Source of the DNA: Rubellimicrobium aerolatum | Lineage (GTDB): Bacteria > Pseudomonadota > Alphaproteobacteria > Rhodobacterales > Rhodobacteraceae | Direction of reading: 5' to 3' | Assembly: GCF_017872975.1 (NCBI RefSeq) | Contig: NZ_JAGGJP010000019.1 | Location: 1 to 51,666 of the forward strand | Length of the DNA: 51,666 nt | Shown: positions 1 through 51,666 of the stretch, piece by piece | Layout of the letters: each line of letters starts with the position of its first letter | How positions within the stretch are numbered: the first letter of the stretch is position 1 | Position numbers and translations under genes: made by a program | Notes under the pieces: generated by a model | Told to the model about the DNA's origin: nothing | The model's input: the letters and a program-made list of their open reading frames with translations, nothing else | Databases searched by the model: none

Positions 1-918
1 AGCGCCGCCCACGGACTGGCCGCAACCGACCTCGACGGCGATGACCGCACCGCAGGCGCCGTGGACCTCGGCGCCTACGAAGCCGGAAGCGGCGCCACGC
101 CAGCCACGCCGGCCACGCCGGCCACGCCGGCCAACCACGCCCCCACCGGCCTCGCGCTCTCGGCCGCCACCGTGGTCGAGACGGCCACCGCCGGCACCGT
201 CGTTGGCACCCTTCAGGCCAGCGACGCCGATGGCGACACCCTGAGCTACGCCCTCTCGGGCGACAGCCGTTTCGCGCTCAACGCAATGAACCAGGTCGTC
301 GTCGCCTCGGGCGCCAGCCTCGCCGTCAGCGCCGACCAGACCGTCAGCCTCAGTGCTACTGCTTCCGACGGCCAAGGCGGAACCACGACCGCCACCGTGA
401 AGCTGACGATCATCGATGCGCCCGCCACTGGCGCGACCCTGCACGGCACCAGCGGGAACGATACTCTGACCGGAACGAGCGCCGGCGACAGGCTGCTGGG
501 CTACGAGGGCAACGACATCCTGACCGGGAACGCCGGCAATGACGTGCTGGAGGGCGGGAACGGCGCGGATCGCCTGCAAGGCGGCGCGGGCGACGACCGG
601 CTCATCGGCGGCGGCGGGGCGGACCACCTCTACGGCGGCGCTGGCAACGATGTCCTCGACGGGGTGAACGGCGCGGATGTGTTCTTCTTCGCCAAGGGCG
701 ACGGCCAGGACCAGGTGAATGCCTTTGTCGACAACATCGACACGCTCCGCATCGACGATGCCCTTTGGGACGGCGGCGCCAGGACGGCGGCGCAGATCCT
801 GTCCTACGCCAGTCTCGTGGGGACGGATGCCGTATTCGACTTCGGCACCGGCGATACCCTGACGGTCCATGGGGTCAAGTCGCTGGCCATCCTCGCCGAC
901 GACCTGATCTGGTTCTGA
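1..918 (+). CDS. RTX-type calcium-binding secreted protein, 3' part (5' end outside window)
   Basis: The frame is open from base 1, so only the C-terminal 305 residues are present. The first residues, ending DLGAYE, look like the end of a right-handed beta-helix domain. A 9-base GCCACGCCG tandem repeat (about 97-132) encodes an Ala-Thr-Pro linker. A cadherin-like stretch with DADGDTLSYAL follows (about bases 130-415). Glycine- and aspartate-rich nonapeptides (GNDTLTG, GNDILTG, GADRLQGG, GDDRLIGG) span about 456-666 and are the calcium-binding RTX repeats. The C-terminus ends in hydrophobic residues and has no N-terminal-type signal, as expected for type I secretion. The role is probably surface or secreted adhesion, which is inference. 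No type I secretion genes are visible here. Confidence 0.85.
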   Translation, partial: SAAHGLAATDLDGDDRTAGAVDLGAYEAGSGATPATPATPATPANHAPTGLALSAATVVETATAGTVVGTLQASDADGDTLSYALSGDSRFALNAMNQVVVASGASLAVSADQTVSLSATASDGQGGTTTATVKLTIIDAPATGATLHGTSGNDTLTGTSAGDRLLGYEGNDILTGNAGNDVLEGGNGADRLQGGAGDDRLIGGGGADHLYGGAGNDVLDGVNGADVFFFAKGDGQDQVNAFVDNIDTLRIDDALWDGGARTAAQILSYASLVGTDAVFDFGTGDTLTVHGVKSLAILADDLIWF

Positions 919-999
919 TCCGGCGGCCAGCACGCGCCACCCGGCTCGAAGGGGCTGGGTGGCGTCTCGCGTCCACCCGGTTCGGTCGCCGACGGCTTC

Positions 1000-2217
1000 T
1001 CAGGCAGTGGCGGCCGGCGGCTCGGGCGTGCGGCGGAAGAGATGGATGCAAGGGAGCGTGAGCAGCGCGCCCAGGAGGTAGGGCGCACCGAGGAGGTGGC
1101 CCCCCGGCACCGACGCGCCCCAGGCGAAGACGCCTGTCATCGCCAATGGCCCCACCACCTGCGCTGCCGAGCGGACCGAGGCCACGACGCCCTGCGCCTC
1201 GCCCTGCGCGTCCGGGGGCGCGAGCCTGGAGATGCGGCTTTGCAGGACGGGGACCGTCACCTCGGCCAGCGAGGACAAGGGGCAGAGCAGGAGCGCGATC
1301 CAACCACCCAGCGGGGTGGGCGGCAGCAGCGCGAAGACCACGAACCAGAGCACCGAGGTCCAGAGACCGAAGAGGATCGTTCCCCTTTCCCCGAACCAGC
1401 GGAGATAAAGCCCGAGGCCCTGCGCCTGCGACCACGCGGCGGCGACGCCGAAGGCGGCCAGCGACAGGCCGATCTCCCAGGGCGTCCAGCCAAAGGCGGC
1501 CTTGCCCCAGAAGGACCAGATCGCGACGTAGGAGATGTAGCCCAGGTCGAACAGGAACAGGATCAGGAGGAGCGGCCCGACGCCCCGCAGCCCCGCCACC
1601 GCCCGCATGGACCCGACGGGATTGGCCCGCGACAGATCGAAGGGGCGGCGGGTGGCATCGGTCACCGTCTCGGGCAGCGCGACGGCACCGAAGGCGAGGT
1701 TGGCCGCCGCCAGCGCCGCCGCCGCCCAGAAGGGCGCGCGCGGGCCGATCTCGCCCAGGAGACCGCCGAGGACCGGGCCAAGGATGAAGCCCGACAGGAA
1801 GGCCGCGCCGAGGAGGCCGAAGGCGCGGGCGCGGTCCTCGGGGGCGGTCACGTCGGCCATGGCGGCGTTGCAGGTGGCGTGGGTGGCCGCGGCGACCCCG
1901 GCCACCACGCGCAACGCCACCAGCACCCCCATCGACGGCGCGAGCGCGCTGCCCAGGTAGTCCAGCGCCATGACCGCCAGGGAGGCGAGCAGCACCGGCC
2001 GCCGCCCGAAGCGATCCGACAGCGCGCCCAGCACCGGGGCGCAGAGAAACTGCATGGCCGCGTAGACGGTGGCAAGCACCCCGCCCCAGAGCGCCGCGCC
2101 GCCAATGGCCCCGCCCCCTATGGAGGCGATCAGGTCGGGCATCACCGGATAGACGAGCCCGATCCCTACCGCGTCGAGGAACAGGGTTGCCATCAGGAAG
2201 GGCAGGGGCGAGCGCAT
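1000..2217 (-). CDS. MFS efflux transporter, TetA-like (DHA1 family)
   Basis: This 405-residue protein has about twelve hydrophobic segments. The N-terminus (LFLDAVGIGLVYPVMPDL) and the loop 2-3 motif GALSDRFGRRPVLL (near residue 65) are typical of the TetA/Bcr drug:proton antiporters of the major facilitator superfamily. The likely job is proton-driven export of a small molecule across the inner membrane; the substrate cannot be told from sequence. It is the last gene of a minus-strand group, 95 bases after the hydrolase gene. No tetR-like repressor lies beside it, so calling it a true tetracycline pump would overreach. Confidence 0.85.
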   Translation of the reverse strand: MRSPLPFLMATLFLDAVGIGLVYPVMPDLIASIGGGAIGGAALWGGVLATVYAAMQFLCAPVLGALSDRFGRRPVLLASLAVMALDYLGSALAPSMGVLVALRVVAGVAAATHATCNAAMADVTAPEDRARAFGLLGAAFLSGFILGPVLGGLLGEIGPRAPFWAAAALAAANLAFGAVALPETVTDATRRPFDLSRANPVGSMRAVAGLRGVGPLLLILFLFDLGYISYVAIWSFWGKAAFGWTPWEIGLSLAAFGVAAAWSQAQGLGLYLRWFGERGTILFGLWTSVLWFVVFALLPPTPLGGWIALLLCPLSSLAEVTVPVLQSRISRLAPPDAQGEAQGVVASVRSAAQVVGPLAMTGVFAWGASVPGGHLLGAPYLLGALLTLPCIHLFRRTPEPPAATA

Positions 2218-2312
2218 GGCCCCGACCTAGACCGCCGCGCGCCCGGCCACCAGCTTGGGCGCGGCGTTTCGCGCCCGCCCGTGTCCGTCCGGCCCGTATC
2301 CGTCGGGTTCAG

Positions 2313-3152
2313 TCAGCCCCGCCCGGCCTCGGTCTGGCAGAGGTCGAGCCAAGCGCGGAGGACGGCAAGCGACTCGGGTTCGTCGAGGAAGGGGACGTGG
2401 CCCCGCCCCGGCACCTCGGCGGCGATCATGTCGGGGCGGCGTCGGCGCATCTCGGCGAGGGTGGTGCGGGACAGGATGTCGGACGCCTCGCCCCGGAGCG
2501 CGGCGAGCGGCAGCCCCGCCAGCGCGTCGAAGGCGGGCCAGAGGTCGGGGAGCGGCGCGTCGCCCGGCGGCAGGAAGGCCTCGCGCAGGCGGGGGTCGTA
2601 GCGAAGCGCGAGCCCCTCAGGCGTTTCCTCGTAGTGGTTTCGAACTTCGTGGAGCCAGCGGTCGTGCGGAACGTCGCGAAAGCCGGTCCAGAGCCGCGCG
2701 CGCGCCCGCGCCGCCTCCTCCCATGTCGCCTGCGCGGGACGACGGCCGAGATAGCTCTCGATCACGCCCAGGCCCTTGCGCTCGATCACGGGGCCGATGT
2801 CGTTGAGGGCGACCCCCAGCAGCCGGCCCCGGGCCATGAGGCCGAGCGCCATGGCCACCAGGCCCCCGCGCGAGGTGCCGACGATCGCGGCGCGGCTGAT
2901 CCCGAGCTGGTCGAGCAACGCCAGCGCGTCCGCTGCCTCCTGAGGGACGGTGTAGGTGGCCGGACCCGTCCAGTCCGACCGCCCCCGCCCCCGCGCGTCG
3001 AGCCGCAAGAGCCGCACACCCGGCAGGTGCGGGGCCACATGGTCGAAGTCGCCGCCATTCCTCGTGAGCCCGGCAAGGGCGAGCAGCGGCAGGCCCCCGC
3101 CTTCGTCCGAGTAGTGGAGGCGCGCGCCGTCGGCGGCCCTGGCGAAGGGCAT
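2313..3152 (-). CDS. alpha/beta-fold hydrolase
   Basis: A 279-residue alpha/beta hydrolase. The nucleophile elbow GTSRGG carries the probable catalytic Ser94. The oxyanion-side LAGLTRNGGDF (residues 27-37) and DARGRGRSD (52-60) are typical of the family, and a late GHVPFLDEP segment supplies the probable catalytic histidine. It resembles small esterases and haloperoxidase-like hydrolases, but the substrate is unknown. Its start overlaps the stop of the upstream DUF1697 gene by one base, so the two are very likely translationally coupled in a VOC-DUF1697-hydrolase operon. Confidence 0.85.
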   Translation of the reverse strand: MPFARAADGARLHYSDEGGGLPLLALAGLTRNGGDFDHVAPHLPGVRLLRLDARGRGRSDWTGPATYTVPQEAADALALLDQLGISRAAIVGTSRGGLVAMALGLMARGRLLGVALNDIGPVIERKGLGVIESYLGRRPAQATWEEAARARARLWTGFRDVPHDRWLHEVRNHYEETPEGLALRYDPRLREAFLPPGDAPLPDLWPAFDALAGLPLAALRGEASDILSRTTLAEMRRRRPDMIAAEVPGRGHVPFLDEPESLAVLRAWLDLCQTEAGRG

Positions 3153-3697
3153 CAGCCGGCCTCCGCCGGGACCGGGTCGAGGAGCGCGTGCAGCTTCAGG
3201 ACGACGGCCCAGCTCCGGGTGGTGCTAGGCACGCCGATTCCGCGGTCGAAGCGGTTGGCGATACGCGACTGGCGGAAGCCGTGCGGCGCGTGCAGGTAGG
3301 CCACCCGGCCCCGGACGACGATCCCGTCCTCGCCGTCGCCCAGGGTCGAGAGCGCGGCGACTCGGGCCGGGTCCGGCTCGGCCCCCATGACCGCCACGTG
3401 CAGGGCGCCATCCCTGGCGGTGGCGGAGGGAAAAGGGTTGCCGGCCACGATCTCCAGCCACTCCACGCCGGAAACGACCTGGAGGTCGTTGCGGAACCCG
3501 ATCTCGCGCAGGAGCGCACCGGCGGCGCGGGCGGCCACCTCCTCGGACGCAAGGGAGCAATCCAGGACGGCGTTGCCGGTGTGCCCTATGACGCGGACCC
3601 GGTCGAAGCCTTCGGCCCCGAGAACCGCGCGTAGGAGACGCGGGGCGACCTGCACGCGGCCGCCCACGCCGCGAAGGAGGAGGACGAAGCTCGTCAT
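3152..3697 (-). CDS. DUF1697 family protein
   Basis: A 181-residue protein beginning MTSFVLLLRGVGG. The opening LLRGV.G, the segment GFDRVRVIGHTGNAVLDC and the C-terminal RVAYLHAPHGFRQSRI match the layout of DUF1697 proteins, a family of unknown function with a ferredoxin-like fold. The frame extends upstream, but ATG at 3697 is chosen because it overlaps the previous gene's stop by four bases (ATGA) and matches family starts. No biochemical role can be assigned. Confidence 0.75.
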   Translation of the reverse strand: MTSFVLLLRGVGGRVQVAPRLLRAVLGAEGFDRVRVIGHTGNAVLDCSLASEEVAARAAGALLREIGFRNDLQVVSGVEWLEIVAGNPFPSATARDGALHVAVMGAEPDPARVAALSTLGDGEDGIVVRGRVAYLHAPHGFRQSRIANRFDRGIGVPSTTRSWAVVLKLHALLDPVPAEAG

Positions 3698-4134
3698 GCG
3701 TCGATGGCCGAGTTGAGCTCGTCGCCGAGGCTGCGCTCGTAGGCGGTCACGTCCATCCACGCGGGCTCCAGCACGTTGCCGTCCGGGTCCGAGATGCTGC
3801 GGGCGTACATGAACCCGTGGTCCTGGATCATGTCGTTGTCCGTCCCGCCCGCGCGCAGGCCCGCCGCCATGAAGGCGTCCACCTCCTCGCGCGAGGAGCG
3901 GGACAGGGCGAGCAGCACCGAGGTCGCGCGCGCGGGGTCGCCGATGGGGCGCGGCGTGAACTCGGCGAACCTCTCGCGGGTGAGGAGCATCAGGAAGATG
4001 TGCTCCGAGACGACGACGCAGGCGGCGCGGTCATCCGAGAAGCGCTCGTCGAAGGAGAAGCCCAGCGCGGCGTAGAAGCTCCGGGCGCGGGACAGGTCGG
4101 TGACGGGCAGGTTGACGAAGGCGATCTGGGACAT
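3694..4134 (-). CDS. VOC family (glyoxalase/bleomycin-resistance fold) protein
   Basis: A 146-residue VOC protein of the type with the opening MSQIAFVNLPVTDLSRARSF and C-terminal SISDPDGNVLEPAW. The fold usually binds a divalent metal and is used by glyoxalases, dioxygenases and antibiotic-binding proteins; the substrate is unknown. ATG at 4134 is preferred over upstream in-frame ATGs because AAGGAG (4141-4146 on the complementary strand) lies about six bases before it. It is the first gene of the VOC-DUF1697-hydrolase group and overlaps the next gene by four bases. Confidence 0.85.
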   Translation of the reverse strand: MSQIAFVNLPVTDLSRARSFYAALGFSFDERFSDDRAACVVVSEHIFLMLLTRERFAEFTPRPIGDPARATSVLLALSRSSREEVDAFMAAGLRAGGTDNDMIQDHGFMYARSISDPDGNVLEPAWMDVTAYERSLGDELNSAIDA

Positions 4135-4187
4135 GACGGGCTCCTTCATGGGACAAAGCCTAAAGGAGCCCCGCGCGCCGGCCAAGC

Positions 4188-4970
4188 CTAGAGGTTCTCG
4201 GCCTGCGGCATTCCCAGGACGTGGAACCCGCCGTCCACGCGCACGACCTCGCCTGTGGTGCAGCGCCCAGCCTCCGAGCAGAGCCAGACCGCCGTGCCGC
4301 CGATGGCGTCGAGCGTGGCGTTTGCGCGCAGCGGCGCGTTGGCCTCGGTGTGCCGGAAGGTCGCTCTCGCGCCGCCAATGGCCGCGCCGGCCAGCGTCTT
4401 CATCGGGCCGGGGGAGATGGCGTTGACGCGGATGCCCTCGGGCCCGAGGTCGTTGGCGAGGTAGCGCACCGCTGATTCCAGCGCCGCCTTGGCCACGCCC
4501 ATCACGTTGTAATGCGGCGTCACCCGGTTCGAGCCCTGGTAGGTCAGGGTGAGGATCGTGCCCCCCTGCGGCATCAGCGCCCGCGCGCGCCTCGCCACGT
4601 CAATCAGGGAGTAGCAGGAGATGACCATGCTGGTCCTGAAGTTCTCCCGCGTGGTGTTGATGAACCGGCCGTGCAGTTCGGACTTGTCCGAGAAGGCGAT
4701 GGCGTGGATCAGGATGTCGAGCCCGCCCCAGCGATCCGCCACCGCGCCGAAGGCCCGGTCCAGCGAAGCGTCGTCGGTCACGTCCGCGTCCACCAGGAAG
4801 TCCGAGCCAAGGGATGCCGCCAGAGGGGCCACGCGCTTGCCGAAGGCCTCACCCTGGTAGGTGAAGGCCAGATCCGCCCCGGCGCCATGGAGCGCCTTGG
4901 CAATGCCCCAGGCGATGGAATGATCGTTGGCGACGCCCATGATGAGCGCGCGCTTGCCAGACAGGTTCAT
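4188..4970 (-). CDS. fabI: enoyl-[acyl-carrier-protein] reductase (NADH), FabI
   Basis: A 260-residue short-chain dehydrogenase/reductase of the FabI class. It catalyses the last, NAD(P)H-dependent reduction of the type II fatty acid elongation cycle in the cytosol. The variant nucleotide-binding motif GVANDHSIAWG (residues 12-22) is diagnostic for FabI. The catalytic Tyr154-x6-Lys161 lies in HYNVMGVAK, and SPGPMKTLA marks the substrate loop. It is the third gene of a fabA-fabB-fabI operon, starting 13 bases after the fabB stop, which matches the arrangement in many Rhodobacterales. Confidence 0.96.
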   Translation of the reverse strand: MNLSGKRALIMGVANDHSIAWGIAKALHGAGADLAFTYQGEAFGKRVAPLAASLGSDFLVDADVTDDASLDRAFGAVADRWGGLDILIHAIAFSDKSELHGRFINTTRENFRTSMVISCYSLIDVARRARALMPQGGTILTLTYQGSNRVTPHYNVMGVAKAALESAVRYLANDLGPEGIRVNAISPGPMKTLAGAAIGGARATFRHTEANAPLRANATLDAIGGTAVWLCSEAGRCTTGEVVRVDGGFHVLGMPQAENL

Positions 4971-4983
4971 GAAATGGGTCCGT

Positions 4984-6210
4984 TCAATCGAGGGGCTTGC
5001 TCAGGAGCATCGATCCGTTCGTGCCGCCGAAACCAAACGAATTCGTCATCACGGTGTCGAGGCCCGCGTTTTCCACGAGCATCGTGGCGATCTCGCCCTC
5101 CCGCAGGGCGGGGTCGAGGTTGTCAACGTTGATCGACGGCGCGATGAAGTCGTCCTGCAGCATCAGCAGGCAGTAGATCGCCTCCTGCGCTCCGGTGGCG
5201 CCCTGGCTGTGGCCGGTCATCGACTTGGTCGAGGAGATGGGCGGGTGGTCGTCGCCGAAGACGCGGCGCACGGCCTCCACCTCGGTCACGTCGCCCACCG
5301 GGGTCGAGGTGCCGTGCGCGTTGATGTAGCTGACCCGTCGCCCCTGCGGGAGCGTCGAGAGCGCGAGCTTCATCGCCCGCTCCCCGCCCTCGCCCGAGGG
5401 GGCCACCATGTCCGCCCCATCCGAGGTCGCGGCGAAGCCCGTCACTTCGGCATAGATTTTCGCGCCGCGTGCCAGTGCCCGCTCGCGCTCCTCCAGCACG
5501 ACGATGGCCCCGCCCGCCGCGATCACGAAGCCGTCGCGGTCGCGGTCGAAGGCGCGGGACGCTCGGGTTGGCTCGTCATTGAAGTGCGACGACATCGCCC
5601 CCATCGCGTCGAAGAGCGCCGAGAGCGTCCAGTCCAGCTCCTCGCCGCCGCCCGCGAACATCACGTCCTGCTTGCCCATCTGGATCTGCTCGGCCGCCGA
5701 GCCGATGCAGTGAAGCGAGGTGGAGCAGGCGGAGGTGATCGAGTAGTTGATCCCCTTGATCCGGAACGCGGTGGACAGGTTCGCCGAGACCGTCGAGGAC
5801 ATTCCCCGCGGCACCATCAGCGGCCCGATCCTCTTGGGGCTGCCGGTTCGCAGCACCGTCTGCGCCGCCGCGAACAGGTTGGACGTGGACGGCCCGCCCG
5901 ATCCGGCGATCAGGCCCGTTCGCTCGTGGCTGACCTCGGCCTCGGTCAGGCCCGCGTCGGTGATGGCCTGCTCCATGGCGAGATAGGCATAGGCCGCGCC
6001 GGGGCCCATGAACCGCATCCGGCGCTTGTCGATGTGCTCGGCCGGGTCGATCTTGAGCGTGCCCGCGACCTGGGAGCGGAAGCCGTGCTCGGCCATCTCC
6101 TCGGATCGCTCGACGCCCGAGCGGCCGGCCTTGAGGGCGTCCAGCACCTCGGCGGCGCTGTTGCCGATGGGGGAGATGATGCCGATCCCGGTGACGACGA
6201 CGCGGCGCAT
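4984..6210 (-). CDS. fabB: beta-ketoacyl-[ACP] synthase I
   Basis: A 408-residue thiolase-fold condensing enzyme that elongates unsaturated acyl-ACPs. The Cys-His-His triad is present: Cys162 in [12 protein letters not shown], His in [11 protein letters not shown] and His in [10 protein letters not shown]. The end [14 protein letters not shown] is typical. ATG at 6210 begins [16 protein letters not shown], and only two bases separate it from the fabA stop. With fabA it forms the anaerobic unsaturated fatty acid route. The frame stays open for another 12.6 kb upstream; that extension is a shadow and is not part of the gene. Confidence 0.96.
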
Positions 6211-6212
6211 GG

Positions 6213-6728
6213 TCAGCCTCCCTGGGCCACGGCGAGGCCCACCCGCATGTCCTTGACCTCGGCGACCAGCTCGCCGTCGGCCTCCACCCGGCCGTCGGCC
6301 ACGCCCATCTTGAGCCGGCGGTCGATGACCCGCGTGAAGTCCACCTGATAGCGCACGAGCTTGCGGTCGGGCCGGATCATGCCCGACAGCTTCACCTCGC
6401 CTACGCCGAGCGCGAAGCCCTGGCCCTGCCAGCCGCGCCAGCCGAGGTTGAAGCCGGTGAGCTGCCAGAGCCCGTCCAGCATCAGGCAGCCGGGCATGAC
6501 CGGGTTGCCGGGGAAGTGGCAGGGGAAGAACCAGAGATCCGGGCGGATGTCCAGTTCGGCCACCACATGGCCCTTCGCCGAAGCGCCGCCGTCGCCCGAG
6601 ATGTCGGTGATGCGGTCCATCATCAGCATCGGCGGCTCGGGAAGCTGGGCGTTGCCGGGGCCGAAGAGATCCCCCCGGGCGCAGGCCAGCAGCGCCTCCC
6701 TGTCGAAGTGTCGCGGGAAGTCGGGCAT
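6213..6728 (-). CDS. fabA: 3-hydroxydecanoyl-[ACP] dehydratase/isomerase
   Basis: A 171-residue hot-dog fold enzyme. It dehydrates 3-hydroxydecanoyl-ACP and isomerises the trans-2 to the cis-3 double bond, the branch point for unsaturated fatty acids. The active-site helix region [20 protein letters not shown] contains His71 and Asp85, and [10 protein letters not shown] (33-42) is the family signature. ATG at 6728 gives the canonical start; ATG at 6743 would add MDPRP. It heads the fabABI operon and is divergent from irr across a roughly 150-base intergenic region. Confidence 0.96.
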
Positions 6729-6876
6729 AGGCCGTGGGTCCATCCGGTTGTTGCGCGCCGCGCGATGCCTTATCACCCAGCCACCAAGGGGGGCAAGGGC
6801 GGGGAGGTTCCGGTTGAATCGGGGTCCGCCGACGACATATCCTCGTGAAGCCAGGGATGAAGGACAGACCAAGCCG
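6729..6876. promoter_or_regulatory. divergent fabA/irr promoter region
   Basis: For irr on the plus strand, TTGAAT (6814-6819) and CATATC (6836-6841) with a 16-base spacer form a fair sigma70-type promoter, about 35 bases before the irr ATG. On the minus strand, TTGCCC and GATAAG with a 16-base spacer could serve fabA but are weaker. No clear Fur/Irr box was recognised. Confidence 0.4.
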
Positions 6877-7308
6877 ATGCACGACGACAGGACGGACGCG
6901 ACGGCCGGGGGACGGGGCAAGGCCTGGCTCGCGCGCGGGGGCTTGCGGCCCACGCGCCAGCGCGTCTCGCTCGCGCAGCTCCTCGTGGGGGACGGGCGCG
7001 ACCGGCACGTCACCGCCGAAAGCCTCCACCACGCCGCCACCCGCGCCGGCGAGCCGGTGAGCCTCGCCACCGTCTACAACACGCTGCGGGCCTTCTGCGA
7101 GGCGGGCCTGATGCGCGAGATCACGGTGGACGGCTCCAAGAGCTACTTCGACACCAACATGACCGACCACCCCCACTTCTTCTGGGAGGAGGAGTGCCGT
7201 CTGTCCGACGCGCCGGCCTCGGAGCTTGAGATCCGGCGGCTGCCCCAGGCTCCCGACGGCGCGGAGATCGCGGCGGTGGACGTGGTGATCCGGCTGCGGA
7301 AGGTCTGA
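6877..7308 (+). CDS. irr: Fur-family iron response regulator Irr
   Basis: A 143-residue Fur-superfamily repressor. The winged-helix part contains [15 protein letters not shown] and [18 protein letters not shown], the Fur/Irr recognition helix. The dimerisation part opens [18 protein letters not shown], the Irr-type version of the metal/haem site. Irr represses or activates iron and haem genes in alphaproteobacteria according to haem status. Its position next to fabA is conserved in Rhodobacterales, which supports the call over a peroxide regulator. ATG at 6877 is chosen from family length; the frame is open far upstream but reads nonsense there. Confidence 0.85.
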
Positions 7309-7401
7309 GGCCGCGCCGGGCCTGACGGTCGCGGGCCGGCATCCTTGCCTTGCCGCGTCCGAGGGCCTATGCCCGTGCCGCCCCAGCGCGAGGTCGCTCC
7401 G

Positions 7402-8700
7402 ATGACCAAGAAGCTCTTCGTCAAGACCTACGGCTGCCAGATGAACGTCCATGACGGCGAGCGCATGGCGGAGCTTCTGGCCGGGCAGGGCTACGAGCAG
7501 ACGGACAAGGCGGAGGAGGCCGACATTGTGCTCCTCAACACCTGCCACATCCGCGAGAAGGCGGCGGAGAAGGTCTATTCCGACATCGGGCGGCTGAGGC
7601 CGCTGCGAGCCGCCAGGCCCGACCTGCGGATCGCGGTGGCGGGCTGCGTGGCGCAGGCCGAAGGGGAGGAGATCCTGGCCCGCGCGCCGATGGTGGACCT
7701 CGTGGTCGGGCCGCAGAGCTACCACAACCTGCCCCGGCTCATGGCGCGCATGGAGGCGGGCGAGAAGGTCGTGGAGACCGAGTTCCCGCCCGAGGACAAG
7801 TTCGACCACCTGCCCACCCGCCGCCTGCGCGCGCCCACGGCCTTCCTGACCGTGCAGGAGGGCTGCGACAAGTTCTGCGCTTTCTGCGTCGTGCCCTACA
7901 CGCGGGGCGCCGAGGTGAGCCGGCCGGCCGAGCGCATCCTGTCCGAGGCCCGCGCCCTGGTGGCGCAAGGGGTCCGCGAGATCACGTTGCTGGGCCAGAA
8001 CGTCAATGCCTGGCACGGGGCCGACGGCGGCCTCGCGGCGCTGGTGCGCGCGCTGGCCGCCACCGAGGGGCTGGATCGCATCCGCTACACCACCTCGCAT
8101 CCGAATGACATGGACGAGGCCCTGGTCGCCGCGCACGGCGAGGAGCCGAAGCTCATGCCCTTCCTGCACCTCCCCGTGCAGTCGGGATCGGACCGGGTGC
8201 TCAAGGCGATGAACCGAAGGCACGAGGCCGAGGGCTACCTGCGGCTCGTGGAGCGGCTGCGGGCGGCGCGGCCGGACCTTGCGCTGTCCTCGGACTTCAT
8301 CGTGGGCTTCCCCGGCGAGACGGAGGAGGATTTCCGGGCGACGCTCGGCCTCGTGGAGGCGGTGCGCTTCGCCTCGGCCTTCACCTTCGCCTACTCGCCC
8401 CGGCCGGGAACGCCCGCCGCCGGGCGGCCCGGCGTGCCGGAGGAGGTCGCGCATGACCGGCTCCTGCGGTTGCAGGCCGTCATTGCCCGCCAGCAGCGCG
8501 AGGCGCAGGAGGCGGTGGTGGGGCAGGTGGTGCCGGTCCTGTTCGAGAAGCCGGGGCGGATGCCGGGGCAGATGGCCGGCAAGTCCGAGCACCTGATGGC
8601 CGTGGCCGTGGACGGCCCCGAATCCCTGCGCGGCGAGATCCGGCCGGTGCGGGTGACGGCGGCGTTCCAGAACTCGCTGGGGGGCGAGATCGCGGCCTGA
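7402..8700 (+). CDS. miaB: tRNA-2-methylthio-N6-dimethylallyladenosine synthase MiaB
   Basis: A 432-residue radical SAM methylthiotransferase that converts i6A37 to ms2i6A37 in tRNAs reading UNN codons. The N-terminal UPF0004 domain has its three cluster cysteines (Cys12, Cys48, Cys82). The radical SAM cluster CDKFCAFC (155-162) is intact, followed by [12 protein letters not shown]-terminal TRAM domain (about 365-430) binds RNA. ATG at 7402 ([15 protein letters not shown]) is preferred to ATG at 7369 on family alignment. It opens the conserved miaB-phoH-ybeY-corC-lnt run. Confidence 0.96.
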
Positions 8701-8889
8701 GACGGCGGGCGCCTGCAAATCGCGCATCGGACCGCTTCGGCCTCGGACCCGGAAGCCACGCCGCGCGTTGCCTTGCCAGCGGCCTCTCGCGGCGCTTGCG
8801 CCATCGTCCGGGCCGCGCCACCATGGGAGACAGGGCGCCTGGGGCCGCGCTGCGCGGCCCGCCGCCCCCCGCAGGAAGGAGACACGACC

Positions 8890-9936
8890 CTGCCCGTGAC
8901 CGCGCTGAACGCCTCCGCCGCCGCCCCCGCCAACGGCGAGACCCTGCTCGAGTTCCCCGACAACCGCCTCCTCATCGACCTGTGCGGCGAGCATGACCGC
9001 AACATCGCCATCCTGGAGGACCGCATCGGCGTGCAGATCCTGCGCCGGGGCAACCGACTTTCGGTGATGGGCGACGGGGACGCCCGCGCCCGCGCGGCCG
9101 AGGTGCTGCGCGCGCTCTACCAGCGGCTCGAATCGGGCAAGGGGCTGGAGAACGGCGACATCGACCGCGAGCTGCGGATGGGCTCCGCCCTGCGCGAGAC
9201 CGGGCCGCAGGCCGGCGACCAGACCGAGATGTTCGGCGAGGGGCCGAACGGCCGGATCGAGATCCGCACCCGCCGCAAGGTCGTGGAGCCCCGGACCGAG
9301 GCGCAGAAGGCCTATGTCCGCGCCCTCTTCGAGCACGAGCTGGCCTTCGGCATCGGTCCTGCGGGGACGGGCAAGACCTACCTCGCCGTCGCCGTGGGCG
9401 TGTCCATGTTCCTGGGCGGCCACGTGGACAAGATCATCCTGTCGCGCCCCGCCGTCGAGGCGGGGGAGCGGCTGGGCTTCCTGCCCGGCGACGCGAAGGA
9501 GAAGGTCGATCCCTACATGCAGCCGCTCTATGACGCGCTGAACGACTTCCTGCCGCAGAAGCAGGTGCAGAAGATGATCGAGGAGAAGATCATCGAGATC
9601 GCGCCGCTGGCCTTCATGCGGGGCCGCACGCTGAGCCACGCCTTCATCGTGCTGGACGAGGCGCAGAACGCCACCTCGATGCAGATGAAGATGTTCCTGA
9701 CCCGCCTGGGCGAGGGGTCGCGCATGGTCGTCACGGGGGACCGCACGCAGATCGACCTGCCGCGCGGGGTTCCCTCCGGCCTCATCGAGGCGGAGCGGCT
9801 GCTGGCGGCGGTGCCGAAGATCAGCTTCAGCCGCTTCACCTCGCGCGATGTCGTGCGGCACCCGCTGGTGGCCGCCATCGTCGAGGCCTATGACGCCGAC
9901 GCGCGCGCCCGCGAGAGGCTGGAGGACCCCGACTAG
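8890..9936 (+). CDS. phoH: PhoH-family ATPase (YbeZ)
   Basis: A PhoH/YbeZ-type P-loop ATPase of about 348 residues, thought to work with YbeY in RNA processing. Walker A is [11 protein letters not shown] (about bases 9355-9387) and Walker B is [18 protein letters not shown]. An N-terminal KH-like part ([19 protein letters not shown]) precedes the ATPase. The start is unusual: AAGGAG at 8876-8881 sits eight bases before CTG 8890, in frame with the conserved N-terminus, while the nearest GTG (8896) is 14 bases from it. The upstream ATG at 8773 would add an implausible Arg/Pro-rich leader. ybeY starts four bases after the stop. Confidence 0.93.
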
Positions 9937-9939
9937 AGA

Positions 9940-10491
9940 ATGATGGACGATCCGCTCGTCGAGACGCTGACCGAGGATCACCGCTGGGAGGACCTCGGGC
10001 TGGAGGAGTTGGCCGAACGGGCCTGCCGCGCCACCCTGGAGCGGCTGGGACTGGACCCCTCGGCCTACGAGATCAGCCTGCTGGCCTGCAACGACCGGCG
10101 CATCGCCGAGCTGAACGAGGACTTCCGCGGCAAGCCGCAGCCGACCAACGTCCTGAGCTGGCCCTCGGAGGAGCGGGGCGCGCAGAAGGCGGGCGAGATG
10201 CCGCACCTTCCCGCGCCCGAGCCGCCGATGCCGGTGGGCCTGGGCGACATCGCCATCGCCTGGGAAACCTGCGCCCGCGAGGCCGAGGAGGCGCGCAAGT
10301 CCCTGGAGGCCCACGCGACGCATCTTCTCGTGCACGGGACGCTGCACCTGCTGGGCTTCGACCACGAGCGCGAGGTCGACGCGGAGCTGATGGAGGGGCT
10401 GGAGACCGAGATCCTGATGGGCCTCGGGCTTGCGGACCCCTATGCTCCTGGGGCAGAAGGGGCCGCCACCACGAGGATCACCGATGGCTGA
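9940..10491 (+). CDS. ybeY: endoribonuclease YbeY
   Basis: A 183-residue zinc-dependent endoribonuclease for 16S rRNA 3'-end maturation and ribosome quality control. The UPF0054 signature [11 protein letters not shown] carries the zinc ligands His132, His136 and His142. NVLSWPSEE (70-78) is the usual upstream strand. It starts three bases after the phoH stop and overlaps the next gene by eight bases, so the genes are co-transcribed. Confidence 0.95.
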
Positions 10492-11353
10492 CGCCAGCAC
10501 CCCCACGCCGCGCCGCGACGAGGGAAGCGACGACCCCTCCGAGGGTCCGAGTCGCGGCTTCTTCTCGCGCATCATCGAGGCGCTGAGCGCCTCGGATGGC
10601 GACGACGAGAAGCCCGACACCCGGCCCGCGACGCCGACATACCACAGCCTCGTCAACCTGCGCCGGATGCGGGCCGAGGACGTGGCGATCCCGAAATCCG
10701 AGATCGTCGCGGTGCCGGTGACGATCGGCCTTCCCGACCTCGTGGAGGAGTTCCGGGAGTCGGGGCGCACCCGCATCCCCGTGTACGAGGGGAGCCTCGA
10801 CCAGCCGCTCGGCATCGTGAACCTCAAGGACGTGGCGCTGAAGCACGGCTTCGGGCGCGGCGCCGACTTCGACCTCCGCGCCATGCTGCGGCCGCTGCTG
10901 TATGTGCCGCCGTCGATGCCGCTGGCGACGCTGCTCCAGAAGATGCAGGCGGAGCGCATCCACATGGCCCTCGTGATCGACGAATACGGCGGCACGGACG
11001 GCCTTTGCACCATCGAGGACCTCCTTGAGACGGTGGTGGGCGAGATCGACGACGAGCACGACGTGGCCGAGCCCCAGCACGTCTCGCGCGAGGGGGAGGG
11101 GGTCTGGATCGTGGACGGCGCCACGCCCATCGAGGAGTTCGAGGACGCGATCGGCCTGGACCTCACCGCGCACGAGGAGATCGACGCGGAGGAGGTGGAC
11201 ACCATGGGGGGCCTCGTCTTCCTGCTCGCCGGGCATGTCGCGCAGAAGGGCGAGGTGGTCGCCCACCCGGACGGCCCGCTGTTCGAGGTGCTGGACGCCG
11301 ACTCGCGCCGCGTGCGGCGGCTTCGCGTGCGGCTGCCTCCCTCGGGCCGGTGA
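10484..11353 (+). CDS. CorC/HlyC-type CBS-domain protein (TlyC family)
   Basis: A 289-residue cytosolic protein with paired CBS domains (about residues 75-195, containing [21 protein letters not shown] and [19 protein letters not shown]) and a C-terminal CorC_HlyC domain ending in RRLRVRLPP. It lacks the N-terminal DUF21 membrane domain. Homologues beside ybeY and lnt have been linked to magnesium/cobalt efflux and magnesium homeostasis. ATG at 10484 (MADASTPTP) lies inside the end of ybeY, and its stop overlaps the lnt start (GTGA). The exact role is inferred from family and context. Confidence 0.9.
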
Positions 11354-12855
11354 TCGGCGCGCAGGTCCTCGGGACGGCGCCCGCGCGGGTCGCCGCCTGG
11401 CCCCGTCCGGTGCGGATGGGGGCCTTCGCCGCCTTGGGCGCCGTGCTGGCGCTGGGGCAGGTGCCGGTCTCCTGGCCGGTCGCCGCCTTGGCCGCGCTGG
11501 TGCTGGCCTTCGCGCTGGCCCGCGGGGGCGCGGGCTTTGCCGAGGGATGGGCGCTGGGGCTGGGGCACTTCGCGGTGGCCTTGCGCTGGATCGTCGAGCC
11601 CTTCCTCGTGGAGCCGGAGCGCACGGGCTGGATGGCGCCTTTCGCGCTCCTGTTCATGGCGGGGGGACTCGCGCTGTTCTGGGGCGCGGCCTTCGGGGTG
11701 GCGCGGCGGCTGCGGCTGGGCGTGCTCGGGCTCGCCGCGCTCTGGGCGGGGGCGGAGGCCCTGCGGTCGGTGGTGTTCACCGGCTTTCCCTGGGCGCTGG
11801 TCGGCCATGTCTGGATCGACACGCCGCTGGTGCAGGTCGCCGCCGTCACGGGGCAGCAGGGGCTGACGCTGCTCACGCTGCTCGCGGCGGCCGTCATGGC
11901 CGAGCCCCGCATGGGGTTCGGGCGGCTGGCCGTGCCGGTGGCGCTGGTCGCGGGGGCCGTGCTGCTGCGGCCCGGTCCGGCGCCCGTCCTGGGCGAGGAG
12001 GCGCCGGTGGTCCGCATTGTCCAGCCGAACGTGCCGCAGGCCCAGAAATACGACCCGGAGAAGATGCCGGGGCATCTGGAGCGGCTGCTTGCCCTGTCCG
12101 CGCGGCAGCGGGAGGACGCCGATCTGGTGGTCTGGCCCGAGACGGCGCTCCCCGACCTGCTGGAGTGGGCCGGGCCGACGCTGGCGCTGGGGGCGGAGGC
12201 CGGGGGCGCTCCGGTCGCCACGGGGGTCGTGCGGCGGGACGAACAGGGGCGGTTCTTCAACAGCCTCGTCGTGACGGACGAACGCGGCGAGGTGCGCGAG
12301 CTTTACGACAAGGCGCATCTGGTGCCCTTCGGGGAATACATCCCGTTCCGGGGGAGCCTGACGCAGATCGGGCTGGGCGGCCTTGCCGAGATGCAGGGCG
12401 AGGGGTTCGCCGCCGGGACCAAGGGCGCGCTGATCGACCTGCCCGGCATCGGTCGGGCAAGGCCGCTCATCTGCTACGAGGGCATCTTCCCCGAGGAGTT
12501 CGGGGCCGAGAGGCCGCGCCTCCTGCTCCTTGTCACCAACGACGCCTGGTTCGGCAAGGATGCCGGACCGCAGCAGCATTTCGCGCTCGGCCGCCTGCGG
12601 GCGGTCGAGTTCGGGCTGCCGCTGGTGCGGGCGGCCAACACCGGGATTTCCGGGCTGATCGACGGGACGGGGCGGGTGCTGGCGTCCCTGCCGCTCGACA
12701 CCGCCGGGGCGCTGGAGGTGCGGTTGCCCCCGGCGCTCGCGCCCACGCCCTACGCGCGGCTGGGGGATTGGCCCGTCTATGGGCTCGGGCTCCTTGTCCT
12801 GCTCGGCGCGGCGTTCCGCCGCCGGGGGATTGACCCGAGGGGCGGGCAGGCATAG
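11350..12855 (+). CDS. lnt: apolipoprotein N-acyltransferase
   Basis: A 501-residue inner-membrane enzyme that adds the third acyl chain to lipoproteins. About six to eight N-terminal hydrophobic segments (to about residue 210) precede a periplasmic nitrilase-like domain. The Glu-Lys-Cys triad can be read in [28 protein letters not shown] and [13 protein letters not shown]. The GTG start at 11350 overlaps the upstream stop by four bases. A final hydrophobic helix ([16 protein letters not shown]) anchors the C-terminus. Confidence 0.95.
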
Positions 12856-12868
12856 CCATGTCCGAACC

Positions 12869-12915
12869 CCCGTCACAACGGCTTCCTGGCGTGACGGGCG
12901 AACTTGAATGGAGCA
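12869..12915 (+). promoter_or_regulatory. SAM/SAH riboswitch controlling metK
   Basis: CCCGTCAC (12869-12876) pairs perfectly with GTGACGGG (12891-12898). The loop AACGGCTTCCTGGC and the downstream GGAGCA (12910-12915) match the conserved core of the SAM/SAH riboswitch class (recalled core: GUCACAACGGCUUCC). Loop GCTTCC can pair with GGAGC to form the pseudoknot, which hides the ribosome-binding site seven bases before the metK ATG. The class is known from Rhodobacterales directly upstream of metK. It represses translation when SAM or SAH is bound. Confidence 0.93.
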
Positions 12916-12921
12916 ACCCCC

Positions 12922-14112
12922 ATGTCCCGCCTCGACTATGTGTTCACCTCGGAGTCCGTTTCCGAGGGGCACCCCGACAAGCTCTGCGACCGCATCTCGG
13001 ACGCCGTGCTCGATGCCCTTCTGGCCGAGGACCCGCTGGCGCGCGTCGCCTGCGAGACCTTCGCCACCACCAACCGCGTCGTCATCGGCGGCGAGGTGGG
13101 CCTGCGCGACCAGGGTCGCCTGCGGGCCTTCAAGGGCAACGTGGAGGGCATCGTCCGCGAGGCCGTGCGCGACATCGGGTATGAGCAGGACAAGTTCCAC
13201 CACGCCACCGTCGAGGTGACGAACCTGCTCCACGAGCAGTCGGCCCACATCGCCCAGGGCGTCACCGGCGAGCGGGGCGAGGAGGGCGCGGGCGACCAGG
13301 GGATCATGTTCGGCTACGCCACCCGCGAGACGGCGGAGCTGATGCCCGCGCCGATCCAGTATTCGCACGCCGTCCTCCGCCGCCTCGCCGAGGCGCGGAA
13401 GTCCGGGGCCGAACCCTTGCTGCGGCCCGATGCCAAGTCGCAGATCAGCCTGCGCTACGCCGGCGGGCGGCCGGTCGAGGTCACGTCCATCGTGCTGTCC
13501 ACGCAGCACGAGTCCGAGGCGCAGACCAGCGCCGACATCCGCGCCATCGTGGAGCCCTATGTCCGCGAGGTGCTTCCCGACGGCTGGATCATGCCGGCCA
13601 CGAAGTGGTGGGTGAACCCGACGGGGGCCTTCGTGATCGGGGGTCCGGACGGGGACGCGGGGCTGACGGGGCGCAAGATCATCGTCGACACCTACGGCGG
13701 CGCGGCCCCGCACGGGGGCGGCGCGTTCTCGGGCAAGGACCCGAGCAAGGTGGACCGATCCGCCGCCTATGCGGCGCGCTATCTCGCGAAGAACGTGGTG
13801 GCGGCGGGGCTGGCCGACCGCTGCACGATCCAGTTGTCCTACGCCATCGGGGTCGCCCGGCCGCTCACCATCTATGCCGACCTGCACGGGACGGGCGTCG
13901 TCGATGCCGCGCTGATCGAGCGGGCCATCGATCAGGTGATGGACCTCACCCCGCGCGGCATCCGCGAGCACCTGGGGCTGAACCGGCCGATCTACGCCCG
14001 GACCGCCGCCTATGGGCATTTCGGCCGGACGCCGGACGCGGACGGCGGCTTCTCCTGGGAACGGACCGATCTTGCCGAGGCGCTGCGGCAGGCGGTGGCG
14101 CTGGCGGCCTGA
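12922..14112 (+). CDS. metK: S-adenosylmethionine synthetase
   Basis: A 396-residue methionine adenosyltransferase making SAM from methionine and ATP. The family signatures are present: [13 protein letters not shown] near residue 10, [10 protein letters not shown] (about 128) and the glycine-rich [22 protein letters not shown] at 12922 ([14 protein letters not shown]) is chosen; the in-frame TTG at 12904 lies inside the riboswitch tail. Expression is almost certainly set by the SAM/SAH riboswitch whose 3' strand contains its Shine-Dalgarno sequence. Confidence 0.97.
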
Positions 14113-14196
14113 AGGGGCGCCGATCACGCGCGCGTGTTTTGCCGGATCGGGCGCGCGCCCTTGTTCTCCCGTGTCATCGACGCGGGAGAGCATGGA

Positions 14197-15450
14197 ATGG
14201 CGCAGGACATCTTCACGGCGGGCCTGTCCCGGCGCGGCTTCATGGCGGGGGCGAGCGGGATCGCCGCAGGCGCCGTGCTGGCGGGGGCCGCGCAGGCGCA
14301 AGAGTCCGGCCAGGGCGCGGCGGAGGTCGTGCGCGGGGAGGACCCGCCGAACCGGCTCGTGGGCCGTCCGGCCGAGATCGAGACCGAGTTGCGCCAGCCC
14401 GAGGCGCGGCGCGTGGGCTGGGCCGTGGCGGGCCTGGGCCACTTCGCCACCTCGTATCAGATCCCGGCCTTGGGGCGGGCGCGGTATTCGGAGCTGAAGG
14501 GCCTTGTCTCCGGCAACCCCGAGAAGGCGGCCGAGATCGCCCGGCGCACGGGGGTGGCCGAGGGGAGCGTCTATTCCTACGACAGCTTCGACAGCATCCG
14601 GGACAACCCGGAGATCGAGGTGGTCTATGTCGTCACCCCGAACTCGCTCCACCGCGACCTTGTGATCCGGGCCTTCGAGGCCGGGAAGCACGTCATGGTC
14701 GAGAAGCCCATGGCGACCACGCCCGAGGACGCGGAGGCGATGATCGCCGCGCGGGACGCCGCCGGCAGGAAGCTCATGGTCGCGTATCGCGCGCATTTCG
14801 AGCCGATCAACCTGATGACCGCCACGATGATCCGCGAGGGGCGGATGGGGGACCTGAGCTTCCTGTCGTCCGACCACCACCGGCCGCTGGTCCCGGAGGA
14901 CCCCAAGGACCAGTGGCGGATGAAGCGCGACCTTGCGGGCGGCGGATCGTTCACGGACATCGGCATCTATTCCCTGAACGGGGTGATCTGGTTCATGGGC
15001 GAGGCGCCCGAGGCGCTGTCGGCGCGCACCCATAGCCCTCCCGGCGACGCCCGGTTCGCGGAGGTCGAGGCGGTCTGCACGGTGCAGTTGCGGTTCCCGT
15101 CGGGGCGGCTCGCCACGCTGTCCTCGGGCTACATCGCCGACAAGAAGCGCATCGACGTGTGGGGGTCGGAGGCGGTCGCCGTGCTCGATCCGGCGACCGA
15201 ATACATGGGGAACCGGCTGATGGTCTCCATGGCCCAAGGGACGCAGGAGATGCAGTCGGAGTTCGGCAGCCAGGTCCAGTTCGACCGGGAGATCGATCAC
15301 CTGAGCCAGGCCATCCTGACCGACAGCGACGTGAAGACGCCGGGCGAGATGGGGCTGCGCGACGTGCGGCTGATCGCGGCGGTCTACCGGTCGGCCGCCG
15401 AGGCGGGGCGGTGGATCGAGCTGAACGAGGACGGATCGGCGCGCGGTTGA
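14197..15450 (+). CDS. Gfo/Idh/MocA-family oxidoreductase with Tat signal
   Basis: A 417-residue protein with a twin-arginine leader ([11 protein letters not shown], residues 9-19, then an Ala-rich stretch ending AQAQE), so probably exported folded to the periplasm. The mature part begins with a Rossmann fold ([20 protein letters not shown]) and carries the family motif VEKPMATT. This layout resembles glucose-fructose oxidoreductase, which keeps a tightly bound NADP; the sugar substrate here is unknown. ATG at 14197 has GGAGAG upstream. It sits between metK and trmB, an insertion in the housekeeping run. Confidence 0.88.
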
Positions 15451-15489
15451 CTTGACGGGGGCGGAGGGCGTGCCTATCCGCCCGGTCCC

Positions 15490-16173
15490 ATGACCGACGA
15501 ACCGGATCGCCAGTGGCGCAACTTCTATGGCCGGACGCGGGGCAAGACGCTCCGGCCCCTTCAGCGCGAGCGGCTGGAGGAGGTCTTGCCGAGGCTCACC
15601 CTGCGCGGCGTCACGCGGGAGGAGAACCCCGCGCGGGCCGTGCTGGAGGGGGTGCCCGAGCCGCTCTGGCTGGAGATCGGGTTCGGGGGCGGGGAGCATC
15701 TCGTTCACATGGCGAAGGCCTACCCGGAGGTGACGATCCTCGGGGCGGAGCCCTACGTGAACGGGATCGCGCAGTTCCTGGGGAAGCTGGAGGCCGAGGG
15801 CGTGGGGAACGTCCGCGTGCATCCGGGGGATGCGCGCGACCTGCTGGAGGTCCTGCCCGAGGGGTGCCTGGGACGCGCGTTCCTCAACTACCCGGACCCC
15901 TGGCCCAAGGCGCGGCACCATCGGCGGCGCTTCGTCACGCCCGAGCCGCTGGGGCTGCTGGCCCGCGCGATGGCGCGCGGCGCGGAGTTCCGCGTCGCGA
16001 CCGACATCGAGGATTACGTGCGCCAGACCTTGGAGGAGGTGCCGCAGGCGGGTTTCGAGTTGCTGCGCGGCCCGACCGACGACGCCTGGGGCGACTGGAC
16101 GCGGACGCGCTACGAGGCCAAGGCGCTGCGCGAGGGGCGGTCGCCCCATTACATGACCTTCCGTCGTCGGTAG
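15490..16173 (+). CDS. trmB: tRNA (guanine-N7-)-methyltransferase
   Basis: A 227-residue SAM-dependent methyltransferase that makes m7G46 in tRNA. The SAM-binding segment [12 protein letters not shown], the acidic GAEPYVNGI and the conserved [18 protein letters not shown] are diagnostic of TrmB; the usual Phe-Pro-Asp-Pro-Trp variant reads Tyr-Pro-Asp-Pro-Trp here. The C-terminal [17 protein letters not shown] is the tRNA-binding end. The start ATG at 15490 follows a short gap after the oxidoreductase. Confidence 0.95.
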
Positions 16174-16209
16174 CGGCGGGCTATGACGCCCCCCGAACAA
16201 GGAGGCGCC

Positions 16210-17553
16210 ATGTCCGGCCACGGCCAACCCATCCCGATGACCGCCCGTCCGGGGCATCCCCTGAGCGGCGTCGCGCACGTCCCCGGCGACAAGTCGATCT
16301 CGCACCGCTCGCTCATCCTCGGCGCGCTGAGCGTGGGGGAAACCCGCGTGACGGGGCTGCTGGAAGGCGAGGACGTGCTCGACACCGCGAAGGCCATGCG
16401 GGCCTTCGGGGCGGAGGTCGAGAAGCAGGGCGACACCTGGAGCGTGCACGGCGTGGGCGTCGGCGGGTTCGCCGAGCCGTCGGACGTGATCGACTGCGGG
16501 AACAGCGGCACGGGCGTGCGGCTGGTCATGGGGTGCATGGCGACGACCGCCATCACGGCGACCTTCACGGGGGATGCCTCGCTGAGAGGCCGCCCGATGG
16601 GCCGCGTGACGGAGCCGCTGGCGCTGTTCGGCGCGCAGAGCTTTGGCCGCCAGGGCGGTCGCCTTCCGATGACGGTGGTGGGCGCGCGCGATCCGCTGCC
16701 GGTGACGTATGCGCTTCCGGTGCCGTCCGCGCAGGTGAAGTCGGCGGTGCTGCTCGCGGGGCTCAATGCCCCCGGCGAGACCGTGGTGATCGAGCGGGAG
16801 GCCACGCGGGACCACACCGAGCGGATGCTGCGGGGGTTCGGGGCGGAGGTGCGGGTCGAGGACTCCGCCGAGGGACGGGCCATCACCTTGGTCGGACAAC
16901 CCGAGCTGCGGGCGCAGAGCATCGTCGTGCCGCGCGATCCCTCCAGCGCGGCCTTCCCCGTCTGCGCGGGGCTGGTCGTGCCGGGGTCGGACGTGCTGGT
17001 GCCGAACATCGGGCTGAACCCGACGCGGGCGGGGCTGTTCGAGACGCTGCGCGAGATGGGGGCGGACCTGACCTTCGAGGGTCTGCGCGACGAGGGCGGG
17101 GAGCCGGTCGCGGACCTTCGCGCCCGGTTCAGCGGGGCCTTGCGCGGCGTCGAGGTGCCGCCCGAGCGGGCGGCCTCCATGATCGACGAGTATCCGATCC
17201 TGTCGGTCGTGGCCGCCTTCGCCGAGGGGCCGACCGTGATGCGCGGCGTCAGGGAATTGCGCGTCAAGGAGAGCGACCGGATCGACGCCATGGCGGTGCT
17301 GCTCCGCGCCGCGGGCGTGGAGGTCGAGGAGGGGCCGGACTGGATGATCGTGCACGGGCGCGGGGCGGAGGGCGTCGAGGGCGGCGCCACGGTTTCGACG
17401 CGGCTCGACCACAGAATCGCCATGTCGGGGCTGATCCTGGGGATGGCGGCGCGGCGCGGCCTGGGGATCGACGACGGGTCGCCGATCGCCACGAGCTTCC
17501 CCGCCTTCGAGACGCTGATGGCGGGCCTGGGGGCCGCGCTGGTTCGGGGATGA
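16210..17553 (+). CDS. aroA: 3-phosphoshikimate 1-carboxyvinyltransferase (EPSP synthase)
   Basis: A 447-residue enzyme of the shikimate pathway that joins shikimate-3-phosphate and phosphoenolpyruvate. Signatures include [14 protein letters not shown] (residues 21-34), GNSGTGVRL and the late [11 protein letters not shown] at 16210 is preferred over 16183 because AAGGAGG (16199-16205) precedes it at good spacing. The motif order resembles the bacterial class II (CP4-like) enzymes common in alphaproteobacteria, but the class was not tested. A four-base gap leads to the small membrane gene before cmk. Confidence 0.95.
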
Positions 17554-17557
17554 GTGG

Positions 17558-17839
17558 ATGAGCGGCGAGGCCGAGGCGAGGGGCACCGGGCCCGAGGGAC
17601 CGGCCGGGCCGGAGGGGCCGGGCGAGGGGAGCGCCGAGGGCCGGGCGCTGGCCCGCGCCCGCGCCGTCTGGGCCGAGAAGGAGGCCCGCATCGCCGCGCA
17701 CGAGGCCCTGCTGGAGGAGCGGGCGCTGGTCGCCAGCGCCAGGCGGCGGCGCGTCACCCGCATCGTGCTGCTGGTGCTGGCCGGCGTGTTCTGGACGATG
17801 GCGGCGGTGCGGCGGGGGTGGCTTCCATGGTGGTCCTGA
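17558..17839 (+). CDS. small single-pass membrane protein, unknown function
   Basis: A 93-residue protein: a Gly/Glu/Pro-rich N-terminus (1-27), a charged amphipathic helix (about 28-66) and one hydrophobic segment near the C-terminus ([16 protein letters not shown], about 69-84) ending WLPWWS. Its start is four bases after the aroA stop and its end overlaps the cmk start by 13 bases, so it is read as part of an aroA-cmk operon. It is not a recognised family; the overlap and codon pattern suggest a real gene. Confidence 0.6.
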
Positions 17840-18441
17840 CGGTCGCCATCGACGGCCCCGCCGCCGCCGGCAAGGGCACCATCGCCAAGGCCCTGGCGCG
17901 CGAGCTGGGGCTGCGGCACCTCGACACCGGGAGCCTCTACCGCGCCGTCGCGCTGCGGGTGCTGGGGGGCGAGGACGCCGTGGCGGTGGCGCGCGGCCTC
18001 GGCCCGGATGACCTCGCCGACCCGCGCCTCCGGCAGCCCGAGGTCGCGCAGGAGGCGAGCCGCGTCGCCGCGATCCCGGAGGTTCGGGCGGCGCTTCTCG
18101 ACTTTCAGAAGGCGTTCGCGCGGGCCGAGGGCGGCGCGGTGCTGGACGGGCGCGACATCGGCACGGTGGTCTGCCCGGAGGCCGAGGTGAAGCTGTTCGT
18201 GACCGCGAGCGCCGAGGCGCGGGCCGCCCGGCGCCACGCGGAGCAGGTCGCCGCCGGGCAGGAATCGAGCCTGGAGCGCACGCTGGCGGAGATCCGGGCG
18301 CGCGACGCCCGCGACGAGGGGCGCGACCACGCCCCCCTGCGCGCCGCCGGGGATGCCGTGGTGATCGACACCTCGGGGCTGGGGATCGACGAGGCGGTCG
18401 CCCGCGCTCTCGGCGTCGCCCGCGCGCGGCTGGGGCGCTAG
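17827..18441 (+). CDS. cmk: cytidylate kinase
   Basis: A 204-residue P-loop nucleoside monophosphate kinase that phosphorylates CMP and dCMP. Motifs: [15 protein letters not shown] (Walker A, residues 7-21), [30 protein letters not shown] and [13 protein letters not shown]. The start is ATG 17827 or GTG 17830. The neighbours aroA upstream and rpsA downstream are the widely conserved aroA-cmk-rpsA order, interrupted here by two extra genes. Confidence 0.96.
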
Positions 18442-18750
18442 GGCGGGCGCCAGGATCGCGTCGAGCGGCTCGTCGGGCTGGAAGGTCCAGGGGGGCAGGT
18501 CGGCCCAGGGGGTGGCCTGGATCGCCTGGGCGAAGCCCTCGCGGAGCGCCGAGGCGTGGGCCGCGATGGCGAGGGGGCCGGCGGACGAGCGCAGGAGCGC
18601 CGCGAAGGCCAGGAGCGCGCGGCGGCGCGCGAAGGCGAGCGCGGGGATGCCGCCGCCCATCACCCGCAGGCGATGGTCGAGCCGTTCGAGCCAGGCGCGG
18701 TGGTCCCGGCGGTCGGGGAGGTCGTCGTCGGCGGCGTCGTCGAAGGGCAT
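18442..18750 (-). CDS. small hypothetical protein, lacks an in-frame stop codon
   Basis: From ATG 18750, preceded by GGAG at good spacing, a plausible protein of about 100 residues begins [20 protein letters not shown]. It has an Ala-rich helical middle and ends around [15 protein letters not shown]. It faces cmk. The frame contains no stop at the cmk boundary and stays open antisense to cmk and beyond for 13.5 kb. A TAG in a neighbouring minus frame (18438-18440) sits exactly at the cmk stop, so a one-base frameshift near the 3' end would restore a normal terminus. The family is not recognised. It may be frameshifted, or carry a sequencing error. Confidence 0.5.
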
Positions 18751-18980
18751 GGCGGGGCTCCGTGTGCGGGAAAGGGGCGGGAGCCCGGAGGATCGCAGCG
18801 AGAGGTTAACGCCGTCCGACAGCAACGAACGGTCAGAGGGCGATTCGCGCAACGCCCCCGGCGGCTGCGCGCGGGGCGATCCGGGAGAGTGCTTCGGGGC
18901 GGGGCGGCGGACGACCTGAAGGGTTGCCTTCGGCGAGTGCCGGACGGAAAGGCGGCGCGGGGACCGAGCGGGGGACGCGG

Positions 18981-19991
18981 ATGCGGGAACGGGTCGTCTG
19001 GATCGACGTGGCCAAGGGGCTGGGGATCGTCGCGGTGGTGGTCGGGCACGTCAGCCATGGCCGAACGGGGGCATGGCTCGTGGCCAAGGAGGCGGTGACC
19101 CTGTTCCATATGCCGCTGTTCTTCCTCCTGTCCGGCCTCGTGGCGCGGCCCCTCGCGCCGCTGACTGGCGCGGCGCGGCGGGCGCGGAGCCTCCTGCTGC
19201 CTTACCTGTCCTTCTTCCTCCTGCTGGTGGGGGTCGTGGTGGCGGAGCAGGCGGCGGCGGGCGGGCCGCTGACGCTCTGGCGGACCCTGTGGGCCGCCGT
19301 GCTGGGGGGCCCCTACCTTTACGGCTACTTTGGCCCGTTCTGGTTCGTGACCTGCCTTTGGGCGGCGCTGGTCGCCTGGGACGCGGCGGCTCGGGTGGCG
19401 GCGCCGCGCTCGGCGGGGATGGCGGCGCTGGCGGGGCTGGCGCTGGCGGCGGCGCTGCTGCTGCAGTCCGCCCCGCCGGGGCCGCGCGTGCCTTTTTCGC
19501 TGGACGCCGTGCCGCTGGCTTTTGCCTGGATCTGGGCCGGCGGCTGGCTGGCCGAGGAACGGATCGCGTCGCGGGGCGTGCTGGCCGCCGCGCTGGCGGT
19601 GGCGGCGATCTGCGGCGGGCTGGCGCTGGCGGGCTGGGAGTTCTCGTTCGACATGAGGGGGGGCGACTACGGCCCGCCGGGGGCGGGGCTCGCGCTGGCC
19701 TGGGCGCTGGCGGTGCTGACGATGCGGGGGGCACGGCTCCTCGCGCGGGTCCGAGGGCTTGGACCGGCGCTGGCCTCGCTGGGGCGGGCCTCGCTGGTGG
19801 TGCTGTTCCTGCACCACGCGATCCAGGTCATGCTGGCCCGGCGGGGCGTCCCGCCGGGGGCGCTGGTCGCGGTCGCGGTGGCGCTGCCCTGGGCGGCCCA
19901 TCTGGCGCTGTCGCGGAGCCCGCTGCTGGCGCTGGCCTTCCTGGGTCGCGCGCCGGCCCGGCCGTCCATCGCGGCCCGCGCGGCGGCCTGA
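18981..19991 (+). CDS. acyltransferase family 3 membrane protein
   Basis: A 336-residue integral membrane protein with about ten hydrophobic segments. The N-terminus [23 protein letters not shown] carries the basic-aspartate-His arrangement of the acyltransferase_3 (OafA/NodX-like) family, which acylates sugars or polysaccharides. [13 protein letters not shown] is a second hallmark. The substrate is unknown; capsule or lipopolysaccharide decoration is a guess. ATG at 18981 starts at the conserved motif; the ATG at 18924 would add a poorly conserved leader. It is inserted between cmk and rpsA. Confidence 0.82.
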
Positions 19992-20056
19992 TTCCCTCGG
20001 GCCGGGGCGTCGCGCCTTGGCGCTTGCCCCGCGCGCCCTTGTGCGCTAGGGGGGCG

Positions 20057-20105
20057 CGTCCCATATGGGGACGACTTCCCCCCCAGACCGGCGGATACAA
20101 CCGCC
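20057..20105 (+). promoter_or_regulatory. structured 5' leader of rpsA (two hairpins)
   Basis: CGTCCC (20057-20062) pairs with GGGACG (20068-20073), and GGCGG (20090-20094) pairs with CCGCC (20101-20105) around ATACAA. Both lie in the roughly 100 bases before the rpsA start. S1 represses its own translation in E. coli, so a regulatory leader is possible here, but this is inference. Confidence 0.35.
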
Positions 20106-20136
20106 AGGCCCGAAAACCGTGCAAAAGGATACGCAT

Positions 20137-21816
20137 TTGGCAGCCAGCACCAGCATGGCGGAGTTCGAGGAACTCCTCAAGGAATCGTACGAGATCGACA
20201 CGCCGTCCGAGGGGACGGTGGTCAAGGGCCGCGTCATCGCCATCGAGGCGGGCCAGGCCATCATCGATGTCGGCTACAAGATGGAAGGCCGCGTCGATCT
20301 CAAGGAATTCGCCCTCCCCGGCGAGCAGGCCAACGTGAACGTCGGCGACGAGGTGGAGGTGTTCCTCCGCAACGTCGAGAACGCCCGTGGCGAGGCCGTC
20401 ATCTCGCGCGAGATGGCCAAGCGCGAAGAGGCCTGGGACCGTCTGGAAAAGGCCTACGAGCGCGAGGAGCGCGTCGAGGGCGCCATCTTCGGCCGCGTCA
20501 AGGGCGGCTTCACCGTGGACCTGGGCGGCGCCGTGGCGTTCCTGCCGGGCAGCCAGGTCGATGTCCGTCCCGTGCGCGACGCCGGGCCGCTGATGGGGCT
20601 GAAGCAGCCGTTCCAGATCCTCAAGATGGACCGTCGCCGCGGCAACATCGTCGTGTCGCGCCGCGCGATCCTCGAAGAGTCGCGCGCCGAGCAGCGCGCC
20701 GAGGTCATCGGCAACCTCTTCGAGGGCCAGACCATCGAGGGCGTGGTGAAGAACATCACCGAATACGGCGCCTTCGTGGACCTGGGCGGCGTGGACGGCC
20801 TGCTGCACGTGACCGACATGGCCTGGCGCCGGGTGAACCACCCGAGCGAGATCCTGTCGATCGGCGAGTCGATCAAGGTGCAGGTCATCAAGATCAACAA
20901 GGAAACCCACCGCATCAGCCTGGGCATGAAGCAGCTCCAGGAAGATCCGTGGGACACCGTGGAGCGGAAGTATCCGTATGGCTCCACGCACACGGGCCGC
21001 GTGACCAACATCACCGACTACGGCGCCTTCGTGGAGCTGGAGCCGGGGATCGAAGGCCTCGTGCACGTGTCCGAGATGTCCTGGACCAAGAAGAACGTCC
21101 ATCCCGGCAAGATCGTCTCCACCTCGCAAGAGGTCGAGGTCATGGTGCTGGAGATCGACAGCCAGAAGCGGCGCGTGTCCCTGGGCCTCAAGCAGACCCA
21201 GCGCAACCCGTGGGAGGTCTTCGCCGAGCAGTTCCCCGAGGGGACCAACGTCGAGGGCGAGGTCAAGAACATCACCGAGTTCGGCCTGTTCGTGGGCCTT
21301 CCGGGCGACATCGACGGCATGGTGCACCTGTCCGACATCTCGTGGGACCAGCGCGGCGAGGACGCCATCCAGTCCTTCCGCAAGGGCGACACCGTGAAGG
21401 CCAAGGTCATCGAGGTGGATGTCGAGAAGGAGCGCATCTCGCTCTCGATCAAGGCGCTGGAGAACGACCCCTACGCCGAGGCGATCGGCGGCGTGAAGCG
21501 CGGCGACGTCATCACGGTGGCGGTGTCGAAGATCGAGGACGGCGGCATCGAGGTGGACTACGAGGGGATGAAGTCCTTCATCCGCCGGAGCGACCTGTCG
21601 CGCGACCGGTCGGAGCAGCGGCCCGAGCGGTTCCAGCCGGGCGACAAGGTGGACGTCCGCGTGGTGAGCGTGGACGCCAAGGCCCGCAAGCTGGGCCTGT
21701 CCATCAAGGCCCGCGAGATCGCCGAGGAGAAGGAGGCCGTGGAGCAGTACGGCTCGTCCGACTCGGGCGCGAGCCTCGGGGACATCCTCGGCGCGGCGCT
21801 GCGGGAGCGTAGCTGA
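20137..21816 (+). CDS. rpsA: 30S ribosomal protein S1
   Basis: A 559-residue mRNA-binding ribosomal protein with six S1 (OB-fold) repeats. Repeats 3-5 are clearest at ITEYGAFVDLGGVDGLLH, ITDYGAFVELEPGIEGLVH and ITEFGLFVGLPGDIDGMVH. The start is taken as TTG 20137 (reading MAASTSMAEFEELL), because AAAAGGA (20123-20129) lies about seven bases upstream and alphaproteobacterial S1 proteins begin this way. ATG 20155 is too far from that site. A strong intrinsic terminator follows the stop. Confidence 0.97.
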   Translation: MAASTSMAEFEELLKESYEIDTPSEGTVVKGRVIAIEAGQAIIDVGYKMEGRVDLKEFALPGEQANVNVGDEVEVFLRNVENARGEAVISREMAKREEAWDRLEKAYEREERVEGAIFGRVKGGFTVDLGGAVAFLPGSQVDVRPVRDAGPLMGLKQPFQILKMDRRRGNIVVSRRAILEESRAEQRAEVIGNLFEGQTIEGVVKNITEYGAFVDLGGVDGLLHVTDMAWRRVNHPSEILSIGESIKVQVIKINKETHRISLGMKQLQEDPWDTVERKYPYGSTHTGRVTNITDYGAFVELEPGIEGLVHVSEMSWTKKNVHPGKIVSTSQEVEVMVLEIDSQKRRVSLGLKQTQRNPWEVFAEQFPEGTNVEGEVKNITEFGLFVGLPGDIDGMVHLSDISWDQRGEDAIQSFRKGDTVKAKVIEVDVEKERISLSIKALENDPYAEAIGGVKRGDVITVAVSKIEDGGIEVDYEGMKSFIRRSDLSRDRSEQRPERFQPGDKVDVRVVSVDAKARKLGLSIKAREIAEEKEAVEQYGSSDSGASLGDILGAALRERS

Positions 21817-21862
21817 CGCATCGGGACGCCCGGCCGGACGGTCGGGCGGCTTGAGGAATGGG

Positions 21863-21890
21863 GGGCCTCGCCGGTTGGCGGGGCCCTTTT
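21863..21890 (+). terminator. Rho-independent terminator after rpsA
   Basis: GGGCCTCGCC (21863-21872) pairs with GGCGGGGCCC (21877-21886) around a GGTT loop, with one G-T pair, and is followed by TTTT. Confidence 0.9.
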
Positions 21891-22167
21891 CCGTTGGGGG
21901 TGGGGGCGGTTCGCCGGGGCGGGGCGCGCGATCGGGAGGCCGGGGCGCGGGCGGGGGCGTCGCTGGCGTATTTGGGCCAAGTTGAGAGGGAGGGGCGAGG
22001 GCGGCCGAGGGGTCCGGGATGGGCCTGTCGGGTCGAGGCCCGGGCGGGAGAGGCGGCAGGGTGGGGCCCCCCCCCGTGCGGGGGCGGTGCGCCGACGCGC
22101 GGCCGACGAGGGCCTGGGGCCGAGGACGGGGCGGGGGAGGGCGCGGGGGCGCCCTCCGGGGGGCGCG
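21891..22167. other. non-coding G-rich region containing one dispersed repeat
   Basis: No gene was recognised. The region holds one copy of the Rhodobacterales-type repeat (21965-21985). A hairpin of GCGCCC and GGGGCGC type near 22149-22166 could end the minus-strand peroxidase gene. Confidence 0.5.
21965..21985 (-). repeat. dispersed intergenic repeat, copy A
   Basis: GGCGTATTTGGGCCAAGTTGA, identical to copy B. Its reverse complement aligns with the longer CTTTGGCYTCAARTATCC family. Confidence 0.8.
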
Positions 22168-23250
22168 TCAGAACGGGGCGGGGAGGGGGGTCTCGTCGGT
22201 GCGGGGGGGCAGGACGGGGTGGGGGACCTGGGGCTGCTCGCCGGTCAGGCCGGTGAGGAAGGCGGCGATGGCGCCGATGTCGGCCTCGGCGAGTTCCGTG
22301 CCGAGCTGGGCGTTGGCCATGATGTCCACCGCCTCGGGCAGGGACCAGACCGCGCCGGAGTGGAAGTAGGGCGGCGTCAGCGCCACGTTCCGCAGGGGCG
22401 CGGCGCGGAACACGTAGTCGTCCGAGGCGGTCTCGGTCACGGCGAAGCGACCGCGGTCGCCCTCGGGGAGGACCTCGGCGCCGGGACGCTCCACGACGCC
22501 GAAGGGGTAGTAGTCGTGGCCGCCGAAGTTCACGCCGTTGTGGCAGCCGGCGCAGCCCGAATCCATGAAGAGCGCGAGGCCGCGCTTCTGCTCGGGCGTC
22601 ATGGCCGCGTCGTCGCCGTTCACCCAGCGGTCGAAGGCCGCGCCGGGGGTGACGAGGGTTTCCTCGAACTCGGCGATGGCGGTGGCGAAGTTGGCGAAGC
22701 TCACCGGCTCGGCCTCGTCGGGGAAGGAGGCGGCGAAGGCCTCGCGGTAGGGCTCCATGGAGTTGAGGGTGGCCACCACCTGGTCGGGGGTGTTGTTCAT
22801 CTCCACGGCGGCCTGGACGGGGCCCATGGCCTGCTCGGCCAGGTCGGCGGCGCGGCCGTCCCAGAACTGCGCGGCGTTGAAGAGCGCGTTGTAGACGGTG
22901 GGGGCGTTGCGCGGGCCCTTCTGCCAGCCGTGGCCGATGGAGGTGGGGAGCGCGTCCACGCCGCCCATCCCGACGTTGTGGCAGGTCTGGCAGGAGAAGA
23001 GGCCCGACGACGACATCCGGGGGTCGAAGAAGAGCTGGGCGCCGAGCTCGCGACGGGCGGCCTCGATCCCGTCGGCCGGGGGCGCGGCGGGGAGGATGAC
23101 GCCGAAGAGGCCCTGCGCGGCGTCGCGGAGGTCGGCGTCGGTGGCGTAGCCGGGGGCGATCTCGGCGGCTTCGGCGGGGGCGGCGGGCTCCTGCTGGGCG
23201 AGGGCGGCGGTCGCGGTGGCGGCGGTGGCGAGAAGGACGGTGAGTCTCAT
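22168..23250 (-). CDS. di-haem cytochrome c peroxidase / MauG-family protein
   Basis: A 360-residue exported c-type cytochrome with a Sec-type signal peptide (MRLTVLLATAATATAALAQQ). It has two haem attachment motifs, CQTCH and CAGCH, and the family landmarks LGAQLFFDPRMSSSG, RNAPTVYNALFNAAQFWDGRA and VALTPPYFHSGAVWSLPEAV. Such enzymes reduce hydrogen peroxide in the periplasm with electrons from cytochromes, or act as MauG-like oxidases. ATG at 23250 is preferred (purine-rich GGGGGA upstream) over 23262. It lies antisense between rpsA and ihfB, genes usually adjacent, so it is an insertion. Confidence 0.9.
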   Translation of the reverse strand: MRLTVLLATAATATAALAQQEPAAPAEAAEIAPGYATDADLRDAAQGLFGVILPAAPPADGIEAARRELGAQLFFDPRMSSSGLFSCQTCHNVGMGGVDALPTSIGHGWQKGPRNAPTVYNALFNAAQFWDGRAADLAEQAMGPVQAAVEMNNTPDQVVATLNSMEPYREAFAASFPDEAEPVSFANFATAIAEFEETLVTPGAAFDRWVNGDDAAMTPEQKRGLALFMDSGCAGCHNGVNFGGHDYYPFGVVERPGAEVLPEGDRGRFAVTETASDDYVFRAAPLRNVALTPPYFHSGAVWSLPEAVDIMANAQLGTELAEADIGAIAAFLTGLTGEQPQVPHPVLPPRTDETPLPAPF

Positions 23251-23400
23251 GCGTTCCCCCATGGCTGGGCCCGCGACGGTCGGGCGGGCCTCACGGGGGG
23301 GTGATCTGGCGCGGGGCGCGGGGGGATCAAGCGGGCCGTGGGCGCGCGGGAGCCGCCCGCTTCGTTCGGCCGTTCGCTGCCGGGGCTGCGCGGCAGGCCT

Positions 23401-23428
23401 TTGAGCGGGCGAGACTTTCGCCTATGCT
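23401..23428 (+). promoter_or_regulatory. candidate sigma70 promoter of ihfB
   Basis: TTGAGC (23401-23406) and TATGCT (23423-23428) with a 16-base spacer lie about 50 bases before the ihfB ATG. Confidence 0.5.
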
Positions 23429-23479
23429 GGAGACAAGGCGGGGCGAAGCGCGCCATTGTTGATCGTTGCTGGGGGTGAG

Positions 23480-23824
23480 ATGATCCGGTCCGAACTGATT
23501 CAGAAGATCGCGGAGGAGAACCCGCACCTCTACCAGCGCGACGTGGAGAAGATCGTCAACGTGATCTTCGACTGCATCGTCGCGGCGATGGCCAAGGGCA
23601 ACCGGGTGGAGTTGCGGGGCTTTGGCGCCTTCTCGGTCAAGAAGCGGGACGGGCGCACCGGGCGCAACCCCCGCACCGGCGAGGCGGTGACGGTGGACGA
23701 GAAGCACGTGCCGTTCTTCAAGACCGGCAAGCTGCTGCGCGACCGGCTGAACGGCAAGGTCGGCGGCGTCGCCGGGCCGGACGACGCGGCGGACCTGGGC
23801 GACGACGAGGACGACGCCGCCTGA
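23480..23824 (+). CDS. ihfB: integration host factor subunit beta
   Basis: A 114-residue HU/IHF-family DNA-bending protein. It starts [20 protein letters not shown] and has the beta-arm region [20 protein letters not shown] followed by PRTGE, which marks IHF-beta rather than HU. An acidic tail ([14 protein letters not shown]) extends the C-terminus past the usual length. It pairs with IhfA to bend DNA in transcription and recombination. ATG at 23480 follows GGGGGTGAG. Confidence 0.95.
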
Positions 23825-24128
23825 GCGGGGCCGCCGCGCGGCGGCGCGAGGGCGCATCCGGGCCGGGTCGGGAGGGCGGGGGCGGCCGTCGTCCGTCGTC
23901 CGTCGTCCGTCGTCCGGGGGCCGGCCCTTCTTTGGCCTCAAGTATCCCGGGGGGAGCGCGGCACGCGCGGGGGGCAGGGCCCCCATGCGACCGAAGGGCC
24001 GGGCGGCCCCGCGCGACGGCCCCGCGCGACGGCCCCGCGCGACGGCTCGTGGAGTTGCGTCCATCGCGCGGGGGTGGCATCTGTCGGGGTGCCGTCCGCG
24101 ACGGGGCGGCCTGACGGGGCCTGTTGCC
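23825..24128. other. repeat-rich non-coding stretch before the lapA-like gene
   Basis: Contains a 7-base GTCCGTC tandem repeat (about 23887-23916), a full copy of the dispersed element with its GGGGGC/GCCCCC hairpin, and three copies of the 13-base unit GGCCCCGCGCGAC (about 24005-24046). No gene was recognised. Confidence 0.7.
23927..23984 (+). repeat. dispersed intergenic repeat, copy C with hairpin
   Basis: CTTCTTTGGCCTCAAGTATC then CCGGGGGGAG, with GGGGGC-AGG-GCCCCC at 23970-23984. Confidence 0.8.
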
Positions 24129-24494
24129 ATGAGATTCCTCAAGACCGCCTTCTGGGGGCTCGTGGCCCTCGCTCTTGTCACCGTGGGGCTGGCGAACCGG
24201 GGGCTGGTGACGCTGCGGGTGCTGCCCGAGGCGCTGGGGGCCGCGCTGGGCCTGTCGCCGGACCTGGACCTGCCGCTGTTCCTGGTGATCTTCCTGGGCG
24301 TGGCGCTGGGGCTGGTGCTGGGGCTGGTCTGGGAATGGATCCGCGAGATCCCCGAGCGGGCGCAGGCCCGCGCCACCGCCCGCGAGCTGGAGCGGCTGCG
24401 GCGGGAGCTGGCGCGGACCCGGGCCGAGGTCGCGCCCAAGGACGACGTGCTGGCGGTGCTGGACGCCCCGGCGCTGCCGGCGCGGCGGGCCTGA
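24129..24494 (+). CDS. LapA-domain (DUF1049) membrane protein
   Basis: A 121-residue protein with two hydrophobic segments ([20 protein letters not shown] and [20 protein letters not shown]) followed by a charged coiled-coil-like helix ([21 protein letters not shown]). This is the LapA/YciS layout, a lipopolysaccharide-assembly-associated inner membrane family. It lies between ihfB and trpF as in other Rhodobacterales, and its stop overlaps the trpF start (TGATG). Confidence 0.8.
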
Positions 24495-25204
24495 TGGCCT
24501 TCCGCGTCACCGGGCCGGGGGCCGCCGGGGCGCGGGCCGCCGGGCGCGCGGGCGGGTCCGGGGCCGGGCCCGTGCGGGTCAAGCTCTGCGGGGCGACGAC
24601 GCCCGCGCAGGTCGAGGCGGCGGCGGCGGCCGGGGCGGGCTACGTGGGGCTGGTGTTCGTTCCGCGCTCGCCCCGCGCGCTGGGCGCGGAGGCCGCGCGG
24701 GCGCTGGCCTGGGCCGCGCCGGTGGGCGTGGCGAAGGTCGGGCTGTTCGTGGACCCCACGGACGACGATCTGGCGGCGGTGCTGGACCGGGTGCCGCTGG
24801 ACATGGTGCAGCTCCATGGGTCCGAGGCGCCGGAGCGGGTGGCCGAGGTGCGGGCGCGCTGGGGGCTTCCCGTCATGAAGGCGGTGGGGATCGGCGGGCC
24901 GGCCGACCTGGAGCGGGCGCGGGCCTACGAGGGGGTGGCGGACCAGCTCCTTCTCGATGCCAAGGCGCCGGCGGGCGCGGCGCTGCCCGGCGGGAACGGC
25001 GCGGCCTTCGACTGGGGGCTCCTGGCCGGGCGGGGCTGGGCGCTGCCCTGGATGCTGGCGGGGGGGCTCACGCCCGGCAACGTCGCCGAGGCGGTGCGGG
25101 TGAGCGGCGCGCGGCAGGTGGACGTGTCCTCGGGCGTGGAGAGCGCGCCGGGGGTGAAGGACGAGGCGCTGGTGCGGGCCTTCGTGGCGGCCGCGCGGGG
25201 CTAG
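24494..25204 (+). CDS. trpF: phosphoribosylanthranilate isomerase
   Basis: A 236-residue TIM-barrel enzyme of tryptophan synthesis. The catalytic cysteine lies in [11 protein letters not shown] and the catalytic aspartate in [20 protein letters not shown] and DMVQLHGSE are conserved. The first 27 residues are a Gly/Ala-rich extension not usual for the family, so a GTG at 24570 (VRVKLCG) could be the true start; ATG 24494 is kept because it overlaps the previous stop. trpB follows only after two inserted minus-strand genes. Confidence 0.93.
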
Positions 25205-25238
25205 GCCCGGCGGCGCCGAGGCGTCGGGGAGCCCGGCG

Positions 25239-25874
25239 TCAGGTGCTCCGGCGGCGGAGCGCCAGGAGGGCGGCCAAGCCCAGCGCCAGGAGGGGCGCGG
25301 TCGCGGGGAGCGGGACGGGGGCGAGGCGCGGCAGCGGCGCGTCGAGGTCCGGGTCCGCGACGTAGGTGCCGCGCGCCAGGGCGGCCTCGGTCAGGACGAA
25401 CTCGCCGGCCGCGTCGTCCCAGCCCAGCAGCCGGCAGTCGCCCGCGCAGGTCCAGGTGCCGTTGGCGGACAGGTCGAGGCGCCCGCCGAAGGGCAGCCAG
25501 GACCAGAGCGTCGGCGCCGCGCCGTCGTTGACGAGGAGCGTGAAGCTCGCGTCGGTCAGGGAGCCCCGGAAGCGGCTCTCGCCCCGGACGGTGCCGGCGG
25601 GGGTCAGGGTGCCGTAGGCGAGGATGCCGAGGTCCACGCCCAGGGCGGCAAGGGTGTCGGGCACGTCGAAGAGGGCGAAATACGCGCCGTCGGTGGCGGC
25701 GGAGGGCAGGCCCACGAGGAGGCCCGCGCCGGTGCCATCCGGCGCGAAGGGCTGGGTGGCGGTGTCGGCGGGCAGGCCGATGGCGGCGAGCACCTCCTCG
25801 CGGGTGATGGTCGCGGCGCCCGTGGGGGAGGCGAGGGCGGTCGCGGCGGCGAGGGCGAGGAGGGTGGCGCGCAT
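25239..25874 (-). CDS. VPLPA-CTERM sorting-signal exported protein 1
   Basis: A 211-residue secreted protein. An N-terminal signal peptide (MRATLLALAAATALASPTGA) and the C-terminal VPLPA motif, hydrophobic helix (ATAPLLALGLAALLAL) and RRR end define a VPLPA-CTERM exosortase substrate. The body has one cysteine pair (TWTCAGDCRLLGW). ATG at 25874 has AAGGAG upstream. It shares architecture and short motifs (FDVPDTL versus FDTPDSV, GTWTC) with the next gene, so the two are tandem paralogues. No exosortase is in the window. Confidence 0.85.
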   Translation of the reverse strand: MRATLLALAAATALASPTGAATITREEVLAAIGLPADTATQPFAPDGTGAGLLVGLPSAATDGAYFALFDVPDTLAALGVDLGILAYGTLTPAGTVRGESRFRGSLTDASFTLLVNDGAAPTLWSWLPFGGRLDLSANGTWTCAGDCRLLGWDDAAGEFVLTEAALARGTYVADPDLDAPLPRLAPVPLPATAPLLALGLAALLALRRRST

Positions 25875-26082
25875 GGGGGGCTCCTTCCGGATCGGGCGGC
25901 GCGGCGAGGCCGGTCGGGGGAGCCTCTGCGCGACGCGTGTGGCGTTCCTGGGACGAGGGCGGGGCGATGCCATGTCCAGGCGCCGGAACGCCGGTCGCGG
26001 GGCGATGTTCCCGGGGCGGCGCGGTTGCCCCGGGATCGGGCGGGAGCGGGGGGCGCGGCGGGAGGCCGCGCCCGGACGGGGC

Positions 26083-26688
26083 TCAGGCCCTGCGGCGGCG
26101 CAGCGCGGCGAGGCCGGCGAGGCCGAGGGCGAGGAGCGGCGCGGAGGCCGGGAGGGGCACGGCCGAGGGCGCGGCGGCGAGGCCGTAGGTGCCGGTGGTG
26201 ATGACCCCCGCGGTGATGAGGAGGTCGCCCGTCTCGGGGTCCCGGTCGTAGGTGGCGCAGGGGCCCGAGCAGGTCCAGGTGCCGTCGGCGGCGAAGTCCA
26301 TCTGGCCGAGGATCTCGGGGTAGCCGGTGACGTAGGCGCCGTCGGCGATGATCGCGGGCGCCATCAACAGGCTTCCGGTGAAGCGCTCCACGCCGTCCAC
26401 GAGGCCGACGGAGGTCAGCCATCCGGCCGCGAGGACGCCGAAGTCGGCGGTGGCGTGGTCCACGCTGTCGGGCGTGTCGAAGAAGGCGATGTGGGTGATC
26501 TGTTCGTAGAGCGGCGTGGCGAGGGTGTAGAGCCCGCCGAAGGCCGAGGCGAAGCCGTGGGCGGCGAGCGGCGCGAGGGTCGCGTCGGCGGGCACGATCG
26601 CGGACAGGTCGATGGTGGCGGCCTGGGCGGCGGGGGCGAGGCCCGCCGTGGCGGCGAAGGCGAGGGCGGCGAGGAGGGGCTTGGGCAT
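26083..26688 (-). CDS. VPLPA-CTERM sorting-signal exported protein 2
   Basis: A 201-residue paralogue of the neighbouring gene: signal peptide (MPKPLLAALAFAATAGLAPAAQA), body with FFDTPDSVDHATADFGVLA and a cysteine pair (GTWTCSGPC), and a C-terminal VPLPA motif, hydrophobic helix and RRRR. It should be processed by an exosortase (XrtD type is reported for VPLPA tails) and anchored or released at the surface. It lies with its paralogue between trpF and trpB on the opposite strand. An 8-bp palindrome sits about 95 bases upstream. Confidence 0.85.
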   Translation of the reverse strand: MPKPLLAALAFAATAGLAPAAQAATIDLSAIVPADATLAPLAAHGFASAFGGLYTLATPLYEQITHIAFFDTPDSVDHATADFGVLAAGWLTSVGLVDGVERFTGSLLMAPAIIADGAYVTGYPEILGQMDFAADGTWTCSGPCATYDRDPETGDLLITAGVITTGTYGLAAAPSAVPLPASAPLLALGLAGLAALRRRRA

Positions 26689-26781
26689 CGGGGACGGATT
26701 CTCTCGTGACGCGCCGGAGGTGGCGCGGGGGCGGGCGTCGGGCCGGAGCGTGGCGGAATTGAGGCGGGTGGCCGGTCGGCG

Positions 26782-26800
26782 CGGCAACAATCTGTTGCCG
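26782..26800. promoter_or_regulatory. perfect inverted repeat upstream of VPLPA gene 2 and trpB
   Basis: CGGCAACA (26782-26789) and TGTTGCCG (26793-26800) form an 8-bp palindrome around ATC in the divergent region between a VPLPA gene and trpB. There is no T-tract, so an operator is more likely than a terminator. Confidence 0.4.
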
Positions 26801-26975
26801 GCGCGGCGCGGCGGGGGCAGGTCGGGCGCGCGGGCGGTGCCGGGCCGGGAAGATCGCGGGCGGGGGTGGCGCGCGTGTGGGCGAGGGTTCCGCCGGGGGC
26901 GGGATCGCGCTAGAAGCCGGGGCTGACAGGGGGATCGCGCGACGCTCGCGCGCGCCGACAGCAGGAGGGGCCGCC

Positions 26976-28202
26976 ATGCCGGACACGCGACAGAACAGCT
27001 TGAGGGCCGGGCCGGACGGGACGGGGCGGTTCGGGGAGTTCGGGGGGCGCTTCGTCTCGGAGACGCTGATGCCGCTGATCCTGGCGCTGGAGGACGAGTA
27101 CGAGCGGGCCAAGGACGATCCGACCTTCTGGGCCGAGATGGACGACCTGTGGGAGCATTACGTGGGGCGGCCGTCGCCGCTGTATCACGCCTCGCGGCTG
27201 ACGGAGCATCTGGGGGGGGCGAAGGTCTATCTCAAGCGCGACGAGCTGAACCACACGGGCGCGCACAAGATCAACAACGTGCTGGGGCAGATCATCCTGG
27301 CGCGGCGCATGGGCAAGACGCGGATCATCGCCGAGACCGGGGCGGGGCAGCACGGGGTCGCCACGGCCACGGTCTGCGCCAAGTTCGGGCTGCAATGCGT
27401 GGTCTACATGGGCGCGCACGACGTGGAGCGGCAGGCGCCCAACGTGTTCCGCATGAGGCTGCTCGGGGCGACGGTGGTGCCGGTCACGAGCGGCCGGGGC
27501 ACGCTCAAGGACGCGATGAACGACGCGCTGCGGGACTGGGTGACGAACGTGCGGGACACGTTCTACTGCATCGGCACGGTGGCGGGGCCGCATCCCTATC
27601 CGGCGATGGTGCGCGACTTCCAGTCGATCATCGGCAAGGAGGTCCGCTGGCAGATGGAGAAGGCCGAGGGGCGGCTGCCCGACACGATCGTCGCGGCGAT
27701 CGGCGGCGGGTCGAACGCCATGGGGCTGTTCCATCCGTTCCTTGACGATCCGAGCGTGCGGATCATCGGGGTGGAGGCCGGGGGCAAGGGCGTCGATGAC
27801 CGGATGGAGCATTGCGCCAGCCTGACGGGCGGGCGGCCGGGGGTGCTGCACGGGAACAAGACGTATCTGCTCCAGGACGACGACGGGCAGATCCTGGAGG
27901 GGTATTCGATCTCGGCGGGGCTCGACTATCCGGGGATCGGGCCGGAGCATTCGTGGCTGCACGACATCGGGCGGGCCGAGTACGTGAGCATCACCGACAA
28001 GGAGGCGCTGGAGGCGTTCCAGCTCTGCTGCGCGCTGGAGGGGATCATCCCGGCGCTGGAGCCGTCCCACGCGCTGGCGCACGTCATGAAGATCGCGCCG
28101 GCGCTGCCGCGCGAGCATCTGATCGTGATGAACATGTGCGGGCGGGGGGACAAGGACATCTTCACCGTGGCCAAGCACCTGGGCGTCGAGGTCAAGGCCT
28201 GA
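26976..28202 (+). CDS. trpB: tryptophan synthase beta chain
   Basis: A 408-residue PLP enzyme that joins indole and serine. The PLP lysine lies in [24 protein letters not shown], the phosphate-binding [10 protein letters not shown] and the late CGRGDKD are all present. ATG at 26976 follows AGGAGG. It works with trpA, here 10 kb away on the other strand, and with trpF upstream. A long intrinsic terminator follows. Confidence 0.97.
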
Positions 28203-28228
28203 CGCCACCCCGCTCGGCCGGGCGGCCC

Positions 28229-28284
28229 CGCCCCCGAGTCCCTGCCCCCGAGTCCCCGCCCCCGAGTCCCCGCCCCCGCGTCCC
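28229..28284. repeat. 14-base tandem repeat, four copies
   Basis: The unit CGCCCCCGAGTCCC repeats four times with one or two changes per copy. The last copy forms the 5' arm of the trpB terminator. Confidence 0.85.
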
Positions 28285-28306
28285 CACCCTGGGGCGCGGG
28301 GGTTTT
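28273..28306 (+). terminator. Rho-independent terminator after trpB
   Basis: CCCCCGCG (28273-28280) pairs with CGCGGGGG (28295-28302); CCCCA pairs with TGGGG across a one-base bulge, loop CCC. TTTT follows at 28303-28306. Confidence 0.88.
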
Positions 28307-28400
28307 CGTGTCCGGTCGCGGGCCTAGGTGCGGGGAAGGGGGTTGGACGGCGGCGGGCCCCGGGCGAGGATGCGGGCGAGGTGTGCGGGAGGAGGGCGCG

Positions 28401-29666
28401 ATGCGGCGGCTGGCTTGGGCGGTGGCGGGACTGGTGGCGCTGGGGCCGGGGGCGGCCGGGGCGCAGTCCTCGCCCGCCGAGCAGGTGGTCGAGCAGCTCC
28501 GGGCGCAGGGCTACGAGGAGTTCCTGGTGACGCGGACGCTGCTGGGCCGCATCCAGGTGATCGCCGAGGGCGGGCCGGGGCGGCGCGAGATCGTGTTCAA
28601 CCCGCGCACGGGGGAGATCCTGCGCGACTACGCGGAAGGCGCGGCGGAGGAGGGCGAGCGGGCGCCCCGGCTGTTCGAGCGGTGGAGCGCGCCGGCGGCG
28701 GAGCCGGCTCCGGCGGCGTCGCAGGGGGTGGCCCCGGCGGCGGGGGATCTGGCGGCGGGGGATCTGGCGGCGGGGGGTCCGGCGGCGGGGGTGCCGGAGC
28801 GGGCGGGCGAGGAGGAGCGGGCGGCGGAGCGGGGCTCGGGGGATGCGGGGGGCAGGGATTCGGGGGGCGTTGACTCGGGGGACGCGGATTCGGGGAGCGG
28901 GGACGGCATGGCCGGGAGCGCCTCCGGTGGCCGGGAGGATGGGGACGGCTCGGGCGGGGACGGCTTGGGCCGGGACGGGGGCGGCGCGGGGGAGCCGGGC
29001 GCGGCCCCGGCGAGCGGCTCGGACGCCGCCGGCGGGAATGGCGGCGGGTCGGATGAGGGCTCGGACGGCGGGAGCGGCGGCGGCGACGGGAGCAGCGGCT
29101 CCGAGGGTGGCGGGAGCGGCGGCGGCGGCGGGTCGGACGGCGGCGATGGGGACGGTGGCGGGTCGGACGGCGGGGGGTCGGACGGCGGAGGGAGCGACGG
29201 CGGGGACGACGGGTCGGGCGGTGGCGGGTCCGAGGACGGCGGGTCCGAGGATGGCGGGGACGGAGACGGCGGCGGCTCGGACGGCGGGAGCGATGGCGGC
29301 GGGAGCGACGGCGGATCGGACGACGGCGGCTCCGGCGGCGACGATGGGGGCGAGAGCGGGAACGGGAAGGGGGCAGGCGGCGGCAATGACCGGCGGGACG
29401 GCGGGAGCGACGACGGTGGACGCGGGAACGGCGGGGGAAGCGGGACGGGCGGCGGGTCCGATGAGGGTTCGGACAACGGCGGGAACGGGAGCGGCGGGAA
29501 CGGGAGCGGCGGGAACGGGAGCGGCGGGAACGGGAGCGGCGGGGACGGCGGGGGGAACGGGAACGGCGGCAAGGACGGCGGCGGGAACGGCGGGAACGGG
29601 AACGGCGGGGGCGACGGCGGCGGGGGGAACGGCGGCGGGGGGAACGGCGGCGGGCAGGACGACTGA
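28401..29666 (+). CDS. secreted PepSY-like protein with very long Gly/Ser/Asp/Asn-rich tail
   Basis: A 421-residue protein. Residues 1-21 are a signal peptide ([15 protein letters not shown], ending GAAGAQ). Residues about 26-80 ([20 protein letters not shown], then [16 protein letters not shown]) look like a PepSY-type domain. From about residue 100 the chain is low complexity. Gly, Ser and Asp dominate ([13 protein letters not shown] repeats) and it shifts to Gly-Asn repeats ([11 protein letters not shown]) near the end. The tail is unlikely to be folded. ATG 28401 follows GGAGGAGGG. The next gene, a membrane-anchored LuxR-type regulator, starts 27 bases later, so they are probably co-transcribed. 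Confidence 0.75.
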
Positions 29667-29693
29667 ACGGGGGGGCCGGACGGGGAGGGCGGC

Positions 29694-30209
29694 TTGGAGC
29701 GGACCGGAATCATCGTCGCCGTCCTGGCGGTCCAGGCCGCCTCGGGGCTGGTGTTCATCGCCAACATCGCCTTCTCGGTGCTGGGGATCGCGCCGGTCGC
29801 CTGGGTCGTCCACGAGCTGACCGAGATCGGCGCGGCGCTGGGCCTCGTGCTCGGGACCGTGCTGGGGGGCCTCGCGCTGCGCCGGTCCCGCGCCCGCGCG
29901 CTGGTCGCCGAGGCGCGGCTGCGGGCGGCCTCGGGGGCGTTCATGGAGCTGCTGGACGAGCGCTTCGCCGCCTGGGGCCTGACGCCGGCCGAGCGGGACG
30001 TGGCGCTGTTCGCCATCAAGGGCCTGAGCACGCCGGAGATCGCCCGGCTGCGGCAGGTGAGCGAGGGGACGGTCAAGGCGCAGACGGCGGCGATCTACCG
30101 CAAGGCGGGGGTCGCGGGGCGGCCGCAGCTCCTGTCGCTGTTCATCGAGGACCTGATGGAGGGGCCGCTGGAAGGGCGCGAGCGGGGGTCGGGGCGGGCC
30201 GCGTCGTGA
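29694..30209 (+). CDS. membrane-anchored LuxR-type HTH regulator
   Basis: A 171-residue protein with two N-terminal hydrophobic segments ([20 protein letters not shown] and [16 protein letters not shown]) and a C-terminal LuxR/GerE helix-turn-helix ([20 protein letters not shown], then [18 protein letters not shown]). The start is TTG 29694 with GGGGAGGG upstream. There is no receiver domain, so input probably comes through the membrane part or a partner. The adjacent PepSY-like secreted protein is the obvious candidate partner, as inference from spacing alone. Confidence 0.8.
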
Positions 30210-30273
30210 GGGCGCGCGGAGCGAGGGGCCAGGCACCTTCGGCGACGATTCCTGGCCCTGGCGGATGGGGGCG

Positions 30274-30675
30274 TCAGTCCGCCGCGTGACGCCGGAGCGT
30301 TTCAAGCGGGACGATCTCCAGCGCGCGGCGGTGGGTCGCGGCGAGGCGGACGCGGGGGGCGCAGCCTTCCTCGTGGGCTTGGAGGAAGCGGGCGGCGCAG
30401 AGGCACCAGGAGTCGCCGGGCTTCAGGCCGGGGAAGCGGAACTCGGGGCGCGGGGTGGAGAGGTCGTTGCCCAGGTATTTCGACAACGCGAGGAACTCGG
30501 CGGTCATCACGGCGCAGACGGTGTGGGAGCCGTGGTCGGCGGCGCAGGTGTCGCAGGCGCCGTTGCGGAAGAAGCCGGTGAGGGGGTCGGCGGAGCAGGG
30601 GGCGAGCGGCTGGCCCAGGACGCTGAGGGACGGGTCGGGGCGGGACGGATCGGGGCGGGACGGATCGGGGGTCAT
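30274..30675 (-). CDS. DUF2237 family protein
   Basis: A 133-residue cytosolic protein. After a repetitive N-terminus (DPSRPDPSRPDPS, encoded by a 15-base tandem repeat) it reads SVLGQPLAPCSADPLTGFFR, HTVCAVMTAEFLALSK, FPGLKPGDSWCLCAARF and THRRALEIVPL, the full DUF2237 pattern with its conserved cysteines. The function is unknown; the cysteines and histidines could bind metal. ATG at 30675 is at the start of the repeat; a start closer to SVLGQPL cannot be excluded. Confidence 0.9.
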   Translation of the reverse strand: MTPDPSRPDPSRPDPSLSVLGQPLAPCSADPLTGFFRNGACDTCAADHGSHTVCAVMTAEFLALSKYLGNDLSTPRPEFRFPGLKPGDSWCLCAARFLQAHEEGCAPRVRLAATHRRALEIVPLETLRRHAAD

Positions 30676-31022
30676 GGCGGCCTCGCGGTTGCGACGGGGG
30701 ATGTGGGGCGGGCGGAGGGCGTGGGAAGGGGGCGCGCACCATCCGGCGCGTCGGGGATCGGGGATGGACGGCGACAGGTCGCGCGGGGGGCCGAGGGCGC
30801 GAAGGGCGTATTTGGGCCAAGTTGAAGGGCCGGCGCGGGAGGCGAGAGGCGGATGGCTCTCCGACGGCCGCGCCGGACGGGAGACGGACGGGAGACGGAC
30901 GTGAGACGGACGGGCGACGGGCCGGACGCGGGCGGGTGGTCGGCCGGGGTCCGCCCCTCGCCTCCCGGCCGGCGCCGCGTGGGGCCCCCGCGATGGCCAT
31001 GGGCGGACCCCATCCGATGAGG
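30676..31022. other. non-coding region with tandem and dispersed repeats
   Basis: Holds a dispersed repeat copy (30805-30825) and about four copies of an 11-base GGACGGGAGAC unit (about 30885-30929). No gene was recognised between the DUF2237 gene and pth. Confidence 0.6.
30805..30825 (-). repeat. dispersed intergenic repeat, copy B
   Basis: 21 bases identical to copy A; no hairpin follows. Confidence 0.8.
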
Positions 31023-31709
31023 TCACCGGAAGCGGTCGGCGAGCCGTTGCAGCGGGGTGCGGGGGTCGGCTGCGGGCTGGCGCGTCTCGGGTTCGGGCGC
31101 CCTGGGCGCGGCGTCGGGCGCGGGCCTGGACGGGCGGGGGGGCGAGAGGCGCAGGGCGACCTTGTTCTGGAAGGTGGCCCAGTCGAGCGCGGGGAGGGCG
31201 GGGGCGCCGTCCTCGACGCCGCGGAGCATGTCCTCGACCCAGCCCTCGCGGTCGGCCTTGGCGAAGTCGTGGAGCACGTAGCCGGGCACCGCGTCCTTGT
31301 GGCCGGGGTGGCCGACGCCCATGCGGACGCGGTGGTAGGCGTCGCCCACGTGGGCGTGCAGCGAGCGCAGGCCGTTGTGGCCGGCGTGGCCGCCCCCCGT
31401 CTTGACCTTGAGCTTGGCCGGGGCGAGGTCGATCTCGTCGTGGAACACGATCAGGTCGGCGGGGGCGAGCTTGAGGAAGCGCATCGCCTCGCCCACCGCC
31501 TGGCCCGAGAGGTTCATGAAGGTCTGCGGCTTGAGGAGGAGGACCTTCTCGCCGCCCAGGGTGCCGTCGGCGGTCAGGGCCTGGAAGCGCGCGCGCCAAG
31601 GGCCGAAGCCGTGGGCGGCGGCGATGCGGTCCACGGCCATGAAGCCGATGTTGTGGCGGTGGCGGGCGTATTGCGCGCCGGGGTTGCCGAGGCCGACGAG
31701 GAGTTTCAT
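31023..31709 (-). CDS. pth: peptidyl-tRNA hydrolase
   Basis: A 228-residue enzyme that recycles peptidyl-tRNA. MKLLVGLGNPGAQYARHRHNIGF carries the catalytic His in the N-terminal signature; FHDEIDLAPAKLKVKTGGGHAGHNGLRS is the second signature, and RMGVGHPGHKDAVPGYVL is conserved. A Pro/Arg-rich tail follows the usual catalytic core. pth normally follows rplY; here an SMR gene on the opposite strand separates the two. Confidence 0.96.
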   Translation of the reverse strand: MKLLVGLGNPGAQYARHRHNIGFMAVDRIAAAHGFGPWRARFQALTADGTLGGEKVLLLKPQTFMNLSGQAVGEAMRFLKLAPADLIVFHDEIDLAPAKLKVKTGGGHAGHNGLRSLHAHVGDAYHRVRMGVGHPGHKDAVPGYVLHDFAKADREGWVEDMLRGVEDGAPALPALDWATFQNKVALRLSPPRPSRPAPDAAPRAPEPETRQPAADPRTPLQRLADRFR

Positions 31710-31813
31710 GGGGGGCGTTGTAGCGCGGGGCGGCCTCGAAGGAAACGGGCGGAGGTCGCGGGCGACGTGACGCGGGCGGCGGGGCGTGGCACGAGACGGG
31801 GCGGAGGTGCGTC

Positions 31814-32155
31814 GTGGGGCGAATCGAGCTGTATGGAATCCTGGCGGTCGCCATCGTGGCCGAGGTGGTGGCGACGAGCGCGCTCGCCCGGTCGGCGGGG
31901 CTGACGCGGTGGGGGCCGTCGCTGGTGGCCTTCGCGGGCTATGGGGTGGCGTTCTGGCTGCTGTCGCTGGCCTTGCAGGTGATCCCGACGGGGATCGTCT
32001 ACGCGATCTGGTCGGGCCTGGGGATCGTGCTGATCGCCGGCGTGGCCTGGATCGGCCAGGGCCAGCGGCTGGACGCGCCGGCGGTGCTGGGGCTGGCGCT
32101 GATCGTGGCGGGGGTGCTGGTGGTCAACCTGTTCTCGGGGACGGTGGGGCACTAG
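31814..32155 (+). CDS. SMR-family multidrug efflux protein
   Basis: A 113-residue protein with four transmembrane helices. Glu17 in AVAIVAEVVATSALARS is the equivalent of the essential EmrE Glu14. The helix 2-3 sequence FWLLSLALQVIPTGIVYAIWSGLGI is the typical SMR core. The family exports quaternary ammonium or cationic compounds in exchange for protons. A GTG start at 31814 is assumed. It is inserted between pth and rplY on the opposite strand; no riboswitch was seen upstream. Confidence 0.88.
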   Translation: MGRIELYGILAVAIVAEVVATSALARSAGLTRWGPSLVAFAGYGVAFWLLSLALQVIPTGIVYAIWSGLGIVLIAGVAWIGQGQRLDAPAVLGLALIVAGVLVVNLFSGTVGH

Positions 32156-32197
32156 GGCGGGCGGGGCCTGGGGCGGTGATCCTGCCCCCGGAACGGA

Positions 32198-32221
32198 GAC
32201 GGGACCCCGAAGGGTCCCGTC
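32198..32221. terminator. bidirectional hairpin between the SMR gene and rplY
   Basis: GACGGGACCC (32198-32207) pairs perfectly with GGGTCCCGTC (32212-32221). Read on the rplY strand the loop is TTCG closed by C-G, an extra-stable tetraloop. T-tracts are weak, but it lies exactly between two convergent genes. Confidence 0.75.
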
Positions 32222-32247
32222 GGTCGATCCGCAGGGCGGCCGGGCCG

Positions 32248-32859
32248 TCAGGAGGCGGCGGCGTCGTCCTCGTTGTCCGAGGAGCGCAGGCCCGAGGGGG
32301 CCGAGATGTTGGCCACGACGAAGTTCCGGTCGATCACCGGCCGGGCGCCGGCGGGGAGCGGGATGTCGTTGATGTGGATGACGTCGCCGATGTTGCGGCC
32401 CGTCAGGTCCACCTCTATGTGGTCGGGGATGTCGCCGGCGGTGACCTCCAGCTCGACCTGCGGGCGGACGACGACCAGCGTGCCGCCGCGCTTGAGGCCG
32501 GGCGCCGCGCCGTGGTTGGTGAACTCCACGTCGATCAGCAGGTTGATCCGCGTCGTGGGCGAGATGCGGAGGAAGTCCACGTGCGTCGGCAGGTCCTTGA
32601 CGACGTGGCGCTGCACGCCCCGGCAGACGACGCGCTGGTCGGGCTGCCCCTCGACCTTGAGGTTGAACATCGTGCTGAGGAAGTGGCCGGCCTTGAGCCG
32701 CTTCATCAGGGCGTTGAATTCCAGGTTGATCGGGAGGGGCTGCTCGCCCCCGCCGTAGACGATGCCAGGCACGTCGCCGTCGCGGCGAGCGGCGCGGGCG
32801 GCCCCCTTGCCCGTCCCCGCGCGGACCTGGGCCACGAGATCGATGACCTCACCAGCCAT
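32248..32859 (-). CDS. rplY: 50S ribosomal protein L25 (long, CTC-type)
   Basis: A 203-residue 5S rRNA-binding protein of the L25/Ctc class with an extra C-terminal TL5 domain. The N-terminal RNA-binding part contains [21 protein letters not shown]; the second domain contains [22 protein letters not shown] and [23 protein letters not shown] 32859 ([10 protein letters not shown]) has TTGGAG seven bases upstream; ATG 32871 is less well placed. A terminator-shaped hairpin with a T-tract lies just before the ribosome-binding site. Confidence 0.95.
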
Positions 32860-32875
32860 GGTGTTCTCCAATATG

Positions 32876-32923
32876 AAAAGGGGCCGCCCTCCAAGGGTGA
32901 ACGGCCCGGTTGAGGGCGGTCCC
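32876..32923 (-). promoter_or_regulatory. candidate rplY (L25) leader attenuator
   Basis: On the rplY strand, GGGACCGCCCTC (32923-32912) pairs with GAGGGCGGCCC (32891-32881) around a 20-base loop with one A bulge. A T-tract follows at 32879-32876, 16 bases before the ATG. No upstream minus-strand gene exists for it to terminate, so regulated early termination of the rplY message is the best reading. L25-type leaders are known in gammaproteobacteria; whether this is a related class is not known to me. Confidence 0.55.
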
Positions 32924-32963
32924 TTAGCGCAGGCGGGGGGAAAAGGGAAGGGGCGCGCCCTTG

Positions 32964-33023
32964 GCTTTCTTTGACTTCAAGTATCCTGGGGGAGGCCCCG
33001 AAGGGGACGGGGGCGAAGCCCCC
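32964..33023 (+). repeat. dispersed intergenic repeat, copy D with hairpin
   Basis: CTTTCTTTGACTTCAAGTAT then CCTGGGGGAGG, with GGGGGC-GAA-GCCCCC at 33009-33023. It lies between rplY and the guanidine riboswitch. Confidence 0.8.
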
Positions 33024-33081
33024 TCGCGACGGCGGCCGGCGAGGCTTGCCGACGCCGGCGGGGCGGACCATCCTGCCCGGC

Positions 33082-33124
33082 GCGGGGACGGCCCCGCCAT
33101 GAGCGCCAGTCCGGGACGGCCCGG
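33082..33124 (+). promoter_or_regulatory. guanidine-II (mini-ykkC) riboswitch
   Basis: Two GC-rich hairpins each carry the diagnostic ACGG tetraloop: GCGGGG-ACGG-CCCCGC (33082-33097) and CCGGG-ACGG-CCCGG (33111-33124), with a 13-base linker. The gdx ribosome-binding region begins a few bases after the second hairpin. Position before a SugE/Gdx gene fits the known class, in which guanidinium frees the ribosome-binding site. Confidence 0.9.
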
Positions 33125-33147
33125 CCGTTTGGAGGGGGAGGGCCGGC

Positions 33148-33465
33148 ATGGCCTGGATCGCGTTGGTCGTCGCGGGACTGCTGGAGGTCGTCTGGGCCAC
33201 GGCGATGAAGCAGTCGGAGGGCTTCACCCGGCTGGGGCCGAGCGTGGTGACGCTGGCGGGGATGCTCCTGAGCTTCGGGCTGCTGTCCTGGTCGATGCGG
33301 GTGCTGCCCCTGGGGACGGCCTACACCGTCTGGACGGGGATCGGCGCGGTCGGGGCCTTCGCGGTGGGCGTGCTGGCGCTGGGCGAGGCGGCGAGCCCGC
33401 TGCGGCTGGCGGCGGCGGGGCTGATCGTGGCGGGGATCGTGCTGATGAAGGTGGCGTCGGAGTGA
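33148..33465 (+). CDS. gdx: guanidinium exporter Gdx (SugE-type SMR protein)
   Basis: A 105-residue, four-helix SMR protein of the SugE/Gdx clade. [20 protein letters not shown] carries essential Glu13, and [19 protein letters not shown] is the Gdx-type helix 3 region (the G-x-A-Y-x-V-W-T-G-I-G signature). It exports guanidinium in exchange for protons. ATG 33148 is preceded by GGAGGGGGAGGG. The guanidine-II riboswitch upstream supports the substrate strongly. Confidence 0.93.
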
Positions 33466-33510
33466 GGCGGCCGGGGATGGCGGCGTGGAACGTCGCGCGA
33501 CGGCGCGAAA

Positions 33511-33527
33511 ACTCCAGCGCCTGGAGT
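33511..33527. promoter_or_regulatory. perfect 7-bp palindrome before the MFS gene
   Basis: ACTCCAG (33511-33517) and CTGGAGT (33521-33527) around CGC, followed by TAACAAT. The 17-bp dyad shape resembles MerR-family operators, but no merR-like gene is nearby. Confidence 0.4.
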
Positions 33528-33636
33528 AACAATCGGTGATCCGCGCGGCGTTGCGGGCGGCACGGGAGATTGCGAGAAGCGGCCCATGCGCCGTCCCCGG
33601 TGCGCGTTTTCCGAAACCCCGACCCCAGGTGATCCC

Positions 33637-34791
33637 ATGTCCGTCCTGACCGCCGTGCGCCTGTCGGCGCGGCCCAGCGCCGCCTTTGCGTCGCTGGGGC
33701 TCTTCTGGGGGACCTGGGCGGGCTACGTGCCGGTCGTGAAGGGGGGCCTGGGCGTGGACGACGGCACCTTCGGGCTGCTGCTGCTGGGCTCGGCCTGCGG
33801 GCTGGTCTCGGCCATGTGGATCGCGCCGCGCACGGACAAGGCCTTGGGCGCGCGGGCGATGCAGGTGCTGGCGTCGTGCTTCGCCCTGGCTTGGCTGCTG
33901 CCGACCCTGGCAGGCGGGGCCGTGCCGTTCTTCGGGGCGCTGGTCGTGGTCGGGCTCTGCTCGGGGCTCCTGGACGTGACCATGAACGCGCGGGTGTCGG
34001 AGCGGGAGGCCGTCACGGGGCGGAGCCTCATGAACGCGGCGCACGGGATGTTCTCGGTGGGCTACACGCTGGGGGCGCTCTGGGCGGCGGTGGCGCGGAC
34101 GGCGGGGCTGGCGCCGGTCGCGGCGCTGGCGGGCGTGGCGGCGCTGGTGCTGGTGGCCATGGTGCCGTGGATGCGGCAGGAGCCGCACGTGGTCCCCCAT
34201 CCGGCAGCGGGGCGGGGGCGCTATCCGTGGGTCGCGATCCTGCTGTGCGGCGGCGTGGTGCTGGCGGCCTTCATGACCGAGGCCGCGACCGAGGCCTGGT
34301 CGGCGCTCCACATCGAGCGGACGCTGGGCGGGCAGGCGGCCGAGGGGGCGCTGGGCCCGGCGATGCTGGGGCTGACCATGACGGTCGGGCGCTTCGGCGG
34401 GCAGGTGGTGGCCGAGCGGCTGCGCGAGGTGGCGGTGGTCGTGGGCGCGAGCGCGCTGGCGGCGCTGGGCGCGCTGGTGGCGGCCTGGGCGCCGGGGCCG
34501 GGGGTGGCCTATCTGGGCTTCGGGATGTTCGGGCTGGGGGTGTCGGTGATCGGGCCGATGGGCCTTGCCTTGGTGGGCAAGATGGTGCCCGCGCATTTCC
34601 GCACCGAGGCGATCAGCCGGGCGGCGGTGATGGGCTTCTCGGGCTTCTTCTTCGCCCCCGTGATCATGGGGCTGGTGAGCCAGGGCTTCGGGCTGCGCTG
34701 GGCCTTCACCTGCATGGCGGTGCTGGTGGCGGGGGCGATCCCGCTGGCGCTGCTGCTGGCGCGTCGGCCGGCCGCGTTGCAGCCGGCCTGA
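33637..34791 (+). CDS. MFS transporter
   Basis: A 384-residue protein with about twelve hydrophobic segments. GLFWGTWAGYVPVVKGGLGV near the N-terminus and GLCSGLLDVTMNARVSERE in the middle are typical of the YbjJ/FucP-like major facilitator group, in which the latter segment is conserved. The substrate is unknown. ATG 33637 is chosen from the family start. It ends four bases before the convergent amylosucrase stop. A perfect palindrome lies about 110 bases upstream. Confidence 0.85.
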   Translation: MSVLTAVRLSARPSAAFASLGLFWGTWAGYVPVVKGGLGVDDGTFGLLLLGSACGLVSAMWIAPRTDKALGARAMQVLASCFALAWLLPTLAGGAVPFFGALVVVGLCSGLLDVTMNARVSEREAVTGRSLMNAAHGMFSVGYTLGALWAAVARTAGLAPVAALAGVAALVLVAMVPWMRQEPHVVPHPAAGRGRYPWVAILLCGGVVLAAFMTEAATEAWSALHIERTLGGQAAEGALGPAMLGLTMTVGRFGGQVVAERLREVAVVVGASALAALGALVAAWAPGPGVAYLGFGMFGLGVSVIGPMGLALVGKMVPAHFRTEAISRAAVMGFSGFFFAPVIMGLVSQGFGLRWAFTCMAVLVAGAIPLALLLARRPAALQPA

Positions 34792-34795
34792 GGCG

Positions 34796-36652
<1,857 letters not shown>

Positions 36653-36804
36653 GGCGCATCCCCCTGCGGACCTTGCCCGCCGGGTTAGGGCAGGCGCGGG
36701 GCCGGGGCAAGCGCGGCGACGGAACGGGAGGGGAACACGGGCGGCCTTAACCTCCTGTTTGCAGGTCGGGTGGTAGGATGGGGACGTGAAACCTGTGGTG
36801 CGTG

Positions 36805-38364
36805 ATGAAATATCTTTTCCGTTTGGCGCGTCGCCCGTCGGAGGTGGCGGGGCTCCTCCTCGTCCTGGCGCTGTTCTGGCTGGCTCACCGGGCCGACCTG
36901 CTGGAGCGGTTCTTCGCCTTCTCCCGCGCCCACGAGGACTGGGAGCTGGACGAGATCTTCTCGCTGGTGGCGGTGGCGGCGCTGGTCGCGCCCCTGCTGC
37001 TGTGGCGCTGGAACCGCAGCCTCGCCCGCGCCCACGGCGAGACCGCCGCCGCCCAGGCCGAGGCGCAGCGCGTCGCGCTCCATGACCCGCTGACCGGGCT
37101 GCCCAATCGGCGGGGGTTGCACCACCGGCTGCGGGACGCCGCGCGGACCGGGCGGGCGCTGACGCTGCTGCTCCTCGACCTCGACCGCTTCAAGCCGGTC
37201 AACGACCTGCGCGGCCACGACGCGGGGGACGAGCTGCTCTGCGCCGTGGCGGGGCGGCTGCGCCGGATCGTGCCGGAGGACGCGCTGGTGGCGCGGCTGG
37301 GCGGCGACGAGTTCGTCGTCGCGGCGGGGGGGGCCTGCGGACCGGGCCGGGGCGCCGCCCTGGCCGAGCACGTCCTGCGCGGCCTGTCCGAGCCCTTCGA
37401 CTTCGACGGCTGGTCGGCCAGCATCTCCTGCTCCATCGGCATCGCCGACGGGGAGGAGGGGGTGCCCCCGCCCGAGCTGCTGCGCCGCGCCGACCAGGCG
37501 ATGTATCGCGCCAAGCAGGCGGGGCGCGACGGCTGGGCGCGCTACGACGCGGCCCTGGGCGAGGCGCTGCGCGTACGGGCGGCGCTGGAGCACGACCTGC
37601 GCCGCGCGCTGGCCGAGGACCGGATCACGCCGTTCTTCCAGCCGATCTACGACCTGCCGGGGCGGCGGCTGCGCGGCTTCGAGGTGCTGTCGCGCTGGAA
37701 CGACCCCGAGCGGGGCTACGTGCCGCCCGACCTGTTCATCCCCCTGGCCGAGGAGCTGGGGCTCATCGAGCGGCTGAGCGAGCAGGTGCTCGACCGCGCC
37801 TGCGCGGCTCTGACGGGCTGGCCCACGGATCTGCCGATCTCGTTCAACCTGTCGCCGCGCCAGTTCGCCGACGCCTCGCTGCCGCGCCGCGTCCTGGGCA
37901 TCCTCGATCGCCACGGCCTGCCGGGGTCGCGGCTGGAGATCGAGATCACCGAGCGGGCGGTGCTGGCCGACCTGGAGGTGGCGCGACGGATCATCGCCCA
38001 GCTGGCGGCGGTGGGGGTGCGGATCTCGCTCGACGACTTCGGGACGGGGACGTCGAGCCTCGCGATCCTGACGCAGTTGCCCATCGACCGGATCAAGATC
38101 GACCGGAGCTTCATCGCCGAGGTGGACCTGCTGCCCGAGCGGGGGAAGATCGTGTCGGGGGTGCTGGCGCTGGCGCGGTCGCTGGGGCTGGACGTGACCG
38201 CCGAGGGCATCGAGCGCGACGAGGAGCTGGCCTTCCTGGCGGAGCGGCGCTGCGCGCTGGGCCAGGGGTTCCTCCTGGGCCGCCCCCAGCCGGCCGAGGG
38301 CGTGGCGGCGATGCTGGAGGCCGAGGCGGGGCGGGCCGCCGAGGCGCTGCGGGCGGCGGTGTAG
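36805..38364 (+). CDS. membrane GGDEF-EAL cyclic-di-GMP protein
   Basis: A 519-residue protein with two N-terminal hydrophobic segments (about 12-28 and 50-68). A GGDEF domain follows (HDPLTGLPNRRGL to ADQAMYRAKQAGRDG) with intact LGGDEF, then an EAL domain. EAL catalytic motifs appear kept: FEVLSRW, NLSPRQF, EIEITERAV, LDDFGTGTSS, KIDRSF, TAEGIE and GQGFLLGRP. No clear inhibitory RxxD site precedes GGDEF. Both synthesis and degradation of c-di-GMP look possible; the net activity is unknown. The start is ATG 36805 or GTG 36802. Confidence 0.92.
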   Translation: MKYLFRLARRPSEVAGLLLVLALFWLAHRADLLERFFAFSRAHEDWELDEIFSLVAVAALVAPLLLWRWNRSLARAHGETAAAQAEAQRVALHDPLTGLPNRRGLHHRLRDAARTGRALTLLLLDLDRFKPVNDLRGHDAGDELLCAVAGRLRRIVPEDALVARLGGDEFVVAAGGACGPGRGAALAEHVLRGLSEPFDFDGWSASISCSIGIADGEEGVPPPELLRRADQAMYRAKQAGRDGWARYDAALGEALRVRAALEHDLRRALAEDRITPFFQPIYDLPGRRLRGFEVLSRWNDPERGYVPPDLFIPLAEELGLIERLSEQVLDRACAALTGWPTDLPISFNLSPRQFADASLPRRVLGILDRHGLPGSRLEIEITERAVLADLEVARRIIAQLAAVGVRISLDDFGTGTSSLAILTQLPIDRIKIDRSFIAEVDLLPERGKIVSGVLALARSLGLDVTAEGIERDEELAFLAERRCALGQGFLLGRPQPAEGVAAMLEAEAGRAAEALRAAV

Positions 38365-38560
38365 GGCGGGGCGGGCGGTGGCAGCGGGGCAGGTTCGTCG
38401 TCCCGGCGGGGTCCGGGATGGGTGGGCTGGTCCGGTCCGGGGCGCACGCAGGGGAGGCGAGCCCGGATCGGGGCGGAGGGGCCGCGTCCGGCGCGAGGTC
38501 TCCGCGGCGGGACCGGGACCTCGGGCCGGATGGCTCCGCACCGGGATCGAGCCCGGGAGG

Positions 38561-39352
38561 TCAGGCCGCGTGGGCGCCCTCGGCGAGGGAGCGGACGAAG
38601 GCCAGCACCTCGGCGGGGCTGCGGCCCTGCGCGATCTCGGCCACGATGGCCGAGCCCACCACCGCGCCGTCGGCCACGGCGGCGATCTCGCGCGCGGCCT
38701 CGGGGGTGCGGATGCCGAAGCCCACGATCACGGGAAGGGAGGTCTGCGCCTTGATGCGCGCGACCTCGGGGCCCACGTCGGCGGCCTGCGCGGCGGCGGC
38801 GCCGGTGATGCCGGTGATCGAGACGTAGTACACGAAGCCCGAGGTGTTCCGCAGCACCCGGGGCAGGCGGCGGTCGTCGGTCGTGGGGGTGGCGAGGCGG
38901 ATGAAGTTCAGGCCCGCGGCCTGGGCGGGCAGGCAGAGCTCCTCGTCCTCCTCGGGGGGGAGGTCCACGACGATGAGGCCGTCGATGCCGGCCTCGCGCG
39001 CCTGTTCGAGGAAGAGCGGCACCCCGCGCGAATGGATGGGGTTGTAGTAGCCCATCAGCACGATGGGGGTCTGGTCCCCGGTCGCGCGCAGGTCGCGGGC
39101 GATCTGGAGCGTCCGGTCGAGGGTCTGCCCCCCGGCAAGGGCCCGCTGCCCGGCGAGCTGGATCGTCGGGCCGTCGGCCATGGGGTCGGTGAAGGGGAGG
39201 CCGAGCTCGATGATGTCCACGCCGGCGGCAGGAAGGCCCAGCACGATCTCGCGCGAGGTCTCGTGGTCGGGATCGCCCGCCATGACGTAGGCCACGAAGG
39301 CCTTGCGCCCCTGGGCGCGCAGCCGCGCGAAGGTGTCGTCGATCCGTGTCAT
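38561..39352 (-). CDS. trpA: tryptophan synthase alpha chain
   Basis: A 263-residue TIM-barrel enzyme that cleaves indole-3-glycerol phosphate. [20 protein letters not shown] carries the catalytic Glu and Asp, and [14 protein letters not shown] plus [14 protein letters not shown] complete the signature. ATG at 39352 ([15 protein letters not shown]) is the family start. It is separated from trpFB by 10 kb and lies on the opposite strand, although TrpA and TrpB act as one complex. Confidence 0.97.
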
Positions 39353-40450
39353 CTGCCTGGGCCCCCGTTTGGAACGGGGATGCGTCAGGACGCGGCGAAA
39401 GGCAAGGTCCCGGACGGCCGGCGGGGCGCCGGCCGAGGGGGCCCCGGGACGGGAGGACCGTCTTGCCGAAGCGGCGGCGGCGCTCCGGGCCGGGAGCGCG
39501 CGGACGGGGCGCGTCCGGAAGGCCGGGTGGGCATGGGCGATCCAGGATGGGGACGGCCGGACGCCGGCCACGCGCTCCGGTCCGACGCACGGGCCGCGCC
39601 CGGGCCGATGGCGGCCGGGACGCTGGCTCGCGTCGGCCGGGCGTCGCGCGACCTGCGCGCCATCTCGACGATCCGGCACGCCCGAACCCCGCCGCCCGGG
39701 GCCGAGCCGCTGGGGCCAGCGGACCCCGCCCGGGCCTGCCCCGATGCCTCCGCGTCGGGAACCTCCGGGCCAGCGCTCCTTCGGCGATCCGAGCGGAACG
39801 ATCGAGGCTGGCGCGGACTCCGCTGCCGACGTGGGCGGACAGGCTCACCAGCGATGGCGCTGGGACGGACCCTGGCCAGTGGACCTGAGCGCCGGCTGGA
39901 GCCGTTCCTGCCGCCGTCGCATCCGGCGCGTCGGCGCCCGATTCATGAGGAGGGTCAGCGACGTGCGCCTGGAACCATGACCGCCCTTGCGTCCTTGCCG
40001 CCCCGCAGCCTGACCCAAGCCGGGCGGGAAAGGGCGAATCCTTGGCCCGCCGCCTTGGCCCAGCGTGACCGACGTCCGGCAGGCCATCCTCGTCGCCCTC
40101 GCCGCAGCCCTGCCCATGCGCTGCCCGTCCCGTGGCGAGCCATCCCAGCCGAAGCGCCCGCCGTGATCCGCCAGGAGGGCGACAGGCCGGATCGACACTC
40201 CTCCGGGCCATGGCGGCTGGCTGGGCGCAGCCTTCGGGATGGAGGGGCCGCCGGTCATGGAAGGTGGCGAAACGGCGGCCGTGCGTCGTCCGGTCGAAGC
40301 GGCGCTGGCGGGGGGGGGGCGTGGGGATGGGGATGGCGCCCGCCGTCGCCCGGGCCGGCTGGTGGCGTGGCGGGCCGAAGCCCGCCCTGCGGAAGCGATG
40401 GGAGCGGGAGGGACATGCGGGCAGGGCGGCGCGGACTCCCGGGAGGGTGC
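39353..40450. other. long region without a recognisable gene
   Basis: About 1.1 kb with long GC-driven open frames on both strands, none of which resembles a known family or has a convincing ribosome-binding site. One short segment near 39890 (reading RLEPFLPP) recalls an IS5-type transposase N-terminus, but the rest does not follow. It may be decayed or structural DNA. Confidence 0.5.
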
Positions 40451-40935
40451 CGCTGGCCTGGGACGCTGCGGGGAGGGGACGCGTTGATCGGCGGGTCCGT
40501 CACTGCACGCCCCGCTGCGCCGCGCGCGGGTGCGGAAGGAGGCGGAGCCCGATCTCCACGAGGTCGCCCGTGTAGACGCCGCTGCCCCGCGCGCGGGTGC
40601 GGAAGGAGGCAGCAGGTGGACGATACGCCTCGCCCCCGGCCTCCGCTGCCCCGCGCGCGGGGCGGCAGCCCCGCCGACGCCTGCCTCTGCGACGCCTGCG
40701 AGGCTGCCGCCCCGCGCACGGGTGCGGAAGGAGGCCTCCGATCCAATGCCGTCAAGGCCGAGGTGCTCCCCGCACCCACGCGCGGGGAGAGGACGCCCGC
40801 AGTCCATTGAGGGTGCGGGCGTTGGCATGGCGCTTCCCGCACCTTCGGGCGGGGAGAGGAGGTTGGCCGGCAGACGAGTGCGGCCAGTATCTCGTCGCTG
40901 GCCTGGGCGCGCGTGCGGGAGGGGAAGGGCCAATA
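40451..40935. repeat. periodic cluster of degenerate palindromic repeats (CRISPR-like)
   Basis: Near-palindromic units centre at about 40524, 40591, 40655, 40716, 40777 and 40844, so spacings are 67, 64, 61, 61 and 67; partial units lie near 40464 and 40909. Units 1, 2 and 4 share GCTGCCCCGCGCGCGGGTGC then GGAAGGAGGC with 0-2 changes; unit 3 is truncated. Units 5 and 6 match the reverse complement (CTCCCCGCACCCACGCGCGG type). Intervening sequences are unique. Mixed orientation and divergence argue against a working CRISPR, and no cas gene is present. Confidence 0.55.
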
Positions 40936-41153
40936 TGTCCGGGCGCCACGGACCGGGCGGCCTGGAGTCCGTGGATCTCGGAACGGGGCCGCGGGAGCCG
41001 GGCGGTTGGCGGTCCCGCCCGGCTCGACGGCCCGATGTTCGCCGGGCGGCGCGCGGTTCGGTAGCGGCGGGCCCCGCCCGGCGGTCGTCCCTTGCCGCAA
41101 GGGGGCCGCCGCGCCGCGAGCCGGCGCGGCGGCCCTTGGGGTCACCCTTGACG
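40936..41153. other. non-coding region with a strong hairpin at 41103-41135
   Basis: GGGCCGCCGCGCC (41103-41115) pairs perfectly with GGCGCGGCGGCCC (41123-41135), loop of seven bases. It lies 19 bases beyond the stop of the minus-strand PhnB-like gene and may act as its terminator, though without a T-tract. No gene was seen. Confidence 0.5.
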
Positions 41154-41591
41154 TCAGGCCACGGCCTCGGGGAGCGCGGCGGGCTGGGCGGCGGGCTGGG
41201 GGGCGGTGTCGATCATCCAGCGGGTGCCCCAGCCATCGGTGAAGGCCCCGAAGCCGGGGGACCAGAAGGTGGGGGCGTAAGGCATCTCGACCGCGCCGCC
41301 GCCGGACAGGGCGTCGAAGAGGCGCCGCCCCTCGGTCGTGTCGGGGGCGGTGAGGCAGATGGAGCTGCCGGCCATGGGCCGCGCCTGCGACCAGTCGGAG
41401 GCGTAGAGCAGGCCGTCGCCGATCCGCACGCAGCCGTGCAGGACATGGTGCGGTTCGCCGCCCATGGATGCGCCGGGCGGGGCGTCGGCCTCGCGCATCA
41501 GCTCGGGCTCGGGGGAGCCGAAGGCGCGGGCGTAGGCGCGGAGCGCCTCCTCGCAGGTGCCGGGGAAGAAGAGGTAGGGGATCGGGGTCAT
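41154..41591 (-). CDS. PhnB/VOC-family protein, paralogue 1
   Basis: A 145-residue protein of the PhnB-like VOC fold. It starts MTPIPYLFFPGTCEEALRAY and contains HHVLHGCVRIGDGLLYASD and the C-terminal FWSPGFGAFTDGWGTRWMID. No enzymatic role is established for this group. ATG at 41591 has GGAGG eight bases upstream. A GTTC-N7-GTTC box with a -10-like GATACT lies about 180 bases upstream and resembles the promoter of the paralogue at 42317-42679, so both may be damage-inducible. Confidence 0.8.
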   Translation of the reverse strand: MTPIPYLFFPGTCEEALRAYARAFGSPEPELMREADAPPGASMGGEPHHVLHGCVRIGDGLLYASDWSQARPMAGSSICLTAPDTTEGRRLFDALSGGGAVEMPYAPTFWSPGFGAFTDGWGTRWMIDTAPQPAAQPAALPEAVA

Positions 41592-41772
41592 GGTCGGTCC
41601 TCCGAGGGTGGGATCGGGCGTCGGGGCGAAAGGCCGGAAAGGTCCCGCCTCGGGCCAAGCGGGAGCGGAGCCCGGCGGTGGTCCCGGGCGAAGGTCGGCC
41701 CGTGCGCGCCGTTCCCCGTGCGCGCCGTTCGTGGGGCGCGGGCGAGTCGGCGGCGTGGGATCCGAGTATCAT

Positions 41773-41787
41773 GTTCCCGTTACGTTC
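41773..41787 (-). promoter_or_regulatory. LexA-type box GTTC-N7-GTTC upstream of PhnB paralogue 1
   Basis: GTTCCCGTTACGTTC (plus strand); on the gene strand it reads GAACGTAACGGGAAC and is followed after two bases by GATACT. It is similar in layout to the box at 42717-42731. The -35 match is weak and the leader would be about 165 bases. Confidence 0.5.
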
Positions 41788-41867
41788 CAAAGTGCCGACT
41801 TGCCCTCACGTCATTTTTCCGCCGATGCGGGGTGAATCGGGCACGGGCGGTCCCTAGATCAGGGAGC

Positions 41868-42062
41868 ATGAACTACGTGCTCGCCCTCCTCCTCCCGCCC
41901 TTGTCGATCCTCCTCGCGGGTCGGCCGATCCTCGCCGTCGTGGTGTTCCTGTTCTGGCTTCCCGCCATCATCTTCTCCGGCGGGCTGGGGCATCCGATCT
42001 TCGTCCTGCTCGCCTGGATCATCATCTGGCAGAAGCAGGCGGATCGGCGCGCCGGGCTCTAA
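41868..42062 (+). CDS. YqaE/Pmp3-like small membrane protein
   Basis: A 64-residue proteolipid. It has two hydrophobic helices (LALLLPPLSILLAGRP and FVLLAWIIIW), with FWLPAIIFSGGLGHPIF between them, and a short basic tail. The L-x-P-P-L-S/A start is the UPF0057 (Pmp3/YqaE) signature; these peptides are stress-induced membrane proteins thought to affect membrane potential. ATG 41868 has GGGAG upstream. It lies between the two PhnB paralogues. Confidence 0.75.
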   Translation: MNYVLALLLPPLSILLAGRPILAVVVFLFWLPAIIFSGGLGHPIFVLLAWIIIWQKQADRRAGL

Positions 42063-42316
42063 GGTGGGTCGGAGCCGGCCGATCCGGGGTCGGGCGCCGA
42101 GGGTGGACGACTGTCCGAAGTGGTCGCCGTCGCGGACGGTCGGCCCGGGACGCGCTTGGGTCCCGGGGCCAGCCTTGGCCGGGAGCCTCGGGTCTCCGGA
42201 GGTCGAGGCGGCGAACGTCGTGGGCACCCGCCAGGGGAGTTCATGGCCGACCTCATCGGCTCGGCCGTCATCGGGTCTCATGGGCTGCCGGGTGGGGGCG
42301 CGGCCACCCCCGTCGA

Positions 42317-42679
42317 TCAGGCGCCGCCGCGCGGGGCGGGCAGGCTGTCCAGCATCCAGCCCGTGCGCCAGCGGTCGGTGAGCCGCGCGAAGCCGGGCGA
42401 CCAGGCGGAGGGCTGGAACGGGGTCTCGATGGCCCCGCCCTCGGCCAGGGCATCGAAGACGCGCCGCCCCTCGGCCGGGCCGCAGAGCGTCACGGCGAGG
42501 GTCGCGCCCGGCGGCGGCGCGTCCCGCGCGGGGTCGGTGATCGTGCGCCAGCCCCTGGGCGTCCGCAGGGCGGCGTAGACGACGGCCCCACTCGGCCGGA
42601 AGATCGCCGCGTAGGCGCGGCGGGCGTCGGAGCGACGGTCGGGGCGGGGGTCCTCAAGCAGGAGGCGGGGAATGGTCAT
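42317..42679 (-). CDS. short PhnB/VOC-like protein, paralogue 2, SOS-type promoter
   Basis: A 120-residue protein whose C-terminal half (GRRVFDALAEGGAIETPFQP then SAWSPGFARLTDRWRTGWML) clearly matches the PhnB-like protein at 41154-41591. The N-terminal half is shorter and lacks the first VOC histidine region, so metal binding is doubtful. ATG 42679 has AAAGGA about seven bases upstream. Its promoter is nearly consensus with a LexA-type box in the spacer, so it is predicted to be tightly damage-regulated. The function is unknown. Confidence 0.7.
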   Translation of the reverse strand: MTIPRLLLEDPRPDRRSDARRAYAAIFRPSGAVVYAALRTPRGWRTITDPARDAPPPGATLAVTLCGPAEGRRVFDALAEGGAIETPFQPSAWSPGFARLTDRWRTGWMLDSLPAPRGGA

Positions 42680-42706
42680 GACCGATTCCTTTCCATGAGG
42701 CGCCCA

Positions 42707-42735
42707 AGTATACGTCGTTCCTGTTTTGTTCTCAA
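42707..42735 (-). promoter_or_regulatory. sigma70 promoter with embedded LexA-type box
   Basis: On the minus strand TTGAGA (42735-42730), a 17-base spacer and TATACT (42712-42707). The spacer and -35 edge contain GAACAAAACAGGAAC, a perfect GAAC-N7-GAAC (42731-42717). The start codon is 28 bases past the -10. Confidence 0.8.
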
Positions 42736-42798
42736 GCCTTGCTTGCGGTCGGGCGCGGGCCGCCCTAGAAGCGCGGCGTTTTGGCCACGGAGGGCGAC

Positions 42799-43896
42799 AT
42801 GGGCTTTCGCATGGGGATCGTGGGGCTGCCCAACGTGGGCAAGTCCACCCTGTTCAACGCGCTGACGCGCACCGCCGCCGCGCAGGCCGCGAACTTTCCG
42901 TTCTGCACCATCGAGCCCAACGTGGGCGAGGTGGCGGTGCCCGACGCGCGGCTGGACAAGCTGGCGGGGCTGGCCAAGAGCCGCCAGATCATCCCCACGC
43001 GGATGACCTTCGTGGACATCGCGGGCCTCGTGAAGGGCGCGAGCCAGGGGCAGGGCCTGGGGAACCAGTTCCTCGCCAACATCCGCGAGACCGACGCCAT
43101 CGCCCATGTACTGCGCTGCTTCGAGGATGGGGACATCACCCATGTCGAGGGGCGCGTCGATCCGGTGGCCGACGCCCAGACCATCGAGACGGAGCTGATG
43201 CTGGCCGACCTGGAATCGGTCGAGCGGCGGCTCCAGAACCTCGCGCGCAAGGTCAAGGGCGGCGACAAGGAGGCGCTGGAGCAGGAAGGGCTGCTCAAGC
43301 GCGCGCAGGCGGCGCTGTCCGAGGGGCGGCCGGCGCGGACCGTGGAGGTCGCGGAGGACGAGCGGCGGGCGTGGCGGCTGCTGCAACTGCTGACCGCCAA
43401 GCCGGTGCTCTATGTGTGCAACGTGGCCGAGGAAGATGCGGCCACGGGCAACGCCCTGTCGGCGCGGGTCGCCGCGATGGCGGCCGCCGAGGGCAACTCG
43501 CACGTGGTGATCTCGGCCCGGATCGAGGAGGAAATCGCGCAACTGCCGCCCGAGGAGCAGGCGGAGTTCCTGGAGACGATGGGGCTGGAGGAGGCGGGGC
43601 TCGACCGGCTGATCCGGGCGGGCTACGAGCTGCTGCATCTCCAGACCTACTTCACGGTCGGCCCCAAGGAGGCGCGGGCCTGGACGATCCCGGCGGGGAC
43701 GCTGGCGCCGCAGGCGGCCGGGGTGATCCACGGCGACTTCGAGAAGGGGTTCATCCGGGCGGAGACGGTCGCCTACGACGACTACGTGGCGAATGGCGGC
43801 GAGTCCGGGGCGCGGGACGCGGGCAAGCTGCGGCTGGAAGGGAAGGGATATGTGGTGCGGGACGGGGACGTGATGCACTTCCTGTTCAACACGTAA
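42799..43896 (+). CDS. ychF: redox-regulated ATPase YchF (Obg-like)
   Basis: A 365-residue P-loop NTPase of the Obg-HflX group that hydrolyses ATP and binds ribosomes. [18 protein letters not shown] is the P-loop, [19 protein letters not shown] the switch II region, and the C-terminal TGS domain ends [14 protein letters not shown] 42799 has GGAGG seven bases upstream. It is divergent from the LexA-boxed VOC gene, with about 120 bases between them. Confidence 0.96.
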
Positions 43897-44216
43897 GGGC
43901 AGGGGGCTCTGCTCCCTCGGCCCGTGCCGGGCCTCACCCCCGGGATGTTTGGTGCTGAAGAAGGGCGTCAGGCCTTTGTCGACCCGAGTCGGGCAGGACG
44001 GGGTCACGGGACAGGCGGGGACGCCGATGACCGTGCTGAAGGAGGCCACCCCTGGCGCCCCAGGCGACCGGGGGGGGGGGTCGCTTCCGGCTCTTCTTCC
44101 AACGTCGGACGTCCGAGGAGTTCCGGGCGCCCGGAGAACCATCCGGGGGCTGGTTTCCAGCGAGGAAGGCTGCGAGCAGGAGGCGCGACGGGGCGGAGCT
44201 TCCGTGACGCAGCCCG
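43897..44216. other. non-coding region with a dispersed repeat copy
   Basis: A minus-oriented copy of the dispersed element lies at 43901-43964, directly after ychF. A run of ten G residues occurs near 44080. The open frame on the plus strand (43949-44239) has no family resemblance and is not called. Confidence 0.6.
43901..43964 (-). repeat. dispersed intergenic repeat, copy F (diverged) with hairpin
   Basis: On the minus strand CCTTCTTCAGCACCAAACAT then CCCGGGGG. A GGGGGC-TCT-GCTCCC type hairpin with one mismatch lies at its 3' side. Confidence 0.65.
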
Positions 44217-44516
44217 TCACCCCTCCTTCTCCGTCGTGAAGGCCAGGGGATAGCCCGCGCGCGCGCCCATGTCGGTGGCCTGCCGCGCCTTGGTCTCGGC
44301 GACCTCCTGCGTGTAGACCGCGACGACGCAGGCCCCCTTGCGATGGGCGGTGAGCATGACGCCCAGGGCCTCGCCCTCGGTCATGCGGAACACCGCCTTG
44401 AGCACCTTCACCACGAAATCGCGGGGCGTGAAGTCGTCGTTGAGAAGGATGACCTTGAAGAGCCGCGGACGCCCGGTCCGCGTCTCGGGCTTGGGGAGGA
44501 GGACGGTCTCGGGCAT
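44217..44516 (-). CDS. clpS: ATP-dependent Clp protease adaptor ClpS
   Basis: A 99-residue adaptor that delivers N-degron substrates to ClpAP. LFKVILLNDDFTPRDFVVKVL is the conserved core including the substrate pocket, followed by MLTAHRKGACVVAVYTQEVAE and the GYPL end. The short N-terminal arm (about 20 residues) is the part that engages ClpA. clpA is not in the window. Confidence 0.95.
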   Translation of the reverse strand: MPETVLLPKPETRTGRPRLFKVILLNDDFTPRDFVVKVLKAVFRMTEGEALGVMLTAHRKGACVVAVYTQEVAETKARQATDMGARAGYPLAFTTEKEG

Positions 44517-44591
44517 GGGCGCGTCGCGCGGCTGAAGCGGGGTCGGGCGGAAAGGTAGCGCGCTCCGGCCCGATCGGAACTCGCTCCTGGC

Positions 44592-44650
44592 CCTTCTTTG
44601 GCTTCAAATATCCTGGGGGGAGTCGCGCAGCGACGGGGGGCGACGCCCCC
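44592..44650 (+). repeat. dispersed intergenic repeat, copy E with hairpin
   Basis: CCTTCTTTGGCTTCAAATAT then CCTGGGGGGAG, with GGGGGC-GAC-GCCCCC at 44636-44650. It lies between clpS and the UdgX gene. Confidence 0.8.
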
Positions 44651-44666
44651 CTGCGGCGCCTCCCGC

Positions 44667-46112
44667 TCAGGCCGCCATCAGCCGCTCCAGGTGCTCGCGC
44701 GCGGCGAGGAGGTCCTGGCGGAACCGTTCCGTCTCCATCTCGCGGGCCACCGGGTCGGGGAGGCGGAGGAGGAAGCTCGGGTGCACGGTCAGGAACACCG
44801 GCAGGCCCTCCGGGCCTTCCTCGATGGTGCCCCGCCGCTTGAGGATGCCCTCGCGCGAGCCGGTCAGCGATTCGGCGGCGGTGGCGCCGAGGGCGACGAC
44901 CAGGCGGGGGCGCACCAGCTCGATCTCCTGGCGGAGCCACCAGCGGCAGGCGGCGATCTCGCCGCTGGCGGGGCTGGCGTGGATGCGGCGGCGGCCCTTG
45001 AGCGCGAACTTGAAGTGCTTGACGGCGTTGGTCAGGAACAGCTCGCGCCGGTCGAGCCCCGCCTGGGCGAGGATGTCGTCGAGGAGCTGGCCGGCGGGGC
45101 CGACAAAGGGGCGGCCCTGGAGGTCCTCCTGGTCGCCCGGCTGTTCGCCCACCAGCATGAGCGCGGCGTTCGGCGGCCCCTCGCCGGGGACGACCTGGGT
45201 CGCGTCCGCGTGGAGCGGGCAGCGCGCGCAGGCGGCCTCCTCGGCGTGGAGGGCGGCGAGGCTCCCGGTCTCGGGCAGCAACGCGGGAGCCTTGGGGCGG
45301 GCGGCGATGGCCTTGGCGTAGAAGGGCGCGCGGGTCGGCGCGGCCTCGGCCATGTCGCGGACGCGGGTCTCGGCGTTGGCCAGGAGGTCGGGGATGGCGG
45401 CGGTCTCGGGGAGGTTCTTCCAGTAGCGCTTGGGCATCTCGGCCAGCATCCGCGCTGTCTTGACGCGCGCCGGGTTGAAGATGTGGCGGAAGTAGGTGAG
45501 CCATAGATCCTCGGCCGCGTCCTCGGGCAGGTCGGGCTTCTCGGCTCCGTCCTCGAAGCGCACCGCCCCGTCCTCGCAGTGGAGGATCAGGTCGGGCGTC
45601 GCGATGGAGAAGTCCATGTCGGCGAAGCGGCGGGCGAAGAAGGGGGCGGCGGGCTCCAGCGTGAAATGCGCGGGCTCGAACCAGGCGGCGAAGCGGCGGC
45701 GGGGGGCGGTGCGGTCGCCGATCTCGCGGAAGCGGACGAAGGCCTTGAGCTTGTGCAGGTCGCGGTGGACCGCCCGCTCCATCTGGCGGAGCGCGAGGAG
45801 GTCGCGGTCGGCGGGGTCCCGCATGAGCGTGGGCTCGGTCCGCAGCCGCCAGAGCACGGCGTAGAGGCGGGCGAACCGCTCGGGGTGGGCGTGCCAGCAG
45901 ACCTGGGCGGCGAGGTGGACGAAGCTTTCCGGGACGCGGATCGCGCCGGCCTTGGCGGCGGGGGGCGGCTCGTCCTCGGCCCAGAGGACGGACTCGGCGG
46001 GGCCGCGGCTCCAGGTGATCGCCTCGGGCGGGATGCGCGCGGAGAGGCAGGCGCGCGCGGCCTCGCGCCAGGCCTCGGCGGTGCCGACCTTGGGGAGCGT
46101 CACATGGGGCAT
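44667..46112 (-). CDS. DUF4130-UdgX fusion: uracil-DNA-binding repair protein
   Basis: A 481-residue two-domain protein. Residues about 1-245 form the DUF4130 domain (PESFVHLAAQVCWHAHPERF, MPKRYWKNLPE). Residues about 285-481 form a family 4-like uracil-DNA glycosylase with GEQPGDQED (322-330), cysteines in CARCPL for the Fe-S cluster, and the UdgX R-loop RRRIH with His378. In UdgX this His forms a covalent link to the uracil-site sugar. ATG 46112 (MPHVTLP) is chosen over 46136 because a LexA-type box (46116-46130) would otherwise lie inside the gene. It is downstream of its usual radical SAM partner. Confidence 0.9.
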   Translation of the reverse strand: MPHVTLPKVGTAEAWREAARACLSARIPPEAITWSRGPAESVLWAEDEPPPAAKAGAIRVPESFVHLAAQVCWHAHPERFARLYAVLWRLRTEPTLMRDPADRDLLALRQMERAVHRDLHKLKAFVRFREIGDRTAPRRRFAAWFEPAHFTLEPAAPFFARRFADMDFSIATPDLILHCEDGAVRFEDGAEKPDLPEDAAEDLWLTYFRHIFNPARVKTARMLAEMPKRYWKNLPETAAIPDLLANAETRVRDMAEAAPTRAPFYAKAIAARPKAPALLPETGSLAALHAEEAACARCPLHADATQVVPGEGPPNAALMLVGEQPGDQEDLQGRPFVGPAGQLLDDILAQAGLDRRELFLTNAVKHFKFALKGRRRIHASPASGEIAACRWWLRQEIELVRPRLVVALGATAAESLTGSREGILKRRGTIEEGPEGLPVFLTVHPSFLLRLPDPVAREMETERFRQDLLAAREHLERLMAA

Positions 46113-46115
46113 CAT

Positions 46116-46130
46116 GTTCATGTATTGTTC
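46116..46130 (-). promoter_or_regulatory. LexA-type box at the UdgX gene start
   Basis: GTTCATGTATTGTTC (plus strand), a perfect GTTC-N7-GTTC, ends three bases before the ATG at 46112 and overlaps a -10-like ATACAT; TTGCGA lies 16 bases upstream of that. A leaderless message is implied. Confidence 0.75.
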
Positions 46131-46201
46131 GCGCATCCGAGTCGCAACATGGCGAAAACGCCCCCGAGGGGGAAGGGGTCCCAGGTCGTGGCCGGAACGC
46201 C

Positions 46202-47428
46202 TCAGAACAGCGAAAGCTGCTCGGGCTCGGGAGCGAAGCGGGCGCGAAGGCCCTCGCTGTCGAGGAGCGCGCCGGGGCTCCAGTCGGGCAGGGTGATGAA
46301 GGGGCGGGCCTTGGTCAGCGACGCGCCCATGCGGAGGAGGTCGTCGTAGCGGAGCGTCCGGTGCGGGCGGGCGCGCAGGATGCGGTCCACCGTCTTGGTG
46401 CCGAAGCCCGGGACGCGGAGCAGCATCTCGCGGGGCGCGCGCTGGACCTCCACGGGGAACCGCTCGCGGTGCCGGAGCGCCCAGGCGAGCTTGGGGTCGA
46501 TGGCGAGGTCGAGGTTGCCCTCGCCCGCGATCTCCTCGGGCGCGAAGTCGTAGAAGCGCATGAGCCAGTCGGCCTGGTAGAGCCGATGCTCGCGCAGGAG
46601 CGGCGGCTTCACCAGCGGGAGCTTGGCGCTCGAGTCCGGGATGGGCGAGAAGGCGGAGTAGTAGACGCGCTTGAGCCCGTAGGACCCGTAGAGGCGGGCC
46701 GACTGCTTGAGGATCGTCGCGTCGTCGGTCGGGTCCGCGCCCACGATCATCTGTGTGGACTGGCCGGCGGGGACGAATCGGGGCGCGGGCTTGCCGCTGT
46801 GGGTCCGGTCCTGCGCCGCCTCGCGACGGAGGCGGATGTCGGCCATGTGGCGGCGGATGGTGCCGGGGTCCTTCTCGGGGGCGAAGGTGGCGAGGCCCTG
46901 TTCCGTGGGCAGCTCGATGTTGACCGACAGGCGGTCGGCGTGGCGGCCGGCCTCGGCGATCAGGTCGGGGTCGGCGCCGGGGATAGTCTTGAGGTGGATG
47001 TAGCCGCGGAAGTCGTGCTCCTCGCGCAGCGTCCGCGCGATCCGCACCATGTCGCGCATGGTGTCGTCCGGGCTCCTGATGATGCCGGACGACAGAAACA
47101 GCCCCTCGATGTAGTTGCGGCGGTAGAATTCGAGCGTCAACTCCACCACCTCCTCGGGGGTGAAGCGGGCGCGCTGGACGTTCGACGACACCCGGTTGAC
47201 GCAGTAGGCGCAGTCGAAGACGCAGAAGTTGGTCATCAGGATCTTGAGCAGCGACACGCAGCGGCCGTCCGGCGTGAAGCTGTGGCAGATTCCGTTGCCG
47301 TCGGTCGATCCCAGGCCCTTGCCATCGCGCGAGTCGCGCCGGGATGTTCCCGAGGAGGCGCAGGAGGCGTCGTAGCGGGCCGCGTCCGAGAGGATCGCGA
47401 GCTTGTCATGGAGGCTGAGCGTGGTCAT
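46202..47428 (-). CDS. putative DNA modification/repair radical SAM protein (UDG-linked)
   Basis: A 408-residue radical SAM protein with the cluster motif CVFDCAYC (Cys69, Cys73, Cys76). Extra N-terminal cysteines lie in CASSGTSRRDSRDGKG and GICHSFTPDGRC. A helix-hairpin-helix near the C-terminus (MLLRVPGFGTKTVDRIL) suggests DNA binding. This is the family found next to DUF4130/UdgX fusions, known only as a putative DNA repair or modification protein. ATG 47428 is chosen because a LexA-type box ends three bases upstream, the same geometry as the UdgX gene. About 90 bases separate the two genes. Confidence 0.9.
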   Translation of the reverse strand: MTTLSLHDKLAILSDAARYDASCASSGTSRRDSRDGKGLGSTDGNGICHSFTPDGRCVSLLKILMTNFCVFDCAYCVNRVSSNVQRARFTPEEVVELTLEFYRRNYIEGLFLSSGIIRSPDDTMRDMVRIARTLREEHDFRGYIHLKTIPGADPDLIAEAGRHADRLSVNIELPTEQGLATFAPEKDPGTIRRHMADIRLRREAAQDRTHSGKPAPRFVPAGQSTQMIVGADPTDDATILKQSARLYGSYGLKRVYYSAFSPIPDSSAKLPLVKPPLLREHRLYQADWLMRFYDFAPEEIAGEGNLDLAIDPKLAWALRHRERFPVEVQRAPREMLLRVPGFGTKTVDRILRARPHRTLRYDDLLRMGASLTKARPFITLPDWSPGALLDSEGLRARFAPEPEQLSLF

Positions 47429-47431
47429 GGC

Positions 47432-47446
47432 GTTCAGGTAATGTTC
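47432..47446 (-). promoter_or_regulatory. LexA-type box at the radical SAM gene start
   Basis: GTTCAGGTAATGTTC (plus strand), a perfect GTTC-N7-GTTC, lies three bases before the ATG at 47428. A -10-like TTACCT is within the box and GTTGCC is 17 bases upstream of it. Confidence 0.75.
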
Positions 47447-47622
47447 CGGCCCTCCCGGGGCAACCATGTGCGGCAAGTTGCCTAGGGCCGCGCGGCGGGG
47501 CTATGATGCGGCGCGCGGGCGGGCCTATGGTCCTTCCACGCTCCATCGGGCGTCCGCGCGCGACCGGCCTTCGCGCCGGAGCGGGCGGCTGGCCGGGCGA
47601 GGACGGAGGAGCGGAGGCGCGC

Positions 47623-50235
47623 ATGATCGAAGGCGTGATCGCCCTGGAGAACGCGGTCCTGGAGGGCCGCGCGGAGCAGTCCTACTGGGACGCGCCCCAG
47701 AGCGACCAGATCGAGGGCTTCGCGACCGAGTTCAGCGTCGATGCCGGCGAGGCGGTCCGCTTCAAGGTCAACGTGAACGGCGCGGCGGCCGACGACCTGC
47801 CCTATCGGATGGAGATCTTTCGGCTGGGCCATTACGGCGGCGCGGGCGCGCGCGAGGTGGCCGAGATCCTGAACCCCGACGGCACGGTGCAGCCGCCGCC
47901 CCTTTGGGACGAGGCGCGGGCGCTGGTGGACGCGGGCAACTGGTCGGTGACCGACGAATGGGTGGTGCCCGCCGACGCGGTGTCGGGTGTCTATCTCGCG
48001 CGGCTCCAGCGGCTCGACGCGGAGGGGGCCCCCGTCGAGGGGGCGACCAACCAGATCCCGTTCGTCGTGCGCGAGGACGACCGGGCGGCGGACATCGTGC
48101 TCCAGACCTCGGACACGACGTGGCACGCCTACAACGCCTGGGCGGGGAACAACGGCGAGGCGGGGCCGAACTTCTACGGCGACCCCTCGGGCCGGGTGAA
48201 CCACCCGCCGGTGGCCGATCCGGGCCTCGGGGCGCAGAACCGCGCCTATGCGCTGAGCTACAACCGGCCCTTCATCACGCGCGGCGGCGGCGGCGCGGCC
48301 TGGGGCGGGCAGAACTACCTGTTCGGCGCCGACTACGCCGCGATCTCGTGGCTGGAGGAGAACGGCTACGACGTGTCCTACATCTCGGGCGTGGACACCG
48401 ACCGGCTCGGGGCGGACTACCTGCTGAAATACGACGCCTTCATCTCGGTCGGCCACGACGAATACTGGTCGGGCGACCAGAGGGCCAACGTGGAGGCGGC
48501 GCGGGACGCGGGCGTCCACCTGCTGTTCTGGTCGGGGAACGAGGTCTACTGGAAGACCCGCTGGGAGGCGTCGATCAGCGCCGACGGGACGGCGCACCGC
48601 ACGCTGGTCTGCTACAAGGAAACCTGGGCCAACGCCGACCCCAACGCCGCGCCCGAGGACTATGCCAACCTCGATCCCTCAAGCATCTGGACGGGGACGT
48701 GGCGCGACACGCGCTTCCTGCGGGCGCGGGACGAGGCCGGCACCTACATCGCCGGCGGCACCGCGCCCGATCCGATCTCGGGCCTTTATCCCAACTGCCA
48801 TTGCGCGGAGAACGCGCTCACCGGGCAGTTCTTCGTGGCCGACGGGACCGGCGAGTTCGGGGGCGCGCTGGACGTGCCCGCCTCGCACGGGGCGCTGCGG
48901 GTCTGGCGGAACACGGCGGCGGCGGACGGCGAATTCGACCTGGCGCCGGGGATCATCGGCTACGAATGGGACCTGGTCCCCGACGACGCCAACCGGCCGC
49001 CGGGCCTCGTGGAGTTGTCCGAGACGGTCCTGCCCTGGGGCCAGCTCGTCAACGACATGGGCAACCTCGCCGCACCGGGCCGGGCCACGCACAACCTCAC
49101 GCTTTACCGGGCCGAGAGCGGGGCGCTCGTGTTCGGGGCGGGGACGGTGTTCTGGTCCTGGGGCCTGAGCGACGCGCATGACGGGTCGCCTTACGACGCC
49201 CGGGCCGAGAGCGCGGCGATCAAGCAGTTCACCGTCAACCTGCTGGCCGACATGGGCGTCCAGCCCGCCACGCCCGAGCCGGGGCTGGCCCGGGCCCGGC
49301 CCTCGACCGACCGGGCGGGCGCGCGGGCGACGCTGGACGGGCTGCCCACGCACGTCCCGGCGCAGTCGCCCGTCCTCCTGACCGGGACGGCGACGGACGA
49401 CGACGGCGACCCGGCGACGACGGACGGCGTGGTGGCGCTGGTCGAGGTCTCGGTGGACGGCGGCCGGAGCTGGCACCCGGCGCAGGGCACGACGCGCTGG
49501 CGCTACGCCTGGCAGCCCGAGGCGGAGGGGCCGCACGAGATCCGGGCGCGGGCGATAGACGACAGCCTGAACGTCGCCGGGCTGGCCCTCGACGGCGGAC
49601 GGGTGCAGGTGACGGCCCCGCTCCGGCCCGCGACCTTCAGCCTGTTCGAGGCGACCCGTCCGCCGCAGGCCGACACGGTGGTCTTCGACGACGGCCGGTC
49701 GGTGCAGCTCGGCATGAGGTTCCAGGTCGGCCTGCCGGGCGAGGCCACCGGCATCCGCTACTGGCGCACCGACGCGGACGCGGGCGACTCCGACATCCGC
49801 CTGGGGCACCTGTGGCGGGACGGCGACGGCGCTCTGCTGGGGACGGCGACCATCGCCTCGGGGTCGGGGCAGGTCGGCTGGCAGGAGGGGACCCTGCCCG
49901 AGCCGGTGCCGCTGGAGCCGGGGACGGGCTACATCGTGTCCTACCTGACGGCGAACGACTACCTGGCGACATCGGGGTTCTTCGCCGCCGCGAACGAGGC
50001 GGCTTTCGACGGGGTGGAGGACGGGGCCTTCTCGGACCCCTTCGGCGTGATCCGGGCGTTGCCGGACGCGGCTCCGGGCGGGAACGGGGTCTTCCGCTAC
50101 GGCGGTGCGCTGGTCGCGCCCTCCGAGACCTTCGTGTCGTCGAACTACTGGGTGGACCTGAGCTTCCGCCCGACGGTCCCCGAGGCCCATGTCGATCTGC
50201 GGCAGTCCGAGGATCTCGCGTCCGGGCCGCCGTGA
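47623..50235 (+). CDS. large N,N-dimethylformamidase beta-like protein with DUF4082
   Basis: An 870-residue protein. Residues about 10-560 resemble the large (beta) subunit of N,N-dimethylformamidase (VRFKVNVNG, YRMEIFRLGHYGGAGAR, FISVGHDEYWSG, HLLFWSGNEVYWKTRW). An Ig-like segment (about 586-666, VALVEVSVDGGRSWHPA) and a C-terminal DUF4082 domain (about 668-855, GIRYWRTDADAGDSDIRLGH, SNYWVDLSFRP) follow. The extra domains suggest a secreted or surface polymer-binding enzyme rather than a DMF hydrolase. No classical signal peptide is seen. ATG 47623 follows GGAGGCGCGC. Confidence 0.8.
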   Translation: MIEGVIALENAVLEGRAEQSYWDAPQSDQIEGFATEFSVDAGEAVRFKVNVNGAAADDLPYRMEIFRLGHYGGAGAREVAEILNPDGTVQPPPLWDEARALVDAGNWSVTDEWVVPADAVSGVYLARLQRLDAEGAPVEGATNQIPFVVREDDRAADIVLQTSDTTWHAYNAWAGNNGEAGPNFYGDPSGRVNHPPVADPGLGAQNRAYALSYNRPFITRGGGGAAWGGQNYLFGADYAAISWLEENGYDVSYISGVDTDRLGADYLLKYDAFISVGHDEYWSGDQRANVEAARDAGVHLLFWSGNEVYWKTRWEASISADGTAHRTLVCYKETWANADPNAAPEDYANLDPSSIWTGTWRDTRFLRARDEAGTYIAGGTAPDPISGLYPNCHCAENALTGQFFVADGTGEFGGALDVPASHGALRVWRNTAAADGEFDLAPGIIGYEWDLVPDDANRPPGLVELSETVLPWGQLVNDMGNLAAPGRATHNLTLYRAESGALVFGAGTVFWSWGLSDAHDGSPYDARAESAAIKQFTVNLLADMGVQPATPEPGLARARPSTDRAGARATLDGLPTHVPAQSPVLLTGTATDDDGDPATTDGVVALVEVSVDGGRSWHPAQGTTRWRYAWQPEAEGPHEIRARAIDDSLNVAGLALDGGRVQVTAPLRPATFSLFEATRPPQADTVVFDDGRSVQLGMRFQVGLPGEATGIRYWRTDADAGDSDIRLGHLWRDGDGALLGTATIASGSGQVGWQEGTLPEPVPLEPGTGYIVSYLTANDYLATSGFFAAANEAAFDGVEDGAFSDPFGVIRALPDAAPGGNGVFRYGGALVAPSETFVSSNYWVDLSFRPTVPEAHVDLRQSEDLASGPP

Positions 50236-50568
50236 CGGCGCCCGCCGCGCGGGCCCGGCCGCCGGCCCGATCCGTTCCGGGACCGTGGCGGATGAGCCGA
50301 CGGGCGTGACCGGCACGGCGCCCCAGGCATCGCCCCCGCGCCATCGGCGAACGGCGGTGCCGTTCGGGTGTTCGGGCGGCGGTGAACCCCGGTGCCGAAC
50401 GCGAAGGGATCCAATACGCTGCCGCAGTGCGTCTTCTTGAAAGGACGAGGAAAAAGATGGTGCTGCGAGAGAGGATTGAACGCCCCGGTTTTGGCTTCGG
50501 ACCCCTTGTTTGTAAGGCTTTCGTCGCGCCTCTGGCAAGGCTGGTGTAGAACCCCGGTGGATAAGGGG
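50236..50568. other. intergenic boundary region with drop in GC
   Basis: From about 50400 the sequence is visibly less GC-rich than the rest of the window. It holds a tRNA 3'-end fragment and no recognisable gene. Confidence 0.6.
50458..50481 (-). other. tRNA 3'-end fragment, candidate attachment site
   Basis: On the minus strand GTTCAATCCTCTCTCGCAGC then ACCA is the T-loop, 3' T-stem, acceptor strand and CCA of a tRNA (it fits a tRNA-Thr-like GCTGCGA acceptor), followed by a T-rich run. No matching 5' acceptor GCTGCGA is found within 100 bases, and the 5' half does not fold as a tRNA. A serine recombinase gene begins about 90 bases away, so an att remnant is likely. Confidence 0.6.
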
Positions 50569-51243
50569 TCACGGGAGGACTTCCCCGCCTGCCAGCCGTT
50601 CAAGCACCCGCTGGACTTGCGAGGCCGACCACGTTCCGCCCCGCGCGGTGGACACCCCAGCCCCGTTCAGCGCATCCGCAATGGCCCGCAAGGTCTCCCC
50701 TTGTGACCGCAGGGGCTGGACGATCCCGGCGACCCGTTCCGCGTTGGCCCTGGCCTGAGCCTGGACAGCGACGTTCCGGGCATCTGTCTTGTCCCGCAGC
50801 CCCCCGAGCTTCACGCCACGGGCTTTGGCCTGTCCAAGAGCGGCCCTGGTTCTAGCGCTGATGAACTCCCGTTCCTGCTCGGCAAGAGCGGCATAGATAT
50901 GAAGTTGGAACTTGTCCGCGTGGGGCATGACTGCAACCCGTAGGCGCACCTTTGGGTCGTCCATGAGGGGGGCGATGAACGACACCTTGCGGGACAGCCT
51001 GTCGAGCTTGGCAACCAGCAGCGTTGCACCTGTCTGGCGGACCAGTGCCAGTGCCTTTCCTAGCTCGGGCCTCTCGTCCTCGGTCCCGCTCTGCACGTCC
51101 GTGAAGGTGCCCATCACTTCCCACGGAACATCGGCAAATCCTTCAAGGAACAGCTTCACGTCCCGCTCCTGCGCCTCAAGGCCCAACCCTGACCGGCCTT
51201 GCTCCTTCGTGCTGACCCGGAAGTAAGTTACATAACGCTGCAT
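50569..51243 (-). CDS. serine recombinase (resolvase/invertase family)
   Basis: A 224-residue protein. The catalytic domain opens YVTYFRVSTKEQGRSGLGLE with catalytic Ser11, and LLVAKLDRLSR carries the conserved active-site Arg/Asp region. EREFISARTRAALGQAKARGV forms the long helix. The C-terminal HTH (LRAIADALNGAGVSTARGGTW, WSASQVQRVLERL) binds DNA. The length fits small resolvase-type enzymes rather than large phage integrases. Lower GC than neighbours and the adjacent tRNA fragment mark it as part of a mobile or integrated region continuing beyond the window. Confidence 0.9.
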   Translation of the reverse strand: MQRYVTYFRVSTKEQGRSGLGLEAQERDVKLFLEGFADVPWEVMGTFTDVQSGTEDERPELGKALALVRQTGATLLVAKLDRLSRKVSFIAPLMDDPKVRLRVAVMPHADKFQLHIYAALAEQEREFISARTRAALGQAKARGVKLGGLRDKTDARNVAVQAQARANAERVAGIVQPLRSQGETLRAIADALNGAGVSTARGGTWSASQVQRVLERLAGGEVLP

Positions 51244-51571
51244 CGCTGAACCCCTGTGCCTGTGACAAGAGGTTTAGGGCAGGCTGTTGCAAACGTCAAC
51301 GTTCGTTGTGAGTGTTACAAAGAGGGGTCAGACACGACGGGCGGGGGCGGCGCAGCGCCCATCCTCAAGGCCGGGGAGCGATGCGCCCGATCCAAGCAAC
51401 ATCCGCCTGCCTCATGCCGCCTCGCCCCTCGCCCATCAGGCCCCACCCCCACACGGGGGACTCACGCGGGAAGCCTTAGACATGATTGCCCTCTCACGGT
51501 GCTGCGGAGAACATCCGGGGGGTTCTCTCCTCGGTGTCCTTGCTCCGCACCGTCACGACAGCCTTGGCGAT
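51244..51571. other. non-coding region with a nested inverted repeat
   Basis: ACGGTGC (51496-51502) pairs with GCACCGT (51547-51553), and an inner GGAGAAC/GTTCTCTCC pairing lies inside (about 51506-51530). It could be a small structured RNA or an element end. The plus-strand open frame here has no family resemblance. Confidence 0.45.
51271..51299 (-). promoter_or_regulatory. promoter of the serine recombinase gene
   Basis: On the minus strand TTGACG (51299-51294), a 17-base spacer and TAAACC (51276-51271) lie about 30 bases before the ATG at 51243. Confidence 0.6.
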
Positions 51572-51666
51572 TGACCTGCTGCCCGTTTTCTGGACCGCGC
51601 CGAGCTGGACTTTTCCAGTTTAGGCTTGGGCCGAGGAGACGGAGAGAGACCATGAAGAGATCGAAG
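51572..51666 (+). mobile_element. left end of an IS3-family-like insertion sequence
   Basis: TGACCTGCTGCCCGTTTTCT begins at 51572 and resembles an IS3-type terminal repeat. About 80 bases later a purine-rich ribosome-binding site (GGAGACGGAGAGAGACC) leads into an ATG whose first codons match IS3 OrfA. The rest lies outside the window, so the family is inferred from about 95 bases. Confidence 0.55.
51652..51666 (+). CDS. start of transposase OrfA (truncated by window end)
   Basis: ATG at 51652 reads MKRSK and runs off the window. MKRSKF-type starts are typical of IS3-family OrfA proteins, and the upstream GGAG is well placed. Only five codons are visible. Confidence 0.5.

Follow-up and report, generated by a model that had tools for sequence, protein, structure and literature searches.

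The window, by which we mean the whole stretch of 51,666 nucleotides of Rubellimicrobium aerolatum DNA that was analysed, carries two VOC genes on the same strand, denoted V1 and V2, with a small open reading frame (ORF) of the opposite strand between them and a perfect match to the motif GAACN7GAAC ahead of each (Table 1). An earlier reading of this DNA, made from the letters alone and referred to here as the sequence-only reading, had described the two genes as paralogues with a common C-terminal half, both preceded by LexA-type boxes. Both ORFs and both boxes were found where it had put them, and the C-terminal parts of the two proteins share 41.7% identity over 84 amino acids (E 3e-18). 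The UdgX/rSAM_link_UDG gene pair (TIGR03914 and TIGR03916) adjoins the VOC genes and has LexA-type boxes likewise; its proteins are unrelated to the VOC proteins.

Table 1. Coordinates of genes, predicted LexA boxes and promoter elements at the VOC locus, as positions in the window.
Feature	Position	Strand	Basis and remarks
V1, PhnB-type VOC gene	41154..41591	-	ORF, 145 aa
V2, VOC paralogue, shorter and faster-evolving	42317..42679	-	ORF, 120 aa
Small hydrophobic ORF, 64 aa	41868..42062	+	Sequence; divergent from V1
LexA box of V1, GAACGTAACGGGAAC	41773..41787	-	Perfect GAACN7GAAC match
LexA box of V2, GAACAAAACAGGAAC	42717..42731	-	Perfect GAACN7GAAC match
Candidate -10 of V1, GATACT	41765..41770	-	Sequence; 2 bases past the LexA box
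-10 of V2, TATACT	42707..42712	-	Sequence
-35 of V2, TTGAGA	42730..42735	-	Sequence; 17-base spacer; 2-base overlap with the box
LexA box at UdgX gene start	46116..46130	-	Perfect match; neighbouring SOS candidate
LexA box at rSAM_link_UDG gene start	47432..47446	-	Perfect match; neighbouring SOS candidate

The promoter that the same reading proposed for V2 was recovered with one small correction: the box had been placed in the spacer, and the -35 element covers its first two bases, so that the V2 box begins inside that element and takes up most of the 17 bases behind it. The putative operators overlap or abut the predicted promoters, that of V2 lying between and over TTGAGA and TATACT. The GATACT noted behind the V1 box is there as well, preceded by a -35 that is poor compared with that of V2. 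The distance from box to ATG is 181 bp for V1, a long leader, so expression of V1 could be weaker or different in this genome. The suggestion that the flanks of the two boxes look alike holds only to a moderate degree in the window, where 7 of the 20 positions within 10 bp agree, and is clearer in three relatives, with 10-12 of 20.

The motif as a LexA operator

Judging from the genes that it precedes, GAACN7GAAC is the LexA operator of the window organism. One box starts 119 bp ahead of the recA domain match (C1:41769) and another 43 bp ahead of lexA (C4:137004). The genes behind boxes were read in 49 additional fetched site stretches; the proteins above the curated NCBIfam cut-off were those of recN, ruvB, priA and lexA, together with PdeM. 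ParE, UmuC and a PcrA/UvrD helicase were best NCBIfam matches below the cut-off, these proteins being truncated at the stretch ends. Pfam added DUF3072 and ClpP, and the genome motif survey also placed boxes at umuDC. The organism's own imuA gave no match in NCBIfam or Pfam at the thresholds used and is named from sequence only; it resembles ten ImuA-like proteins of the family (E 3e-13 to 0.009). In six of six further Rubellimicrobium genomes, recA again carries the motif. The Caulobacter LexA consensus, (T/A)TGTTC-N6-TGTTC, is the same motif on the opposite strand (PMC13384398, available part), and a GAAC consensus group is reported among the predicted LexA sites of Dinoroseobacter shibae (PMC6473078, available part).

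Perfect matches are over-represented in the window, with five observed against 0.72 expected and at least five in none of 100 shuffles; the excess disappears once a single mismatch is permitted (27, perfect ones included, against 25.3 expected). Four of the five lie within 5,674 bp, for which the Poisson probability of at least four is 4.8e-6 at genome density (70 perfect sites in 3,760,183 bases). The claim of four perfect sites within 6 kb, where about one per window would be expected, is thereby borne out. Reading the pattern backwards gave 41 hits genome-wide against the 70 perfect matches, a ratio by which chance may account for more than half of the latter. The fifth site of the window (36722), weighed as a possible SOS site of a GGDEF/EAL gene, is probably a chance match, since in R. 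roseum the sole box near the GGDEF/EAL gene stands at or behind its 3' end.

The sequence-only reading had proposed that the VOC sites be judged by the genome's own LexA matrix. We built one from nine non-VOC sites (recA, lexA, the site behind lexA, recN, imuA, umuDC, ruvB, UdgX and rSAM) and scored all 70 perfect sites, leaving each training site out of its own matrix. The VOC sites do not fall at the random end of the ranking: by the score of the 15-base core V2 was 2nd, V1 11th, rSAM 12th and recA 13th, and with 8-bp flanks on each side recA was 4th, V1 13th and V2 21st. The order within these ranks should not be pressed, as a matrix of nine sites is small and the lexA box itself has a low core score (6.5).

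The VOC proteins and their possible ligands

V1 is related to the PhnB/YjdN type of VOC protein, to which PF06983 and PA1353 (PDB 1u6l) belong, and resembles it in fold and length. The V1 of the window scored 19.5 bits against PF06983 (Pfam cut-off 24), and the V1 proteins of all eight Rubellimicrobium genomes matched this family at E<=0.01. The cut-off was exceeded by a Roseitranquillus gene and by V3 of R. roseum, V3 being a paralogue found behind V1 in some relatives; the Pfam search gave no PF06983 match for V2 of the window or of R. roseum. The proteins differ from the YjdN type in that neither reached the cut-off of the YjdN equivalog NF007537 (122 bits; V1 60.7, V2 35.7), in the LexA box carried in this genus, and in the shortened form and changed conserved residues of V2.

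A sequence profile search with V1 found PA1353 at E 1.9e-31. An AlphaFold2 (AF2) model of V1 built from 44 sequences reached pLDDT 94.1 and pTM 0.84; an earlier model from 8 sequences only had pLDDT 57, and its Foldseek list was set aside. Foldseek with the later model placed 1u6l on top (TM 0.86 by target length) and other PhnB-type structures next, the first nine rows being chains of the six entries that the V1 sequence profile had also found. As modelled, V1 has a VOC fold most like the solved PhnB-type proteins. Among the best 50 rows were also TioX, MRD (with mitomycin or bleomycin), TnmS, ZbmA and EhpR, at TM 0.50-0.57 of the query, and at an equal level FosX and two lactoylglutathione lyases (4z04 and 3r4q). 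Because these enzymes share the level of the drug binders, a drug-binding function is not specifically supported; what the list shows for the predicted model is a VOC fold, with drug binding not singled out.

Mitomycin, the bleomycins, tiancimycin and zorbamycin are DNA-damaging drugs. The VOC proteins that bind them (MRD for mitomycin, the bleomycin-binding proteins, TnmS for tiancimycin and ZbmA for zorbamycin) have the fold in common with V1 and are not its nearest relatives by sequence. By analogy with them, we tentatively suggest that the Rubellimicrobium VOC protein might bind a DNA-damaging compound.

An alternative of similar, and likewise limited, plausibility is that LexA control is real and that the VOC protein is an enzyme, not a drug binder, which removes an aldehyde or other reactive by-product of DNA or sugar damage, of the methylglyoxal or base-propenal kind. 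The VOC superfamily includes glyoxalases and lyases, the two lactoylglutathione lyases appear in the Foldseek list, and four residues (Y6, D66, D119 and W125) do not vary among 44 homologues, while H52 hardly does. Against it, the usual VOC metal ligands could not be placed in V1, no known function or substrate was found for any PhnB-type relative, and V2 is without Y6, H52, Y63 and F109, all of them conserved in V1.

The same residues bear on whether V2 is a decaying duplicate with a leftover box, V1 alone being functional. V2 has also lost part of its N-terminal half, in which identity among four species is 51%, and it was not found in four of eight genomes. These points are countered by several signs of constraint: Y20, D66, D119 and W125 are retained, the C-terminal half is 71% identical among the same four species, the reading frame is intact in all four, and so is a perfect box. 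By the NG86 method, applied to nine pairs in all, dN/dS was 0.34-0.52 for V2 (four pairs), which is below 1, against 0.15-0.29 for V1 (three pairs) and 0.18-0.19 for V3. We consider decay of V2 rather unlikely.

Conservation and history of genes and boxes

V1 was present, with a perfect box upstream, in eight of eight Rubellimicrobium genomes examined, its proteins in the relatives being 47-82% identical to that of the window. V2 was present in four (the window, R. roseum, R. arenae and R. mesophilum), each time with a perfect box of its own. From box to ATG the distance is 37-46 bp for V1 in the seven relatives and 37-40 bp for V2 in all four genomes; V1 of the window is the one exception among the 12 promoters. 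When these 12 were aligned, both GAAC arms were invariant and six of the seven spacer positions varied, the third (A) being the sole constant one; beyond the box, constancy was limited to the TA in the -10 region and a single T in the -35 region. The predicted operator is thus conserved before the V1 and V2 orthologues of the genus.

Could the LexA sites be real and serve the divergent neighbours instead of, or besides, the VOC genes? In the window each box has divergent genes on its two sides: the distance is 64 bp from the start of the V2 box to the ychF start codon used, and 80 bases from the V1 box to the start of the small ORF, which given that short gap and its divergent placement may possibly be under the V1 box. 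The small ORF is divergent from V1 in five relatives too; the gap to the box is about 270 bp in R. mesophilum and about 60-80 bp in the other four. The tight spacing between box and VOC start in 11 of 12 promoters argues against this explanation, as does the orientation of the V2 -35 and -10 towards V2. Moreover, R. thermophilum and CFH 75288, which have ychF and are without V2, have no box by ychF, the V1 box at a distance of over 300 bp being the only one there, and R. rubrum and MAG15 keep the V1 box with no match to the small ORF in the available DNA. We regard service to the neighbours as improbable, and consider it very likely, from position and conservation, that the VOC genes are under LexA control, whether or not a divergent neighbour is as well. 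That the boxes are chance matches, or were inherited unselected from a common ancestor and are without LexA control, draws on the high backwards count and is barely credible when a same-strand perfect box has a chance of about 0.0005 per 50-bp stretch at genome density and eight V1 genes of such divergence keep both arms around a varying spacer.

The order ychF-VOC-trpA is common to many Rhodobacteraceae, 13 of the compared loci serving as examples. Of 46 named VOC loci of other genera, 45 were testable (the remaining one had just 2 bp of upstream DNA), and none had a perfect box within 300 bp upstream; a one-mismatch site lay within 300 bp at eight of the 45, about the number expected from the one-mismatch density of the window. 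At locus L134 a perfect match lies 20 bp into the VOC gene. Whole-genome searches outside the genus returned a further view of 50 VOC loci (28 + 22, partly the same genes, three of them outside the family, and overlapping with the 45 named loci), again with no perfect box. By comparison, of 12 family genomes outside the genus that bear the VOC gene, 11 had a perfect box at recA (all nine of L182-L190, as well as L162 and L181; L156 is the exception), as did 9 of the 14 non-genus recA loci of the family that were returned irrespective of VOC. As recA is boxed outside the genus and the VOC loci are not, the box at the VOC locus is most likely an acquisition of Rubellimicrobium. The rSAM box, unlike the VOC box in the loci tested, does occur beyond the genus, at two Limimaricola loci.

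The VOC promoters resemble a known one. From the Rubellimicrobium VOC promoters we derived the pattern TTGRGAACN7GAACNTGNTA, which with at most one mismatch was present in 85 of the 295 family genomes, as a rule at a single place in each; read backwards, it was present in 13. The genes behind it in 10 returned loci encode one protein family, each matching that of L196 at E 8e-44 or better, which we take to be ImuA. The pattern is matched perfectly by the V2 promoters of three relatives and with a single mismatch by six of eight V1 promoters; the other two V1 promoters, in CFH 75288 and R. mesophilum, differ from it at two bases, as does that of V2 in the window. On these fits, the VOC promoters appear to be built much like the imuA-like LexA promoter of the Rhodobacteraceae, with which they have the TTGAGAAC-N7-GAACATGNTA arrangement in common. 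The -35 and box of V2 are joined in the same TTGAGAAC, which in six of eight V1 promoters is replaced by TTTGGAAC. What lies downstream differs: the imuA-like promoter drives a translesion cassette, that of Rubellimicrobium a VOC gene.

The history of the genes was examined with an alignment of 44 rows (V2 rows excluded) and a maximum-likelihood tree of 45 proteins, both subsets of 53 loci; near-duplicates, cut or broken rows (e.g. L134, L135 and L148) and others were left out by choice. In this tree, the bootstrap of which had not settled, V1 and V2 of Rubellimicrobium stand together (89/86), V2 forms a clade of its own (100/100), and V3 groups with tandem paralogues of other genera (100/97). 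Five genomes have an intact V3 behind V1. In R. arenae, R. rubrum and R. roseum the two genes overlap or V3 begins no more than 65 bp from V1, which makes a shared V1-V3 transcript likely in these three only; in the other two, R. mesophilum and MAG15, some 570-660 bp intervene.

The small ORF gave no Pfam match. Homologues with 74-97% identity occupy the same place in five relatives. Its Rubellimicrobium position is upstream of V1, in divergent orientation, and in genomes that have V2 it falls between the two VOC genes. The arrangement is convergent in Roseitranquillus, two Loktanella and CCMM004, with the small ORF behind the V1 homologue. One reading of this arrangement would be a tandem duplication of a block of VOC gene and small ORF, followed by losses, with V2 as the copy at the ancestral place. 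The agreement between the V1 and V2 promoter flanks fits a duplication that included the promoter.

Proposed control and its meaning

In the SOS response LexA blocks a promoter until DNA damage, acting through RecA and the cleavage of LexA, releases it, and the regulons under this control consist mostly of repair, mutagenesis and division genes. The course of events that we propose for Rubellimicrobium is the following. An ancestral PhnB-type VOC gene of the Rhodobacteraceae, at the ychF-VOC-trpA locus, would have acquired a LexA box in the Rubellimicrobium lineage. The gene would then have been duplicated within that lineage, probably with its promoter, and V3, an older paralogue, probably came to be carried on the V1 transcript in the three relatives with an overlap or a gap of at most 65 bp. 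In the present-day cell, LexA bound to GAACN7GAAC between and over the promoter elements would block RNA polymerase; after DNA damage, RecA-driven cleavage of LexA would free the V1 and V2 promoters and VOC protein would be made. The product would most likely bind or detoxify a DNA-damaging small molecule, by analogy with the mitomycin, bleomycin and enediyne VOC proteins of related fold. In sum, V1 and V2 probably belong to the LexA (SOS) regulon of Rubellimicrobium through a box gained on an ancestral VOC gene, and may act on a small molecule. The direct basis for this is sequence, position, conservation, synteny and a predicted fold, from which we infer LexA binding, induction by damage and the kind of ligand.

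In the part of the literature covered by our search, no VOC, PhnB or glyoxalase gene is named as LexA-controlled; Erill 2004 and da Rocha 2008 lie outside that scope, and an earlier mention is possible. The phnB that stands beside lexA or SOS in the available text of PMC3224232 and PMC5521831 is the anthranilate synthase PhnB of Pseudomonas, the portions seen of PMC7042692 and PMC3901139 mention glyoxalase in unrelated places, and the accessible passages of PMC9380542 contain none on glyoxalase, bleomycin, VOC or vicinal. There is a partial precedent for placing a glyoxalase-like gene in a damage response: in Corynebacterium glutamicum the putative glyoxalase cg0185, beside a putative methylated-DNA methyltransferase, is co-expressed with DNA repair genes, in a table for the rshA (SigH) mutant that is headed SOS and DNA repair genes and does not itself name LexA (PMC3489674, as far as available).

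Perhaps the broadest suggestion, and a speculative one, is that the VOC family would act as inducible antidotes, in which genotoxic damage switches on a protein that captures or destroys the compound responsible, V2 and V3 serving other ligands or acting as partners of V1. Recruitment to LexA in one genus, at a locus that much of the family has, would offer a natural comparison, with and without the box, of how a regulon gains a gene. The PhnB-type VOC proteins would also gain a physiological setting that can be tested, namely DNA damage.

Putative LexA boxes at the UdgX pair

Within the window, putative LexA boxes, recognized as perfect matches to GAACN7GAAC, lie at the starts of both UdgX and its partner gene rSAM_link_UDG. 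Among the loci compared, the UdgX box was conserved in R. roseum, R. arenae, R. mesophilum, and R. thermophilum, and the rSAM_link_UDG box in R. arenae, R. thermophilum, CFH 75288, and two Limimaricola loci. A search of one open literature library found no paper that mentions both LexA and UdgX.

Further predicted boxes in the genome

Perfect predicted LexA boxes also precede three genes or reading frames on other contigs of the R. aerolatum assembly (see table). Two further box loci of this genome, L087 on contig C13 and L090 on contig C14, are near-identical in box and flanks; a UmuC-type gene is present at one of them, and the other appears to be a duplicate.

Coordinates of the features discussed (L-numbers denote extracted stretches; bare coordinates refer to the window)
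Feature	Location	Remark
DUF3072 protein gene	L081:1306-1524, C10	box immediately upstream
Short ORF	L040:2254-2430, C4	preceded by a second box, which lies behind lexA
PdeM gene, TIGR04123 (ligase-associated DNA damage response endonuclease)	L091:864-1550, C16	box at gene start
UdgX and rSAM_link_UDG	44667-47476	
V1 leader	41592-41772	from box to V1
Small hydrophobic ORF, 64 aa	41868-42062	
V3-type gene, R. thermophilum	L047:3995-4378	

The V1 locus

The leader of V1, the PhnB-type VOC gene, is about 140 bp longer in the window than in seven relatives, and a short GC-rich repeat lies within it. In R. thermophilum, the gene of the V3 type (the older VOC paralogue found behind V1 in relatives) looks frame-shifted, because its tblastn match is split into two pieces in different frames. 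In Rubellimicrobium, the 64-aa ORF, for which a Pfam search returned no match, lies upstream of V1 in divergent orientation, whereas at four loci from other genera it follows V1 in convergent orientation; this difference in placement hints at a block duplication at the V1 locus.
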